From assembly GCF_030296055.1 (NCBI RefSeq), contig NZ_AP027370.1, positions 744,001 through 808,000 of the forward strand: 64,000 nucleotides of DNA, read 5' to 3'. The stretch is from Hydrogenimonas cancrithermarum (lineage in GTDB: Bacteria > Campylobacterota > Campylobacteria > Campylobacterales > Hydrogenimonadaceae). The position numbers and the translations under genes were made by a program. The notes beneath the pieces are model-generated. The model did not search any database. It was not told where the DNA came from and saw nothing but the letters and a program-made list of their open reading frames with translations. Each line of letters starts with the position of its first letter. The stretch's first letter is position 1. This document shows, one piece after another, positions 1 to 64,000 of this stretch.

Positions 1-1350
1 GCCTTCGAGCATTTCGGCACCGATCATCCCGTTCGTCGAGAGAACGACATCGGCACCGCCGATAATATCGCGGATAATGGAGGTTTCGAGTTCGCGGATG
101 GCAGCGTAAAAACGCTCGACCTTCTCATCCTCTTTGATCCACTGTGCCATCGACTGGATCGTTTTCACATCGACGCCACGGTACGCTCTTCCGGTCGCGG
201 CCAATGTCTTGACACGCTCTTTCGACATTCCCCGCAGGCGTGCCTGCGTCGGCTTGCTGTACCGGTTACGTACTTCGACCAGTTTCTGGGCATCTTCGAG
301 CATCGCTTTGACTTTCTGTGTCCGTGGGTCGGCCTCGATACGCGAAAAGAGTGCATACTTCTCGAGCTTCTCGCCGACACGGGCCGGATGGCCGATACGC
401 ACGAGATCGATGCCCTCTTTTTCCGCCAGTTTTTCGAGCATGTTGTCGACCGCCACGTTCGAATCCGCCGCTGCGAGCACCTTTTTCCCGGCTTTGACGA
501 ACTGTACGACCGCTTCGACGACCGCCGTCGTCTTTCCGGTCCCGGGTGGTCCGTGAATGAGTGCGATCTCTTTGGCGCCAAGCGCCTTTGCGACAGCGAC
601 ATGCTGTTTCTCGTTCAATCGCTCGTTCTGCGAATCGAAAGAGACGATTTTCGCCGGTTTTGCAACTGCCAGTCCCAGCACGATATCGCGAAGCTGCGAA
701 AAGGGAGACTCGATGTGGCGTATTCTCTCCAGATTGTTTTCCATCCGCTTGAATGTCACGTCGTTGACGAAAAGATCGAGTCTGACACCCTCCTTCACCC
801 ATGGCGGCGGTTTCTGCGAAAATGCAACCTCCACGAAGTTTTTCGCCACATGCATCACCGTGGCCGTGAGATCGCTCTTGAGAGGATCACCCCGGCTGAT
901 CAGCACGATATCTCCACTGCCGATCTCCGTTTCGATGATCCGGTCACGGCTGAAACGGTAGAGATAGAGATCGAACTTCCGCCCCACACTCCGTCCCCTG
1001 AGCCCCAGAATCGCCCGTCCGTAGACTTCTCGCTCTTTCCCGCTTATGGAGCGAATCTCCCTGATCTGCGCATCCATCTCCGCACGCCGCTCGACATCGA
1101 TCAGCCCCTTGTACTCTTCGATATAGGCATGGATCGTTTTGATGCGATGCTCGAGTTCTCGGCTCGGTATCATGACTTTGGGAAGTTTGAAGTAGCTCTT
1201 CTTCGTAGGGATGTAGAGAACCCAACCGTCACCCTCGTAAATGCGGGCGATATTGGCGGGTTTGATTTTATGGCGCCGAAGTTCCCGAGAGCGCCGCCTC
1301 TCGTCCAAAGAGGCGGGAAGGATAAAAGGAAGTGGCCGCTTGGACGCCAT
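1..1350 (-). CDS. Superfamily 1 DNA/RNA helicase, IGHMBP2/UPF1-like (3' end outside window)
   Basis: The reading frame is open from 1350 to the window edge, giving 450 codons of a longer protein. About 200 residues in is a Walker A motif, GPPGTGKTTAV, followed by a long helical insertion. Before it lies an N-terminal region with conserved spacing typical of IGHMBP2-type helicases. The ATG overlaps the stop of the upstream membrane-protein gene in a TGATG, so the two are probably translationally coupled. The later helicase motifs lie outside the window. Family level is confident from the motif and the flanking sequence; substrate (DNA or RNA) is not known. Confidence 0.85.
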   Translation of the reverse strand, partial: MASKRPLPFILPASLDERRRSRELRRHKIKPANIARIYEGDGWVLYIPTKKSYFKLPKVMIPSRELEHRIKTIHAYIEEYKGLIDVERRAEMDAQIREIRSISGKEREVYGRAILGLRGRSVGRKFDLYLYRFSRDRIIETEIGSGDIVLISRGDPLKSDLTATVMHVAKNFVEVAFSQKPPPWVKEGVRLDLFVNDVTFKRMENNLERIRHIESPFSQLRDIVLGLAVAKPAKIVSFDSQNERLNEKQHVAVAKALGAKEIALIHGPPGTGKTTAVVEAVVQFVKAGKKVLAAADSNVAVDNMLEKLAEKEGIDLVRIGHPARVGEKLEKYALFSRIEADPRTQKVKAMLEDAQKLVEVRNRYSKPTQARLRGMSKERVKTLAATGRAYRGVDVKTIQSMAQWIKEDEKVERFYAAIRELETSIIRDIIGGADVVLSTNGMIGAEMLEG

Positions 1351-2234
1351 CAGTGGGTCGGAATATGGACCGGTGTCGTATTTTCCGATTCGCTCTCATG
1401 GCTCGGTGCAGCTTCCTCTGCCGGGGCGCTTTCGTGCTCTGCAGGAGCCGTTTCGTGACTTTCTTGGGCGGGGGCGGATTCTTCATGCGTCTGTGCCGGT
1501 GCACTCTCGTGTTCCGATGCGGCAGGCGTTTCATGAGTACTCTCTTGCTCCGGCGCCGCTTCGTGTTCAGGCTCAGAAGAACTCTCTTCAGACGCGGGCG
1601 CCGCGTTTTCAACTTCTGCCGGAGCGGCCTCCTGTGATTCTGCCGGTGCGGCGGCACCCTCTTCCTTCGCGGCGCACTCCTCTTTCACTTTTTTCAATTC
1701 CGCTTTCAGGTCGTCCAGATCGTACTGCATATCATCGAGTTTGTTCTGTACTTCGGTCACGGCTTTGACGTTCACACCGTACTCGTAAACCAATTCACCG
1801 CCATCTTTGCCCTGCTTGAACATGACACCGATAAAAACGACCAGAAAAACGAGGAAAAAGTCACGCGCCCAGCTCTTTTTGACGAGCATCGCCAATGCTT
1901 TGAGAAGAAAAAGGATCAGCGTCCCGTAAACGAGATAGGTACCGAGCAGTTTGTGAAACTTCAACTCCTCTTTCGCTTCCGGCGTGAGCAGCGCAAAGGC
2001 TTCCGAACCGTCCGCTTTACCTGCAAAAAAGGCACCGATATAGACGATTATCAGCAATGTAAGCAAAAAGAGCGATGTGATGCTCACAGCCGGTTTTTTC
2101 GCTTTGATGTTGACCAGTTCGATCAACAGTACGATAATAGGGATCGCGATCGCGAAATGGACGAAGATCGGGTGGACCAACAGAGGCACTTCAAACGGAA
2201 GCTGTACCGGGATATCGATGGCAGGCAGACTCAT
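1350..2234 (-). CDS. DUF2231-like integral membrane protein with Ala/Glu/Pro-rich tail
   Basis: A 294-residue protein. The first ~150 residues hold about four hydrophobic segments, and a conserved start with HPIFVHFAIAIPI is typical of DUF2231 predicted membrane proteins. A short coiled-coil segment follows (roughly residues 155-190). The last ~100 residues are a low-complexity tail rich in Ala, Glu, Pro, Ser and His. A strong ribosome-binding site (AAGGAGAT) precedes the ATG. It overlaps the helicase gene downstream by one base. The function of the family is unknown; a heme- or metal-related role is sometimes guessed, but nothing here shows it. The His/Glu-rich tail could bind metal (inference). 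Confidence 0.8.
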   Translation of the reverse strand: MSLPAIDIPVQLPFEVPLLVHPIFVHFAIAIPIIVLLIELVNIKAKKPAVSITSLFLLTLLIIVYIGAFFAGKADGSEAFALLTPEAKEELKFHKLLGTYLVYGTLILFLLKALAMLVKKSWARDFFLVFLVVFIGVMFKQGKDGGELVYEYGVNVKAVTEVQNKLDDMQYDLDDLKAELKKVKEECAAKEEGAAAPAESQEAAPAEVENAAPASEESSSEPEHEAAPEQESTHETPAASEHESAPAQTHEESAPAQESHETAPAEHESAPAEEAAPSHESESENTTPVHIPTH

Positions 2235-2269
2235 GGGATCTCCTTAATATTTTGGATTAGTAGCAAAGA

Positions 2270-5224
2270 TTATACATCATTTTCACTGTAGCGCAACTGT
2301 AACCCGGCATCGGTCATCACAAATCCCTGAATAATCACTCTCCCTTCGTGAACCATCTTGTGATGCTTCTTACATAAAGGAATCAGATTGTAGCGATGGT
2401 TTTGATGAAAATGGCCGATGCGCCCCGCTTCATCCGCTTCCGCTTGTGGGGCGATATGGTGGACCTCATCGACCGGTGCACCGCAAAGCGCACAGCTGCT
2501 CAGATAGAGCTCTTTGTTGTAGCGGCTGCGCTTCTTCTTTTTCAGCCGCTTCAATCCCCTCCCCTCATCGCCAAGCAATTCACGAATCTCGTAGGCGGTC
2601 TCGATGAAGCTCTTGTCCATATGAAGCGACTTCGCAAACTCCAGCCCATAGAGTGTGCTTCCCACGCCTGGCATCAGTTTCCTGTTGTAGACGAGAGCGT
2701 CTTTCGCTTCGTCATATTCAACCCCGAGATGTAAAAAGACAATCCCCCTCAGCTCGGTTACGGTTTTCAGTTCGGTCAGTTTGTGTAGATGCGTCGCGAC
2801 GATAAAGAGCGTATCGAGCTGATAGAGCCGTTTCACCGCACTCGCCACGATCGCCAGAGCCGATTCCGTTTCGGTTCCGTGGCTGATCTCGTCACCCAGC
2901 ACCAGTGACCCGCGACCGGCACGGTTGAAAATATTTTTGAGCTCCATCATTTCGATCGCGAAGGTGCTGAGCCCTTTGTAAAGGTTGTCTTTGCTGACGA
3001 TGCGGGTAAAGAGCTTGTCGAAAAGGTGGAAGCGCATCGAAGCCGCCGGGACAAAGAAGCCCGCCTGCGCCATGATAACCGCCATACCGACACTCTTCAT
3101 CAACGAACTCTTGCCGCTGGAGTTGATGCCATAGAGCAGGACCCCTTTGACGGGCTGACCGTCGCTCGACTGCAGCGTGACGTGGTCGTGTTCGAGCGTT
3201 TCGGGCAGATCGCCCATCAGCAGGTCATTCGGGATGTAGATACCGTTCTCTTCGCGCGATTCGATCAGCGGATGGCGAAGCCCGACAAACTCCAGCGTCT
3301 GCTCCTTTTCCGATTGTCGGCCGAGAATTTCAGGCCGGGCATAGTTGTACTGCTGCGCCGCCCGAGCCGTCGCGATCGCCACATCGAAACGTCCGACAAA
3401 TGCGATAATCTGCTCCAGCAGCTGCGCATAACGCTTTTCGAGCAGTTCCAGCGACTCGACATAACTCTGTTTTATCAACGCCACGATACGTGCCTGGTTG
3501 GCCATTATCACCTTCGAGATGTCGTCGATCAGCTTCGACGTGATCTTGACGCTGTTTTTGAGCTTTTTGTAGTTGAAGTCACGCAGAAAGTAGTGGTTGC
3601 CCTCCAGCAGCAAAAAACTCTCCATCAGATCCTTCTCGATCATCCCGAAACGGGTACGGGTGACATTCAGGAAGTACCCTTCGCTCTCGAGCCACCCGAT
3701 GCCGACATACTCCGTATCGTTCTTTTCGCCCCGTTCGAAAAAATTTTCGATATGCAGCCGCACCGCTTCCAGTTTGTCGAGCTCTTTTCTGTTCTCCTCG
3801 ACAATCTGGTCGACAAAGAGATTGATGCCGGGCTGAAAGATGTTGCTCTCGATCTGGTCGCGGCGATATTTTCCGCACTCTTCCAGCACGAAGGTCTTCT
3901 CCAGCTCCCGTGCGAAACTCTCGATCTGCACCCGCAGATCCTCTTCGACTTCGACACCCACACCTTTGGCTTCCCATACCAGCTGTTCGAGGGCTTTGAG
4001 CGAATCGTGCAAGTAGACGATCTCGAACGGATGGAGCTTGCCGAGCTTGATGCGCCGCAGAATGCGCTCGAGGTCGTATACCTCTTTGAGGGTGTTGGAG
4101 AAGTTCTGGGTATGCTCCGTCACCTTCTCGGCCAGATCGTAGCGGCGTCTCAGCTCCTTTTCGTCGCAGATCGGGTTCAAAAGCCGCTCTTTGAAGAGGC
4201 GCTTGCCGATGGCGGTGGAGGTGAGGTCGATGAGTTTGAGAAGCGTCATCTCGTCCGGGTCACGGCTGATGACGTTGAGCTGCTCGAGCGCATTGTTACC
4301 CAGATAGACGAAATGCTGCCCACCCAGGAAAACGGGACGGTTCATCTTCTCGATCAGCGCCGCGTCATGCTCGATGATGAAATCGATCAGCAGTGAGAGC
4401 GACTCCGAGGCGTAGGGGTACCGCTCGAGATCGAGATACTCGATGGGGCTCAGAAACGAGCGGATGCCGTAGACGTTGGCGAAGAGTTCGTTCTGGTAGG
4501 CGATCTTGTGGCGCGTCTTTCCGACCGTATAGCTGATGTGCCCCTCGATCTCCAGATAACGGACGATCCATTCCGAATCGATCGACGCGTCGTTGAGCGT
4601 GAGCAGCAATTCGGAAGTGTTGTAGCTCTGCAGCTGGTTGAAAATCTCGTCGAGCGCATAGGTTTTGTCCTCACGCGTTCCGTGGACTTCGTTGAGCCAC
4701 GTTTTGCCGGTGCTGACGTCAATGGCGCTGTAGCCGCAGGAGTAGATCCCTTTGTTGATGTCGACGATAAGCGAAACGATGTAGTTTTCGCTTGGCTCGA
4801 CCAGGTAGTCGAAGTTGGTTCCGGGTGAAAGGATGTTGGCGATGTAGCGCTTGACGTTCGGCGGTGCCCCCTTCTGACGCACCAGAACGATCGTATATTT
4901 TTTGCTCTGTACGAGTCGTGAGAGATAGCGGTCGAGCGAGACGGCCGGCACACCCGCCATCATGGGGTTGGCGACGGAATTTTCAAGAATCGTTTTGTTT
5001 TTGCGCGTCAGCTGGATATTGAGCAGTTCGGCGATCTCTTTTGCTTTACCGACTTTCAGCTCGTCATTGTTGACTTCATAGACTTCGAAAAAGGTGCCAA
5101 TCTCCATTAACACGACCGTATCGGAGCCGTATTTGGCTTCGAAAATCTTCTGAAGTTCAAAATAGATATCGGTCAAAAGCCGCTTTTTGTCGTTTAAAAG
5201 CTCGTTGATCGCCTCAATATGCAC
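2270..5224 (-). CDS. mutS7: MutS7-type mismatch-repair protein with C-terminal HNH endonuclease domain
   Basis: A 984-residue protein. Residues 1-120 form a MutS mismatch-recognition domain with the Phe-x-Glu motif as FFEVY (residues 45-49). Connector, lever and clamp regions follow, then a MutS ATPase with Walker [13 protein letters not shown] near residue 700 and a DE-SHGTE Walker B/signature region. The last ~80 residues are an HNH nuclease: CxxC, then HH, then N, then CxxHH. MutS plus HNH is the architecture described for the MutS7 subfamily of Epsilonproteobacteria, giant viruses and octocoral mitochondria. It would recognise mismatches and nick DNA without a separate MutL/MutH. It is monocistronic, and no mutL is seen nearby. 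Confidence 0.9.
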
Positions 5225-5302
5225 CCGTTTTTACCTTCAATTAATATGGAACGATTATATCGCATAGCGACTTTTATTTACGTTTGATTCACAAAAAAGG
5301 GC

Positions 5303-5308
5303 TATAAT
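5303..5308 (+). promoter_or_regulatory. -10 box of the ompA-family lipoprotein gene
   Basis: A perfect TATAAT lies 28 bases upstream of the ATG at 5336. An AGGAG ribosome-binding site sits at 5325-5329. There is no good -35 box at the right spacing, which is usual for Campylobacterota sigma-70 promoters. Confidence 0.7.
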
Positions 5309-5335
5309 CTTTAAAACCAAAAGCAGGAGCAATCC

Positions 5336-6052
5336 ATGAAGTTTCCAACCCAAGCGGTTTCGTTTTCGCTGGCTGCACTTTTGATCTTCGGCGGATGTGC
5401 GGCCAAAAACGGCGAAGCGCCGAACGATGCCGAGCACACCAAAGAGGGCGTTCTGATAGGCACCCTCGTCGGAGCGGCACTCGGTGCGGTGACAAGCAAA
5501 CATCATAAGGGGAAAAACGTGGCGATCGGCGCCGCGATCGGTGCCGCGGCCGGCGGAGCGATCGGCTACAGTCTCGACAAACAGGCCCAGGAGGTCGCCG
5601 ACTCGATGGATACCGACGTAAGCGCCAACGAAAAAGAGGCCGCCAAACATCGAGACATCATCGTCACTAAGCACGACAACTATGTCAAGATCACCTTCAA
5701 AAGCAAAATGATGTTCGAAACCGATGCGGCCGATCCGACACCGGAAGCGAGAGAGAAGATCGCACGCCTTGTGGATGTTTTGAAAAAATATCCGAATACC
5801 ATCGTTCAGGTCGTAGGCCATACCGACAGCCGCGGATCGTACGACTACAACCTCAAGCTGTCACAAAAACGCGCTTTCAATGTCGCCAATATGCTCAAAA
5901 ACCTTGGTGTCACCAACCAGATATACGCCAGAGGTTGTTCTTTCAGCAAGCCGCTGATGCCAAATGACTCTCCCGAAAACATGGCGATCAACCGCCGTGT
6001 CGAGATCTACCTCTATCCGAGCGAGGATAAAGTTATCGACGCCTGCCGCTGA
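5336..6052 (+). CDS. OmpA-family peptidoglycan-binding lipoprotein with glycine zipper
   Basis: A 238-residue protein. A lipoprotein signal peptide ends in LIFGGC, with Cys21 as the lipidated residue. Residues ~40-85 form a glycine-zipper segment (GTLVGAALGAV...AIGAAAGGAIGY). Residues ~115-235 are an OmpA C-terminal domain, with VVGHTDSRGS and the RRVEIYLYP end. It should sit in the outer membrane and bind peptidoglycan non-covalently (Pal/YiaD type). Its last 20 bases overlap the end of the convergent glutamate-synthase-like gene. Confidence 0.92.
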   Translation: MKFPTQAVSFSLAALLIFGGCAAKNGEAPNDAEHTKEGVLIGTLVGAALGAVTSKHHKGKNVAIGAAIGAAAGGAIGYSLDKQAQEVADSMDTDVSANEKEAAKHRDIIVTKHDNYVKITFKSKMMFETDAADPTPEAREKIARLVDVLKKYPNTIVQVVGHTDSRGSYDYNLKLSQKRAFNVANMLKNLGVTNQIYARGCSFSKPLMPNDSPENMAINRRVEIYLYPSEDKVIDACR

Positions 6053-7802
6053 GATGCAGGCGTGACCTGAAGTAATCCTCGATATCGTCATAGATGTATC
6101 CGTCCGGATCTTTATAAAAAAGATCGGATCTTTCGACCTCGTCGATCGAATGCTTGCCCATAACCGCCAAAAGGCCGACAACCCCGTCGACAAGCCTTTC
6201 GTGATAACGGGCGATATGGCGTGACTTCTGCTCGACCAGAAACGACGCACGCCTGCGCCTATCCTGTGTCGCCAACCCCACCGGGCAGTGGCGGCCGCCC
6301 GCTCCGCTGCACTCCCTGGCACGGATACACCCCGCACTCATCATAAACCCTCTGGCGATTCCTACAAGATCGGCACCAAGCGCCTTGAGCACGACGACGT
6401 CATCCGGTGTCAGCACCTTTTCACTGCCGATCAGCTTGACCTTCTCCCTGACCCCGGCATCACGCAGCGCTCTGTCGGCGATATGGATCGCCTCCTGGAT
6501 CGGCAGCCCCACCCGCATCATCGTCTCGAGCGGTGCCGCTCCGCTGCCGCCGTCGCCGCCGTCGATCGTCAGGAAATCGGGATAGGCCTGCGAGCCCGAT
6601 TCGACCCTCACCCGAATCTCCTCTACGATCGGATCGATACCCTCCCGCGACGAGATGACGAGCTTGATCCCCGCCGGCTTGCCGGAGAGTGTTTTGAGTT
6701 TCCCGAGAAAATCGAAAAGGGCAGCGACCGAATCGTAATAAGGAAAACGGTCGGGACTGAAGAGATCTTCGTGCGGCTCGACACCGCGGTAGTAAGCGAT
6801 CGCGTCGGTCACCTTCACAGCCAGCAGTTTCCCGCCCGTCTGCTTGGCCCCCTGGGCGAGCTTGATTTCACTCATCCTGCAAAAGCGCATCACTTTCTCG
6901 TAACGCACTTCGTCGAACTCCCCCTTCCCATCGCGGACCCCGTAGAGCCCGCTGCCGATCTGAAAGACGATATCCGGAAGGTCCTCCAGTACCGTTTCCG
7001 GAAAATCGGAGAGCGGACGGCTCCAGTCGACTCTGAAACAGGCCATATGCTTTCTGTCGAAAAGAAAGGTCTCGGCCTCCTTTTTCGGAAGAACGAGGGC
7101 ACGGTAGAGATCGACCGCGGCCACGTCGTTGAAAAAGAAGCCAAAGAGGTAGTAGAGACTCTTTGCGAACCACGTCCCTTCGTAATACTCGAACCACTTC
7201 TGGCCACGGGGATCGCATCGATGCGTATAGAAGAAATTGGTCGTCAGGCTCCCCTCTCCCGTATTGATGGGGAATCCGCCCAGATACGCCCCTTTCGCGA
7301 AGGCGCGTGTCGCTTCCGGCGAGATCGCACCGTCACTCATCGCGCTTCGTCCGATGATGGAGCGTGATCGAAACGGCGTTTCGCACACCTCTCCGAACGT
7401 CACCCAAAAACGGCGGTCCACCTCCTCTTCGTTCAAGACGCGCGAAGCGTTTTTCAACCCGAAAATTCCGGTCGCTATCGGCTGGCCGGGCGAGAACGAG
7501 GCAAGCAGGGCACGCCCTTCAGCCGCGTCGTAGACCCACTTCACCTTATCGAACGATTCGTAGAATTTCTCGTCACCGAAATATTGGCGCATCGGATCGC
7601 GGATCAGGTAGAAGAAGTAGCGCAACCGTCCGATCAGCGGATAGTTGATCAGCAGCTGGTTCTCCCGCTGCACGAAACGATCGTAGATCAGCACCAGCAG
7701 CGCGACGATCATCGCGACGATCGCGGCGACTTTGAGCAGAAACATCAGAAGCGGAAAGCTGAATACATCGGCCCGCCGGGTAAATTCGAGGAACTCTTCC
7801 AT
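6033..7802 (-). CDS. FMN-binding glutamate synthase-family protein, membrane-anchored
   Basis: A 589-residue protein. One transmembrane segment lies at residues ~18-42, followed by a glutamate synthase FMN/central domain. The FMN barrel shows DGGDGGSGAAP, and GCIRARECSGAGGRHCPVG near the C-terminus carries the three Cys that hold the 3Fe-4S cluster in GltB. No N-terminal glutaminase domain is present, so it is not a full GltB; the archaeal/stand-alone type is the better match. The electron donor and true substrate are unknown. It lies 23 bases after the DoxX gene on the same strand, so it may be co-transcribed with the RiPP operon upstream. Confidence 0.85.
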   Translation of the reverse strand: MEEFLEFTRRADVFSFPLLMFLLKVAAIVAMIVALLVLIYDRFVQRENQLLINYPLIGRLRYFFYLIRDPMRQYFGDEKFYESFDKVKWVYDAAEGRALLASFSPGQPIATGIFGLKNASRVLNEEEVDRRFWVTFGEVCETPFRSRSIIGRSAMSDGAISPEATRAFAKGAYLGGFPINTGEGSLTTNFFYTHRCDPRGQKWFEYYEGTWFAKSLYYLFGFFFNDVAAVDLYRALVLPKKEAETFLFDRKHMACFRVDWSRPLSDFPETVLEDLPDIVFQIGSGLYGVRDGKGEFDEVRYEKVMRFCRMSEIKLAQGAKQTGGKLLAVKVTDAIAYYRGVEPHEDLFSPDRFPYYDSVAALFDFLGKLKTLSGKPAGIKLVISSREGIDPIVEEIRVRVESGSQAYPDFLTIDGGDGGSGAAPLETMMRVGLPIQEAIHIADRALRDAGVREKVKLIGSEKVLTPDDVVVLKALGADLVGIARGFMMSAGCIRARECSGAGGRHCPVGLATQDRRRRASFLVEQKSRHIARYHERLVDGVVGLLAVMGKHSIDEVERSDLFYKDPDGYIYDDIEDYFRSRLHLSGRRR

Positions 7803-7825
7803 GTTCTATCGATCAGAAGAGACGC

Positions 7826-8269
7826 TTACGCGTCCTCTTTGAAGATCATACGGTCGAGACTGAAACGCCCCGGACCGTGCGCCACAAGCGCGAAAAGCAT
7901 GATCATATAATAGAGCGGTATCTCGAAACCGTTCTCGCCTGCGGAGAAGCCATGCGGCAGATGCACTGTGAAGATCGCCACCATCATCACGACGATCAGT
8001 GGCACCGAGATGAGGCGTGTCAGGAATCCCAGTGTCAGCAAAACGACACCTGTCAGCTCCGTCGTCGCCGCCATATATGCATTGAGTGTCGGAAACGGCA
8101 TGCCCATCGAGCCGAACCATTCAGACACGGCCGAGATGTCGCTCCACTTCATCATCGCCGGTTCGTAAAACCCGTAAGCGAGAATCAGACGAAGAAAAAG
8201 GAGCGAAACACTTTTAAAATAACCCGCCGCTCTTGAAAATTCGATATATGCCTCTTTAAGTGCCATCAT
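7826..8269 (-). CDS. DoxX-family membrane protein (HvfX-like)
   Basis: A 147-residue protein with four hydrophobic segments and the DoxX pattern (LRLILAYGFYEPAMMKW, then TGVVLLTLGFLTRL). DoxX proteins often accompany DUF692-type RiPP operons, where the Haemophilus/Legionella version is called HvfX. It is the fourth gene of the operon running from 10087 down, 23 bases after the HvfC-like gene. Its biochemical role is unknown; a quinone- or redox-linked membrane role is inferred from DoxX relatives. Confidence 0.85.
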   Translation of the reverse strand: MMALKEAYIEFSRAAGYFKSVSLLFLRLILAYGFYEPAMMKWSDISAVSEWFGSMGMPFPTLNAYMAATTELTGVVLLTLGFLTRLISVPLIVVMMVAIFTVHLPHGFSAGENGFEIPLYYMIMLFALVAHGPGRFSLDRMIFKEDA

Positions 8270-8292
8270 GGCCTCCTTCGCTGTGGGTACCG

Positions 8293-8970
8293 CTATTTCG
8301 GCACCAAAACTCCAAATTTCAGGAGTCGTTTGAGTCCTTTCGCAAGAACCGCTTCGGCATCTTCGACACAGAGTCCATAGGTTTTGGACAACTGCTTTAC
8401 AATCTTCCCGAGCGGCCGCTTGCCGTCGCAGCGTTCAAGAAGATCACCCATGAAAGGTGTCAACGCCATCCATGCCACACCGCCCAAAGGGGTCTGGTAT
8501 ATGGCCACCCTGTAGCTGCCTTCTGGTTTGAAACGCCCGTACATGACGGGGTATTTCAGCTCTTCGATACGGGCACATCGGCCCAATCGATAGCGTTTCG
8601 AAAAATCGACCTTTCGGGCGCGGGGCTTTTTGCAGGGCACCATCGTCAGCGCTATCAGCGTCCACTCGAACCGGAGCAGATCCTTCAGCCACTTTCGTTT
8701 TTTCATTTTCGAAACCGCAAAGCGGCGAAACGCTTTGGGCATCTTCCACATAAAGGGGGACTCCGGCCCGCTGGCGATGAAGGCTTTGACCAGTTTTTCC
8801 CACTTTTTTTCACTCAGCTGTGCCCGAAAGAGCGGATAAGCCGCGCGGAGCGTTTCGTCGAACCGGTAGAAGATCAGCTTTTCGTAAATATCTCCATTGG
8901 TGTACGCATCCGTTTGTGCCGACCGTACCGACTTGAAGAAACGCTCCTGAATCTCTCTTTCACGCCGCAT
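8293..8970 (-). CDS. HvfC/BufC-like partner protein of the MNIO enzyme (DUF2063-related)
   Basis: A 225-residue soluble protein. The N-terminal part resembles the DUF2063 partner of DUF692 enzymes (helical segment with ERFFKSVRS, later LLRFEWTLIAL). The C-terminal ~70 residues (LLERCDGKRPLGKIVKQL) look like a PqqD/winged-helix-type peptide-binding unit, which would suit delivery of the precursor to the enzyme (inference). It overlaps the MNIO gene by 11 bases, so the two are translationally coupled. Similarity to DUF2063 is modest by eye; position in the operon is the stronger evidence. Confidence 0.75.
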   Translation of the reverse strand: MRREREIQERFFKSVRSAQTDAYTNGDIYEKLIFYRFDETLRAAYPLFRAQLSEKKWEKLVKAFIASGPESPFMWKMPKAFRRFAVSKMKKRKWLKDLLRFEWTLIALTMVPCKKPRARKVDFSKRYRLGRCARIEELKYPVMYGRFKPEGSYRVAIYQTPLGGVAWMALTPFMGDLLERCDGKRPLGKIVKQLSKTYGLCVEDAEAVLAKGLKRLLKFGVLVPK

Positions 8971-9766
8971 GGTGGATCTCCCGCATCCTCTCGAACTCTT
9001 TCATCAACGTCTCCAGCGGTGGAACGTTATTGTCGCGCTCGAGCATCACCGGGAGCCTTTTTTTCGCCATCACATACGCCATCAGATCCCACACCTCCTC
9101 TTTGACCGGCATCCCGTGCGTATCGATAAAAAGATCGTCCCGATATTCGAGATGCCCCGCGATGTGGCAGTAGGCCACACGCTCCAGATCGATCGCATCG
9201 ATGAAAGCTTTCGCGTCGAAACGGTGGTTGAAACCGTTGACGAAAACATTGTTGATGTCCAGAAGCAGCTTCGCTCCGCTACGCTCCAAAATCGCGCCGA
9301 TGAACGCCGTCTCGTCCATTGTCGACTCAAGCACCGTGTAGTAGGTGGGATTTTCGATGATGAGCGGGCGCTCGAGAATCTCTTCGATACGGGCGATCTT
9401 TTCCGTGACCGCATCGGCCATCGTCTCCGTCATCGGAAGCGGCAGAAGTTCGTAACTTTGAACACCGTCGAGCGACGTGAAGCTCAAATGCTCCGAATAG
9501 TGTTCGATGCCGTAGCGCTCCAGAAATTTTTTGAGCCGTCCAAGATGGATAAGATCGAGACTGCCGACATCGCCGAGTGAAAGGGACAATCCGTGGGCGA
9601 CGACGGGAAACGCTTCGCATATTCGCTCGAAACGTTTCGCCTCTTTCCGGTTCAGGTGCATCATATTTTCAGGCACCACCTCAAGAAAGTCGATACGCTT
9701 CGCGTACGAGGGTATCTCGTCGATGAAATCGTCCCGAAGCCCCAGTCCGCATCCTTCGACCATCAT
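8960..9766 (-). CDS. MNIO enzyme (DUF692), RiPP cysteine-modifying multinuclear iron oxidase
   Basis: A 268-residue TIM-barrel protein of the DUF692 (MNIO, BufB/HvfB/MbnB) family. Candidate metal ligands in conserved blocks are HGLSLSLG, SEHLSF, ENPTYY, DINNVFVN, and CHIAGH followed by DTHG. In characterised relatives the di- or tri-iron centre oxidises Cys in the peptide precursor to oxazolone/thioamide (MbnB) or thiooxazole (bufferin). The gene directly follows the Cys-rich precursor gene by three bases and overlaps the partner gene. It probably modifies some or all of the GKCG cysteines. Alternative starts MM are adjacent. Confidence 0.92.
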   Translation of the reverse strand: MMVEGCGLGLRDDFIDEIPSYAKRIDFLEVVPENMMHLNRKEAKRFERICEAFPVVAHGLSLSLGDVGSLDLIHLGRLKKFLERYGIEHYSEHLSFTSLDGVQSYELLPLPMTETMADAVTEKIARIEEILERPLIIENPTYYTVLESTMDETAFIGAILERSGAKLLLDINNVFVNGFNHRFDAKAFIDAIDLERVAYCHIAGHLEYRDDLFIDTHGMPVKEEVWDLMAYVMAKKRLPVMLERDNNVPPLETLMKEFERMREIHHAA

Positions 9767-9769
9767 CGT

Positions 9770-10087
9770 CTACTTCATGCTCCCGCCGCATTTTCCGGCG
9801 CCGCACTTGCCCTTCATCTTTTTCTTCTCCTCCTTCATTTCACCGCCACACTTCCCTTTGCCTTTTTCTCTCATCTCCTCTCTCGTTTTTGCACCGCATT
9901 TCCCTTTCATCTCCGACTTCATTTCACCTCCGCATTTTCCTTTGCCTTTCTCTTTCATCTTCTCTTTCATTTTCGATCCGCATTTCCCGGATCCGCAGCC
10001 ATTCATACCGGCGACTGCAACGGTCGTCCCCGCAGCCATCGCCCCCAAAATCACTGTCATCGCTTTGCGTCGGTTCATCTTTGCCAT
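9770..10087 (-). CDS. HvfA/bufferin-like RiPP precursor with six GKCG motifs
   Basis: A 105-residue protein when started at the ATG at 10087, which has an AAGGA ribosome-binding site; an earlier ATG at 10129 lacks one. The first ~25 residues are a signal peptide (MNRRKAMTVILGAMAAG). The rest is almost only Gly, Lys, Glu, Met and Cys and holds six GKCG motifs, plus one CGSG before the first. Each GKCG is separated by a charged KMKEKMKEK-type spacer. Copper-binding bufferins and HvfA precursors carry EGKCG-type motifs whose Cys is modified by the MNIO enzyme encoded next. The likely role is periplasmic copper (or other metal) sequestration; this is inferred from the family. Confidence 0.88.
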   Translation of the reverse strand: MAKMNRRKAMTVILGAMAAGTTVAVAGMNGCGSGKCGSKMKEKMKEKGKGKCGGEMKSEMKGKCGAKTREEMREKGKGKCGGEMKEEKKKMKGKCGAGKCGGSMK

Positions 10088-10248
10088 CTTCGTTCCTTTT
10101 TTATTGAGATAATGTATTGTATTTACCAATTGTGCAAGGAGTGTGTAGGTTCACGATTTCGAGATTCGGTAATGGGACCGATTCGACGGTCGCGGAAAAC
10201 AGAAAAACGGAAACAGGTTTTTTAACACACAATTTAGGTTAACTTCAT

Positions 10249-10254
10249 TATAAT
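10249..10254 (+). promoter_or_regulatory. -10 box of the rhodanese-like gene
   Basis: TATAAT in an AT-rich stretch 41 bases upstream of the ATG at 10295; an AAGGAG ribosome-binding site precedes the ATG. The 207-base gap between this gene and the divergent RiPP precursor (10088-10294) holds no other clear feature, and I see no recognisable copper-responsive operator. Confidence 0.6.
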
Positions 10255-10294
10255 TAATATCTATAGAAACAATAACTTTGAAAAAGGAGAGAAT

Positions 10295-10699
10295 ATGTCA
10301 ACACTGGATCAAAACATCGTCGAAAGAGTCGAAGCGGCGATCGCGCTCGACAAAGAGAAACCGGGACTCGGAAATGTCGATATGGAAAAAGGGATGGAGC
10401 TGATACGTGAAGTGGGCGCTGTTTTGCTGGATGTTCGTCCGCCGGCCAAAGTGAGTGGCGAAAACGCCGAAGAGGCCGATATTCCGGATGCCTACTACAC
10501 CCCTTATACGGAATTTACGACCTATCTCGACATTCTGCCGAAAGACAAAACGACACCGATCCTCGTAGCATGCCTCAAAGGCTGGTTTGCCAACCGGGTA
10601 ATGGGGTACCTCGAAGCCCTGGGCTACGAAAATGTCTATGTCCTCGGCGCCAACATCGAAGATATGATCGCCGCGCACAAAGCACACGTACAGAAGTAG
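10295..10699 (+). CDS. Rhodanese-like domain protein, cytoplasmic
   Basis: A 134-residue single-domain protein without a signal peptide. The fold signature is AVLLDVRPPAK and, at the active-site loop, CLKGWFANR followed by GYENVYVLGAN. The catalytic Cys is in place. The loop differs from the usual CRxGxR, with bulky Trp-Phe in it. It could be a sulfur carrier in sulfur metabolism or a low-activity thiosulfate:cyanide transferase; the substrate cannot be told. It is monocistronic and has its own promoter. Confidence 0.85.
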   Translation: MSTLDQNIVERVEAAIALDKEKPGLGNVDMEKGMELIREVGAVLLDVRPPAKVSGENAEEADIPDAYYTPYTEFTTYLDILPKDKTTPILVACLKGWFANRVMGYLEALGYENVYVLGANIEDMIAAHKAHVQK

Positions 10700-10748
10700 T
10701 TTTCGGCCGCGCCAAACGCGGCCTGTCCGAAGCGAAAGAAAAAAGAAC

Positions 10749-11204
10749 CTATTCCGTCAATGACGAAAAATCGGCCGAACCATAAATCTTTCGAAGCACT
10801 CCGATATCTTCCTTTACATAATCTCCGTTTTTGACACGCTCCAAAAAGTAGGAAATATAACGTTTCGCCCCACGTGAATCACCGAGAACCGCCGATGCCA
10901 AAGCGGCATACTCGGCAGCGAAATCGTGTCCATGCTTCAAAGCGTTTTTGGCCGAAGCCAGCGCCTTTTTGGGTTCTCCAGCAAGCAGAAAATACCATGC
11001 CGCCTTGGCACGTGCCCCATCGATATCGACACTCTCGGCATACGCTTTGCAGTAGTGCTGTTTCGTCAGATCACCCTGACGCTTGACATAATAGTCACAT
11101 TGTAGCATGAGTTTTCCGACACTGCATCCTTTGCACTCCGCAGCTTCCACATTCAGTATTGTCCCTGAAACGAAGAGTGCCGCAATTAAAAAGAATTTTC
11201 TCAT
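10749..11204 (-). CDS. Exported TPR-like protein of unknown function
   Basis: A 151-residue protein with a cleavable signal peptide (ending near NVEA-AEC). Four Cys lie in the first 60 residues of the mature part (CKGC, C, C), which suggests disulfides or metal binding. The remainder is helical with Ala-rich TPR/SEL1-like spacing (AKAAWYFLLAGEPKKALASA). It starts 25 bases after exbD and probably belongs to that operon. I do not recognise a specific family. Confidence 0.75.
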   Translation of the reverse strand: MRKFFLIAALFVSGTILNVEAAECKGCSVGKLMLQCDYYVKRQGDLTKQHYCKAYAESVDIDGARAKAAWYFLLAGEPKKALASAKNALKHGHDFAAEYAALASAVLGDSRGAKRYISYFLERVKNGDYVKEDIGVLRKIYGSADFSSLTE

Positions 11205-11229
11205 CTCTTTCTCCTGAAGTTTTTGCCGA

Positions 11230-11607
11230 TCACTGCTTCGTTTCGATGCTGACTTTCTCGAAGCCGTTCGATTTAAGCAGATCGATCACTTTTACGAAGT
11301 TTTGAAACTGACTTTTGGCATCGCTGCGAATCAAAAGTGCATCTTTTTTGGGATCGAGTGAAAGAATCTTTTTCCGAAACGCTTCGAAATCCATTTTCCT
11401 CTCCTCGAAATAGAAGTTGCCGTTTTTGTCGATTACGATGTTTTTCATCTTTTCGATCGGGGCATTCCGACCGCTCGCCTCGGGAAGATCGACCGGGATG
11501 GTCCCCTTGCTCACGAACGAAGCACTGGTGAGTACGATAACCAGCAAAACCAGCATAATGTCGATAAACGGAAGGACGTTGATCTGGTCGAACTTTCGGA
11601 TCTTCAC
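11230..11607 (-). CDS. exbD: ExbD/TolR-family energy-transducing protein
   Basis: A 125-residue protein. One N-terminal transmembrane helix (INVLPFIDIMLVLLVIVL) contains the conserved Asp used in proton transfer, and a periplasmic domain has the FVKVIDLLKSNGFEKVSI pattern. With ExbB it uses the proton-motive force to drive an outer-membrane transporter through TonB; no tonB is visible here. It is separated from exbB by a 109-base gap containing a heptamer repeat and a hairpin. Confidence 0.92.
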   Translation of the reverse strand: MKIRKFDQINVLPFIDIMLVLLVIVLTSASFVSKGTIPVDLPEASGRNAPIEKMKNIVIDKNGNFYFEERKMDFEAFRKKILSLDPKKDALLIRSDAKSQFQNFVKVIDLLKSNGFEKVSIETKQ

Positions 11608-11631
11608 GACATCCCTTTCTCGGGGTATTGA

Positions 11632-11648
11632 GATTCGCTTCGCGAATC
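11632..11648. repeat. Short inverted repeat between exbB and exbD
   Basis: GATTCGC, loop TTC, GCGAATC: a 7-bp stem in the exbB-exbD gap. It could be a processing site or weak attenuator in the mRNA; there is no T-run. Confidence 0.5.
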
Positions 11649-11683
11649 GGCATCGGAGATTGGATGTTGGAAATGGATGTCAC

Positions 11684-12157
<474 letters not shown>

Positions 12158-12160
12158 TCT

Positions 12161-13045
12161 CTATTCTCCTGTGGTTACAGCCCCGAAGTCAAGACGAAAA
12201 GTGGTCCCTTCGCCCACTTTGGAGCTTATTTTGATTTCGATACCGTGTTCGTCGCAAAATGTCTTGACGATATGCAGGCCGATGCCATACCCCGATGCAT
12301 TCAGGTCGCTCTGATAGTAGCGGTCGAAAATGTGAAACAGCGCCGTCTCATCCATTCCGATACCGGAATCCTCTATGACGAGCCACCCTTTTTCATACGA
12401 AATCTTCACCGATCCCCCGGGCCTGTTGTATTTGATGGCATTGGAGATCAGATTGTCGACGGCTTTCTGGCATCCGCGTCTGTCGGCGACGATCGGCACC
12501 GAACGGTTGTCGTATTGTATCGAAATATCACCTTTTATATCGTCGACCTTTGCGATGCTTCCGGCGACAATATCAGCAAGATCGAACCGTTCCCGCTCTA
12601 CGGAACCGATCTCTTTTTTGATGAAGTAGTCGAGATCTTCGTAAAGTTCTCCCAGGTTTTCTCCCGCTTTTTCAATCCGTTCGAGCCGTGTCAGCTTTTT
12701 TGGGTCCGTCTCTTTGCGTTTGAGCATCGAGACGTTGGCGAAAATGGTCGAAAGAGGGATGTTGAGTTCGTGCAGCGTATCTTTGAGCAGTTTGTCGAGA
12801 AGGTCGTTCGTAATGAAGAGCGGTTCGAGCGCCACTTTCGAAAGGATATAGCCAAAGAGGATCGAAAGAGGAAGAAGCATGATCGTGACGACCAGAAAGT
12901 TCTTGTCGCTGTAGCCGAAGTTTTCAAAAACGACCCACATCAAAGCTGCCATCGCCACGAACGTGACAACATAGAAGAGAAGGACTTTTGCGATCTGCTT
13001 ACGCTTCAAAACAGTAACCGATACCTCGAATATTGGTGATCGCAT
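12161..13045 (-). CDS. Sensor histidine kinase, membrane-bound, no large sensor domain
   Basis: A protein of up to 294 residues. Two transmembrane helices lie close together at residues ~18-65, with hardly any periplasmic loop. Then come a HisKA block with the phospho-accepting His in LHELNIPLST, an N box (DNLISNAIKYN) and a G1 box (IEDSGIGMDE). It overlaps the regulator gene. The ATG at 13045 gives a 47-base overlap; a TTG at 13009 gives 11 bases and removes only 12 residues before the first helix. The signal is unknown and may be sensed within the membrane. Confidence 0.88.
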   Translation of the reverse strand: MRSPIFEVSVTVLKRKQIAKVLLFYVVTFVAMAALMWVVFENFGYSDKNFLVVTIMLLPLSILFGYILSKVALEPLFITNDLLDKLLKDTLHELNIPLSTIFANVSMLKRKETDPKKLTRLERIEKAGENLGELYEDLDYFIKKEIGSVERERFDLADIVAGSIAKVDDIKGDISIQYDNRSVPIVADRRGCQKAVDNLISNAIKYNRPGGSVKISYEKGWLVIEDSGIGMDETALFHIFDRYYQSDLNASGYGIGLHIVKTFCDEHGIEIKISSKVGEGTTFRLDFGAVTTGE

Positions 13046-13652
13046 CTTTACCGAAAAGCTGTTTGAGTTTGTTGATGTAAACCCTCAACGCCCCCGTTCC
13101 GGGATTCTCTTCACCGTAGATCTCCTGTAGTATCTCTTCGGTACTCACGACTTCACCGCGGTTGCGCAGCAACAGCCCCAGAAGTTCGGCCAGCTTTTTG
13201 GGAAGCGCGACCGGCTCCGCATCCTTGTAGAGCACCAGTCTCTCCATATCGAACAGATACTCCCCGACCTGGACTTTTTGCGATCTTCGATGCCGTCTCA
13301 GCTGCGCTTCGATACGCAAAAGAAGTTCATCGAGATCGATCGGCTTTTTCATATAATCGTCCGCACCACTGTGAAATCCGGTGGCGAGCGCCTCTTTGTC
13401 TCTTGCGGAAGTGATAAAGATGGCGGGGGTCTTGTCACCGCTCTCTCTCAACTGCTTCAAAAGATCGAAACCGTTCATATCCGGCACGTTCACATCGAGC
13501 AGATAGAGGTCGAAGTCGTCGCCATAAACGGCATCGATGGCCGATTTCGCCTCGGGAAAATGGACAACTTCATACCCCTCGCCCTCCAGAAAATCGACAA
13601 GCGTTTCGCCAAAGAGCCTGTCGTCTTCGAGTAGAAGAACTCTAGCCGGCAC
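12999..13652 (-). CDS. OmpR/PhoB-family response regulator
   Basis: A 217-residue protein. The receiver domain (residues 1-115) has LLLEDD, the phospho-acceptor in [13 protein letters not shown], and the switch Lys in MKKPI. The C-terminal winged helix contains [24 protein letters not shown] start overlaps the last bases of pyrC. It pairs with the kinase gene just downstream; targets unknown, possibly the exbBD genes of the same operon. Confidence 0.92.
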
Positions 13653-14652
13653 TCACGACCCTCCAGGCGAGACTCTGCCCCGCGAACATCGGGACGACGC
13701 TCCCTTCGTAGATCTCCGGGACCAGATAGGGTGTTTTTTCGAGAACCACCTTTTTGGCCGGCGGCGTGATGCCGTAGATGCGCTGTGCATTGTCGCTCAC
13801 AAATGCCTGCAGATTCTCCAACGCACCATGCCTGTCGAAAAGCTGAGCCAGTCCCTGCAACGCGATGGGAGCAGTAAAGACACCTGCGGCACATCCCGGC
13901 GCCTCTTTTTTATCGCGCGGATGCGGTGCGGAGTCGGAACCGAACATCACTTTCGGATGGGCACCGAGTGCGACGTTGAGCAATGCACTTCGGTCTTCCG
14001 GGCGTTTGGCGATCGGCTTGCAAAACAGATGTGGCTGCAGCAATCCGCCCGCCACATCGTCGAGCGTGATGTAGAGATGGTGAAGCGTGATCGTAGCAAA
14101 AAGGTTGTCGTAGCGGTCCAGCGCCGCCACCGCCTCTTTGGTCGTAATATGTTCCATCACGATCTTGAGATCGGGAAAGTTTTGCGCCAGCATTTCGTAA
14201 ATCGGAATGAATTCCGCTTCACGGTCCATGACGAAACCGCCCGTTTCACCATGTACGCAGAGTGGAATGCCAAGATCGCTCATGACACCCAGTACCGGTG
14301 AAAGCTCTTCGAGATCGAAACCGCTCACACCGCCCTCGGAGTTGGTCGTGATACCGGCTGGATAGAGTTTGATCGCCAAGATCTCATCTTTGACCGACTC
14401 CAGGAACTCCGGTCTGTAATCGGAACGGAAAAAGAGCGTCATATAAGGGGTGAAGCAGTGGTCTCCCTGCGCCCTGCAGATGCGGTTTCTGTAGTCGCAC
14501 ACCGCCTCTTTCGTCGTCACGGGCGGTACGAGATTCGGCATCACCAGCCCTCCCGCGAAAGTTTCGGCACTCAAAGGCGCCACAATATCCAGCATATCCA
14601 TGTCACGCAGATGAAGGTGCATGTCGAGCGGGGAATCGATCGATATAACCAT
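13642..14652 (-). CDS. pyrC: Dihydroorotase
   Basis: A 336-residue class II-type dihydroorotase. Zinc ligands are in DMHLHLRD, the carboxylated Lys region is KLYPAG, and His ligands are in VHGE and MEHITT; the catalytic Asp is in FGSDSAPH. It converts carbamoyl-aspartate to dihydroorotate in pyrimidine synthesis. It is the first gene of an apparent operon with the two-component system and exbBD, an unusual grouping. It is divergent from the DedA gene with a 67-base gap. Confidence 0.93.
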
Positions 14653-14719
14653 GAGAAAAGCCTTTTTTTTACTTTTTGATTGTATTATACCGCTATCACG
14701 TTATCAGGATGTTAAATCG

Positions 14720-15358
14720 ATGCACGAAATCGTCAACTGGATTGTAGAGACCGTCGGTGCCATGGGGTATCTCGGCATTTTCATCATGATGTTTCTGGAG
14801 AGCTCCTTTTTCCCTTTTCCAAGCGAAGTCGCAATGATTCCTGCCGGTTACCTGGCGAGCAAAGGGGAAATGAACATTGTCGCCGCCTTCATTGCAGGAG
14901 CCGGCGGTTCGCTGGCCGGTGCACTTTTCAACTATGCACTCGGACATCGCCTTGGGCGCCCTTTCCTCATCAAGTACGCAAAATACCTTTTTTTGAAACC
15001 CGAATCCGTCGAGAAGACCGAGGCCTTTTTTGAAAAGTACGGGCCGGCGAGCACGCTCTTCGGGCGACTTGTGCCAGGTATCCGCCAATACATCTCGCTG
15101 CCTGCGGGAATCGGGAAAATGCCGCTGCTGAGCTTCAGTATCTACACGTTTCTGGGTGCAGGCATATGGAGTGCGGTACTGCTGGCACTCGGCTATGTCT
15201 TCGGCGAACACGAAGAACAGATCGAAGAGGTGCTGCACTATATTCTAGGCGCTATTTTCATACTGATCGTAGGTGTCTTTTACTATTATCGGAAGAAGAA
15301 TAAAAAGATCGAAGAGAAATTCATAGAAGAGCTGGAGAAAAATAGCGGTAGAGAGTGA
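14720..15358 (+). CDS. DedA-family membrane protein
   Basis: A 212-residue protein starting at the ATG at 14720, which makes the protein start directly before the first helix; an in-frame ATG at 14621 would run into pyrC. It has the DedA/SNARE-associated family pattern: FLESSFFPFPSEV, GAGGSLAGALFNYALGHRLGR, GRLVPGIRQYISLPAGI. Members act in lipid (undecaprenyl phosphate or PE) flipping and membrane homeostasis. A TATTAT -10 box is at 14683-14688. Confidence 0.92.
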   Translation: MHEIVNWIVETVGAMGYLGIFIMMFLESSFFPFPSEVAMIPAGYLASKGEMNIVAAFIAGAGGSLAGALFNYALGHRLGRPFLIKYAKYLFLKPESVEKTEAFFEKYGPASTLFGRLVPGIRQYISLPAGIGKMPLLSFSIYTFLGAGIWSAVLLALGYVFGEHEEQIEEVLHYILGAIFILIVGVFYYYRKKNKKIEEKFIEELEKNSGRE

Positions 15359-15436
15359 AACCGCTTCGCGTCGAAAATCGTCCGCGAATCGGTTCACCGT
15401 CGTTACCGGCTTTTTACTTTTCGTTTTTCACCAAAA

Positions 15437-17012
<1,576 letters not shown>

Positions 17013-17042
17013 CACATCTCCTTTTGAAGTTTTTCAATCATA

Positions 17043-17048
17043 ATTATA
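17043..17048 (-). promoter_or_regulatory. -10 box of the second amt-glnK pair
   Basis: On the minus strand this reads TATAAT, 30 bases before the amt ATG. The rest of the 234-base gap up to 17246 holds a hairpin after the first glnK and is otherwise plain. Confidence 0.6.
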
Positions 17049-17168
17049 AAGAACTTCAAATGAATAGATAGGGTCCATGGTTGTGTAAATTTTAGGCATA
17101 AAATTGATATCGAAGGTGTCAGTAAAGATTTTTTTGATTAAAAAGTAGACAAATGGAAAATGTAGCAG

Positions 17169-17189
17169 GTTCCCGGTCTACCCGGGAAC
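17169..17189 (-). terminator. Hairpin downstream of the first glnK
   Basis: GTTCCCGG, five-base loop, CCGGGAAC: an 8-bp stem about 60 bases after the glnK stop. No strong T-run follows, so termination is only probable. Confidence 0.45.
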
Positions 17190-17246
17190 GAGATCCATCG
17201 AATCGGTCCGCGAAGCGGCAGACCGACATTTTCGTGTTCACTCCAA

Positions 17247-17588
<342 letters not shown>

Positions 17589-17601
17589 CTAGACTCCTAT
17601 C

Positions 17602-18852
17602 TTAGAGGTTCAGGGCGCGCTCGCCATGGGTAGACTCGTCGAGTCCCATCGTTTCGGTCTCTTCGTCGACACGCCCGCCACCTGTCACCGCTGCCGCGAT
17701 AAAATAGACGATCGCCGTGACGATACCGCTGTAGACGATCGTTAGACCGACCGCTACAAGCTGGCTGACAAGCTGGCTTCCGAGGCTGTAATCTTCAGGC
17801 ATCGCATAGTCGGCGATAAAGATCGCCGTTGCGATGGAACCCCAGATACCGACCAGACCGTGAACCCAGAAGGCATCCAGCGAATCGTCGACTTTGAACA
17901 TCTTCTTGATCTTGGAAACCGCGAGGAATCCGAGGAATCCTCCGATCAGACCGATGATGATCGCACCACCGACACCCGCAGTACCCGAAGCTGGCGTAAT
18001 CGCGACCAGGCCCGCAACGGCTCCCGAAGCACCGCCCACCAGTGTCGGTTTCTTGAAGACCAGCCACTCGCCTGCAAGCCATCCGATGACACCGAGAGAT
18101 GCCGCAACGTTGGTGACGAGGAAAGCGGAAGCAGCCGTACCGTCCGCCGCGACTTCGGAGCCCGCATTGAACCCGAACCAACCGAACCATAGCAGCATCG
18201 CACCAAGTACGACGAGAATCGGTGAAAAAGGCTTGATGGCCGCTTTTTCATAATCTTTACGGCGTCCAAGAAGCATCGCGACAACGAAACCGGCGACACC
18301 AGCGTTGATGTGAACGACCGTACCACCCGCAAAGTCGATTTCTCCGAAGTTCAGCGTTTCACCGCCACCCCATGCCCAGTGGGTGATCGGTGCGTAAACC
18401 GCGACGATCCAGAGTGCCGCGAAGACGACGAAAGTGGAAAATTTGACGCGCTCGATCATCGAACCGCTCGCGATCGCCACGGTAATCGCGGCGAATGTCC
18501 CCTGGAACGCGACAAACAGAAGCTCAGGAATCGTTCCACTGAGTGCATCGGATCCGATGCCGGCGAGCATCACTTTGCCCGTACCGATAATATCTCCATC
18601 GCCAAACGCGATCGAATAGCCGATCACGACCCATACAAGTGTACCGATGGCATACGCCGCAAGGCTCATACCCATCGTGTTGAGCACGTTTTTGCTGCGT
18701 GTCAAACCACCGTAAAAGAGTGCCAGGCCCGCCGGGGTCATCAGCATGACAAATGCCGTAGCGACAAGCATCCAGGCCGTATCGCCGCTGTTGAGTTCGT
18801 CTGCGAACGCCAATGCCGGAAGCATCGGCAGTGCAAGCAACCATTTCTTCAT
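17602..18852 (-). CDS. amt: Ammonium transporter with signal peptide (first pair)
   Basis: A 416-residue Amt channel. A cleavable signal peptide (MKKWLLALPMLPALAFA) is followed by the usual helices, with AGLALFYGGLTRSKN, AGGTVVHINAGVAGFV and WFGFNAGS. The start has a strong ribosome-binding site (AAGGAG). It takes up ammonium, or senses it together with GlnK. An inverted repeat lies about 100 bases upstream. Confidence 0.96.
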   Translation of the reverse strand: MKKWLLALPMLPALAFADELNSGDTAWMLVATAFVMLMTPAGLALFYGGLTRSKNVLNTMGMSLAAYAIGTLVWVVIGYSIAFGDGDIIGTGKVMLAGIGSDALSGTIPELLFVAFQGTFAAITVAIASGSMIERVKFSTFVVFAALWIVAVYAPITHWAWGGGETLNFGEIDFAGGTVVHINAGVAGFVVAMLLGRRKDYEKAAIKPFSPILVVLGAMLLWFGWFGFNAGSEVAADGTAASAFLVTNVAASLGVIGWLAGEWLVFKKPTLVGGASGAVAGLVAITPASGTAGVGGAIIIGLIGGFLGFLAVSKIKKMFKVDDSLDAFWVHGLVGIWGSIATAIFIADYAMPEDYSLGSQLVSQLVAVGLTIVYSGIVTAIVYFIAAAVTGGGRVDEETETMGLDESTHGERALNL

Positions 18853-18949
18853 GAAATCTCCTTGTTGATTTATTTTCCATCGTTAGCGATTACGTGGAAA
18901 AACGACAAATGAAGTATATAAATTTTTAATCATCGATGATAGAGGGAAA

Positions 18950-18968
18950 TTGATTAATTTTTAATCAA
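18950..18968. promoter_or_regulatory. Inverted repeat upstream of amt
   Basis: TTGATTAA, three-base spacer, TTAATCAA, in the AT-rich 220-base gap between divergent amt and gyrA. Its symmetry suits an operator, for instance for a nitrogen-responsive regulator; this is inference. It could also just be AT-rich sequence. Confidence 0.4.
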
Positions 18969-19072
18969 CACGATGGAAGATGTCATATTCAAGCTTTCCT
19001 CCTTTACCTATATATTAAGAATGTTTTGGATAAAATCATTCAAATTTATTTCTTCAAAGCAAAAGGTTTTGA

Positions 19073-21553
<2,481 letters not shown>

Positions 21554-21641
21554 AAGCTTTTGAAAATCAGGCGCCAAGGGCACAGCGATACGTCCAGGCG
21601 ATGCATCGAAGGAGCTTCGCTTCATCGCTCTTGCAACATTT

Positions 21642-21658
21642 TGGGAACGGTTCTTGCT
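21642..21658 (+). promoter_or_regulatory. Sigma-54 promoter upstream of flgP
   Basis: TGGGAACGGTTCTTGCT: the -24 GG and -12 GC are exactly ten bases apart. It agrees with the consensus TGGCACG-N4-TTGCW except in two positions. It lies 33 bases before the flgP ATG. The gene of a sigma-54 activator, flgR, is third in the same row. Confidence 0.75.
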
Positions 21659-21690
21659 TGAACCTATGAAACTATTTTAGGAGTACCTCT

Positions 21691-22221
21691 ATGAAACGAT
21701 GGTCACTGTTTGCCCTTCTGCTCGCATCCGTTACCCTTTTGGCGGAAAGCTGCCCTACGCCAAAAGTCGAAAAGCGTACCGATGTAAAATCGGCCGAAGA
21801 GAGTTCCAAACCTCCTGTGGTCGTTCAGGCACCGAAAGTGAAGAAAATCGAACCGATGAAAACACCCCGGAACCTCGACGCATGCACACTCTCTGCACAA
21901 AACACCGTTCACTTCCAAGTCGTAGGGCAAGGTGTCGCTCCCGTCAATACCGTCTCTCCTGCACAGGCGATGGCTTTGGCGAAGCGTGCCGCAATCGCCG
22001 ACGCCTACCGACAGCTCGGCGAAAAAATCTGTGGCGTCCGTGTCGAAGGACGTGACTTGATCCGTAACATGATGATCAGCCGATCCACCGTCCGCACACA
22101 GATCGATGCGATGATCCGAAACGCCAGAATACTCGATACGAAATTCAAAGACGGACTTTGCGAAGTCGAAATGGAAGTGACGATGAACGGAAAAGAGTGG
22201 TACGCCCGACTCGCACGCTGA
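21691..22221 (+). CDS. flgP: Flagellar motility protein FlgP (LPP20-like)
   Basis: A 176-residue exported protein. The signal peptide ends near TLLAESC; the Cys could be lipidated but the box (LLAESC) is imperfect. The C-terminal half is an LPP20/FlgT-like domain (AMALAKRAAIADAYRQLGEKICGV). In Campylobacter FlgP forms the basal disk of the flagellar motor in the outer membrane. Placement between gyrA and flgQ-flgR matches Campylobacter. It has a sigma-54 promoter. Confidence 0.88.
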   Translation: MKRWSLFALLLASVTLLAESCPTPKVEKRTDVKSAEESSKPPVVVQAPKVKKIEPMKTPRNLDACTLSAQNTVHFQVVGQGVAPVNTVSPAQAMALAKRAAIADAYRQLGEKICGVRVEGRDLIRNMMISRSTVRTQIDAMIRNARILDTKFKDGLCEVEMEVTMNGKEWYARLAR

Positions 22222-22586
22222 TCGCACTCCTCTTCTCCTCGGCGCTTCTGGCCGGGGACTACTACCTCTCCTACCGACTTCGCACGAAAGATTTCACTAT
22301 TGTCGACGAACATCTCTCTATCAGCCGTGCCATGGCCCCTTTTCGGAAAAAGAGTTTTACCATCTGCAGCTTCGAAAGCGAAACGAACTCCTTTCAAGCC
22401 TGGTCGAAGAAGAACGAAACACTACTGCTCGAATGTCTCTTTCGCCACGGTGTTTTGCTCAAATCGCAGGAGCGCTACACCGATCTGGCACGAACACGCG
22501 AGTCGATCGAACTTATACTGCCTCCCACCCCTTTGCAAGTCGATTTTAACGATGGTTTGGTTATCATAAAGAAAATTCAACCATAA
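22197..22586 (+). CDS. flgQ: Flagellar motility protein FlgQ
   Basis: About 129 residues if started at the GTG at 22197; an ATG at 22158 would overlap flgP by 64 bases and add a charged tail before the signal peptide. The signal sequence is LIALLFSSALLAG. The rest shows no domain I recognise apart from position, which equals flgQ of Campylobacter. FlgQ is needed for stability and placing of FlgP. Confidence 0.72.
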   Translation: MVRPTRTLIALLFSSALLAGDYYLSYRLRTKDFTIVDEHLSISRAMAPFRKKSFTICSFESETNSFQAWSKKNETLLLECLFRHGVLLKSQERYTDLARTRESIELILPPTPLQVDFNDGLVIIKKIQP

Positions 22587-22600
22587 ACAGGTAACTGCCG

Positions 22601-23746
22601 ATGAAAATCGCCATCGTCGAAGACGATATCAATATGCGAAAATCTCTCGAAATCGCCCTTGGCGATTACGACGAGTTCGAAGTCAAAACCTTCCGAAACG
22701 CGAAAGAAGCACTCAAAAAGATAGACGAGAGCTACGACCTCGTCATCTCCGACATCAATATGCCGGGCATGGACGGCATCGAATTCGTCGAAAAACTGGA
22801 GGGGCGTTTCGACGTCATCATCATCACCGGAAACGCCACACTCGGGCGTGCCATCGAGTCGATACGGCTCGGAGTCAGCGACTTTTTGACCAAACCGTTC
22901 GAAGTCGAAACACTCGTCGAAGCGATACGGCGAAGCCAGAAGGTCAGGTCACGCATTCCAAAAGCCAAAACGAACGAAGAGCCATCGGACAGCTCCATTT
23001 TTTACGGCAACTCCGAAGCGCTCCAAAAAAGCCTCCACCTGGCCTACAAAGCGGCCAGAAGCGACGCTGCGATCCTGCTGCTGGGAGAAAGTGGCGTCGG
23101 AAAGGAGCTCTTTGCGAAAACGATTCACGAGCACTCTCCCAGACGCGAGAAACCTTTCGTCGCCGTCAATATGGCGGCGATTCCGGAAAACCTGATCGAA
23201 AGCGAACTTTTCGGATTCGAAAAGGGTGCCTTCACCGATGCGATCGAGGCGAAGATCGGCAAGTTCGAAGCGGCGCACGGCGGCACGCTTTTTCTGGACG
23301 AGATCGCCGAAATGCCCTACCACCTTCAGGCCAAACTGCTCCGCGCCCTGCAGGAGAAGATCATCCACAGGCTCGGATCGACCCGAGGGATTCCCGTCGA
23401 TGTCCGTATCGTCGCAGCCACCAACGCCGACATCAAAACGAAAATGCAAAAACAAGAGTTCAGAGAGGATCTCTATTACCGTATCGCGACGATCCCCATC
23501 GTCATTCCGCCGCTGCGGGAACGGGCCGACGAGATCATTCCGATTGCGGAACGGAGCCTGGAGGATGTAATTGCCAAGTATGGCTTCACGCCGAAAAGTT
23601 TCAGTGAAGATGCGAAAAACAGGATGATGGCATACAACTGGCCCGGCAACATTCGGGAACTGATCGCCGTCGTCGAACGGGCCGCCATCCTCTCCGATGG
23701 CGAACTCATCACCGAAGAGGATCTCTTTCTCGATGCACGCATCTGA
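22601..23746 (+). CDS. flgR: Sigma-54 activator of flagellar genes, without DNA-binding domain
   Basis: A 381-residue NtrC-type response regulator. The receiver domain (1-120) has the phospho-Asp in LVISDINMPGMDG. The AAA+ domain has Walker A GESGVGKE and Walker B GGTLFLDEIAE. The sigma-54 contact loop reads GAFTDA, not the usual GAFTGA. The protein ends soon after the AAA+ domain (residue 381), so it has no Fis-type helix-turn-helix. This matches Helicobacter pylori FlgR, which is also of this length and lacks DNA binding. It should be activated by the kinase FlgS. Confidence 0.93.
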   Translation: MKIAIVEDDINMRKSLEIALGDYDEFEVKTFRNAKEALKKIDESYDLVISDINMPGMDGIEFVEKLEGRFDVIIITGNATLGRAIESIRLGVSDFLTKPFEVETLVEAIRRSQKVRSRIPKAKTNEEPSDSSIFYGNSEALQKSLHLAYKAARSDAAILLLGESGVGKELFAKTIHEHSPRREKPFVAVNMAAIPENLIESELFGFEKGAFTDAIEAKIGKFEAAHGGTLFLDEIAEMPYHLQAKLLRALQEKIIHRLGSTRGIPVDVRIVAATNADIKTKMQKQEFREDLYYRIATIPIVIPPLRERADEIIPIAERSLEDVIAKYGFTPKSFSEDAKNRMMAYNWPGNIRELIAVVERAAILSDGELITEEDLFLDARI

Positions 23747-23849
23747 ACCTCTTCGCTGCACCCGCCCCGTTTCCGCCCCGACTCGTAACAAAATCGTCGC
23801 TGTTGCCGCATACGGGGGTTTTCGAGATGGGTTCTAATCCCTTTTTCGC

Positions 23850-23855
23850 TATAAT
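23850..23855 (+). promoter_or_regulatory. -10 box of asd
   Basis: TATAAT 33 bases upstream of the asd ATG, within the 142-base gap after flgR. Confidence 0.6.
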
Positions 23856-23888
23856 CGCGTAATTTCCATAAAATCAGAGGTAGAAACC

Positions 23889-24917
23889 ATGCGTAAATTC
23901 AATGTAGCTGTCGTAGGCGCCACCGGCGCCGTGGGTGAGGAGATGCTCCGCGTCATGGAAGAGGCCGACTTTCCCGTCGCGAAGCTCGTTCCGCTCGCAA
24001 GCGCCAGAAGCGCCGGCGGGACGGTCGAATACAAAGGCGAAGAGGTTACGGTCAAGGAGCTGACCGAAACCATCTTCGAAGAGGAAGAGATCGACATCGC
24101 GCTTTTCAGTGCCGGCGGTTCGGTTTCCGCCGAATACGCCCCCTTCGCCGTCGAAGCGGGTGCCGTCGTCATCGACAACACCAGCCACTTCCGCATGGAT
24201 CCGGCGGTTCCGCTGGTCGTTCCCGAGGTCAACCCGGAAGATATCGCCAAATGGCGTGAAAAAGGGATCATCGCCAACCCCAATTGCTCGACCATCCAGA
24301 TGGTCCAGGCACTCAAACCGCTTCAGGATGCCTACGGCATCGAGCGTATCGACGTCAGCACCTATCAGGCGACGTCGGGTGCCGGAAAAAGCGCGATGGA
24401 GGAGCTCGTCAAACAGATGCAGGCCTTTTTCACCTTCAAACTGGAAGAGAGCCCGAAAGAGCGCTTTCCCCATCAGATAGCCCTCAACGTCATCCCGCAA
24501 ATCGACGTCTTCCTCGACAACGGTTTCACGAAAGAGGAGATGAAGATGGTCAACGAGACCAATAAAATCATGCATGAGCGTATCGAAGTCGCGGCGACCT
24601 GCGTACGCGTTCCGACACTGCGCGGCCATGCCGAGAGCGTCACCGTCACCTGCAAACGCGACGTCGATGCCGATGCGGCACGCGAAGTGATCGCCAAAGG
24701 TGAAAACATCGTCGTCATGGACGATCCGCAAAACAGCGTCTATCCGATGCCGGTGCTCTGCGTCGAAAAGAACGAAACCTTCGTCGGACGTATCCGCAGC
24801 GACATCTACCGCCCCAATGTCCTGCATATGTTCGTCGTCGCGGACAACCTTCGCGTGGGTGCGGCGACCAATGCCGTCAGAATCGCCCTCAAATGGATCG
24901 AAATGGAGACGGAATGA
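23889..24917 (+). CDS. asd: Aspartate-semialdehyde dehydrogenase
   Basis: A 342-residue enzyme. NADP-binding GATGAVGEEM, catalytic Cys in NPNCSTIQ, and the substrate-binding QATSGAGK block are intact. It makes aspartate semialdehyde for lysine, threonine and diaminopimelate synthesis. It heads an operon with the YqhA protein, hemE and a radical SAM protein, all joined by stop-start overlaps. Confidence 0.97.
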   Translation: MRKFNVAVVGATGAVGEEMLRVMEEADFPVAKLVPLASARSAGGTVEYKGEEVTVKELTETIFEEEEIDIALFSAGGSVSAEYAPFAVEAGAVVIDNTSHFRMDPAVPLVVPEVNPEDIAKWREKGIIANPNCSTIQMVQALKPLQDAYGIERIDVSTYQATSGAGKSAMEELVKQMQAFFTFKLEESPKERFPHQIALNVIPQIDVFLDNGFTKEEMKMVNETNKIMHERIEVAATCVRVPTLRGHAESVTVTCKRDVDADAAREVIAKGENIVVMDDPQNSVYPMPVLCVEKNETFVGRIRSDIYRPNVLHMFVVADNLRVGAATNAVRIALKWIEMETE

Positions 24918-25432
24918 AATTTTTGGAAAAGCTCTTCGAAACGACCCTCTGGAACGGACGGCTTTTCGTTCTTCTTGCCGTCATTTTCAGTATGCTCGGC
25001 GCGATCGCCCTTTTCGTCGTGGCGAGTACGGATATCTGGGGCATCGTCGTCAAAACGTTCCAAATCTATTTCAGCCACGCACACCCCGAGCACTTCCATG
25101 AAGAGCTGGTCGGCGTCATCATCGGCGCCGTCGACCTCTATCTGATGGCGATCGTCATGCTGATCTTCAGTTTCGGCGTCTACGAGCTCTTCATCTCCGA
25201 AATCGATCCGGCGAAAGATGTCCACAGCGGTTCGAAGATTCTCGAGATCCATACCCTCGACGAACTGAAAGACAAGCTCGCCAAAGTGATCGTCATGGTC
25301 CTCGTGGTCAGCTTCTTCAAAAAAGCGCTCTACACCCATTACTCGTCCCCGTTGGAGATGCTCTACTTCGCAGGAGCGATTCTGGCACTCTCCCTGGGGC
25401 TCTATTTCCTACACAAAGGCGGTAACCACTGA
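24914..25432 (+). CDS. YqhA/UPF0114-family inner-membrane protein
   Basis: A 172-residue protein starting at the ATG at 24914, which overlaps the asd stop in ATGA. Four hydrophobic segments and the pattern [10 protein letters not shown], then [20 protein letters not shown], fit UPF0114. Function unknown. Confidence 0.88.
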
Positions 25433-26454
25433 TGATTTTCACCGATGCATGTTTTCGTAAACCGACCCCCTACACCCCTGTCTGGATGATGCGCCAGGCG
25501 GGCCGATACCTTCCCGAATATATGGCAGTCCGCGAGAAAGCGGGCGACTTTCTGAATCTCTGTAAAAACCCGGAGATGGCGGCGGAAGTGACGCTGCAGC
25601 CTGTCGACATCATCGGTGTCGACGCCGCGATTTTGTTCAGCGATATCCTGGTCATTCCTCTGGAGATGGGAATGCACTTGACCTTCGAAAAGGGAGAAGG
25701 GCCCGTTTTCAGCGATCCGATCCGTACGATGGAGGACCTGAAGCGCCTCCAGCCCAACGCCCACGAACGTCTCGGCTACGTCTACGATACGATTAAAATC
25801 GTCCGGGAGCGTCTTGCCGAGGACAAAGCGCTCATCGGCTTTACAGGTGCTCCCTGGACACTCATCACCTATATGATCGAAGGACGCGGCACAAAAACCT
25901 ACAACATCGTAAAAAAACTGATCTACACCCAGCCCGAACTGGTACATGCCCTGCTTCGCGAAGTGACCGAAGTCGTCAAACTCTACCTCGAAAAGCAGAT
26001 CGAAGCGGGCGTCGACGTCGTACAGATTTTCGACAGCTGGGCGGCGGCGCTGGAGAAGCCGAAATATTTCGAGTTCAGCTGGAACTATATGAAAGAGATC
26101 GCCGCACACATCAAAGGCAAGTATCCGCATATCCCTATCATCATGTTCCCCAAAGGGATCGGTGCCTACCTCGACGATATCGACGGGGATTTCGATGTTT
26201 TCGGCGTCGACTGGGGCACACCGATGGCACTGGCGAAAGAGAAGCTCGGAGAGCGCTACGTCCTGCAGGGCAACATGGAACCCTGCCGCCTCTACTCCAA
26301 AGAGGCGACGAAAGAGTGTGTCACGTCGCTTTATGAACTGATGCGAAACGAAGGCCATATCTTCAATCTGGGCCACGGCATCCTGCCCGACGTACCGGTC
26401 GAAAACGCCAAATATTTCGTCGACCTCGTCCATGAGGTTACCCGAAAGAAGTGA
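25432..26454 (+). CDS. hemE: Uroporphyrinogen decarboxylase
   Basis: A 340-residue enzyme. Conserved [28 protein letters not shown] and the end [11 protein letters not shown] are complete. It decarboxylates uroporphyrinogen III to coproporphyrinogen III in heme synthesis. The ATG overlaps the preceding stop in TGATG. Confidence 0.97.
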
Positions 26455-27404
26455 AACCGGCGAAATATAGAACGATCTTCGGGCCGATCCCCTCGAGACG
26501 CTTCGGCACTTCGCTGGGGATCGACCTGAGCCCCGGGAAAAAACAGTGCAACTACGACTGCCTCTACTGTGAACTGGCCGCTTCGAAACCTGTCGACAGG
26601 ATCGAAAACCCTCCATCTGTCGATGAAATCGTCACGGAGCTTACGTCGGCACTCGAAGAGCATCCCGATATCGACGTCATTACGATCACCGCCAACGGAG
26701 AACCGACCCTTTACCCGTTTCTCGATGAACTGGTCGATCGCATCGATGCCATCAAAAACGGTTACAAAACACTCATCCTGACCAACGCTTCGACGATCCA
26801 CCGGCCCGAGATCCAGCGAACACTCGCCAAGCTCGACACGGTCAAACTTTCGCTCGACTGTGTCACGCCGGAATGTTTCAAAAAACTCGATCGCCCCGTC
26901 GAATCGGTCGACCTACAGGCGATCGTCGAAGGGATCCGAAATTTTCGTACCATCTACAACGGCGAAATGGTCCTCGAGATCCTGATGGTCAAAGGCATCA
27001 ATACCGCCGACAGGGAGATCGAAGCCTTCAATCGCATCCTGCCGACACTTGGAGCCGACCGCATCGACATCGGTACCGTCGATCGCCCTCCGGCCTATCC
27101 CATCGAACCGCTCAGCTACGCGGAACTTCATCGAATCGCCCAAAAATTCGATCCGAGCCTGCCCATCCACATCGCCAGCCGCCACAAGGCGAAAGAGGCG
27201 AAGGGAAGCTTCAGCGACGAAGAGATCGTCTCGACACTCCAAAAGCGCCCCCTGACGATGGAGGACATCGAGACCCTCTTCGACGAAGAGAGCCTGAAAC
27301 GTTTCCAAAGACTTCTCGCCGCAAAAAAGATCGAAACCAAAAAAGTCGGAGCAGTTACATTTTACGGTACGGATTTTTCAAAACAAAAAGTGAAAAACTC
27401 TTGA
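26451..27404 (+). CDS. Radical SAM protein (COG0731-like)
   Basis: A 317-residue protein with a GTG start overlapping the hemE stop (GTGA). The radical SAM 4Fe-4S motif is CNYDCLYC. Further motifs are [12 protein letters not shown] and [13 protein letters not shown] ~70-residue C-terminal extension ([20 protein letters not shown]) is wing-like helical. This group is related to wybutosine-type radical SAM proteins, but its substrate is unknown. Confidence 0.88.
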
Positions 27405-27429
27405 CAAAGCAAAGGTTTTAGACTATAAT
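27401..27429 (+). promoter_or_regulatory. Consensus sigma-70 promoter of tRNA-Asn
   Basis: TTGACA at 27401-27406 and TATAAT at 27424-27429 with exactly 17 bases between: a perfect promoter. The -35 box contains the stop codon of the radical SAM gene. Confidence 0.9.
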
Positions 27430-27466
27430 TTCCGCCGTGATTGACCCAATCACAACCCTCAAATGT

Positions 27467-27541
27467 TCCGGATTAGCTCAGCGGTAGAGTAGGTGGCTGT
27501 TAACCACTTGGTCGCTGGTTCGAATCCAGCATCCGGAGCCA
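27467..27541 (+). tRNA. tRNA-Asn (anticodon GTT)
   Basis: A 75-base tRNA with CCA encoded. The acceptor stem is TCCGGAT with ATCCGGA; the anticodon stem GGTGG/CCACT encloses CTGTTAA, giving anticodon GTT; the T-loop GTTCGAATC is present. Its 3' end is the insertion site of the BREX island, and the tRNA itself stays intact. Confidence 0.97.
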
Positions 27542-27546
27542 TTCTT
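27522..27546 (+). repeat. Left attachment site (attL) in tRNA-Asn
   Basis: The last 18 bases GAATCCAGCATCCGGAGC of the tRNA plus CATTCTT. The same 25 bases with one difference recur at 44352-44376. Confidence 0.9.
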
Positions 27547-27596
27547 TCTGAGTCCCCTATTTTCGGTACTTCCAACAAAATATTTTTACAAGTGTG

Positions 27597-27963
27597 TCAA
27601 GCTGTATCCATTAAAAATATTGCCCTCTCTTTTTCTTCTCTCTTTCGATACTTCGCATACATTTTCAATGTCATTGATGGATCAGTATGCCCAAGCATAT
27701 TTGCTACCCACAAGACATCTTCTCCATGCTCAATCATTAAAGTCGCAAAAGTGTGACACATTTGGTAAATAGTGCGATATTTCATGCCAGATTTTTTCAA
27801 AAGCTTTTTCCAATGTGTATTTGGTGCTCTCTTGATATCATAGATTCATTCCTTTTTTTACTGAGAAAGATAGCTCTGAGCCAATCACGTCCGCTGATGC
27901 TGCTGGATCAGATAAGGTATAAGCGGAACGATGATATCAATAGGGCGTAAAATCTCAATCATT
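27597..27963 (-). pseudogene. Tyrosine recombinase (integrase), decayed C-terminal part
   Basis: The minus strand reads RPIDIIVPLIPYLIQQ, then a stop and frameshifts, then YDIKRAPNTHWKKLLKK and CHTFATLMIEHGEDVLWVANMLGHTD ending with a Tyr in LKMYAKY. The order of motifs is that of a phage integrase. The catalytic Arg of the RHTFAT box is replaced by Cys. There is no N-terminal part. Its position next to attL is where an island integrase belongs. The 607-base gap from 27542 to 28149 holds only this relic and the brxC promoter. Confidence 0.88.
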
Positions 27964-28107
27964 TGGATATCATTTTAGATATGTAAATGTTGGCACAAAA
28001 GGATTTTTTGAAAAATGTCGACATAGATGCAAAAGAATGGTTTAATATGAATTAAATACTATATTTCATTTCTTGTCATAAAATCGTTAGAAAGATGAAA
28101 ATAAAGT

Positions 28108-28113
28108 TATAAT
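28108..28113 (+). promoter_or_regulatory. -10 box of brxC
   Basis: TATAAT 36 bases upstream of the GTG start of brxC; AAGGA ribosome-binding site at about 28137-28141. Confidence 0.65.
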
Positions 28114-28149
28114 CTGTACAGATTTAATAAGAAGTTCAAGGACTGTGTC

Positions 28150-31100
28150 GTGATTAAAACGCTCTTCAAAAAAGATATCTACCGCAATATCGAAGGGGTC
28201 ATCAAAGCCGACAATCTCTCGCCCGAAGCCATTGAGCAGGAGGTGGAGGAGTATGTCGTCACCAAAGAGCTCGACCGTAAGCTCGACATGTTTTTCCAGG
28301 AGTACGCCGGAAGTATCGGACGGCCCACGCAGAATGTGGGTGTCTGGATTTCGGGCTTTTTCGGGTCGGGTAAGTCGCACCTGCTCAAGATTCTCTCCTA
28401 CATCCTCGCCAACCGCAGGCTGCACGAAAGAAAAGTGGGTGAGATCTTTATGGAGAAGATCGACGACTTCGAGCTCAAAAGCAACATCGAAAAGGCCATC
28501 TCCATCCCCTGCGACACGATCCTTTTCAACATCGACCAGAAAGCCGACGCCAGTGCGGGCGCGCGGGAGAAACAGCTGCTCGAAGTCTTTATGAAAGTCT
28601 TCAACGAACACCGTGGCTACTACGCGAAGTTCGGCTATCTCGCCAAATTCGAGAGCGATCTGGACAAACAGGGGCTTTTCGAGGCGTTCAAAGAGAAGTT
28701 CATGGCGTATGCCGGCATCAGTTGGGAGGATGGGCGCGAGACCATCTTTCTCGAAGCCGACAACTTCGCCAAAGCCCTCTCGGCGGTCAAGAACATCAGC
28801 GTCGAAAACGCCGAGGAGCTCATCGACCAGTACGAAAAGAACTACGCGCTCTCCATCGAAGATTTTGCCAACGAGGTCAAAGCCTACATCGACACCAAAC
28901 CGGCAAACTACCGCCTTCTTTTCATGGTGGACGAAATAGGCCAGTACATCGGCGACAACACCGACCTCATGCTCAACCTCCAGACCATCGTCGAAACGCT
29001 CGCCACAAAATGCGAAGGGCAGGCGTGGGTCATGGTGACGAGCCAGGAGGAGATCGAGGCGCTGGTGGGTGACCGGAGTATGCGGGTGGCCAACGACTTC
29101 TCGAAGATTCTTGGGCGCTTCGCCGTCAAGATCAACCTCTCCAGCGCCAACGCCAACGAGGTCATCCAAAAACGTCTGCTTCAAAAGAGCGACGCCGCCC
29201 AGAGCGATCTTACGGCGCTCTACGCCAAGATCGAGAACCACCTCCGCTCCAAGATCCGCTTCACCGCAGGTTCGGCCCAGTACAAAGGCTACGAGAGCCC
29301 GCAGCATTTCGCCGCCGTCTACCCATTCGTCCCTTATCAGTTCGACCTGCTCAAAAGCGCCCTGCGCGGCCTTTCGCGCAACAGCGCCTTCCAGGGGCGC
29401 CACCAGTCAGTGGGGGAGCGTTCGATGCTGGGGGTCTTCCAGCTCGTCGTGCAGTCGGTGGCCGATGCCGAACTGGGGACGCTGGTCACCTTCGACCGCT
29501 TCTACGACGGTTTGCAGACGACCATCAAGGGGGAGATTCAAAGCGACATCAACCGCGCCAGCGAGAATCTTGACGACCCTTTCGCCCTGCAGGTGCTCAA
29601 AACCCTCTTCATGGTCAAGTATGTCAAGGAGTTCACATCCAATGTCGACAACGTCACGACCCTGCTCATCGACCGGTTCGACACCGACCTCAGAACCCTG
29701 CGCCAAAGGGTACAGACAGCGCTCAATACCCTCGAAGACCAGATCTACATCCAGAAAGTCGGGGATGTCTACGAGTTTCTCACCGACAGCGAAAAAGATA
29801 TGGAAAACGAAATCAAGGCGACCGAAGTGGAGGAGCGTCAACTCACCAAAGAGCTTTACGAATGGATCTACGACGAGATCATCGGCAAAGCCAAGGTACG
29901 CGACCCTCGAAGCGGGTGGGACTACCCCTTCGCCCGCAAAATGGATGACCACATCCTCAAAGGGCACGAAGAGGAGCTGGGGCTCAACATCCTCACACCG
30001 CTCTATAGCGGCGATCTGAGTGACGAGCGCCTGGTGGCGAAGTCCATCGCCGACAGCGATGTCATCCTCTACCTCGGCGACGACACCACCCTGCGCAAAG
30101 ACCTGGAGCTCTTCCTCAAGACCAAAATCTACATTCCCAAAAAACACTCCGCATCGCTGAGCGCCACGGAACAGGCGCTGCTGGCCGTCAAAGCGGAGCA
30201 GAACAACAAGCGCCGCACCCAGATCATCGAGCGGCTGAGGGAGATGATGGCGGAGGGCCGCCTCTTTTTCAACGGCAAAGAGCTCGACATCCCCGGCAGT
30301 GAGCCGAGAAACCGCGTCGAAAAAGCGCTGCTTGGGGCGATGGAGACGCTCTTTCCGAGCCTTTCGATGCTGGGCCGCGTCTACAAAGAAGAAGATGTCA
30401 AAAATATCATCTACAGCGCCGACGACCTCTATGGCGGCGGTGAAGAGACGATGAGCGAGGCGGAAAAGGAGATGCTGAGCTTCATCACCCGCCAGAAACG
30501 GCAGTTCAAAAGCCCGAGTGTCGCCGCGCTGATCGATGAGTTCGGCAAGCGTCCCTACGGCTGGTACCGGGCGGCGGTATGCGGCATACTCGCCTCGCTC
30601 TATGCCCGCCAGAAGATCGAACTGCGCGACAACGCGCCGCTGGACAAAGCGGGCGCCGTCGCAGCCCTGACCAAGACCAACCGTTTCGCCTCGACCCTCG
30701 TGGAACCGGTCAAAGAGGTGGATGTCCGTAAAATCTCGGACGTTCGCGACCTTTTCAAAGAGCTCATCCCCTCTCTTTCACTGCCTACCCAGCCCCGCGA
30801 CATCTACGAAGCCGCCCACCGTGCGCTGAATGAACTGGAAACCGAACTGCATGGCTACCGCCAGCGCTACGCCGACTACCCTTTCGCCAAAGAGCTGGGC
30901 GATGCCATCGCCGCGGTGCACCGTGCCGCGCAGCTGAGCGCCGACGCTTTTTTCGACAAGATCCTCGAGATGGAAGACGACCTCCTGGATGCCAAAGAAG
31001 AGATCATCGACCCCATCGTCACCGAGTTTCTCAAAACCGACCGTTTCGCCATCTACGAGCAGATCCGACGCTTCGTGGAAGTGGAGCGGGACAACTTGCT

Positions 31101-31641
31101 GGAACTGGCCGATTTGAGGGTCAACGACCTGCTCGCCATCGCCGCCGACGAGCAGCCCTACCGCGGAAACAAGCTGGTCACCGCCCGCCAATCCTTCGAA
31201 GAGGTCAAAGCCAGACTTGGTGAGAAACTCGAAAGCGTGCGCAGCGAAGCCCTGCAAAAAGTGGACGAGACCATCGCCCGCGTCCAAAGCGCCGAAGGGT
31301 TCGACCGACTCACCCAAAAAAGCGGCGTCGAGCAGAAGCACGAAGTGCTCGCACCCCTGCTGGCGCTCAAAAGCTTCATCGAGCAAAGCGGCAGCATCCT
31401 CGCCATCCGCCAGAAAGTCTCGGAGCTCGAAACCCTCTATCTCGAAGCGCTCGACCGCATCGACGAGTTTCTCGCCCAGGAGAGCGGCAAAGCGCAAACA
31501 CCCGTTCGGCGCATCGCCATTCGCGAGCTGATGCCCCGTGCGGGGCGGCTTAAAAGCCGTGAAGAGGTAGAGGTGTATCTTGCGGCGCTTGAGAAGGCGT
31601 TGCTCGAGGCGGTGGATGAGGGGAAAGAGATTGTGGTGTAG
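28150..31641 (+). CDS. brxC: BREX ATPase BrxC (PglY-like)
   Basis: A 1163-residue protein with GTG start. Near the N-terminus (residues 69-80) is a Walker A motif, GFFGSGKSHLLK, and around residue 255-265 LLFMVDEIGQYIG is a Walker B. The size and N-terminal sequence (LFKKDIYRNIEGVIKAD) match BREX type 1 BrxC. It is thought to assemble with PglX and BrxB in the methylation/defence complex. It heads the plus-strand BREX genes. Its last bases are repeated 470 bases further on. Confidence 0.95.
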   Translation: MIKTLFKKDIYRNIEGVIKADNLSPEAIEQEVEEYVVTKELDRKLDMFFQEYAGSIGRPTQNVGVWISGFFGSGKSHLLKILSYILANRRLHERKVGEIFMEKIDDFELKSNIEKAISIPCDTILFNIDQKADASAGAREKQLLEVFMKVFNEHRGYYAKFGYLAKFESDLDKQGLFEAFKEKFMAYAGISWEDGRETIFLEADNFAKALSAVKNISVENAEELIDQYEKNYALSIEDFANEVKAYIDTKPANYRLLFMVDEIGQYIGDNTDLMLNLQTIVETLATKCEGQAWVMVTSQEEIEALVGDRSMRVANDFSKILGRFAVKINLSSANANEVIQKRLLQKSDAAQSDLTALYAKIENHLRSKIRFTAGSAQYKGYESPQHFAAVYPFVPYQFDLLKSALRGLSRNSAFQGRHQSVGERSMLGVFQLVVQSVADAELGTLVTFDRFYDGLQTTIKGEIQSDINRASENLDDPFALQVLKTLFMVKYVKEFTSNVDNVTTLLIDRFDTDLRTLRQRVQTALNTLEDQIYIQKVGDVYEFLTDSEKDMENEIKATEVEERQLTKELYEWIYDEIIGKAKVRDPRSGWDYPFARKMDDHILKGHEEELGLNILTPLYSGDLSDERLVAKSIADSDVILYLGDDTTLRKDLELFLKTKIYIPKKHSASLSATEQALLAVKAEQNNKRRTQIIERLREMMAEGRLFFNGKELDIPGSEPRNRVEKALLGAMETLFPSLSMLGRVYKEEDVKNIIYSADDLYGGGEETMSEAEKEMLSFITRQKRQFKSPSVAALIDEFGKRPYGWYRAAVCGILASLYARQKIELRDNAPLDKAGAVAALTKTNRFASTLVEPVKEVDVRKISDVRDLFKELIPSLSLPTQPRDIYEAAHRALNELETELHGYRQRYADYPFAKELGDAIAAVHRAAQLSADAFFDKILEMEDDLLDAKEEIIDPIVTEFLKTDRFAIYEQIRRFVEVERDNLLELADLRVNDLLAIAADEQPYRGNKLVTARQSFEEVKARLGEKLESVRSEALQKVDETIARVQSAEGFDRLTQKSGVEQKHEVLAPLLALKSFIEQSGSILAIRQKVSELETLYLEALDRIDEFLAQESGKAQTPVRRIAIRELMPRAGRLKSREEVEVYLAALEKALLEAVDEGKEIVV

Positions 31642-32118
31642 GCATGATCGCTATGAAATGCGTTTCATAAAATTATGAAATATATTGAAGAATAGATATT
31701 GGGAGTTTGGGTCGATGCATGAGTTGATCGTCAGTGAAGAGAGTATTCAAAATCGTATTTTTACCATAAGAGGCCAGCAGGTGATGCTCGACAGTGACCT
31801 TGCGCTTTTATATAATGTTGAAACCAAACAGTTGAACAAGGCAGTCAGCCGAAACCTCAAGCGTTTCCCCGAGCATTTCAGATTTCAACTGACACAAGAG
31901 GAGTTTGACAACTTGAGGTACCAAAATGGAACCTCAAGCCAAAATAGCAAGCGACATGGGGGTAGGCGCTATCTTCCCTATGCATTCACAGAGCAGGGCG
32001 TTTCAATGCTCAGTGCCGTACGGTTTAAAATCTGTAAAGAGATGGAGGCGTATCTCGAAGTATTGGGGAAAGAGTTCTTAAGACGATGGATGAGGGGAAA
32101 GAGGTTGTAGTATAAATG
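31611..32118 (+). repeat. Duplicated brxC 3' end flanking the ORF6N gene
   Basis: Two copies of about 36 bases: 31611-31646 (the brxC end) and 32085-32118. Both contain GTGGATGAGGGGAAAGAG or its ATGGATGAGG variant; they differ mostly by transitions. The second copy is read in another frame as the end of the ORF6N gene. Confidence 0.75.
31685..32110 (+). CDS. ORF6N-domain DNA-binding protein
   Basis: A 141-residue protein. The ORF6N domain covers most of it: NRIFTIRGQQVMLDSDLALL, then VSRNLKRFPEHFRFQLTQEE and YAFTEQGVSMLSAV. Such domains occur in phage and defence-island regulators. Its last ten residues come from a frame-shifted copy of the brxC 3' end, so the C-terminus is a recombination product. 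It may be a truncated regulator or a cargo gene. Confidence 0.85.
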   Translation: MKNRYWEFGSMHELIVSEESIQNRIFTIRGQQVMLDSDLALLYNVETKQLNKAVSRNLKRFPEHFRFQLTQEEFDNLRYQNGTSSQNSKRHGGRRYLPYAFTEQGVSMLSAVRFKICKEMEAYLEVLGKEFLRRWMRGKRL

Positions 32119-33165
32119 AAAAATTTTAGTATATATTTTACAAAAATATTCAAAGAATGGATTATTTATTTAGGTTTTATTCCTGCTTTATATGATTTAT
32201 TAAATACATATTTGAAATTTAATTATCAATTCCCGAAATACATAATAATTGGTTTCCCTGTAGTTGCTTTTATATACGCGAGTTATCAAATTTATTTAAA
32301 AGAATATTTGCTTAGAAAAACTTTGGAAAAAAAGTTGGATGGACCGACAAATTATGAAGTTAAAGCAATATTGACGCCAATTGACTTTCAAGAAGAAAAA
32401 CTAACAAAAATAGTTGATACTACAAAAGTAGATGCACAGAAGCGATTGGAAACAATTCCTTCTCAAATGGCCAGATCCTATGATTTAAATATTCAGAATA
32501 TATTATCTTCTTTTGAAACAAACAAAACTATTGAGCAGTACAACAGGGAATTGAAAGACTATGAGAAAAATCTGGTAGAAATCATCAATAATACGGAAAA
32601 TTGTAAAAAAGAAATAATGGAACATGTCAAAGAATATAAAGAAAAATTTTATAAAATTAAATTTTTTATAAAAAATATTGGGGTTATTTCGGATTCAGAA
32701 ATTAAAATTGAAATTCGATGTTGTAATGATAATAAGGTTTTTGAAGAAAATGACATTTTTAATTATGATATGAATTTATATAGCCTTATACCAAATTTAC
32801 CAAAAGAACCAGAGAAACCAAAAAAAATAATTAATGATTTAATTAATTCTACCTCACTTAATGCCTCATTTAATTCTTTTATGACTCAAAGGGATCTACA
32901 TTCAATACTACCCCAAATTACAGTTCCAAACGCATTTAGAAAAGGATTGGAAATCACAGAAAAGTATTGTTTTGCTGCTTTAAGAAACTTACATGTGGGT
33001 GATGAAGCAGATATTTTTGATAAAAATCTTATATTGTTAAAAGAGGGTGAAATAAAATTTGAAGTAACTGTAAAGTCAAAAGAATCTAAAAAAGTACTGC
33101 ATCCTAAAGTGATTGTTGAATTTGGTTCAGAAAAAGCACTATTGTTTAATTATAAGGAAAATTAA
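32116..33165 (+). CDS. AT-rich membrane-anchored coiled-coil protein, unknown
   Basis: A 349-residue protein, strikingly AT-rich against its GC-rich neighbours, so acquired separately. Two hydrophobic segments (residues ~10-35 and ~40-62) are followed by a long charged helical region (about 100-210) and a folded C-terminal domain with beta-strand-like sequence (IKFEVTVKSKESKKVL). I recognise no family. A membrane-bound effector or sensor linked to the BREX system is possible, but this is a guess. Confidence 0.7.
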   Translation: MKNFSIYFTKIFKEWIIYLGFIPALYDLLNTYLKFNYQFPKYIIIGFPVVAFIYASYQIYLKEYLLRKTLEKKLDGPTNYEVKAILTPIDFQEEKLTKIVDTTKVDAQKRLETIPSQMARSYDLNIQNILSSFETNKTIEQYNRELKDYEKNLVEIINNTENCKKEIMEHVKEYKEKFYKIKFFIKNIGVISDSEIKIEIRCCNDNKVFEENDIFNYDMNLYSLIPNLPKEPEKPKKIINDLINSTSLNASFNSFMTQRDLHSILPQITVPNAFRKGLEITEKYCFAALRNLHVGDEADIFDKNLILLKEGEIKFEVTVKSKESKKVLHPKVIVEFGSEKALLFNYKEN

Positions 33166-33166
33166 C

Positions 33167-33235
33167 ATGTCCACCTACATCTGCCTGACTATAAAAAATA
33201 GCGAGGAAAAAGAGTGAGGTTTTTTGGTCCGAAAA
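33167..33235 (+). pseudogene. Relic copy of the pglX C-half start
   Basis: It reads MSTYICLTIKNSEEKE and then a TGA, in line with MPTYIRLTDYKSSEEKERGF at the start of the gene at 33824. The upstream ribosome-binding region (ATAAGGAAAATTAAC) is also a copy of that at 33811-33823. After about 70 bases the likeness ends. It separates the AT-rich membrane gene from the HEPN-like gene. Confidence 0.8.
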
Positions 33236-33316
33236 ACAGATGTGAGATTTTTATTCTCTCGTTCCAGAGCTCCAGCTTGGGAAAATATGCAGAAATGAAA
33301 AACATTAGGTCGATAA

Positions 33317-33811
33317 ATGAATGAAGCAAAATGGATAATGAATAAATATTCCTATCAAGAATTGAAAAGTACAAAAATACAAAGTATTTTATATTTTGGA
33401 TTGATATGGAGTATTTTTGAAGATGAAGTGTGTAGAAACAATGCAAAAATATCTGATAGCCGTATTTTGGCATTAAAGCTAATGGAAAATATCACTCTGT
33501 CCGTTAAAAGAAAAATAAGTCTTATATGGAACTATTTTTACGAAAGATATACGTATGAAAACGGTGATATAAAAGAAATTTTTATAAATTTTAAATTTAA
33601 TTCAAATGATGACAAAGAATTTGTGACTTATGCTTTGCAAAAAAGAAAAAATGCGTCATATGAAGAAAAAACAGAGGCTTTATTAAGAATTATTTTTAGA
33701 CTTCGCAACAACTTACTTCATGGTGAAAAAGATGTATCAAAACTATATGAACAAAACAATAATTTTAAATACGCAAACAAATTTTTGATGCTTATGGTAG
33801 ATAAAAAATAA
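33317..33811 (+). CDS. Small AT-rich HEPN-like protein
   Basis: A 164-residue, all-helical protein. Near the C-terminus is RNNLLH (Arg130 to His135), the R-x4-H ribonuclease signature of HEPN domains, in the context FRLRNNLLHGEK. No partner antitoxin (MNT) gene is seen, so a BREX-linked abortive RNase is a possibility. The AT-rich codon use marks it as a separate arrival. It lies between the relic and the real start of the pglX C-half. Confidence 0.6.
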   Translation: MNEAKWIMNKYSYQELKSTKIQSILYFGLIWSIFEDEVCRNNAKISDSRILALKLMENITLSVKRKISLIWNYFYERYTYENGDIKEIFINFKFNSNDDKEFVTYALQKRKNASYEEKTEALLRIIFRLRNNLLHGEKDVSKLYEQNNNFKYANKFLMLMVDKK

Positions 33812-33823
33812 GGATAAACTAAA

Positions 33824-35596
33824 ATGCCAACCTATATCCGCCTGACCGACTACAAAAGTAGCGAAGAGAAAGAGCGGGGTTTTTTCGACCCTGCCAACCG
33901 ATATGAAGCGAAGCAGGAGGATTTCGAGAAGATTCCGGGGAGTCCTATTGCTTACTGGTTAAGCGAAAATATAATTAGTATCTTTGAAAATGCAAAACCA
34001 TTTTCTGATTTTGTTGATTCTCGTGTAGGTCTTGATACAGGAGATAACGAATATTTTGTTAGATATTGGTTTGAAGTGTGTTTTGATAAAACTTCTTTTG
34101 ATAGCGTATCGATTGATGATTTTTATAGTAAGGATAAAAAATGGGTTGGACACACAAAAGGTGGTGATTTTAGAAGATGGTACGGAAATTTAGAGAGTGT
34201 GTTGGCTTTTGATAAAGTAAATTATGAGTTACTGTTGGAATCTGGAAACCATCTGCCTAATAGGCAGTTTTATTTTACGGAGGGATTTAACTGGTCAAGA
34301 GTCAGTTCAGGAAAGTTTGCTGTCAGATACATCCCAAATGGATATGTTTTTAATTCAGGATGTCCAACTGCATTTGCAAGTAAAAATGCCATAAGATATT
34401 ATCTGTCATTGATGAATTCAAAGCTTATAGATAATTTTATTAAAATATTGAATCCAACAATAAACTTTCAATCAGGAACAATATCTAAAGTTCCTATAAT
34501 GTTTCCAAAAAATAATGATAGGAAGGAATTTATAAACCAACTCACCCAACAAAATATCGATATCTCCAAAGAAGAGTGGGACAGCCGCGAAACCTCGTGG
34601 GACTTTCGTATCAACGAGTTGATACGAATGAAAAACGAAGTCTTAAAAGCGGAGAGTTGTAAGTTGGAGGATGCCTACAACGCCTACTGCGAGTACTGGA
34701 GAGAGAAGTTTTTTCAGCTACATACCAATGAAGAAGAACTCAACCGCCTCTTTATCGACATTTACGGTCTTCAGGACGAACTCACCCCCGAAGTCCCGCT
34801 GGAGGACATCACTATCCTCAAAAACGAAGCCAAGATCATCGACGGCGAGCTGATCTTTCAAAAAGATGAAATCGTCAAGCAGCTGGTCAGCTACGCCGTG
34901 GGGGTGATGTTTGACCGTTACAGCCTCGATCATGTGGGGCTGCACATCGCCGATATGGGGGTGAGCCTCGAGGAGGCGAATGCGAAGTTCGACATTTCTC
35001 ATCCCACCTTCGAAGCGGATGACGACAACATCATCCCTGTGCTCGAAGACGACTACTTCGACGACGACATCGTGGGGCGTTTTCACGCCTTTTTGAAAGC
35101 GGCGTTTGGCGAGGAGTACCTGGAAGAGAACATCCGCTTCGTCGAAGAGGCACTGGGCAAGAGCCTGCGCAGATATTTCGTCAAAGACTTTTACGAAGAT
35201 CACATCAAACGCTACAAAAAGCGTCCCATCTACTGGATGGTCAGCTCGCCCAAGCACGCCTTCAACGCGCTCTTTTACATGCATCGCTACCGCCCCGACA
35301 TCTTCGCCCGCATCCAGACGGGCTACCTGCACGAGTACATGGCGAAACTCGAAGCGAAACTCGCCGACGCCCGGCGTGTCGCGCTCGACGAGAGCAGCAG
35401 CGCCCGCGACAAAAAAGCGGCGCAAAAGGAGATCACCCGCATCGAAAAAGCGCTCAAAGAGCTGCGGGCGTTCGACAATGATGCCCTCTCGCACTACGCC
35501 GCCCAAAGCATCGAAATAGACCTCGACGACGGGGTCAAGGTGAACTACTGCCGCTTCAAAGAAATCTTGTGGCCCATCAAAAGCCTGTGCAAATGA
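33824..35596 (+). CDS. pglX: BREX methyltransferase PglX, C-terminal (specificity) half
   Basis: A 590-residue protein with its own ATG and AAGGA ribosome-binding site. It begins at the PglX segment YIRLTDYKSSEEKERG, continues with the conserved QEDFEKIPGSPIAYW and has no methyltransferase motifs. A visibly AT-rich stretch at 33953-34540, bounded by GC-rich sequence, is likely the target-recognition region. The C-terminal ~300 residues match the end of full-length PglX. It lies upstream of the N-terminal half, the reverse of the normal order. It could act like an HsdS-type subunit with the other half, or be one remnant of a duplicated pglX. Confidence 0.88.
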   Translation: MPTYIRLTDYKSSEEKERGFFDPANRYEAKQEDFEKIPGSPIAYWLSENIISIFENAKPFSDFVDSRVGLDTGDNEYFVRYWFEVCFDKTSFDSVSIDDFYSKDKKWVGHTKGGDFRRWYGNLESVLAFDKVNYELLLESGNHLPNRQFYFTEGFNWSRVSSGKFAVRYIPNGYVFNSGCPTAFASKNAIRYYLSLMNSKLIDNFIKILNPTINFQSGTISKVPIMFPKNNDRKEFINQLTQQNIDISKEEWDSRETSWDFRINELIRMKNEVLKAESCKLEDAYNAYCEYWREKFFQLHTNEEELNRLFIDIYGLQDELTPEVPLEDITILKNEAKIIDGELIFQKDEIVKQLVSYAVGVMFDRYSLDHVGLHIADMGVSLEEANAKFDISHPTFEADDDNIIPVLEDDYFDDDIVGRFHAFLKAAFGEEYLEENIRFVEEALGKSLRRYFVKDFYEDHIKRYKKRPIYWMVSSPKHAFNALFYMHRYRPDIFARIQTGYLHEYMAKLEAKLADARRVALDESSSARDKKAAQKEITRIEKALKELRAFDNDALSHYAAQSIEIDLDDGVKVNYCRFKEILWPIKSLCK

Positions 35597-35631
35597 TAGC
35601 GCTGTTTTGAAAGAGAAGGAGAAGCTTTAAA

Positions 35632-36273
35632 GTGTCAAATCGAACCTTTCCGACTTTTTGTAATCAGTGCGGCAAGCTCATTAATATGGTTGAAATGTTT
35701 GGCGTATGGAAAGCTTATGAATTTGGAAACGGTGGGCCGCATTTTTGTCAAAATTCAAACAATGCCGGTTGGTCTATTTGGAAACTGGGGCATAAATTTA
35801 CCTGTACGATGGACTGCTGGTGGTGCGGGAAAAGAGTTTTTTTCCACACAAATGGCAATGGGGATGCTGTATTGCTTGAAAAGTTGGGATCTCCCTGGGT
35901 GGTCCATCCGTGTTGGGAGAAACATAAAAAAGAGCAAGACCGAATGATAAAAAATTTGGAGTCAGATCTCAAAAAAGCGGGTTACGATGGTAAAAAAAAG
36001 AAATTTAATTTGGTCAAATCTAAAGCATCGGACGTCACTATTAAATTCAAAAGCAACGATGTCAGAATACTGGACAGATATCTCGAAAAGTTTTGTAAAT
36101 GCCTGGTTCGTCAGAATATCTCTTTCAGAGGTCCCCACCTTTACCCTGCAAAACAGAAAGGTGATATAAGAACATATCGTCGCATTATCAAAATTCCCTC
36201 TTTTGAAAATTTAATGAATCTTGAATGTTTCCGAATGGATGTACCCGGAAACATAGAGATGAGTATCGAGTAA
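35632..36273 (+). CDS. Zinc-ribbon protein with a ribosomal uS10-like domain
   Basis: A 213-residue protein with GTG start and GGAG site. Residues 1-95 hold CNQC (Cys10, Cys13), Cys39, Cys58, CWWC (Cys62-65) and Cys94, a likely zinc ribbon. Residues 134-213 resemble uS10: VTIKFKSNDVRILD against E. coli IRIRLKAFDHRLID, then FRGPHLYPAKQK against VRGPIPLPTRKE, then DIRTYRRIIKI against EIRTHLRLVDI, and IEMSIE against VQISL. The ~20-residue loop that enters the ribosome is absent. uS10 without this loop still pairs with NusB in antitermination, so a transcription role is possible. Homology is by eye only. Confidence 0.75.
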   Translation: MSNRTFPTFCNQCGKLINMVEMFGVWKAYEFGNGGPHFCQNSNNAGWSIWKLGHKFTCTMDCWWCGKRVFFHTNGNGDAVLLEKLGSPWVVHPCWEKHKKEQDRMIKNLESDLKKAGYDGKKKKFNLVKSKASDVTIKFKSNDVRILDRYLEKFCKCLVRQNISFRGPHLYPAKQKGDIRTYRRIIKIPSFENLMNLECFRMDVPGNIEMSIE

Positions 36274-36323
36274 TGTAATGTATGGCGTTGTAATATCGGT
36301 TAAAAAATAATGAAGGACAAAGA

Positions 36324-37985
36324 ATGAACAAATCGGCACTCAAACGCTTCGCCGTGGAGCTGCGCCGGGAGCTGATGGGCGAGGTGCTGGGGCGCATCGA
36401 CTATCTGATGGGCTTCGACGAAGCGTCGTTGCCGGCGAAATACCGGGGGCAGACGAAAGAGCTGGCGGCGCTCGAAAAGGCGATAGAGCGGCAGGGCAAA
36501 GAGGAGGTGGTGGAACAGATGGCGTACCTCTGGGCCAACCGCCTCATCGCCTTGCGGTACATGGATGCGGCGGGTATCAACCAGCCGATGGCCGTCTCGC
36601 CCAAAGCGGGAGAGACCCAGCCCGAAATCTTCGCAGAAGCGAAGGCGGGGAACATCGATGAAAACCTACCGTTGGATCGAGAGAAGTTCTATGCGCTGCT
36701 CGACGGCAAGATAGCCGCCGACGATCCGCAGAACGAAGCGTATGCCATGCTTTTTCTGGCTGTTTGCCACCACTATCACGAGCTGATGCCCTTCATGTTC
36801 GAAGAAGCCGAGGACTACACCGAACTGCTGATGCCCTCCGACCTGCTCTCATCCGCGTCGGTGCGGGCCAAAGTTGTGGAGGCGATGGGGGAAGAGGATT
36901 GTAAAGATGTGGAGATCATCGGGTGGATCTACCAGTTTTACAACGCCGAAAAAAAAGACGAAGTCTTCGCCGCGCTCAAAAAGAACCGCAAGGTCACGCC
37001 CCAAAATATCCCCGCCGCCACCCAGCTCTTTACGCCCCACTGGATCGTCAAATACCTGGTGGAAAACTCCCTGGGGCGGCTGTGGCTGCGCAACCGGCCA
37101 GACTCGAAGCTCAAAGATAGGATGCGCTACTTTATCGAGCAGGAGGAGAGCGAACATTTCATCCGCATCGACTCTCCCGAAAAGATCCGCCTCATCGACC
37201 CGTGCTGCGGGTCGGGGCATATGCTTACCTACGCCTTCGACCTGCTCGCGGCCATTTACGAAGAGGAGGGGTACCGCCCTTCGGAGATCCCGGCGCTCAT
37301 TTTGGAGCGCAACCTCTACGGCTGTGATATCGACAAACGGGCGGCGTCGCTGGCGGCATTCGCGTTGACGATGAAGGCCAGAGAGTACCACCGCCGTTTT
37401 TTCCGGAAAAAGGTGAGGCCCAACATCATCGAGCTGCAGGATTTCGGCAGCGAACTCTTCGCCGACATCAAGAATGTCGGATCCCTGCTGACCATCGACA
37501 AGGAAGCCGAGGAGTTCGACGAAGGGGTCTTCGGCACTTCCAGCCCCGAGTACAGGCTGCAAAAAGAGATGCTCGCCTCCCGCTACCATGTTTGCGTGAC
37601 CAACCCGCCCTATATGGGCAGCAAAGGGATGAACAAGGAGCTTGGCGATTTCGTGAAAAAGCACTACCCCGATTCCAAAGCCGACCTTTTCGCCGCCTTT
37701 ATCGAGCGGTGTCTGGAATTTACGGAAGAAAATGGTTATACAGCTTTAATTACGATGCAAAGTTGGATGTTTTTAAGTAGTTATGAAAAATTGCGGACCA
37801 AATTATTAAAAAAATACACAATAAAAACAATGGCTCATTTAGACAATATGGTAATGGGTATAGCCTTTGGAACATCCGCAACCATTTGGCAGAAAACAAA
37901 ACCAACAAAAGATTCAACTGGTGTATATTTCAAAATTTCTCTTTCAGACTTGGATGAAAATAGAGAAATCAAGGGGTTGTGGTAA
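36324..37985 (+). CDS. pglX: BREX methyltransferase PglX, N-terminal (catalytic) half
   Basis: A 553-residue protein. Start MNKSALKRFAVELRREL is typical for PglX. The SAM-binding motif I DPCCGSGHMLTYAF is near residue 292 and the N6-adenine motif IV NPPYMGSKG near residue 427. From 37730 the sequence turns AT-rich and ends at a TAA soon after GVYFKISLSDLDENREI, which is the position where the other half begins. Complete PglX is ~1150 residues; the two halves add up to 1143. Adenine methylation of host DNA protects it from BREX. It is followed by pglZ after 99 bases. Confidence 0.92.
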   Translation: MNKSALKRFAVELRRELMGEVLGRIDYLMGFDEASLPAKYRGQTKELAALEKAIERQGKEEVVEQMAYLWANRLIALRYMDAAGINQPMAVSPKAGETQPEIFAEAKAGNIDENLPLDREKFYALLDGKIAADDPQNEAYAMLFLAVCHHYHELMPFMFEEAEDYTELLMPSDLLSSASVRAKVVEAMGEEDCKDVEIIGWIYQFYNAEKKDEVFAALKKNRKVTPQNIPAATQLFTPHWIVKYLVENSLGRLWLRNRPDSKLKDRMRYFIEQEESEHFIRIDSPEKIRLIDPCCGSGHMLTYAFDLLAAIYEEEGYRPSEIPALILERNLYGCDIDKRAASLAAFALTMKAREYHRRFFRKKVRPNIIELQDFGSELFADIKNVGSLLTIDKEAEEFDEGVFGTSSPEYRLQKEMLASRYHVCVTNPPYMGSKGMNKELGDFVKKHYPDSKADLFAAFIERCLEFTEENGYTALITMQSWMFLSSYEKLRTKLLKKYTIKTMAHLDNMVMGIAFGTSATIWQKTKPTKDSTGVYFKISLSDLDENREIKGLW

Positions 37986-38084
37986 AAGTAGTGGCGTTTG
38001 TCCTGCAAAAATGAGTCTTTTCAAAAAGACCGAAACAAGGGATAAACGGTCTCTCATAGACGATCGAAGAAACGAAGGTAAAGC

Positions 38085-40574
38085 ATGAACAAAATCGGAG
38101 AATCGCTTGAAAAGCTGTTTGAAAAGCATCGGCTCGTCTTCTGGTATGATGCAGAAGGCTCGATGCGCGAGAGGTATGAGGAGCTGGAACTCGAAGAGGT
38201 CGAAAAAATCGAGCTCGACGGCAATCCGTTCGGCTTGAAATACAAGGTTTTAAGAGTCGATCCGGGACGCAGGTTTCTCGTCTACAGTGCAAAGCCCAGG
38301 CCGGCCGATGAAGCGAACTGGCTGCTCGATCTGGAGCTTTCCCACCACATCTTTCATGCCGACAGAGCGTCACTGCTGGTGCAGGAGCTGGGGCTTGCAC
38401 TGCCTCTCAAACCGCTCATCGAGCGGCACGCCGACTTTTTCAACGCCGCCAAACGGGTCGAAAAACTGCGCCGGTTTGTGAGTGAGGGAAGCGACGAAGA
38501 GAGCCTGATGCTGGGCATGTGTGCCGTGGTGCTGGGGTGTGAGGCGGCCTGGGATGCGGTGCTGCAAACGATCTTTGCCCAGATGGCCATGCAGAAGGAT
38601 GCAAAGCTCGAACAGCTACAGAAGTACGGCCTGACACAGTGGATTTACCGGCAGGCCGGGCAATATTACGGCTACGAAAGCGAGTCGCCGACGCTCAAGG
38701 AGCTGCTGGTGCAGATGCTTCTAAGCCACTTCTTTACGAAAGTCGATCCCGACAAAAGGCCCCTGGGGCGCGAAGCGGCGCTTTTTGTGAGCCGATGGAT
38801 GGACAGCAGCAGAAATCGTGAGCACTTCGTCACTCTCTCCAGGGAGGTGGCTTACGAGATTGGCGTAGAGGGGGTGCTGGCACCCTACGATGCGCAGCGG
38901 CTGCTCGAGAGCGATACGTTCGAAGCGATCGATCGGCGGATCCTTTTGACGCTCAAAGCGATGCTGATGCAGGACGCCTGCCCATGCGAGGAGGTGCTCG
39001 AGACGGTACGCCTGCGGCGCACACTCTTTTGGTACGAAGATTTCAAAAACCTTTACGAAGCGATGGAACATGCGGCATCGCTGATGTCGCTTCGTCTGGC
39101 GTTTCAGCCTACCGTCTCAACGCTTGAGAGCGGGTTTGAAAGCTATACGGGCGAGTGGTACCGGATCGATTTTCATTACCGGAAGTTTGTCTATCACTTC
39201 CGGCATGCCGAGCATCCGGAGGTTCTCAAAAAACTTTCGCCTTTCGTCGAAGGGCGCTATGTCACTTTTCTGCGCGAGCTCGGGGATGCCTGGCAGAGTG
39301 CCGTGGATGCGATGGAGAGCTGGCGGATCGGCGGGGTGACGATGCAGCGCGAGTTTTACGACAGATTCGTCGCGCCGGCCGTTTCGGACGATCAAAAGAA
39401 GGTCTATGTCATCATCTCCGATGCGCTGCGCTACGAAGCGGGCGTGGAGCTGGCCCAGAGGCTGGCGGCACACAACCGCCTGGAGGTGGAGAGTTCGGCC
39501 ATGGCCGCCGCGTTGCCGAGCTATACGCAACTGGGCATCGCATCGCTTTTGCCCCATGAGACGCTCAGCTTCGACGCCAAAGACGCGACGGTCTATGTGG
39601 ATCATCAAAGCAGTGCGGGAACGAAAAACCGGGACAGGATTCTCAAAGCCCGTTTCGAAAAGTCGGTCTATCTGAATGCCGAGGAGTTTCTGGCGATGGG
39701 ACGCGACGAAGGGCGGGCGTTTGTGAAGAACTATCGCGTCTTTTACATCTATCACAACGACATCGATGCAGCAGGCGACAAAGCGGCCAGCGAATCGAAC
39801 GTTTTCGATGCCGTGGAGATGGCCTTTTTAAAGATCGAAAAGCTCGTCAAACAGGTTTTCAACTTCAACGGTACGCATGTGCTGATCACCGCCGATCACG
39901 GGTTTTTATACCACGAGGCCGACGTGGAAGATCCTGACCAGTGCGAAATGCCGAAGGGTGGCGAAGTGTACAAGAGCAACCGCCGCTTCATCATCGGCAA
40001 AGATCTTCCCAACGTGCGGTGCGCCGTAAAATTTGGAGCAAAGCAGCTGGGCATCGACGACGAGGCGGAGGTGTCGCTGCCGCGCTCTATCAACAAGTTT
40101 CGTGTGCAGGGTGCCGGGAACCGCTTCGTTCACGGCGGAATGAGCTTACAGGAGGTCGTAGTGCCGCTGATTCGGTGCAGCAAACGGCGCAAGGATGACG
40201 AGCGGACCGTCGAGGTGAATCTCATCAAAAGTTTCAGCCGCATCACCGCCAACCAGATCGGTGTCTCTCTGATACAGCGTGAGAGTGTCGATGCCAAATG
40301 CAAGCCCAGAATACTGAAGATGGCATTTTACGCCAAAGACGGAACGCTGCTGAGCGACGTTCAAAAGGGGATTTTCGACAAAAAGGCTCAGGATTTGCGC
40401 AATCTTGAGCAGAAGTTTTCTTTCCATTTCAACGCGAAAGCGGGTGAATACAATGGCCAAACGGTCTATTTGAGGATGATGGAGGCGGTCGAGGGCACTT
40501 CGATGGAGCGGCTCTACAAAGAGGAGCCCTATGAGATGCTGATATCATTTACCAACGATTTCGAGGAGTTTTGA
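38085..40574 (+). CDS. pglZ: BREX phosphatase-like PglZ
   Basis: An 829-residue protein. The PglZ (alkaline-phosphatase-superfamily) metal sites are VYVIISDALRYEAG (near residue 440) and ITADHGFLYH (near 600). The size is that of type 1 BREX PglZ. Its stop overlaps the brxL start in TGATG. Confidence 0.95.
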   Translation: MNKIGESLEKLFEKHRLVFWYDAEGSMRERYEELELEEVEKIELDGNPFGLKYKVLRVDPGRRFLVYSAKPRPADEANWLLDLELSHHIFHADRASLLVQELGLALPLKPLIERHADFFNAAKRVEKLRRFVSEGSDEESLMLGMCAVVLGCEAAWDAVLQTIFAQMAMQKDAKLEQLQKYGLTQWIYRQAGQYYGYESESPTLKELLVQMLLSHFFTKVDPDKRPLGREAALFVSRWMDSSRNREHFVTLSREVAYEIGVEGVLAPYDAQRLLESDTFEAIDRRILLTLKAMLMQDACPCEEVLETVRLRRTLFWYEDFKNLYEAMEHAASLMSLRLAFQPTVSTLESGFESYTGEWYRIDFHYRKFVYHFRHAEHPEVLKKLSPFVEGRYVTFLRELGDAWQSAVDAMESWRIGGVTMQREFYDRFVAPAVSDDQKKVYVIISDALRYEAGVELAQRLAAHNRLEVESSAMAAALPSYTQLGIASLLPHETLSFDAKDATVYVDHQSSAGTKNRDRILKARFEKSVYLNAEEFLAMGRDEGRAFVKNYRVFYIYHNDIDAAGDKAASESNVFDAVEMAFLKIEKLVKQVFNFNGTHVLITADHGFLYHEADVEDPDQCEMPKGGEVYKSNRRFIIGKDLPNVRCAVKFGAKQLGIDDEAEVSLPRSINKFRVQGAGNRFVHGGMSLQEVVVPLIRCSKRRKDDERTVEVNLIKSFSRITANQIGVSLIQRESVDAKCKPRILKMAFYAKDGTLLSDVQKGIFDKKAQDLRNLEQKFSFHFNAKAGEYNGQTVYLRMMEAVEGTSMERLYKEEPYEMLISFTNDFEEF

Positions 40575-42601
40575 TGGCGGCGCTGAACGAGAAGGCGAAC
40601 CGATACTTTCCAGGCAAAGTTGTTCGCAAAGATTTGACCAAGATGATCAAAGAGGGGGCCAACGTCCCGGTCTATGTGCTGGAATACCTGCTGGGTATGT
40701 ACTGCGCGACGGACGACGAAGAGCAGATACGCGAAGGGGTGCAGAAGGTCAAGGAGATTTTGTCGAAAAACTATGTGCGGCCCGATGAAGCGGAACTGAT
40801 CAAGGCGCGCATCAAAGAGCGTGGACGCTACAAGGTCATCGACAAACTGACCGTCAAACTCAATGAAAAACTGGACCGTTACGAAGCGGAATTCAGCAAT
40901 CTGGGGCTTAAAGGCATCGCCATCGGCGAGGGGTATGTCAAGCGGTTCGAAAAGCTGCTGGCGGGGGGCATCTGGTGTATCGTGACGATCGACTACTATT
41001 TCGACGAAAATGCCCTCAAGGATTCTCCTTTTATCATCGAGAGTCTCAAACCGATCCAGATGCCGAATATGGATATGGAAGCGTTCAAAGAGGCGAGAAA
41101 GGGGTTCGAACTCTCCGAGTGGATGGATCTGCTGATACGAAGTACGGGGATGGAGCCGACCAATCTGGATGAAAGTGTCAAATGGCATCTCGTCGAAAGA
41201 TTGGTGCCGTTTGTAGAGAACAACTACAATGTCTGCGAACTGGGGCCCAGAGGAACGGGAAAAAGCTATGTCTACAAAGAGCTTTCGCCCAACTCCATTC
41301 TGATCTCTGGCGGCCAGACGACCGTGGCGAACCTTTTTTACAATATGGCACGCCGGACGGTCGGCCTGGTGGGTATGTGGGACGTGGTGGCGTTCGATGA
41401 AGTGGCGGGCATCCGCTTCAAAGACAAAGACGGCATCCAGATCATGAAAGACTACATGGAGAGCGGATCGTTCGCGCGGGGCAAAGAGCAGATCCAGGCG
41501 AAAGCGTCGATGGTTTTCGTGGGCAATATCGACGGTTCTATCGAAAACATCGTGCGCACCTCCCATCTGCTGAGCCCTTTTCCCAAAGAGATGATCGACA
41601 CCGCCTTTTTCGACCGTTTTCACTACTACATTCCGGGTTGGGAAGTGCCGAAGATGCGGCCCGAGTTCTTTACCAACGAGTACGGTTTCATTACCGACTA
41701 TATGGCCGAGTGGATGCGCGAACTGCAGAAAGAGAATTTCTCCGACGCCATCGAACGGTGGTTTCGTTTTGGCAAAGATCTGAACCAGCGGGATGTCAAA
41801 GCGGTCAAAAAGACGGTCAGTGGACTGCTGAAGCTTCTCTTTCCCGATGGAAGTTTTGCGAAAGAGGATGTGGAGACGGTGCTTCGGTACGCGATGGTCG
41901 GGCGGCGGCGCATCAAGGAGCAGCTCAAGAAGATCGGGGGGATGGAGTTTTACGATGTGCATTTCTCGTACATCGACCTCGAAAACGGTGAAGAGAGGTT
42001 CGTCACCGTGCCCGAAAGCGGCGGCAACGCGCTGATCCCCGAAGGCGAGCTGCCCCCGGGAACCCTCTATGCCGTGGCTTCGAGCGAAGTGAGCGGGCAC
42101 AAGGGGCTATTTCGCATCGATCTACAGAAGATGGCGGGAAGCGGTAAGGTGACCCATACGGGATTTGGCAGTGGCAAGACGATCAAGGACGAGATCAAAG
42201 AGGCGATCAACTACGCGCAGGCGAATCTGCACAGGGTTTCGGCGGGTGCGAAGTTCAAAGAGCACGATTTCCATATCAAGGCAACCGATCTCAACGGCAT
42301 CGAGAATGTCCGAGGACTGGAACTGGCCATCTTTCTCTCCATCGCCTCCGGCGTGATCGAGAGGCCGCTGCTGCCGCAGATGACGGTACTTGGATCGATG
42401 AGTATCGGAGGGTCGATCATCGGTACGGACAATCTGGGGGATGCGCTTCAGGTGGCGTCGGATGCCGGCGCGAAACGGGTATTGATCCCCGCGGCGGATA
42501 TGGCGCAGATCGCCCAGGTACCCGCCGATCTGATGGCGAAATTTCAGCTGCTCATCTACAACGACCCCGTGGATGCCGTGTTCAAGGCAACGGGTGTTTG
42601 A
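40574..42601 (+). CDS. brxL: BREX Lon-like protein BrxL
   Basis: A 675-residue protein starting at the ATG at 40574. The AAA+ part has Walker A GPRGTGKSY at about residue 224-232. The C-terminal Lon-type domain has the LGSMSIGGSII and GAKRVLIP blocks, but the usual GPSAG serine loop reads NVRGLELAI, so proteolysis may be lost, as known from other BrxL. BrxL acts as a DNA-binding ring ATPase in phage defence. It is the last plus-strand BREX gene. Confidence 0.94.
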   Translation: MAALNEKANRYFPGKVVRKDLTKMIKEGANVPVYVLEYLLGMYCATDDEEQIREGVQKVKEILSKNYVRPDEAELIKARIKERGRYKVIDKLTVKLNEKLDRYEAEFSNLGLKGIAIGEGYVKRFEKLLAGGIWCIVTIDYYFDENALKDSPFIIESLKPIQMPNMDMEAFKEARKGFELSEWMDLLIRSTGMEPTNLDESVKWHLVERLVPFVENNYNVCELGPRGTGKSYVYKELSPNSILISGGQTTVANLFYNMARRTVGLVGMWDVVAFDEVAGIRFKDKDGIQIMKDYMESGSFARGKEQIQAKASMVFVGNIDGSIENIVRTSHLLSPFPKEMIDTAFFDRFHYYIPGWEVPKMRPEFFTNEYGFITDYMAEWMRELQKENFSDAIERWFRFGKDLNQRDVKAVKKTVSGLLKLLFPDGSFAKEDVETVLRYAMVGRRRIKEQLKKIGGMEFYDVHFSYIDLENGEERFVTVPESGGNALIPEGELPPGTLYAVASSEVSGHKGLFRIDLQKMAGSGKVTHTGFGSGKTIKDEIKEAINYAQANLHRVSAGAKFKEHDFHIKATDLNGIENVRGLELAIFLSIASGVIERPLLPQMTVLGSMSIGGSIIGTDNLGDALQVASDAGAKRVLIPAADMAQIAQVPADLMAKFQLLIYNDPVDAVFKATGV

Positions 42602-42603
42602 CT

Positions 42604-42637
42604 GAGATGACACAAAATGTCGAATTTGTGTCATCTC
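42604..42637 (+). terminator. 13-bp stem-loop directly after brxL
   Basis: GAGATGACACAAA at 42604-42616 and TTTGTGTCATCTC at 42625-42637 with an 8-base loop, four bases after the brxL stop. It is the first of three hairpins before the convergent brxB and likely ends transcription on one or both strands. Confidence 0.75.
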
Positions 42638-42674
42638 ATCTCGAAAGTGAAAGCTTTCGAAGCTTTAGGGGGGT

Positions 42675-42722
42675 GCAGGGGACTTTAGTCCCTGCCGAAT
42701 CATGGGCTACGCTCATGATTCG
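42675..42722. repeat. Two further hairpins between brxL and brxB
   Basis: GCAGGGGACT/AGTCCCTGC at 42675-42695 and CGAATCATG/CATGATTCG at 42696-42722. Together with the first hairpin they fill the 136-base gap between convergent genes. Confidence 0.65.
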
Positions 42723-42737
42723 CGTACCATCAGGTGT

Positions 42738-43325
42738 TTAAAATTCGGTCGTATCGAGGCTGAAAGCGCGATAATAGTTGTCGTCCTTGAATCGGCCGAA
42801 GAGCTCGAGCGATCGTCCCGTGTAGGTGCCGGGGTAGAACATCAGCGTCGGGATATGTTTGACGGCGTTTTGGAGGTTGTTCAAAATCACATGGGAACGT
42901 AGGTAAGGATACACTTCGCCAATACCTGTGAGAAAGAGTATCTTCGCGTCAGGGTTTTCGGCAACCTTTCGCTGAATATGCGGTATGACGCTTTTTTGAA
43001 TGTCCAACACGCCCAGCAGGGTTTTCTCCATTTTGTCCGGCCCGAGGCTCTTCTCTTTTTCGAGGAGTCTTTCTAAAATGTTTCGTTCCTGCAGGATCTC
43101 TATAACAATATCGTAAAGATTGACTTCGACGACTTCTATCGACTTTTCATACAGACGGTGCTTCAACCTTTCGATTTCACTATACACTTCGTTTTGCTGT
43201 TCGATGGGATAAGAGCTGATGAAAAACGGCACCTCCCCGCCCAATGCTTTCATCTGTAAAAAAGCCTCCGTTGTGACCTTTTCATAGATTTTGTCGAATT
43301 TTTTTACGATATTTTCACGTCTCAT
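42738..43325 (-). CDS. brxB: BREX protein BrxB
   Basis: A 195-residue protein with the DUF1788 pattern: MRRENIVKKFDKIYEK, then KILFLTGIGEVYPYLRSH and FYPGTYTGRSLELFGR. It starts at the ATG at 43325, overlapping the brxA stop (ATGA); an upstream start adds five residues. BrxB probably bridges BrxC and PglX. It is on the opposite strand to the rest of the system. Confidence 0.93.
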   Translation of the reverse strand: MRRENIVKKFDKIYEKVTTEAFLQMKALGGEVPFFISSYPIEQQNEVYSEIERLKHRLYEKSIEVVEVNLYDIVIEILQERNILERLLEKEKSLGPDKMEKTLLGVLDIQKSVIPHIQRKVAENPDAKILFLTGIGEVYPYLRSHVILNNLQNAVKHIPTLMFYPGTYTGRSLELFGRFKDDNYYRAFSLDTTEF

Positions 43326-43942
43326 TGTCTCTCTTTGCACATAATGGCTATATCACTCTCCGAATAGAGAAAAGCGGCAAGCCATTTGGGGTTGTCCCGG
43401 CATACACAGGATACGAAATCTTTCGAAAGATAGGGGCGTACAATCTGTCTATTTGTTGTCCCTTCGATCAGTCCAACGCCTTTTAGCATATTGAAAATCA
43501 CCTGTTTCGCTTTATGGATCGTGCTTTCGCTTTTTTGTGCCAGATCGGGTGAGATATTTTTTTTGGACTCTATGAAATTGTTCCAGTCACTCTCCAGAAG
43601 AACGGGATCGAAATTCAAATATTTATTTCTCAGTACTTCGATACAAAATTCATAGAGTAACGCATAAGTTTTTATGGCACTCAAGAATGCAAAAGCTTTG
43701 ATCTCTTTATTTTCGGCCAAACGCATCAACTCTTCATCGTTCAATGCCGTACACCGCTTTTTGAATTCCTGCAATTTCCTTTTAAGCGTCGCTTTCGTCA
43801 TTTTTTGCAATATATTTCTTTCGATGATCTCTTTTTCGGCGGCATTCCAATCTTTTCCACATTCGAGATAAGTCTGAGCCACCATCTGCATTTCATACGG
43901 CATTAAACCGACAGCGGTAAAGGAGAGTTGGTACTTTTTCAT
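43322..43942 (-). CDS. brxA: BREX protein BrxA
   Basis: A 206-residue protein with the DUF1819 pattern: YQLSFTAVGLMPYEMQMVAQ, ending NPKWLAAFLYSESDI. It is a small winged-helix-like DNA-binding protein of BREX. The ATG at 43942 is chosen over a TTG two codons earlier. In most type 1 loci brxA and brxB precede brxC; here they are at the far end and inverted. Confidence 0.93.
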   Translation of the reverse strand: MKKYQLSFTAVGLMPYEMQMVAQTYLECGKDWNAAEKEIIERNILQKMTKATLKRKLQEFKKRCTALNDEELMRLAENKEIKAFAFLSAIKTYALLYEFCIEVLRNKYLNFDPVLLESDWNNFIESKKNISPDLAQKSESTIHKAKQVIFNMLKGVGLIEGTTNRQIVRPYLSKDFVSCVCRDNPKWLAAFLYSESDIAIMCKERQ

Positions 43943-44499
43943 AAGCAATAAATTTTCTTTCTTAAAATATCATCGTTTTAAAAGTTATATTTTACACTAC
44001 TATTACATCCTTTACTCTCATGAACAAGCAGTTGGATGCATCATTCAGAAATAAACGCCTGTAGAATCGGAACTTTACCGGTCTCCACATTGCATATCAA
44101 GTGCTTCCAGCCGGCAATGAAAATATTATTTTAAATTCCTTTTCTTTCGCTTGGAGAAATTGTAATTATATAATGGCTTTCGGACCATTACACAGTCGTT
44201 ATGGAAAGATCGGAGAAGTGAAAATGACGAACCTATCCCCAAAATTCCAGAGGGATACATTTTCAGCGACTTTTCATGTTTTTGTAATACTCAAGGAGTC
44301 GTCGTGCATCCCTTGTTTTCGCATTTTCGTAGGCATATATCGTATAGAGTGGAATCCAGCATCCGGAGCAATTCTTCAATTTTACCCTTTCTTATCGATA
44401 CACTCATACGAAGTTTCACAAAATCTTGAATCAATCGTCGCTATAAAAGTAGCCTGTCCCTATTTTCCTAATCAAAACATTATATCGCTTTCACGCTTG
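43943..44499. other. Gene-free stretch at the right island border
   Basis: 557 bases without a convincing gene. It is AT-rich up to about 44250, likely with the brxA promoter (minus strand), and contains attR at 44352-44376. An open frame on the plus strand across it runs antisense into hypA and shows no protein-like features. Confidence 0.6.
44352..44376 (+). repeat. Right attachment site (attR)
   Basis: GAATCCAGCATCCGGAGC plus AATTCTT: 24 of 25 bases equal to the tRNA-Asn end at 27522-27546. It marks the island's right border, about 130 bases before the hypA stop. Confidence 0.9.
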
Positions 44500-44841
44500 C
44501 TACTCCATCTCCAGTCGCATCAGCAGCATATCTTCCCCATCGAGTATCCTGACCAAATTACCGCCACACTTAGGGCAGGCATAGTCGTGTTCGCTCAAAA
44601 CGAACTCCTCTTCACACTCGCTGCAATAGATCACGACGGGTTGTATTTGCATGACGAAATCGGCCGTTTCGCAGATTGTCTTCTCTTTGAACGTATTGAA
44701 AGCGGTCTCGAGCAGATGCGGTTCCACACCGCTGAGCACACCGATCTTCACCTCGATGCGGGTGATCTTCTTTGCGTCGTTGGCTTTGGCGTGCTCCTCG
44801 CACTGGTTCAGCAGTGCCTGGACGATGGAATACTCATGCAT
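44500..44841 (-). CDS. hypA: Hydrogenase nickel-insertion protein HypA
   Basis: A 113-residue protein. The nickel-binding N-terminus [10 protein letters not shown] and the zinc site (CSEC, CPKC) are present. It delivers nickel together with HypB. It overlaps hypX by eight bases and is the last gene of the hyp operon. Confidence 0.95.
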
Positions 44842-46492
44842 GCGCTATCCTTTTGGGGTACTTTAATCGTTCAGGAGTTCTCCTCGGACAGAGCTTGTAG
44901 ACAAACTCTCGCCTCAACATATGAAAGGGGCTGTCAGACTCCCAGAACTCCGGATACATTCTCTCCAACTCTGCCTCCTTGCAGGCGTCTATAACATCCT
45001 CCTCTGCCTCCAGACGGTCACGCTTGGCATCGAGTAGGTCGTAATAGCGATCTTCCTCTTCTATCAACGCTTTACAAAAGCGCTGGAGCCTCTCATCGTA
45101 GCCGGCATCGGGAAAGAGCTCATCGACCATTCCGATCGTTTTGGCTTGCGCGGCGCCGATGGGAAGTGCCTCTTCCAGCAGCGATTGCGCTCGCTCCTTC
45201 CCCACACGACGCGGCAGGGTATAGGTGTGATATTCGCTCCCGCTTAAGCCGAGTGTCTTGTAGTGGGGGTTGAACACCACCCCCTCGCGCGCGACGACGA
45301 TGTCGCATGCAAGCCCCAGAAAAACGCCGCCGGCACCGGCGTTTCGGCCAAATGACGCTACGGTCGGAATCTCATCGCAAAAGAGAATCGAACGAATCAG
45401 GTTGTTCATCGCATTGATGTTGCTCCAACCATCCTCTCCCTGTTTTTGGCTCTCTTCAAGAATATTGAGGTGGATACCGTTGCTGAAAAAATCCTCACCA
45501 CCCATCAGCACAAGCAGGTCACACGTATCTTTCAGGTACTCTACCGCGTATTTCAGGCGGATACACTGTTCGCTGCTCATCGCACCGTTGTGGAAATTGA
45601 AATAAAGGTAGGCGACACGATCGTCCCGATCGACACCGATTTCGTAAAACGTCTCATAGCTGCGGTCGAAAATGAGCGGCAGCCGGTGCTCTCTGACCCC
45701 CCTTAGGCGCGACTTGAGCACATAAGTCGCCGGAAGTTTGAAACGTCCCGGCTCTTTGAGATGGCTCACCCAGACCGCCCCATCGATCGTTCCCAGACAG
45801 ATCGCCCCATCGCGCTTGGCGAGCAAAGCTTTCGGTTCTCCACGCAGTTTCTCCTCACGGTGTGCGCCGTATAGGTAGCACGGTACCCCCAGAATCTCAT
45901 CCAATACCCCGGGATGGCTGTCGCTGAGATAGATTTTTTCGACAATTTTTTCGGTCGTGTCGCTTTTCCAATCGATTTTACGATCCGCCTGTGTAAACGC
46001 TCGATGCAGCGGGTTGAGTATTTGCGGTATGCACCGCTCTTTTTCGACCGCTTCAAAAAGCGGCTCCAGCATCTCTACCGCGCTTCGCACCACCTCCCGG
46101 CGGTAGAGCGATGCTTTGTAGGTCGGCCGAACGGAAAATTCGGCCTCGGAGTAAATGTCACCCCCGTCATAGTGTTCGTTCGCTTTCAGCCAGACACTTC
46201 CCCACCGCTTTTCGTGATGCAGCAAAGCATACTCCAGCGCATTGGGTCCACGGTCACCCCGCGGCCCGGGGTGAAAGACGAATGTCGGGTATCGTTCATA
46301 GATGGCCGGCGGCAGATAGCGCTTGAGAAAGGGGCAGAGCAGGAGATCCGGGCCGAATGCTTCGATCTCTTCTATCATCTGCGCCTCGTCGAGCGCGAAG
46401 GCGACGGCCACTGTGTCGCCACGCTCCAGAAGCGACGTATAGACCGCCTGCGTCAAAGAGTTGAAAGTCGTACAAAGAAGGAGTATCTTCAT
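44834..46492 (-). CDS. hypX: Hydrogenase maturation factor HypX (formyl-transferase/crotonase fusion)
   Basis: A 552-residue protein starting at the ATG at 46492. Residues 1-250 resemble formyltransferases ([17 protein letters not shown]), and residues ~280-540 are an enoyl-CoA hydratase (crotonase) domain ([18 protein letters not shown]). HypX makes the CO ligand of the NiFe centre from formyl-tetrahydrofolate, a route suited to oxic or microaerobic life. It follows hypE by four bases. Confidence 0.9.
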
Positions 46493-46496
46493 CGGA

Positions 46497-47492
46497 TCAA
46501 CAGATTCTCGGCAGCAGTTCGCCCGTGGGAAGATCCATAAACCGCTTCGTCCCCCATGCACTGCGCAAAATCACCTTTTGCAGATAACTATCGGTTACCT
46601 CACCGATCTGTACCGCCGCTTCGTTGCCGGGAAAGCTTCGCAAAATCTCCACGACTTTTTCGGCCTCTTCGGGCCTGACGGCCAGCAAAAAGGTCCCTTC
46701 GTTAGCCAGTGCCGTGGGTTCGAAGCCCAGCAGCTCGCAGATACCCGCCACCGTTTCGCTTACGGGGATTTCGCCTTCGTCCACCTCGATGCAGACGCCG
46801 CTCGCCTCGGCCCACTCGTTCAGCACCGCCGCCACACCGCCACGGGTAGCGTCCCGCATGGCGTGGGGGACGACGCCGGTTTCTATCACCTTCTCCACCA
46901 TCGGCCAAAGCGATGCGCAGTCGCTGGTGATGGCACTTTCGAGCTCGATCCCCTCACGCGCCGCGAAAATAGCCGCCCCGTGCCGACCGATGTCGCGGCT
47001 GACGACGATAACGTCGCCTTTCTGCACATTCGAGGCGCTGATTCCTGGTACCGTCACCTCCCCGAGGCCCGTCGTCGTGATGAAGATCTGATCCACCGAT
47101 CCTTTGGGCACCACCTTCGTATCGCCCGCCACCACTTTGGCACCGTTTTCGAGCAGCTCCTTTTTGATGGAGCGGACGATCTTTTCGAGTTTTCGGGTCT
47201 CGAACCCCTCCTCCAGCACGACCGAAAGGGTCAGATAACAGGGCCTCGCCGCCATCATCGCCAGATCGTTGCAGGTGCCGCAGACCGAAAGCTTCCCGAT
47301 ATCGCCACCGGCGAAGAAGATAGGGCTGACGGTAAAGCTGTCGGTGGTCATGGCAAGCGTCCCATCCTCCACCACCGCCGCATCCTCCGCCTTTTGCAGT
47401 ATGTCGTTTTTCAAATGCCGGAAAAAGAGTTCCGAAATGAGCTGCCGGTTCTCTTCGCCCCCGTTGCCCTGTGCCAAGGTAATGGTTTTCAT
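46497..47492 (-). CDS. hypE: Hydrogenase maturation protein HypE
   Basis: A 331-residue protein of the PurM-like family. The typical start is GNGGEENRQL and the C-terminal PRIC carries the cysteine that becomes thiocyanate. With HypF it makes the CN ligands. Confidence 0.96.
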   Translation of the reverse strand: MKTITLAQGNGGEENRQLISELFFRHLKNDILQKAEDAAVVEDGTLAMTTDSFTVSPIFFAGGDIGKLSVCGTCNDLAMMAARPCYLTLSVVLEEGFETRKLEKIVRSIKKELLENGAKVVAGDTKVVPKGSVDQIFITTTGLGEVTVPGISASNVQKGDVIVVSRDIGRHGAAIFAAREGIELESAITSDCASLWPMVEKVIETGVVPHAMRDATRGGVAAVLNEWAEASGVCIEVDEGEIPVSETVAGICELLGFEPTALANEGTFLLAVRPEEAEKVVEILRSFPGNEAAVQIGEVTDSYLQKVILRSAWGTKRFMDLPTGELLPRIC

Positions 47493-47516
47493 CTCTTTAT
47501 GCTCCTTGGCGGTGCA

Positions 47517-48659
47517 TTACATTACACCGCCATATTTGTAGTACGCTGCGCACGCTCCTTCGCTGCTCACCATGCAGCTGCCAAGCGGCGAGCTCGGTTT
47601 GCATGCGGTACTGAAAACCTGACACTCGGTCGGTTTTGCCATACCGCGCAAAATATCGCCACAGATGCAGAGTTTGTGGTCTTCGATCTCCTCTTTGGGC
47701 AGGATGTCGGCATAGCGTTTCTCGGCATCGAACTTGGCATATTCATCACGCAGTTTCAGAGCGCTGTCGGGGATGTTGCCGAGCCCGCGCCATTTGAAGA
47801 GGCCTCGCTTTTCGAAATATTTGTTTATCATCGCCTGTGCTTTGAGATTGCCCTCGTAGGTAACGCTGCGCCTGTACTGAACCTCCAGTTCGCAACGCTT
47901 TTCGGAAAACTGTTTCACCAGCATCAGTACCCCTTCCATCACATCGACCGGCTCGAAGCCACTCACAACTACGGGACGATGGTAGGCGCGTGGGAAAGGC
48001 TCGTAGATCTTCGCCCCTGCAATCACGCTGACATGGCTCGGGCCAATAAAAGCGTCAATACGGTTGTTGTAGCTGTCCACATGCACATCACGGCTGTCGA
48101 TGAGCTCTTTCATCACCTCCGGGACCGTAACGTGATTGATGTGAAAGAGAAGATTTTTCAACCCACGCTCGATCGCCTGATCCATTAGCGCCGCAGTCAT
48201 CGGCGTCGTCGTCTCGAAACCAATGGCAAAGAAGATCACCGTTTTGTCCGGATTTTCAACGGCAATTTTCAGCGCATCGAGCGGTGAATAGACGAAGCGC
48301 ACATCTGCACCCTTGCTGCGGGCGTCCTGTAGGCTTCCTTTGCTGCCGGGTACTTTGATCATATCACCAAGCGTGACTAGAATGACGTCGGGCTGCTGTG
48401 CAAGGATGTAAGCGTGGTCGATCCTTTCCTTGGGCATAATGCAGACCGGGCAGCCGGGGCCGTGAATGAACTCGATGGATTCGGGTAAAAGCTGCTTGAG
48501 GCCGTACTTCATGATTGTATGGGTATGGCCACCGCATACCTCCATCACATTGATCGGACGTTCCAGTTTCTTCGCCTCTTCACCGATAAGTTTCGCCAAC
48601 GCCTTGATTGTCGCCGGATCACGAAATTTGTCGTAGAGATCTTTTAGCTGCAAACTCAT
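47517..48659 (-). CDS. hypD: Hydrogenase maturation protein HypD
   Basis: A 380-residue protein. Conserved motifs include MEVCGGHTHTIMKYG, HGPGCPVCI, and GFETTTPMTA; the C-terminal Cys residues hold the 4Fe-4S cluster. The ATG at 48659 overlaps the hypC stop in ATGA. With HypC it assembles the Fe(CN)2CO unit. Confidence 0.96.
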   Translation of the reverse strand: MSLQLKDLYDKFRDPATIKALAKLIGEEAKKLERPINVMEVCGGHTHTIMKYGLKQLLPESIEFIHGPGCPVCIMPKERIDHAYILAQQPDVILVTLGDMIKVPGSKGSLQDARSKGADVRFVYSPLDALKIAVENPDKTVIFFAIGFETTTPMTAALMDQAIERGLKNLLFHINHVTVPEVMKELIDSRDVHVDSYNNRIDAFIGPSHVSVIAGAKIYEPFPRAYHRPVVVSGFEPVDVMEGVLMLVKQFSEKRCELEVQYRRSVTYEGNLKAQAMINKYFEKRGLFKWRGLGNIPDSALKLRDEYAKFDAEKRYADILPKEEIEDHKLCICGDILRGMAKPTECQVFSTACKPSSPLGSCMVSSEGACAAYYKYGGVM

Positions 48660-48958
48660 GTGACACCACCGTTCGGACAATTGTCACTCTCTTTCACCAT
48701 CGACTCCTGCACTTCCTGCCGCTGTTCTTCGTCCATCTTTTCGAGTATCTCTTGGTAGACTTTGATGCTCTCGAGCGCATCCTCTTCGTCGATGATATTC
48801 ATTGCATACCCGATGTGGATAAGCACATAGTCGCCCTCTTCTACCTCATCGGCGATGAAATCGATGCCGACTTTTCGTTTAACGCCCATCGTATCAACGA
48901 TCGCCGTCACTTCATCCTTGTTCACCTCGACAACTTTGCTCGGAATCGACAAACACAT
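48656..48958 (-). CDS. hypC: Hydrogenase chaperone HypC
   Basis: A 100-residue HypC/HupF protein; N-terminal MCLSIPSKVVEV contains the Cys that binds the iron. It overlaps hypB by one base and hypD by four. Confidence 0.95.
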   Translation of the reverse strand: MCLSIPSKVVEVNKDEVTAIVDTMGVKRKVGIDFIADEVEEGDYVLIHIGYAMNIIDEEDALESIKVYQEILEKMDEEQRQEVQESMVKESDNCPNGGVT

Positions 48959-49731
48959 CAGCGCATCTCCATCTTGAATTTGATCCAGTCGGCAACCCGT
49001 TTGATGCTCTCAGGGTCTTTCGTATTGACCTCTAACACATCGACACCGGGGTTGATCTTTCTCGCCGCTTTTTTGGCATTGTCGACGCTGAAATCGAAAT
49101 ACGGCAGCAGGTCGGTTTTTGTGATGAGCACCAGATCGGCCTGGCGGAACATCACCGGATACTTCTCAATCTTGTCTTCTCCCTCGGGCACCGAGACCAG
49201 CACCACGTTCAGGTGCGCCCCAACATCGTAGCTCGCCGGGCAGACGAGGTTGCCAACATTTTCGATGAAGCAGACGTCGATAGCTTCCAGCGGCATATCG
49301 TGCAGTCCCTTGTGCACCATAAACGCATCCAAATGGCACGCGCTTCCGGTCTGAATCTGATAGGCCGGGATCCCCTTGGCCTTGATACGGTCGGCGTCGC
49401 GGTTGGTCTCAAGATCGCCTTCGATCACGCCGAACTTGAAGGGCCCGATGTCGGCTAGATGTTCCAGTAGTGTCGTCTTGCCGCTGCCGGGTGAACTCAT
49501 CAGATTGATCGCCAGTACGTTATGGCTGTCGAAGTGGGCCCGGTTGTGCGCCGCTTCGTGGTCGTTCTTGTCCAAAATTTTGCTGATCACTTCGATCGTC
49601 TTTTTATCGTTCAGCTGCGGATTGTGATGCAGCGTCTCATGTGCCGCCTGATGGGTATGGGAATGGTCGTGATGATGGTCTTCGTGTTCATGTACATGGT
49701 CAGTAATGGAACAGCCGCAATCTTTACACAT
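48958..49731 (-). CDS. hypB: Hydrogenase nickel GTPase HypB
   Basis: A 257-residue GTPase. The N-terminus has CKDCGC and a His-rich nickel-storage run (HEDHHHDHSHTH); the P-loop is SSPGSGKTTLLEH. It loads nickel with HypA. Confidence 0.96.
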   Translation of the reverse strand: MCKDCGCSITDHVHEHEDHHHDHSHTHQAAHETLHHNPQLNDKKTIEVISKILDKNDHEAAHNRAHFDSHNVLAINLMSSPGSGKTTLLEHLADIGPFKFGVIEGDLETNRDADRIKAKGIPAYQIQTGSACHLDAFMVHKGLHDMPLEAIDVCFIENVGNLVCPASYDVGAHLNVVLVSVPEGEDKIEKYPVMFRQADLVLITKTDLLPYFDFSVDNAKKAARKINPGVDVLEVNTKDPESIKRVADWIKFKMEMR

Positions 49732-49758
49732 AATAGTTTCTCCTATATGATAATTTTT

Positions 49759-50406
49759 TTAAAAAAGTATCTGTGAACCCACAAGCAGTGAAACGGCCCC
49801 GGCCGTCGCAAATGCAGTACGCACATTTCGGCGGCTTGTCAGAAGATTGTCGTTGATAAGGGCGATGAAGTAACCAAAGCCCATAAAAACGAGCATGACC
49901 CCGAGCGTAAAGCTCAAAACCATCCAGAGATTCACCTCGTTGTGGGCGATGGCACTGAGTGTCACCAGCATCCCGCGGACTCCGCCAATCCCCATCAAAG
50001 CACCGATGGAGAGAGCCGAAACGCTCCTTTTTTGAAAATCTTCATCTCTGTGGTCGTGGGACCTGCCAAACCAGATGTGAATATGCTCTTTGCCTTCGTG
50101 TATATGTTTTCCGATATTGATGCTATCCGTAGCCGCCATAAAAAGAAGATAGGCCCCGATCGCCAAAATCACGCTCGAAGAGATCATATCGCCATACGCC
50201 AGAATATCCGCAGAAAGCTCGACACGTTGTAAAAGCTTCGCGAATACGAAAAGCGAAAGACCGTGCCCTATCGCGAAAGCGAATGTGATAAAGAGTGTTT
50301 TCCGCCGTCCCTTCCCGATCGAAAAGTCGGCGATCGCCGTCAGATGGTCAGGTCCGAAGGCGTGCAAAATACCATACCAGAAAATCAGCGAAAGACTCAG
50401 CTCCAC
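49759..50406 (-). CDS. NicO-type nickel/cobalt transporter
   Basis: A 215-residue membrane protein with about six helices. The metal-binding HAFGPDHLTAI and a His-rich loop (KEHIHIWFGRSHDHRDED) fit nickel permeases of the NicO/HupE type. First gene of the hyp operon (27 bases before hypB), with a palindromic operator just upstream. Confidence 0.85.
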   Translation of the reverse strand: MELSLSLIFWYGILHAFGPDHLTAIADFSIGKGRRKTLFITFAFAIGHGLSLFVFAKLLQRVELSADILAYGDMISSSVILAIGAYLLFMAATDSINIGKHIHEGKEHIHIWFGRSHDHRDEDFQKRSVSALSIGALMGIGGVRGMLVTLSAIAHNEVNLWMVLSFTLGVMLVFMGFGYFIALINDNLLTSRRNVRTAFATAGAVSLLVGSQILF

Positions 50407-50419
50407 GGCAAATCCTTAA

Positions 50420-50433
50420 TGAATGGTCATTCA
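50420..50433. promoter_or_regulatory. TGAAT-N4-ATTCA palindrome upstream of the nicO-hyp operon
   Basis: TGAATGGTCATTCA, 14 bases before the nickel-transporter start. The identical half-sites with the same spacing lie upstream of hydA at 59893-59906. The TetR regulator at 62284 is the likely binder (inference). Confidence 0.65.
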
Positions 50434-50510
50434 GTTTAGATTTAATTATACAGTGTTATCATGAGAGGAAGTTTAAAAGTCCAAATCCTTATATAAAAAC
50501 AGGACCGATC

Positions 50511-51185
50511 ATGCAAATACGAAGTTGCATCTACTGTAACGACCGACTCTATCTGCTCGGTGACGGTATGGTCAAATGCAGTGTGTGCAAACGAAAATAC
50601 AGCCCAAAAAAATTCGCACGCCATATGTCTCTTATCGAAGCGTTTCGCGACGATTTTACAACCAAAGAGGCTGCCGATAAACTAGGTCTCAATTACATCA
50701 CGGCCAAGCGGGTTTATGAGACTTTGCGAAAGCGGCTCGTCTCTTTTCTGGAAGAGGAGTATGCCGGGCACCGTGAAGAGATCGTCGAGTACGACGAATA
50801 TCTCTATCTCGATCATACCAAGCGAAAAGATAAAAAATATATTTTCGATGCACACAATTTTCTCACATTCGATTACGGCGGCAGAGTCTACAATATCCTG
50901 ATGCCCTCGCTCGAGCGCTACAAAAACGGATTTCTCGCCGACGGGCTCGACGAACTCTATTACACAGAGTTTTCCAAGTTTCTGAAAATCCACCGTATCG
51001 CCAAACTAAGAAGCATCGACAACACGATCGTCAGATTTTGGGAATATTTCGACGAATTCATGAAAAAGTACAATGGCGTTCGGAGAGAAAATTTCATCTA
51101 TTACCTCAAAGAGGCGGAGTTCAAATTCAATTACGGTACAAACGAGCAGATCGAAATACTCAAAAAACTTTACTTTCAAATATAA
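50511..51185 (+). CDS. IS1595-like transposase relative with zinc ribbon, probably domesticated
   Basis: A 224-residue protein starting at the ATG at 50511, with AGGA before it. Residues 1-35 are a zinc ribbon (CIYC...CSVC), followed by a helix-turn-helix (TKEAADKLGLNYITAKRV). The C-terminal end (RFWEYFDEFMKKYNGV, then FIYYLKEAEFKFNY) resembles the end of IS1595/ISXO2 transposases. No inverted repeats flank it, it is single, and it sits in the hydrogenase region divergent from nicO. Whether it still transposes or acts as a regulator is open. Confidence 0.75.
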   Translation: MQIRSCIYCNDRLYLLGDGMVKCSVCKRKYSPKKFARHMSLIEAFRDDFTTKEAADKLGLNYITAKRVYETLRKRLVSFLEEEYAGHREEIVEYDEYLYLDHTKRKDKKYIFDAHNFLTFDYGGRVYNILMPSLERYKNGFLADGLDELYYTEFSKFLKIHRIAKLRSIDNTIVRFWEYFDEFMKKYNGVRRENFIYYLKEAEFKFNYGTNEQIEILKKLYFQI

Positions 51186-51247
51186 TACTAGATGAAAGCG
51201 AAATATATCGAAAGAGCGCGGTCCTGGGTTCTCACGTGGAGCGACCC

Positions 51248-53542
51248 CTATTTCTCTTCCCTATGGAATGCATACCATGCCTGCCCTAAAGCGATCGAAG
51301 CATCGTTGACTGGAATTTTTTCGGGTATTAAAATCTCCCTTTCTTCCTCTTCGAAAGCTTCTAAAACCATATTGTAAAGGGTTCTATTTTGAAATACACC
51401 GCCTGTAAAAATCAAAGGCAACGACACATACTGTCGCGCAATCTGCACAATGCAATCACACAATGCCCTCATAAAGTATGCCGGTGCATCGGGAGTGCTT
51501 GCCAACGCCAACTCTTCGATCATCGGAGCGAAGTCGATCACACCATTCTTCACCGGTAGGCCATAAACGTTCTTTTTAACATCCGACACCCTGGCTTCGA
51601 GTAGTAGGCCACTCTCCCCTTCATAGCTAATGTGTTGACAAATGCCGGCAAGACTTGCAACTGCATCGAACAGCCGTCCTACCGAAGTGGTCAGCGGGGC
51701 ATTGATACCCTTTTGCCAAGCCTGGTGGAGCAGTTTTATTTCAGAGGGTTTGAATGATTCGACAGTGGGGTTTTTCAACGCAAGAACTTCATCGAGTGGA
51801 AAGAGCTCGAAGAGCAGTGACAGCGCGACCCTGCGCGGCTCGCGAACAGCCTTCTCACCACCGAGAAGCCTGAATGGACGAAGCGAAGCTACGCGTTCGA
51901 AGCCGTGAACATCCGCTTTGAGTACCTCTCCGCCCCATATCGTGCCGTCGTCGCCGTACCCGGTACCATCCCAACTGAAAGCCAACACCGTGTCGGTGAT
52001 GCTATGCTCGGCCATCACGGCCAAGGTATGGGCATAATGATGCTGCACTTCCACTATCGTCAATCGTTCATCGTTCATTGCTGCCTCGCTTGCCCACTTC
52101 GTAGTCGAATAGAGGGGATGTTTGTCATGAACGATGGTATCGGGAACGAAACCGTAAAAATTTGTGAAGGTTTCGACGGTGCGTTCGAAGTACTCCATAG
52201 CCTCGATACCGTTCAAGTCACCAATGTGGGGCGAAAGGATTATCTTATCCTCAAACGCCAGAGCAATCGTGTTTTTCTGGTTGGCACCGACGGCAAGAAT
52301 CTTTTTGCCCGTACGTTTTTCAAGCGGCAAGGTCATCGGCGCCACCCCGCGAGCGATACGCAGCCATTGCGGCCGTCCGGCGATAACCTGTACGACTGAA
52401 TCATCGCAGGCGTTGACGATATCACGGTCGTGGTCGAGAACCGCGTCGACAACGTGGCCAAGTTTTCGGATCAGTTCCTGCACATCTGTAATGATCGGTT
52501 CGTCGCCAAGGTTGGCGCTGGTAGCGACCAACGGGATGTCGAGATCGTCGAAAAGGAGCAGATGTAGCGGCGTATACGGCAGCATGATGCCGATGCGGTC
52601 AATGGCCGGCGCGACGGCGTCGCTCAAGTGAGGAGTGGGAAGTGAGGAGGGGGAAGTTTTTTCCATCAGAACGATGGGGCGTTCTTTACTTGTCAAAAGC
52701 CGCTCTTCCATTTCATCCACTCGGGCCAGTTTTTTGGCCGTTTCCACGTCTTTGACCATTATGGCGAAAGGTTTACTCGGGCGCCGTTTCCGCTCCCGCA
52801 GCCTTTGCACCGCTTCGTCATTCGTCGCATCGCATATCAGGTGAAACCCGCCCAACCCTTTGACTGCGACGGTCTTCCCCTCTTTGAGAAGCTGTGCAAC
52901 CGCCCCAATCGACTCTTCACTTCCAGCTTCCCACTTCTCTCTCCTGTGCAAGAGGCGCAGGCTCGGTCCGCACTCAAAACAGCTGATCGGTTGGGCGTGA
53001 TAACGTCGATCGAGTGGATTTTCATACTCTTTTTTGCATGTCGGACACATCACGAACTTCGCCATCGAGGTATTGGGACGGTCGTAGGGGATGGTTTTTG
53101 TGATCGTATAGCGGGGGCCACAATCGGTGCAGTTGATGAAAGGGTAACGATAGCGCCGGTTTCCGGGATCGCGCATTTCCGATACGCAGTTTTCACAGAC
53201 GGAGATATCGGGGCTTACGGCAGCGGTTTTGAAAGCGGCTGCATCCGATTCCACAATCGAAAACCCCTCAATCCCCTCGACATCGCACCATCTGCTTTCG
53301 ATAGTGTCAATACGGGCAAGCGGCGGTGTTTCGGACTTTAGCCGGCGGCAAAAAAGCTCGATCGTCTCTTTTTTGCCTTCAATATGGATGGTGACGCCAT
53401 CGCTTTCGTTTCGAATGTCACCGCACAGGTCCAATTCGGTGGCGAGTTTGTGGACAAACGGCCTGAAGCCGACACCCTGCACGATGCCCCCTATCTTCAG
53501 TAGCAGATGTTGCTTAGAGTCCGAGCGCGCCAAAGACGGCAT
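51248..53542 (-). CDS. hypF: Carbamoyltransferase HypF
   Basis: A 764-residue protein. The acylphosphatase domain has IGGIVQGVGFRPFV, the zinc fingers (CENC...CTDC and CPTC...CFEC) follow, then the YrdC-like and Kae1-like domains (VEVQHHYAHTLA). It transfers carbamoyl phosphate to HypE for CN synthesis. It overlaps hydE by 29 bases. Confidence 0.96.
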   Translation of the reverse strand: MPSLARSDSKQHLLLKIGGIVQGVGFRPFVHKLATELDLCGDIRNESDGVTIHIEGKKETIELFCRRLKSETPPLARIDTIESRWCDVEGIEGFSIVESDAAAFKTAAVSPDISVCENCVSEMRDPGNRRYRYPFINCTDCGPRYTITKTIPYDRPNTSMAKFVMCPTCKKEYENPLDRRYHAQPISCFECGPSLRLLHRREKWEAGSEESIGAVAQLLKEGKTVAVKGLGGFHLICDATNDEAVQRLRERKRRPSKPFAIMVKDVETAKKLARVDEMEERLLTSKERPIVLMEKTSPSSLPTPHLSDAVAPAIDRIGIMLPYTPLHLLLFDDLDIPLVATSANLGDEPIITDVQELIRKLGHVVDAVLDHDRDIVNACDDSVVQVIAGRPQWLRIARGVAPMTLPLEKRTGKKILAVGANQKNTIALAFEDKIILSPHIGDLNGIEAMEYFERTVETFTNFYGFVPDTIVHDKHPLYSTTKWASEAAMNDERLTIVEVQHHYAHTLAVMAEHSITDTVLAFSWDGTGYGDDGTIWGGEVLKADVHGFERVASLRPFRLLGGEKAVREPRRVALSLLFELFPLDEVLALKNPTVESFKPSEIKLLHQAWQKGINAPLTTSVGRLFDAVASLAGICQHISYEGESGLLLEARVSDVKKNVYGLPVKNGVIDFAPMIEELALASTPDAPAYFMRALCDCIVQIARQYVSLPLIFTGGVFQNRTLYNMVLEAFEEEEREILIPEKIPVNDASIALGQAWYAFHREEK

Positions 53543-55442
53543 TCTCCTTTCCGACAGGAAAGAGGCGGTTCATCAGAACCTCTTCATTTGCGAAGTTTCT
53601 TTGAATACGGCTAAACAGTGATTGATGGCCAAATGTCCTGCCGCACAGCACGATATGCTCCGCCTTGGCTCGCCGTTTCAGCTCCATCGCCACTTCGGTA
53701 ACATAATCACCGAACGATTCGAAGATCGAATAGGCCAGAAGAGCCGTCGGGACTTCCGCCATCGTGTAACTCATGATGCTCGCAAGAAAGGCGAAAGGAT
53801 CGAAGCGGTTGTCGGAGACTCTCGTATCGATCTGGAGACCTCCTTTTCCGACAAAGGTGAGCGCAGCCTTTCCTACAGCATCGAATCCTGGATCTTCAAA
53901 TCCCATAATGACTGCCGCCGCTTCAAAAAGAAGCCCAGGCCCTTCTCTTGAAAAGAGACGTTCCGCCCGATCGGGGTATTTCGTCTCGAAGTTTACGACA
54001 AGCCTGTCGGAGCCTTCCCGAAGCGTCACGATCTTCTCTCGAAGCTCTTCGGGGCGGAACTCGAGTGAAGGAACCGCGATGATCGGCTTCTTGCCATTAT
54101 GATACAAAAAGAGCAGCAGATCTTCAAAATAGACACCAACCGCTTTTTTGTCGGTTTTTCGGTGTTCCAGCAGAACGGAGATCACCGAGGCGGAAGCCTG
54201 ATCGAACCGTACCGTACGCGAGTGTTCGGATGCGAAGGGCTCATTCTCGAGAACGAAAAGTTCCGCAGCTTCCGCACTCTCGATCCGCTCCATTCTCTCA
54301 AGCAGCACTCCTTTCTCGAAGGGTACTGCAGCCAGACCGTGTGCGACAGCGACGCGGGCTGTATGTCGTTCGAACCATACCGGAAACGAAACGCGTTCCC
54401 CTTCGACGATAAACTTCGAATCTTTGTTGATAAAATAGCGCATATCGCGCTGTGCATCGACCTGCAGATCGTAATCGATTACATAATCGGCCGGTGCATC
54501 GCTGCCGCACTCGACATACCCGACACAGCCAAATCCCAACGCGATCAGCTCTTTCGCCAGCAGAACCGTGAAGCCGTCGTCGGGATATTTGATCGTCGCG
54601 ACACGGCCGTAGAAAGACCAAAGCGTCTCGTCGCTCACCGTCACGTCAAGCAGTGGACGCTCGATCGACAAAAGGGCATGAATCTCATCTTTGATGACGG
54701 CACAAAATTCCTCGATCCGGCCGGCATCGAGTAGCATCAGCCGTTTGCCATGAAAATCGTTTTCGCTTTTTGCATCGAAAAAGAGTCGATCGCCCATCAG
54801 CGTCTTGATGCGGACCGTTTTGCCGTCTCTTATCGCCTTTGCCGCCACTTCGAACATCGTTTTGAAACTTCCGGAATCGTTGGCATAGCGCTCTTTGATG
54901 CGATCGGTCATCTTTACAGGAACGCCGCAGTTGTGGCAGCTGATGAGTGCATAATCTTTTCTGAACGGGTTGGAGCGCATCTCCGCTTCGCACGCTTCAC
55001 ACGGTACGAAAAAACGCATCTGCGTAGTTTTTCGCTCAAACGGATACCCCTCGGCCAAACCATACTGCGCCCCGCAGCAGTTGCAGCTGGTGAAAGGGTA
55101 GTAGTAGCGCCGTGAAGAGGGATCGAAAATCTCTTTCATACACGTCGGGCAAAGTGCCACCGCATGTGGTACCGACGGACGTTCGCATTTGCGAATCTTC
55201 GGAACGGGCATCGCTTCGATACGGTGCTCCGAAGCACCCATAAACAAAGATGCCGGCAGCAGATCACCAAGCTGATTCAGAAAATCGGCAAGTTTCGGTT
55301 CCTTTTCATCCGCGATCAGCGCGATTTTCTCGTCCGTTTCGACCAGTGTGATATCGAGACCGTTTCGCTCCGCCAACGCTTCGATATAGCGTGGAATGTA
55401 GCGGTGCGCAGCGATATATCCGAGTTCAAAAATGAATGCCAA
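53514..55442 (-). CDS. hydE: HydE, HypF-like protein of the respiratory hydrogenase operon
   Basis: A 642-residue protein with a TTG start (AGGGG site). Zinc fingers CPTC...CNCC and CEAC...CHNC and the order of domains follow HypF, but the acylphosphatase N-terminus is replaced and the HHxAH metal motif of the Kae1 domain is gone. In Wolinella and Helicobacter HydE is encoded after hydABCD and is needed for mature hydrogenase. Its exact action is unknown. Confidence 0.88.
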   Translation of the reverse strand: MAFIFELGYIAAHRYIPRYIEALAERNGLDITLVETDEKIALIADEKEPKLADFLNQLGDLLPASLFMGASEHRIEAMPVPKIRKCERPSVPHAVALCPTCMKEIFDPSSRRYYYPFTSCNCCGAQYGLAEGYPFERKTTQMRFFVPCEACEAEMRSNPFRKDYALISCHNCGVPVKMTDRIKERYANDSGSFKTMFEVAAKAIRDGKTVRIKTLMGDRLFFDAKSENDFHGKRLMLLDAGRIEEFCAVIKDEIHALLSIERPLLDVTVSDETLWSFYGRVATIKYPDDGFTVLLAKELIALGFGCVGYVECGSDAPADYVIDYDLQVDAQRDMRYFINKDSKFIVEGERVSFPVWFERHTARVAVAHGLAAVPFEKGVLLERMERIESAEAAELFVLENEPFASEHSRTVRFDQASASVISVLLEHRKTDKKAVGVYFEDLLLFLYHNGKKPIIAVPSLEFRPEELREKIVTLREGSDRLVVNFETKYPDRAERLFSREGPGLLFEAAAVIMGFEDPGFDAVGKAALTFVGKGGLQIDTRVSDNRFDPFAFLASIMSYTMAEVPTALLAYSIFESFGDYVTEVAMELKRRAKAEHIVLCGRTFGHQSLFSRIQRNFANEEVLMNRLFPVGKENAVFGALGL

Positions 55443-55459
55443 TGGATACCCCTTTTAAA

Positions 55460-55558
55460 AGCGTATAGGCTGCAGGCCTGAATTTCAGGAGGTTTGCCGG
55501 TAATTATATAACAGGAGTGGTAATGGTACGGGCACTCTCGGCCTGCAGCCTATACGCT
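55460..55558. repeat. Perfect 19-bp inverted repeat between hydD and hydE
   Basis: AGCGTATAGGCTGCAGGCC at 55460-55478 and its exact complement at 55540-55558, with a 61-base spacer. The right arm includes the hydD stop codon. In mRNA it would form a long hairpin between hydD and hydE. Confidence 0.9.
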
Positions 55559-56098
55559 CGCCATCGTTGGAGAGTTATAGGCCCGAACGATCGCATCGAG
55601 CGATTTCGTCTTCGCTTTTTGAATCGCACGGATACCGGAATTTTCAAGTTCTTTCAGCGTAGCGCGGATGAGACCGTCGAACGACTCTTTCAAGGTTGGT
55701 GTCATATCGATATCGACACTCTCGATATCTTCGGGAACGATACCGATGACACTCACTTCTGCCATTTTATCGAGCATCGAGCAGATTTCGAGCATCTCGA
55801 CAACTTCGACTTCGTGTGCCGTCTGGCGGTAACTACCGAGTCCCATCAGGGCATCGGCAGGCAGGTTGTAGACTGAACCTGCATCATCTTCGATGGAGAC
55901 GGTGTCGAGAATCACGACTTTGTCATAGCTTTGGTAGTAGGTCATCAGTTTGAACCCCAGTGTGCCGCCATCGACAATATCGACGGCCGGGGAGAAGTCA
56001 TAGTTCTCCTCCAGATATTTGGCAGCATAGATGCCGACCCCTTCATCCTTGAAGAGGATGTTTCCAACACCAATGACAACCGTCGTATTCTCCTGCAT
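55550..56098 (-). CDS. hydD: Hydrogenase maturation protease HydD
   Basis: A 182-residue endopeptidase. GVGNILFKDEGVG and the nickel-binding VDGGTLG fit HybD/HyaD. It removes the C-terminal tail of HydB after nickel is in place. The ATG at 56098 (AGGAG five bases before) is preferred over a GTG at 56104. Confidence 0.95.
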   Translation of the reverse strand: MQENTTVVIGVGNILFKDEGVGIYAAKYLEENYDFSPAVDIVDGGTLGFKLMTYYQSYDKVVILDTVSIEDDAGSVYNLPADALMGLGSYRQTAHEVEVVEMLEICSMLDKMAEVSVIGIVPEDIESVDIDMTPTLKESFDGLIRATLKELENSGIRAIQKAKTKSLDAIVRAYNSPTMASV

Positions 56099-56100
56099 TC

Positions 56101-56805
56101 TCACTCCTCTTTTTTAAATTTCGATCCGCCAAAGACGATCGCCATATCGCCTTCCTGCCAGTAGATGGTACGCCAAACCTGGTAGTAGATATGGAACATA
56201 ACCCACGCGACGATCCACCACATCGTATAGTGGTGTGAGATACGCACATCCATCAGTGTACCGCCGGTCACAGGAATCGTCCAGTCGGTCACGAGGTGAA
56301 GCATCGCAGGCCACCAGTTACCGATGGAACTCAGCCCTGACTCGAGCCCATGTACATAAAGCTGCAGACCCGTCAAAAGCATCCAGGCCAGCAACAGGTG
56401 CATGATTGTGAAGTAGACGATATTAAAACTGTCGTTGTGGCTCGAATCGAAATTTTTTCGGCGATTGAGCGTCAACAGGTTCAATAGCACTTCAACGAAC
56501 TCTTTGATATTTTTCCCTGTAGGAATCAACTTCTTATACGGCTTTTCGAACCGGCTGAAAAAGTAGAGATAGGCGATGACGATCGACGTAACGTCCAGAA
56601 TGATCGCACAGATGAAGTGAACCCATCGATTCCACGCCATCACATATTTGTCGACCGCCGGATCGGCGATAAAGGTCTGATAATAAGGGTGTGCAATGTA
56701 AAGCCCCGTAATGACCGCCGCCAGAATCGAGAACGCATTGATCCAGTGGATGGTCCGCCCCGTGACGGTCATCCTTTTGACTTTTTTATATCCAGATTTC
56801 ATCAT
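56101..56805 (-). CDS. hydC: Hydrogenase cytochrome b subunit HydC
   Basis: A 234-residue membrane protein with four main helices and heme-ligand His (TIHWINAFSI and HYTMWWIVAW). It anchors HydAB and passes electrons to menaquinone. Followed by hydD with an overlap. Confidence 0.95.
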   Translation of the reverse strand: MMKSGYKKVKRMTVTGRTIHWINAFSILAAVITGLYIAHPYYQTFIADPAVDKYVMAWNRWVHFICAIILDVTSIVIAYLYFFSRFEKPYKKLIPTGKNIKEFVEVLLNLLTLNRRKNFDSSHNDSFNIVYFTIMHLLLAWMLLTGLQLYVHGLESGLSSIGNWWPAMLHLVTDWTIPVTGGTLMDVRISHHYTMWWIVAWVMFHIYYQVWRTIYWQEGDMAIVFGGSKFKKEE

Positions 56806-56912
56806 TTTAAATCTCCTTTCTTTGAGAACAAGTCCCCAAAGAAATTCCTCTCACTCAAGCTACGCCTTCGGCGAGAGAAACTCTCATAAGATGAGTGTTT
56901 CATGCGACCTCC

Positions 56913-58643
56913 TTAGATAGAGCAGCTTGTATCGACCTTGTAGACGCCAAGCTCTTTGCCTTTGGTATCGACGATATGCACAGCACACGCGATACAGGGG
57001 TCGAAACTGTGAACAGTTCGAAGAATCTCGAGCGGCTGCTCTGGATCGGCCACTTTGATACCGATGAGGCTCGCTTCGTACGCACCCTTCCGCTCTTTGT
57101 AGTCACGCGGTGCCGCATTCCATGTGGACGGAACGACCGCCTGATAATTGACCACTTTGCCATTTTCGATGCGCACCCAGTGTCCGAGTGCACCGCGCGG
57201 TGCTTCCTCGAGGCCGTACCCTTTGGCGTTTTCGCTCACTTTGTCGAAGTCGAATTCAGTCCAGGTCGAAAGATCGCCGGCAGCGGCGTTTCTCGCCAGC
57301 TCATCCGTCCACTCGACCATGATGTCCGCCATCATCTCCGTCTCGATCGCGCGCGCCGCCGTACGCCCGACCGTCGAGAAGAGAACTTTCGTCGGCAGGT
57401 TGCCGTTTTTCAGGAAGCGCGTAACATATTCGCCGATACGCTTGTCACCGCGGGCCACACCGACCACCATACGCGCCAACGGTCCTACTTCGACACGGTT
57501 GTCGTCGTAGATCGGAGATTTGATCCAGCTGTATTTATGTTTCGTATCGAGATAGGCGATACCGTTCTCTTTTTTACCGAATCCTGTATACTCCGGATCG
57601 GTCACACCGTCAAACGGATGAAGCGGTTTGTCCCCTTTGTACCATGCATGGGTGACGTCTTCGGCAATCTTTTCGGGGTCGAAATCGATCACCTTGCTCA
57701 GGTCGCCGTCCAGTACGATCCCGCTCGGGAAAAGCATCGCACCCTTGTACATCGGATTGTCGTCGAGTCGGAATCCACCATAGGCCATATAGTTCTTCAA
57801 TCCGCCTCCAGTACCGTCGAGCGCCTCGTCCGCATACATCGTACCAGCCATGTAGACATCCGGAAGATAGGCCTGCTTGATAAACTTCCTGAACTTCATC
57901 AGCAGATCTTTGAAAAGTGCGATACGTGCCGGGTTCTGGATATCCTGTACACAGGTCACACCACCGACAACGATGCTCTGCGGATGCGGGTTCTTTCCGC
58001 CAAAGATCGCCATCATCTTCGCCGCATCACGCTGCAGATCGAGTGCCTGCAGGTAGTGGGTGACACCGATGAGGTTCTGCTCGGGCGTCAATTTGTAGTG
58101 TTTGTTGCCCCAGTAACCGTTACCGAAGATGCCGAGGCGTCCCTGCTTGACAAACTTTGCCACACGCTCCTGTACCTGTGCAAATTCACTTTCACTATCG
58201 GTCCAGGGATATTCCCCTGCCACATTGGCCCACTTGCGCGCTTCTACAGCCGTCTTCTTCGGATCGGCCTCGAGCGCGGAGGTGATATCGACCCAGTCGA
58301 GTGCATGTAGATGGTAGAAGTGGACTACATGGTCGTGCAGGTAAAGCGCCCCTTGGATCAGATTGCGCACCAAACGCACGTTTTTTGGAATCGTCACACC
58401 GAATGCATGCTCGACCGCTTCGATACTTCGCTGATAGTGCGTACCGGTACAGACACCGCAGATACGCATCGCCAAAAGACCACAGTCGCGTGGATCGCGC
58501 CCTTTGAGGATCGTCTCGATCCCGCGGAACATCGTCGATGAACTGTAGGCATCCACGATGGTATTGTTATCGTCGATCACCGCCTCGATTCGGAGGTGTC
58601 CCTCGATTCGGGTAATCGGGTCAACTACGATATGCTTGCTCAT
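56913..58643 (-). CDS. hydB: NiFe hydrogenase large subunit HydB
   Basis: A 576-residue subunit. Proximal nickel ligands are in RICGVCTGTHY, distal ligands in DPCIACAVH, and the 15-residue tail after that His is the part cleaved by HydD. The ATG at 58643 overlaps the hydA stop (TGATG); a GTG at 58646 is the alternative. Periplasmic group 1 uptake hydrogenase. Confidence 0.97.
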   Translation of the reverse strand: MSKHIVVDPITRIEGHLRIEAVIDDNNTIVDAYSSSTMFRGIETILKGRDPRDCGLLAMRICGVCTGTHYQRSIEAVEHAFGVTIPKNVRLVRNLIQGALYLHDHVVHFYHLHALDWVDITSALEADPKKTAVEARKWANVAGEYPWTDSESEFAQVQERVAKFVKQGRLGIFGNGYWGNKHYKLTPEQNLIGVTHYLQALDLQRDAAKMMAIFGGKNPHPQSIVVGGVTCVQDIQNPARIALFKDLLMKFRKFIKQAYLPDVYMAGTMYADEALDGTGGGLKNYMAYGGFRLDDNPMYKGAMLFPSGIVLDGDLSKVIDFDPEKIAEDVTHAWYKGDKPLHPFDGVTDPEYTGFGKKENGIAYLDTKHKYSWIKSPIYDDNRVEVGPLARMVVGVARGDKRIGEYVTRFLKNGNLPTKVLFSTVGRTAARAIETEMMADIMVEWTDELARNAAAGDLSTWTEFDFDKVSENAKGYGLEEAPRGALGHWVRIENGKVVNYQAVVPSTWNAAPRDYKERKGAYEASLIGIKVADPEQPLEILRTVHSFDPCIACAVHIVDTKGKELGVYKVDTSCSI

Positions 58644-59878
58644 CACTTCTCTCCCTCATCAGATTTCTTTCCTGCCAATGCGCTGGCTGCGGCGTGGATA
58701 CCGATACCCACGGCGGTTGCGGTCAAGACGCCCAGACCAAACTCGTCGACGGTCTTCTCGACACCGCCCGTGGGCGCTTTGATGTTGGCGTCGGCCATCG
58801 GGCGTTCATAGGCATATTTATCCCAAAAGTCGGGCTCGGAACAGCCAATACATCCGCGTCCGACCCCGATCGGCCAGTTGACTCCTTCGTTGTAGCGTAC
58901 GATGGAGCAGTTGTTGAACGTCATCGGACCTTTACATCCCATTTTGTAGAGACAGAAGTTGTTTTTCGCTCCCTCGTCGCCCCACTCTTCGACAAACTCG
59001 CCGGCATCGAAGTGTGCACGGCGCTCGCAGTTGTCGTGAATACGGTAGCCGAAAGCGAACTTCGGTCGCAACAAAGAGTCGAGCTCCGGAATCTGGCCTG
59101 TCAGAACATAGTGGAGAATGACGCCCACCATGTTGGCCGGGTTGGCCGGACAGGCAGGAATGTTGATGATCGGTTTGCCTTTGACGATATCCATGACACC
59201 TTTCGCACCTGTCGGGTTGGGTGCAGCCGCAGGCACCCCACCGAATGTGGCACAACTGCCGACGGCCACGATGGCCGCTGCATCTTTCGACAGACGCGTG
59301 AGATGCTCTTCGAATGTCTCGCCACTCGGCCCGATCGTTCCGTAAAAACCGTTCATCGCCGTGGGAATGGAACCTTCGACAAAGAGCAGATATTTGCCTT
59401 TGAAAGTCTCGACCGCATCGTGCAGCTGCGCCTCGGCCTGATGGCCCGCCGCCGCCATCAATGTCTCCTGGAACTCGAGGCTGATGATCTCGAGAATGAT
59501 CTCGTCCACTTTCGGCCCGTCGCTTCGAATAAAAGCTTCGGAGTTGCCGGCACAATCTTGAAGTTCGATCCAGATGACCGGTACGCGGTTCATCACTTCC
59601 GCCGCTTCCGCGACGAGCGGTTCGAAGAAACTCGGCAACATCAGCATCGCCGTGGTGGCACTCACCCATTTCATGAAATCACGGCGGTCGACACCCTCTT
59701 CGGAGAGAAGATCCTGAAGTTCCAGTTTATTCCCGAACGGTTCGAGCGTTTTAAGCGCTTCGATCCGTTTTTTGCATTGGGCATAGAGTCTTTGATAGTA
59801 GACATCACCTTTGTTCGTTTCGACCCGCGAACTCTTTGCGGTAAAGAGTTTTTTCACCGCCTCTCTTTTGTCCGTCAT
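58643..59878 (-). CDS. hydA: NiFe hydrogenase small subunit HydA with long pre-Tat extension
   Basis: A 411-residue subunit. The twin-arginine motif RRDFMK is at residues 65-70, after an unusually long charged N-terminus. The Fe-S cluster Cys (VIWIELQDCAGNS, IPACPANP, GRGCIGCSEPDFWD) are complete and a C-terminal helix anchors it. A palindrome upstream may be its operator. Confidence 0.97.
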   Translation of the reverse strand: MTDKREAVKKLFTAKSSRVETNKGDVYYQRLYAQCKKRIEALKTLEPFGNKLELQDLLSEEGVDRRDFMKWVSATTAMLMLPSFFEPLVAEAAEVMNRVPVIWIELQDCAGNSEAFIRSDGPKVDEIILEIISLEFQETLMAAAGHQAEAQLHDAVETFKGKYLLFVEGSIPTAMNGFYGTIGPSGETFEEHLTRLSKDAAAIVAVGSCATFGGVPAAAPNPTGAKGVMDIVKGKPIINIPACPANPANMVGVILHYVLTGQIPELDSLLRPKFAFGYRIHDNCERRAHFDAGEFVEEWGDEGAKNNFCLYKMGCKGPMTFNNCSIVRYNEGVNWPIGVGRGCIGCSEPDFWDKYAYERPMADANIKAPTGGVEKTVDEFGLGVLTATAVGIGIHAAASALAGKKSDEGEK

Positions 59879-59892
59879 ATATCACCTCCGAG

Positions 59893-59906
59893 TGAATAAT
59901 CATTCA
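59893..59906. promoter_or_regulatory. TGAAT-N4-ATTCA palindrome upstream of hydA
   Basis: TGAATAATCATTCA, extended to AGTGAATAATCATTCACT (59891-59908), about 15 bases before the hydA start and next to its GGAGGT site. The same half-sites occur before nicO. Binding at this place would block translation start or transcription. Confidence 0.7.
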
Positions 59907-60000
59907 CTATGATAAGGAAGAATAACTTAAATTGATATTAACAGGATGAAATCCGGATTAAAAAATTTGAGTCTTATATACTTTTGGGACCAATCCGAAG

Positions 60001-60056
60001 ATGGAAGATGGAAGATGGAAGATGGAAGATGGAAGATGGAAGATGGAAGATGGAAC
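60001..60056. repeat. Heptamer tandem repeat, eight copies
   Basis: Seven perfect ATGGAAG units and one ATGGAAC in the 234-base gap between hydA and the second hydrogenase (59879-60112). The unit differs by one base from that of the array at 11684. Length may vary between strains by slippage. Confidence 0.92.
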
Positions 60057-60112
60057 GATAGTGACGCCATCCAAGGCTGTCAAGGGTTTTCAGCGCCGAA
60101 AATCGTTTTTAA

Positions 60113-61423
60113 CTACTGTGTCGTACAGACGGAGCAGACGTCGAAGCTTCTGAAAACGACTTCGGCAGCGGTTTCATCGGGCAGGCCGACCATCGCTTTT
60201 TGCGCGACACCTGGATCTTCGGGCGTTCCGTTGGCCAGATTCCACTGCGTCGGCGTAACGATGCAGTAGCGTAAAATCTTTCCGCGCCGAAGGCGGAGCG
60301 AGTGTATCAGCGATCCGCGTGCCGCCTCGACCGTGCCACGCCCCTGCACCGCTTCGATGTCGGAGAGTTTGACGGGAGGTTCGATGTAGGAGGGTTCGTT
60401 CAGGTCGATCACACCGATCGACTCTCTGCACCGCTGCAGCAACGCGGCGATTTCAACGACGCGGGCGGCGATACGTGTCATCGACGCATCCTTGTACTTT
60501 CTGTGCATCTGACGGATCAACGGCTGCTTCGCCACCATCGCGCGGGCCAGTGGGCCCGCTTCGTATAGGTCGCTTTTGTAACGTACCGGTTTGGCATGGT
60601 TGGTGTATCCCTGGGGCGAAGTTGGCTGCCCTTCCTCGACCATTTCGAGGTCGACCGACGCCAAACGTGTCTTCAACGCCTTGCCGGAAGGCCCAAGCAG
60701 ATGCTCGGAGAGGACGATGAAACGATCGTGGCTCTGCCCGAACCGCTCCCATCCCGCTCTCTGGAAATGGCGCAAAAGCGCGGGCAGGTCACCCTCGCAC
60801 TCGAAAAGTTCGCCAACCTGAGACATCTGCGTAACGGTTTCGAGCGGTGCATGAAGAAGTGTCGATTCGAAAATTTCACAAAGACGCGAAATCAGCGACT
60901 CCACCTGCATCAGTTCCAAATGTGTCGGATCACACATCACCCCACCCGGCAGGGCATAGGATGTATGCGGCCACTGCCCCGCAAAATGGGCGATCGCCTT
61001 GGCACACAGCGAAGCGGCCCGGTGAACCGCCAAAAGAGATGCATCACGATTCGTTTCGAAACCGGGAACCGAAGGAAGCAGTGTGAGATAGAACCACTTG
61101 AAATGGTTCTGCACCATCTCGAGCGCCAACGTCAAGGCCCGGATCGTCTCCGCTTTGGACGAAATCTGCACTCTATATCCGGCGTTGTCGTAACACGACT
61201 CGAGTGCTCGGACTGTCGCCATCAGATGGGCATGGCCGCAGATGCCGCAGACCCGTGGCGTGATCGCCAGGGCATCGAGCGCCTCTTTGCGCTCCAGAAT
61301 CTTCTCCATACCGCGAAAGTGGGGAAATACGATCTCGGCAAACCGTATGGAGCCGTCACCCTCACGTTCGAACAACAGTGTCGCCTCCCCCTCGATCCTC
61401 TCGATCAGCCTCTCAATCTTCAT
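60113..61423 (-). CDS. Cytoplasmic NiFe hydrogenase large subunit (sensor or group 2 type)
   Basis: A 436-residue protein. N-terminal nickel ligands are in RVCGICGHAH. The C-terminus ends DVCSVCTTQ, so there is no cleavable tail; HupV/HoxC-type sensor subunits also lack it. The usual Pro and His of DPCxxCxxH are replaced. It overlaps the small subunit by 11 bases. Confidence 0.88.
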   Translation of the reverse strand: MKIERLIERIEGEATLLFEREGDGSIRFAEIVFPHFRGMEKILERKEALDALAITPRVCGICGHAHLMATVRALESCYDNAGYRVQISSKAETIRALTLALEMVQNHFKWFYLTLLPSVPGFETNRDASLLAVHRAASLCAKAIAHFAGQWPHTSYALPGGVMCDPTHLELMQVESLISRLCEIFESTLLHAPLETVTQMSQVGELFECEGDLPALLRHFQRAGWERFGQSHDRFIVLSEHLLGPSGKALKTRLASVDLEMVEEGQPTSPQGYTNHAKPVRYKSDLYEAGPLARAMVAKQPLIRQMHRKYKDASMTRIAARVVEIAALLQRCRESIGVIDLNEPSYIEPPVKLSDIEAVQGRGTVEAARGSLIHSLRLRRGKILRYCIVTPTQWNLANGTPEDPGVAQKAMVGLPDETAAEVVFRSFDVCSVCTTQ

Positions 61424-62294
61424 CCAGTTTCCTCTTCTGTAGACGCGGTATCTTGAAGGCTTTCGCCATTCCCGCCAGTGTCAGATAGGCACGTTTCGGC
61501 ACATCCAGCGGCAGCCTGGCCGGAATCGACATCAGCGTTTTGGTCTCGAAGAGCCCGCTTGAAGGAAAATCCGGTTCCGTACACCCGATGCAGGGCATGC
61601 CGGCACGTGTTTTGGAGCTCACTTCATTCCAGAGGATCTTGTTGCAGCTTCCGTGTGTGAAGGGCCCCTGGCACCCCTGTTCGTAAAAGAGGCACCCCTC
61701 TTTTCGGCCAAACGACTCGGCATCGATCTTCCATTCGAAATACTCGTTTCGCAGACACCCTTCGTGGACGGTATAGGCGTAAAGTTCGAGCGGGCGAAGA
61801 AGTTTGTCCCGCCGGATTTCACGTCCGCTTCGAAACATCCGAAGCGTATAGGCCAGCCACTGCGGATGGAGCGGGCATCCGGGCAGATTGACGGTTTTAT
61901 GGGCGAACTTTTCGAATACCCCTTCTTCCTTGTCACCTCGAAACACCATCCCCCCAATTGCCTCGGGATCGTACTGCCTGAAGATACCGCCAAACGCCGC
62001 GCAGTTACCGGCACATACGATATGCTCCGCTTTTGCGCCATAATGTTCGATCAACTCGAAAACTTCGACGCCTGCGCGTTTGAAGCCGGTTCGGCGAACA
62101 GCACCCTCGACGATGAGAATATCGACATCGAGACGTTTCGAAGCGACATCTTCCAAGGAGACGCTCGTCGGAAAAAGTGGATGATGCACGAAGTCGAACT
62201 GTTCGCACAGCAATCCGAAATCGGTTGCGTTGAGAAACGAGTGGCTGTTGCCGTTGCAGGTAATTCCCTGAAGCCACAGAACTTTAGGCCGCAT
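61413..62294 (-). CDS. Cytoplasmic NiFe hydrogenase small subunit
   Basis: A 293-residue protein starting at the ATG at 62294. It has no Tat signal and no membrane anchor. Cluster ligands are in QGITCNGNSHSF, CAGNCAAFGG, LPGCPLHP and CIGCTEPDFP. With the large subunit it forms a soluble group 2 or H2-sensing enzyme. It overlaps the TetR gene by 11 bases. Confidence 0.88.
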   Translation of the reverse strand: MRPKVLWLQGITCNGNSHSFLNATDFGLLCEQFDFVHHPLFPTSVSLEDVASKRLDVDILIVEGAVRRTGFKRAGVEVFELIEHYGAKAEHIVCAGNCAAFGGIFRQYDPEAIGGMVFRGDKEEGVFEKFAHKTVNLPGCPLHPQWLAYTLRMFRSGREIRRDKLLRPLELYAYTVHEGCLRNEYFEWKIDAESFGRKEGCLFYEQGCQGPFTHGSCNKILWNEVSSKTRAGMPCIGCTEPDFPSSGLFETKTLMSIPARLPLDVPKRAYLTLAGMAKAFKIPRLQKRKLDED

Positions 62295-62886
62295 CGCTCT
62301 TGAGGGCACGGTAGATATTCTCGGCGATCTCTTCCACATAGCTCTCGATAGCCCGTGGAAGCATCTTCTCTCCATTTAGAAACGCCATACCACCGAGATA
62401 GCCCATAAAAAGTCCGAAAGCGCTGAAGAAATCCTGGTTTCTCAAATCCCCTTTGCGAACACCCTCTTCGAAAAAGATCATGATCTCGGTTACAAACGGC
62501 GCGACACAGATCATCCCTTCGCATCCGTCGGTGAAGACTTCGCGATTGGCGAGATAGACACGGAGAAAATACTCGATCAGCTGTGGCTGTTCGACACAGA
62601 GGTTGAAATAGATCTTCACGATTTCGAGAATCTTCTCTCTCGTCGATACCTGTGTATTGTTGATGAGATGAATTTTTTCACCGAGCAGCGCCGATACATA
62701 CCGAATGATCTCCTGCGCGAGCTCTTCTTTGGAAGAAAAATAGTTATAGAGGTTTCCTACACTCATATCCATCTTTTTTGCGATATCAGGAATCGTTGTC
62801 GTGTAGAATCCATTTTTGGAGAAAAGCTCGAGCGCGGTCAGCATAATCTCGATTTTTCTCTTCTCTTTTTTACTCAATTTATCCAT
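62284..62886 (-). CDS. TetR-family regulator
   Basis: A 200-residue protein starting at the ATG at 62886. The N-terminal helix-turn-helix is YTTTIPDIAKKMDMSVGNLYNYF. It is the first gene of the hydrogenase block and overlaps the second hydrogenase; the palindromes before hydA and nicO have the size of TetR operators. The ligand is unknown. Confidence 0.9.
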   Translation of the reverse strand: MDKLSKKEKRKIEIMLTALELFSKNGFYTTTIPDIAKKMDMSVGNLYNYFSSKEELAQEIIRYVSALLGEKIHLINNTQVSTREKILEIVKIYFNLCVEQPQLIEYFLRVYLANREVFTDGCEGMICVAPFVTEIMIFFEEGVRKGDLRNQDFFSAFGLFMGYLGGMAFLNGEKMLPRAIESYVEEIAENIYRALKSDAA

Positions 62887-62974
62887 AAATGTAATTTTAT
62901 CCAACTTTTCATCCAAATAGGCGCTTGTCGCAAAAAGAAGCGAAAAAGGCTGAATAAAACGGTTCAATCAGTGG

Positions 62975-62980
62975 TATAAT
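62975..62980 (+). promoter_or_regulatory. -10 box of the PDC-like gene
   Basis: TATAAT 30 bases upstream of the GTG at 63011. A weak TGAAT-N7-TTCA pair lies at 62951-62966, possibly a poor TetR half-site pair. Confidence 0.55.
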
Positions 62981-63010
62981 ACAAAAAAAGTGATCGAAGA
63001 AGGATAGTGT

Positions 63011-63430
63011 GTGACCGAAGAACTTGAAAAGATCGAAGAGATTTATTGCGAAAAGCGTGAAAAGATACGAAACTATTTGATCGAACTGCTCAAAGAGCAT
63101 GAAAAAGACGACTATTCGCTCGAAGGCCTCAAAAAAGTGGTCAAGGAGACACCTCATCTGATGGTCGCCTACGTGGTGAACGACGACTGCATTCAAGAAT
63201 CTCCCAATATCTACAAAGACCATATAAACAACGAGAAAAAGGGTTTGAACCGCCGCTCTTTCCTCCGATACATTACGACGAAACGCGACAAATATTTCCT
63301 GAGCGATCCTTATTACAATGAAACATCCGGAAAAATCTACGTACTTCTTTATGAAGAGCACGAAAACAAAATGCTCTTTTTCAACTTCGATATCAAAGCG
63401 GTGCTCGAAGAGCTGGGGCTCTGGTATTAA
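63011..63430 (+). CDS. Small PDC/Cache-like sensor-domain protein
   Basis: A 139-residue soluble protein with a GTG start. A helical N-terminus is followed by a PDC-like fold (VVNDDCIQESPNIYKDH, then KYFLSDPYYNETSGKIYVLL). PDC domains normally sit in transmembrane sensors; this one has no signal or membrane part. Role unknown. Confidence 0.65.
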   Translation: MTEELEKIEEIYCEKREKIRNYLIELLKEHEKDDYSLEGLKKVVKETPHLMVAYVVNDDCIQESPNIYKDHINNEKKGLNRRSFLRYITTKRDKYFLSDPYYNETSGKIYVLLYEEHENKMLFFNFDIKAVLEELGLWY

Positions 63431-63433
63431 GCC

Positions 63434-64000
63434 TCACTCCACCTTACGCAACATCCAATCCATCATCGAATCGGGTAGGATTTTTTTCAGCCAGTAAAAA
63501 AGGTGGGTGGGAAAAGTTACCCGGTATCTTCTTTTGGGTGACGGGCTTTCAAGCGCATGCAGCAATGCCTGGGCAACAGCTTCCGGGCCAAGCGTAAACG
63601 GCGCATCTTCACTGCTTCGCAACTGTTTCAGCTTCTTTTCATACAGGTTCGACAACCGGCTCTCTTCTATGTCGATGTTTTCAAGAAATTTTTTCAACGC
63701 ATTGGCTCTGAAGCGGCTTCGAATCGGTCCGGGCTCTATGATACTCACATGCACACCCGTCCCCTCGAGCTCGAGCCTCAGTGTATCGCTGAGCCCTTCG
63801 AGTGCGAATTTGCTGGCGTTATAGGCTCCTCGGTAACGCATCGCCGCAAATCCCAGAACGGAAGAGTTTTGAACGATTCGTCCCTCTTTCGCTTTTATCA
63901 TCATCGGGAGCAGTTTGACCGTCAATTCATGTGTCCCGAAGAGGTTTGTCTCGAATTGTCTGCGCAGTACCTCCCGGCTGAGATCTTCCACCGCGCCGGG
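63434..64000 (-). CDS. Short-chain dehydrogenase/reductase (5' end outside window)
   Basis: 189 codons to the window edge. The catalytic YxxxK is in YNASKFALEG, and the Ser block is NSSVLGF. The Rossmann glycine motif is outside. Substrate unknown; the hydrophobic tail suggests membrane contact. Confidence 0.9.
   Translation of the reverse strand, partial: PGAVEDLSREVLRRQFETNLFGTHELTVKLLPMMIKAKEGRIVQNSSVLGFAAMRYRGAYNASKFALEGLSDTLRLELEGTGVHVSIIEPGPIRSRFRANALKKFLENIDIEESRLSNLYEKKLKQLRSSEDAPFTLGPEAVAQALLHALESPSPKRRYRVTFPTHLFYWLKKILPDSMMDWMLRKVE

Follow-up and report, generated by a model that had tools for sequence, protein, structure and literature searches.

A divergent operon of predicted HvfA type in Hydrogenimonas cancrithermarum, and relatives that keep its peptide with and without the MNIO enzyme

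Introduction

The locus considered here raises the question of what a bacterium makes from a short gene whose product is a row of Gly-Lys-Cys-Gly sites spaced by a few kinds of residues, and of what the enzyme genes directly behind it do to that product. It lies in Hydrogenimonas cancrithermarum (genome G000, 2.38 Mb in 3 contigs), in a stretch of 64,000 nucleotides of contig NZ_AP027370.1 that we call the window. In the best comparable system, HvfBC turns the Cys residues of the EGKCG motifs of HvfA into 5-thiooxazoles, a Sec signal is used in a leader-like manner and copper is bound (PMC13419390, PMC13097082). Our reading, to which we give a probability of about 85%, is that the window operon makes a copper-binding peptide of the HvfA/oxazolin type (captophorin, Lys-Cys group); the chemistry, the function of the leader, the export, the metal and the physiological role we infer from comparison with such relatives.

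Results

The operon and its precursor

Five co-directional genes stand on the minus strand, precursor first, with gaps of 3, -11, 23 and 23 bases between them. The features are as follows.

9770-10087, minus strand: HvfA-like precursor, 105 aa
10018-10087, minus strand: N-terminal leader/signal region with the h-region motif ILGAM at residues 13-17, a putative recognition site for the MNIO and its partner
8960-9766, minus strand: MNIO (DUF692, HvfB-like) maturase, 268 aa, PF05114 E 2.4e-89, starting 3 bases past the precursor stop
8293-8970, minus strand: HvfC-like partner, DUF2063 with a PqqD/RRE-like C-terminus, 225 aa, overlapping the MNIO gene by 11 bases
7826-8269, minus strand: HvfX/DoxX membrane protein, 147 aa, PF07681 E 6.7e-20, NF050144 133.5 bits against a cut-off of 80
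6033-7802, minus strand: membrane-anchored FMN glutamate-synthase-domain protein, 589 aa, PF01645 E 7.2e-60, 23 bases 3' of DoxX and likely the last gene of the operon
10088-10294, minus strand: upstream/promoter region, common to the operon and a divergent rhodanese-like gene (10295-10699, plus strand)

The first-pass annotation of this DNA had described a RiPP precursor with six GKCG motifs, and both the open reading frame, at exactly these positions, and the motifs were confirmed. The gene starts with an ATG at 10087, with an AGGA ribosome-binding-like sequence upstream, and encodes MAKMNRRKAMTVILGAMAAGTTVAVAGMNGCGSGKCGSKMKEKMKEKGKGKCGGEMKSEMKGKCGAKTREEMREKGKGKCGGEMKEEKKKMKGKCGAGKCGGSMK. 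A seventh Cys had been missed (the seven are residues 31, 36, 52, 64, 80, 95 and 100); it belongs to an NGCG Cys-Gly site, in MNGCGSGKCG, and in the alignment relatives have a (S/K)CGAGKCG pair at this place. Lys, Gly, Glu, Met and Cys account for 69 of the 79 core residues. Position 1 of the motif is Lys in four of the six cases (KGKCG) and Ser or Ala in the rest, and a motif scan of the whole 105-aa peptide found no EGKCG, which is rare in Campylobacterales even beside an MNIO (3/29 precursors). The remark that known bufferins have fewer EGKCG motifs therefore fails on both sides: the window peptide has none to compare, and there are six modifiable Cys, in three AEGKCGEGKCG units, in HvfA of H. 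influenzae (PMC13419390), seven sites in FonA (PMC13097082) and as many as 58 Cys in the longest family member (PMC12452194). For the 29 MNIO-linked precursors of Campylobacterales the median is seven Cys. A role in Cu(I) binding had also been proposed for the Met-rich spacer KMKEKMKEK, but near orthologues (e.g. in G003) lack it and comparison lends the idea no support; Met makes up about 7% of the core across the MNIO-linked precursors of the order.

Signal peptides were assigned by inspection throughout. That of the precursor covers residues 1-26, with a K/R n-region, the hydrophobic h-region VILGAM, an AVA-G site and a twin-arginine-like NRRKAM. The RR pair occurs in six of the seven MNIO-bearing Hydrogenimonas precursors and is missing in G016 and in other families, so Tat export was not adopted on the strength of NRRKAM, and the signal is compatible with either Sec or Tat.

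NF050137, the NCBIfam model of the HvfA-family domain, gives the precursor 21.0 bits against a cut-off of 19.5, a narrow pass, and the genome-wide scan with this model did not list the peptide although it lies above the cut-off when scored as a protein. Precursor-like peptides stand 5' of MNIO genes in 28 other genomes of Campylobacterales, in the same precursor-then-MNIO order at the inspected loci, and dN/dS between pairs of MNIO-linked precursor genes is 0.06-0.19; because of these two observations the precursor is not a chance open reading frame. Longer antisense frames cross it (9531-10112 and 9593-10225, plus strand), which we take as stop-free by composition. We read a third antisense frame, 8260-9105 (plus strand) over the HvfC-like gene, in the same way, although it stays open in G007 too and careless annotation might report it as a gene.

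The DUF692 enzyme, partner and DoxX protein that had been named as neighbours are all borne out, by PF05114, DUF2063 and HvfX, and the operon runs one gene further, to the PF01645 protein. The MNIO, the single one in the genome, is 76% identical to a homologue on a Hydrogenimonas MAG contig (NZ_JAOZPV010000046.1). Its His/Glu/Asp blocks are HGLSLS from residue 58, SEHLSF from 91, IIENP from 136, LDINN from 169, CHIAGH from 200, FIDTHG from 213 and LERDN from 242, and it aligns with PDB 3bww (E 7.9e-54) through the metal-binding His/Glu/Asp blocks with the residues conserved. The neighbourhood of the 3bww protein has been judged a bona fide RiPP cluster of the HvfA/captophorin kind (PMC13097082). 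The FMN protein gene comes after DoxX in G007 and G015 as well, and likewise, in two other families, in cassettes that lack an MNIO; among inspected loci it occurs solely with Hydrogenimonas MNIO operons or at MNIO-less loci. A scan of the operon and its upstream region found no convincing sigma-70 promoter and no RNA element.

Two further proteins of the window are conserved around such loci. A MutS-family protein with a C-terminal HNH domain (2270-5224, minus strand; PF00488, PF13391), which we take to be MutS7-like, lies on one side. On the other, at 10749-11204 (minus strand), is an apparently exported protein of 151 aa that matched no Pfam family and has the sequence CKGCSVGKL close to the N-terminus; most Hydrogenimonas loci conserve it, with ExbD to one side and either the KCG peptide or MutS to the other.

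Relation to known families

By its sequence, the window operon is best placed as a divergent system of the HvfA/oxazolin type ("captophorin", Lys-Cys group). The PF05114 gene lies beside the precursor, 3 bases downstream, as in the captophorin cluster, and of the two parts that mark a PME-type 1 partner (DUF2063 with an RRE) the first is above cut-off (PF09836, 43.6 bits, cut-off 27.2, E 3.6e-11) and the second, at 16.4 bits, is sub-threshold. We regard the system as a putative relative of HvfABC rather than an orthologue, because the HvfB model gives the MNIO 303.9 bits where the equivalog cut-off is 360, the HvfC model NF050145 gives the partner 71.4 bits where the cut-off is 142, and NF050188, the HvfA equivalog, had no listing for the precursor in the NCBIfam search.

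Two other assignments were set aside. A bufferin in the strict sense does not fit, as there is neither a DUF2282 Pfam match (Buf1) nor a match to a 6- or 12-Cys domain (Buf2), the seven Cys lying in GKCG-type repeats. Nor is the operon of the methanobactin type, the MbnB model scoring 48.6 bits against a cut-off of 325 and the partner being a DUF2063 protein.

The same scores bear on whether the MNIO could install something other than 5-thiooxazoles, such as the oxazolone-thioamide of methanobactin, or perform excision chemistry. The enzyme is divergent and below the equivalog cut-offs, and Lys replaces Glu at motif position 1, which would suit a changed chemistry. Yet the closest curated models are HvfB and BufB (260.5 bits), far ahead of MbnB, the partner is of PME-type 1 and KCG is kept, and we consider a different modification very improbable.

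The leader motif

The h-region of the precursor holds a hydrophobic-hydrophobic-Gly-small motif (ILGAM, LLGAA and similar) found in 29/29 MNIO-linked precursors and in 8/40 MNIO-less ones (Fisher p 1.7e-12; p <= 5e-5 with labels shuffled within families), a contrast to be read knowing that the pattern was picked after the data had been seen and that relatedness inside families persists. Within Hydrogenimonas the counts are 7/7 with an MNIO against 2/7 without; in family f8 the corresponding figures are 11/11 and 0/7, the latter rising to 3/7 with Phe admitted. The MNIO-less Hydrogenimonas clade has a sequence of the IAGAM type where the window precursor has ILGAM. Looser patterns point in the same direction, but with the loosest the contrast within Hydrogenimonas is gone (7/7 against 7/7). 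KCG itself is retained in MNIO-linked and MNIO-less peptides alike. This distribution suggests that the h-region motif may be the site by which the MNIO and HvfC recognise their substrate and, on the simplest view, that the KCG sites serve a purpose of their own.

The same locus without the enzyme

Searching 150 relatives with the peptide turned up genomes that lack an MNIO, and 399 genomes were used for the order as a whole. ExbB-ExbD and the MutS-HNH gene flank the locus in Hydrogenimonas. The MNIO cluster stands between these genes in three genomes (G000, G007, G009), and in G015 it lies beside ExbB-ExbD with the MutS gene on another contig. Seven genomes (G001, G002, G005, G010, G013, G014, G017) have a KCG peptide alone there, without an MNIO, the locus being identified by ExbB-ExbD/PilZ and/or MutS neighbours as far as the contigs extend. 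Three genomes (G006, G008, G011) have neither peptide nor cluster there, and in G016 DoxX alone is left, the MNIO being located elsewhere. In a five-gene tree the seven orphan genomes group together as a single clade (UFBoot 100), here clade X.

A hidden MNIO was considered for the orphan genomes and rejected. PF05114 found nothing over its cut-off in the checked MNIO-less genomes (best E 0.009; positive controls detected), and DUF2063 gave nothing better than weak sub-cut-off matches across the 31 MNIO-less genomes tested, none of them above cut-off in the six clade-X genomes tested, with G000 and G007 detected as positive controls. Several MNIO-less genomes are incomplete MAGs; ten (G002, G032, G082, G134, G229, G308, G323, G350, G357, G365) consist of one or two contigs and are 99-100% complete. 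Nor are the orphans pseudogenes: their dN/dS values are 0.07-0.36 and their frames are intact in finished genomes. Three clade-X pairs gave 0.14, 0.07 and 0.15, the last two with near-saturated dS, and other MNIO-less pairs 0.16-0.36, so that the orphan KCG peptides are under purifying selection. Precursors without an MNIO have been counted in 67/2583 genomes (PMC12452194, Table 3), and orphan KCG peptides are thus not wholly new. Some MNIO-less KCG peptides (L117, L115, L112, L126, L151, L152) have lipoprotein-type signals (e.g. LAGC, LTGC, FVGC) and are probably membrane-anchored.

Since close relatives keep the peptide without the enzyme, it may also work unmodified, and the pattern suggests that KCG peptides function either so or with other enzymes. 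One could go further and regard the window peptide as mainly an unmodified thiol and Met metal binder, metallothionein-like, with the MNIO as an affinity-adjusting accessory and the MNIO-less relatives as the base function. Clade X, with its KCG peptide at the same MutS-flanked locus, agrees with this, as do the KCG sites kept under selection there and in other MNIO-less genomes, the KCG motifs fused to YtkA domains in two MNIO-less genomes and the orphan peptides linked to Cus genes. We nevertheless find it quite unlikely for the window itself: an MNIO gene, where there is one, immediately follows that of the precursor, and the h-region motif never varies there, so that modification is probably selected in such genomes; in the family members described in the literature almost all sites are modified.

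Linkage to copper genes

In family f8, the orphan peptides of MNIO-less genomes follow cusCBA-type copper efflux genes, mostly with a YceI gene between. An MNIO cluster lies directly 3' of CusA in G397 and beside YceI in G374. The CusA of G308 retains, by alignment, Met573, Met623 and Met672 of E. coli CusA, residues that take part in binding Cu(I)/Ag(I). At the window operon no copper gene or copper regulator was found among the neighbours, and the two-component pair near it matched no metal-sensor model above cut-off. Behind the MNIO clusters L060, L064, L067 and L068, in genomes of families f20, f8 and f5, lies a response regulator/histidine kinase pair in the same direction; such pairs beside the MNIO clusters of relatives likewise had no metal-sensor model above cut-off.

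The window peptide is probably the precursor of an MNIO-modified, copper-binding peptide, an assignment to copper that we make because of the published family members and the linkage in family f8. The earlier label of a RiPP precursor in a copper-type MNIO operon can be kept as probable, with NF050137 and HvfX above their cut-offs and copper efflux linked in another family, though not in the sense of a strict bufferin. That the operon instead serves another stress (oxidative, other soft metals or sulfide) we judge unlikely. Copper is one inducer of similar clusters, and gold and oxidative stress are others (PMC13097082), and the window operon has a rhodanese-like gene and an FMN-type protein as company and no copper gene, all of which would agree with such a role; on the other hand, characterised 5-thiooxazole peptides generally bind copper and relatives adjoin a copper-type CusA.

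KCG peptides beside GMC flavoenzymes

An MNIO is present in 38 of the 399 Campylobacterales genomes. The HvfA domain is matched at E <= 0.01 in 73/399, in 65 of them above cut-off, and some of those in the range E 0.001-0.01 are short ones that may have arisen by chance. A tally of two sets of matches gives 52 genomes in which both the HvfA domain and a Gluconate_2-dh3 small subunit are matched. In 22 of the 52 they are no more than about 5 kb apart, against an expectation of roughly 0.25-0.5 genomes (an estimate for random placement in 2.2-Mb genomes). The motif revealed five more genomes with a KCG peptide by a GMC pair (G341, G238, G154, G357, G389), which makes 27 genomes of eight families with the peptide beside a GMC flavoenzyme and its small subunit; in none of the 27 is there an MNIO over the cut-off.

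The small-subunit gene comes first and the GMC oxidoreductase, with PDB 6a2u (E 1.2e-52) and 7w2j as nearest structures, second. Between the peptide gene and that of the small subunit there is no gap in G018 and G076, where the two adjoin or overlap. The cassettes (e.g. L129:225-2641, L076:4427-6836, L074:1476-8403, L121:1571-6224) usually include HvfX/DoxX, above the HvfX cut-off, and sometimes the same FMN protein. The DoxX of the window is 65-75% identical to that of MNIO-less cassettes and 52-61% to the DoxX of other families' MNIO operons. Two of the 22 encode fusions to YtkA, with a signal peptide and a KCGAGKCG-type motif, beside the GMC pair and without an MNIO:

L150, around 4948-5337: KCG-YtkA fusion of G127
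L154, around 885-1259: KCG-YtkA fusion of G069

Within Hydrogenimonas the GMC pair is confined to clade X, where six of the seven genomes have it, at another locus; the pattern fits a single event, but it is only suggestive.

A literature search found no paper that treats an MNIO together with a GMC oxidoreductase, and in the literature searched we did not find the GMC pairing, the same-locus contrast or the decay of the leader motif. It is conceivable, although we lean against it at present, that KCG (HvfA-type) peptides form a wider class of exported metal-binding peptides with an exchangeable maturation module, which would be an MNIO with DUF2063, a periplasmic GMC enzyme with its small subunit, or nothing. 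The GMC enzyme would then either modify the peptide through a new chemistry that needs no MNIO or use it as a metal or redox partner, the h-region Gly motif would be the recognition element of the MNIO that decays without the enzyme, and the Hydrogenimonas locus would show both states.

Discussion

If the window operon works as its relatives do, the precursor would carry a Sec-type signal peptide serving also as its leader, and the HvfC-like partner and the MNIO would recognise it, probably through the hydrophobic-Gly-small motif of the h-region. The MNIO, a multinuclear iron enzyme, would oxidise the Cys of the GKCG motifs, six or perhaps all seven, to 5-thiooxazoles with a loss of 4 Da each. 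After export and cleavage behind AVA-G, the peptide would buffer metal outside the cytoplasm by binding Cu(I), and HvfX/DoxX and the FMN protein may assist at the membrane.

On this reading, 5-thiooxazole peptide systems would extend to Hydrogenimonas in the Campylobacterota, with the altered motif KGKCG. The genus offers a natural experiment in which a KCG peptide stands at one locus with and without the modifying enzyme, and it makes testable what the thiooxazole contributes to copper binding, what the MNIO reads in a Sec signal, and whether KCG peptides function, or are modified, where there is no MNIO.

Among known systems, the GMC protein of the relatives, which is not part of the window, resembles FAD glucose dehydrogenase and fructose dehydrogenase and shares with them a Gluconate_2-dh3 small subunit; unlike in those enzymes, no cytochrome subunit was noted near it, and its neighbours are a KCG peptide, in most cases DoxX, and in some the FMN protein. 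The window operon itself is most like hvfABCX of nontypeable Haemophilus influenzae, with a precursor, an MNIO, a DUF2063 partner, DoxX/HvfX, a predicted N-terminal signal peptide and six GKCG motifs (PMC13419390). It differs in having KGKCG, SGKCG or AGKCG for EGKCG, an additional CG site, motifs that are mostly single and 12-16 residues apart where H. influenzae HvfA has tandem pairs, and the added FMN glutamate-synthase-domain gene. With fontiphorin (fonABC of Fontimonas thermophila) and gonophorin (ngoABC), of the captophorin Lys-Cys group, it shares Lys-Cys-Gly sites and an MNIO with a PME1 partner (PMC13097082). FonBC, however, fails to process Arg at motif position 1 (PMC13097082), whereas this position is mostly Lys in the window, so that the substrate rules must differ here. 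Bufferins Buf1 (DUF2282) and Buf2 (6/12 Cys) are exported peptides that an MNIO modifies and that bind copper, and their clusters have the same partner and DoxX genes (PMC12452194); in contrast to their folded 4- or 6-Cys domains the window peptide is of the KCG repeat type.
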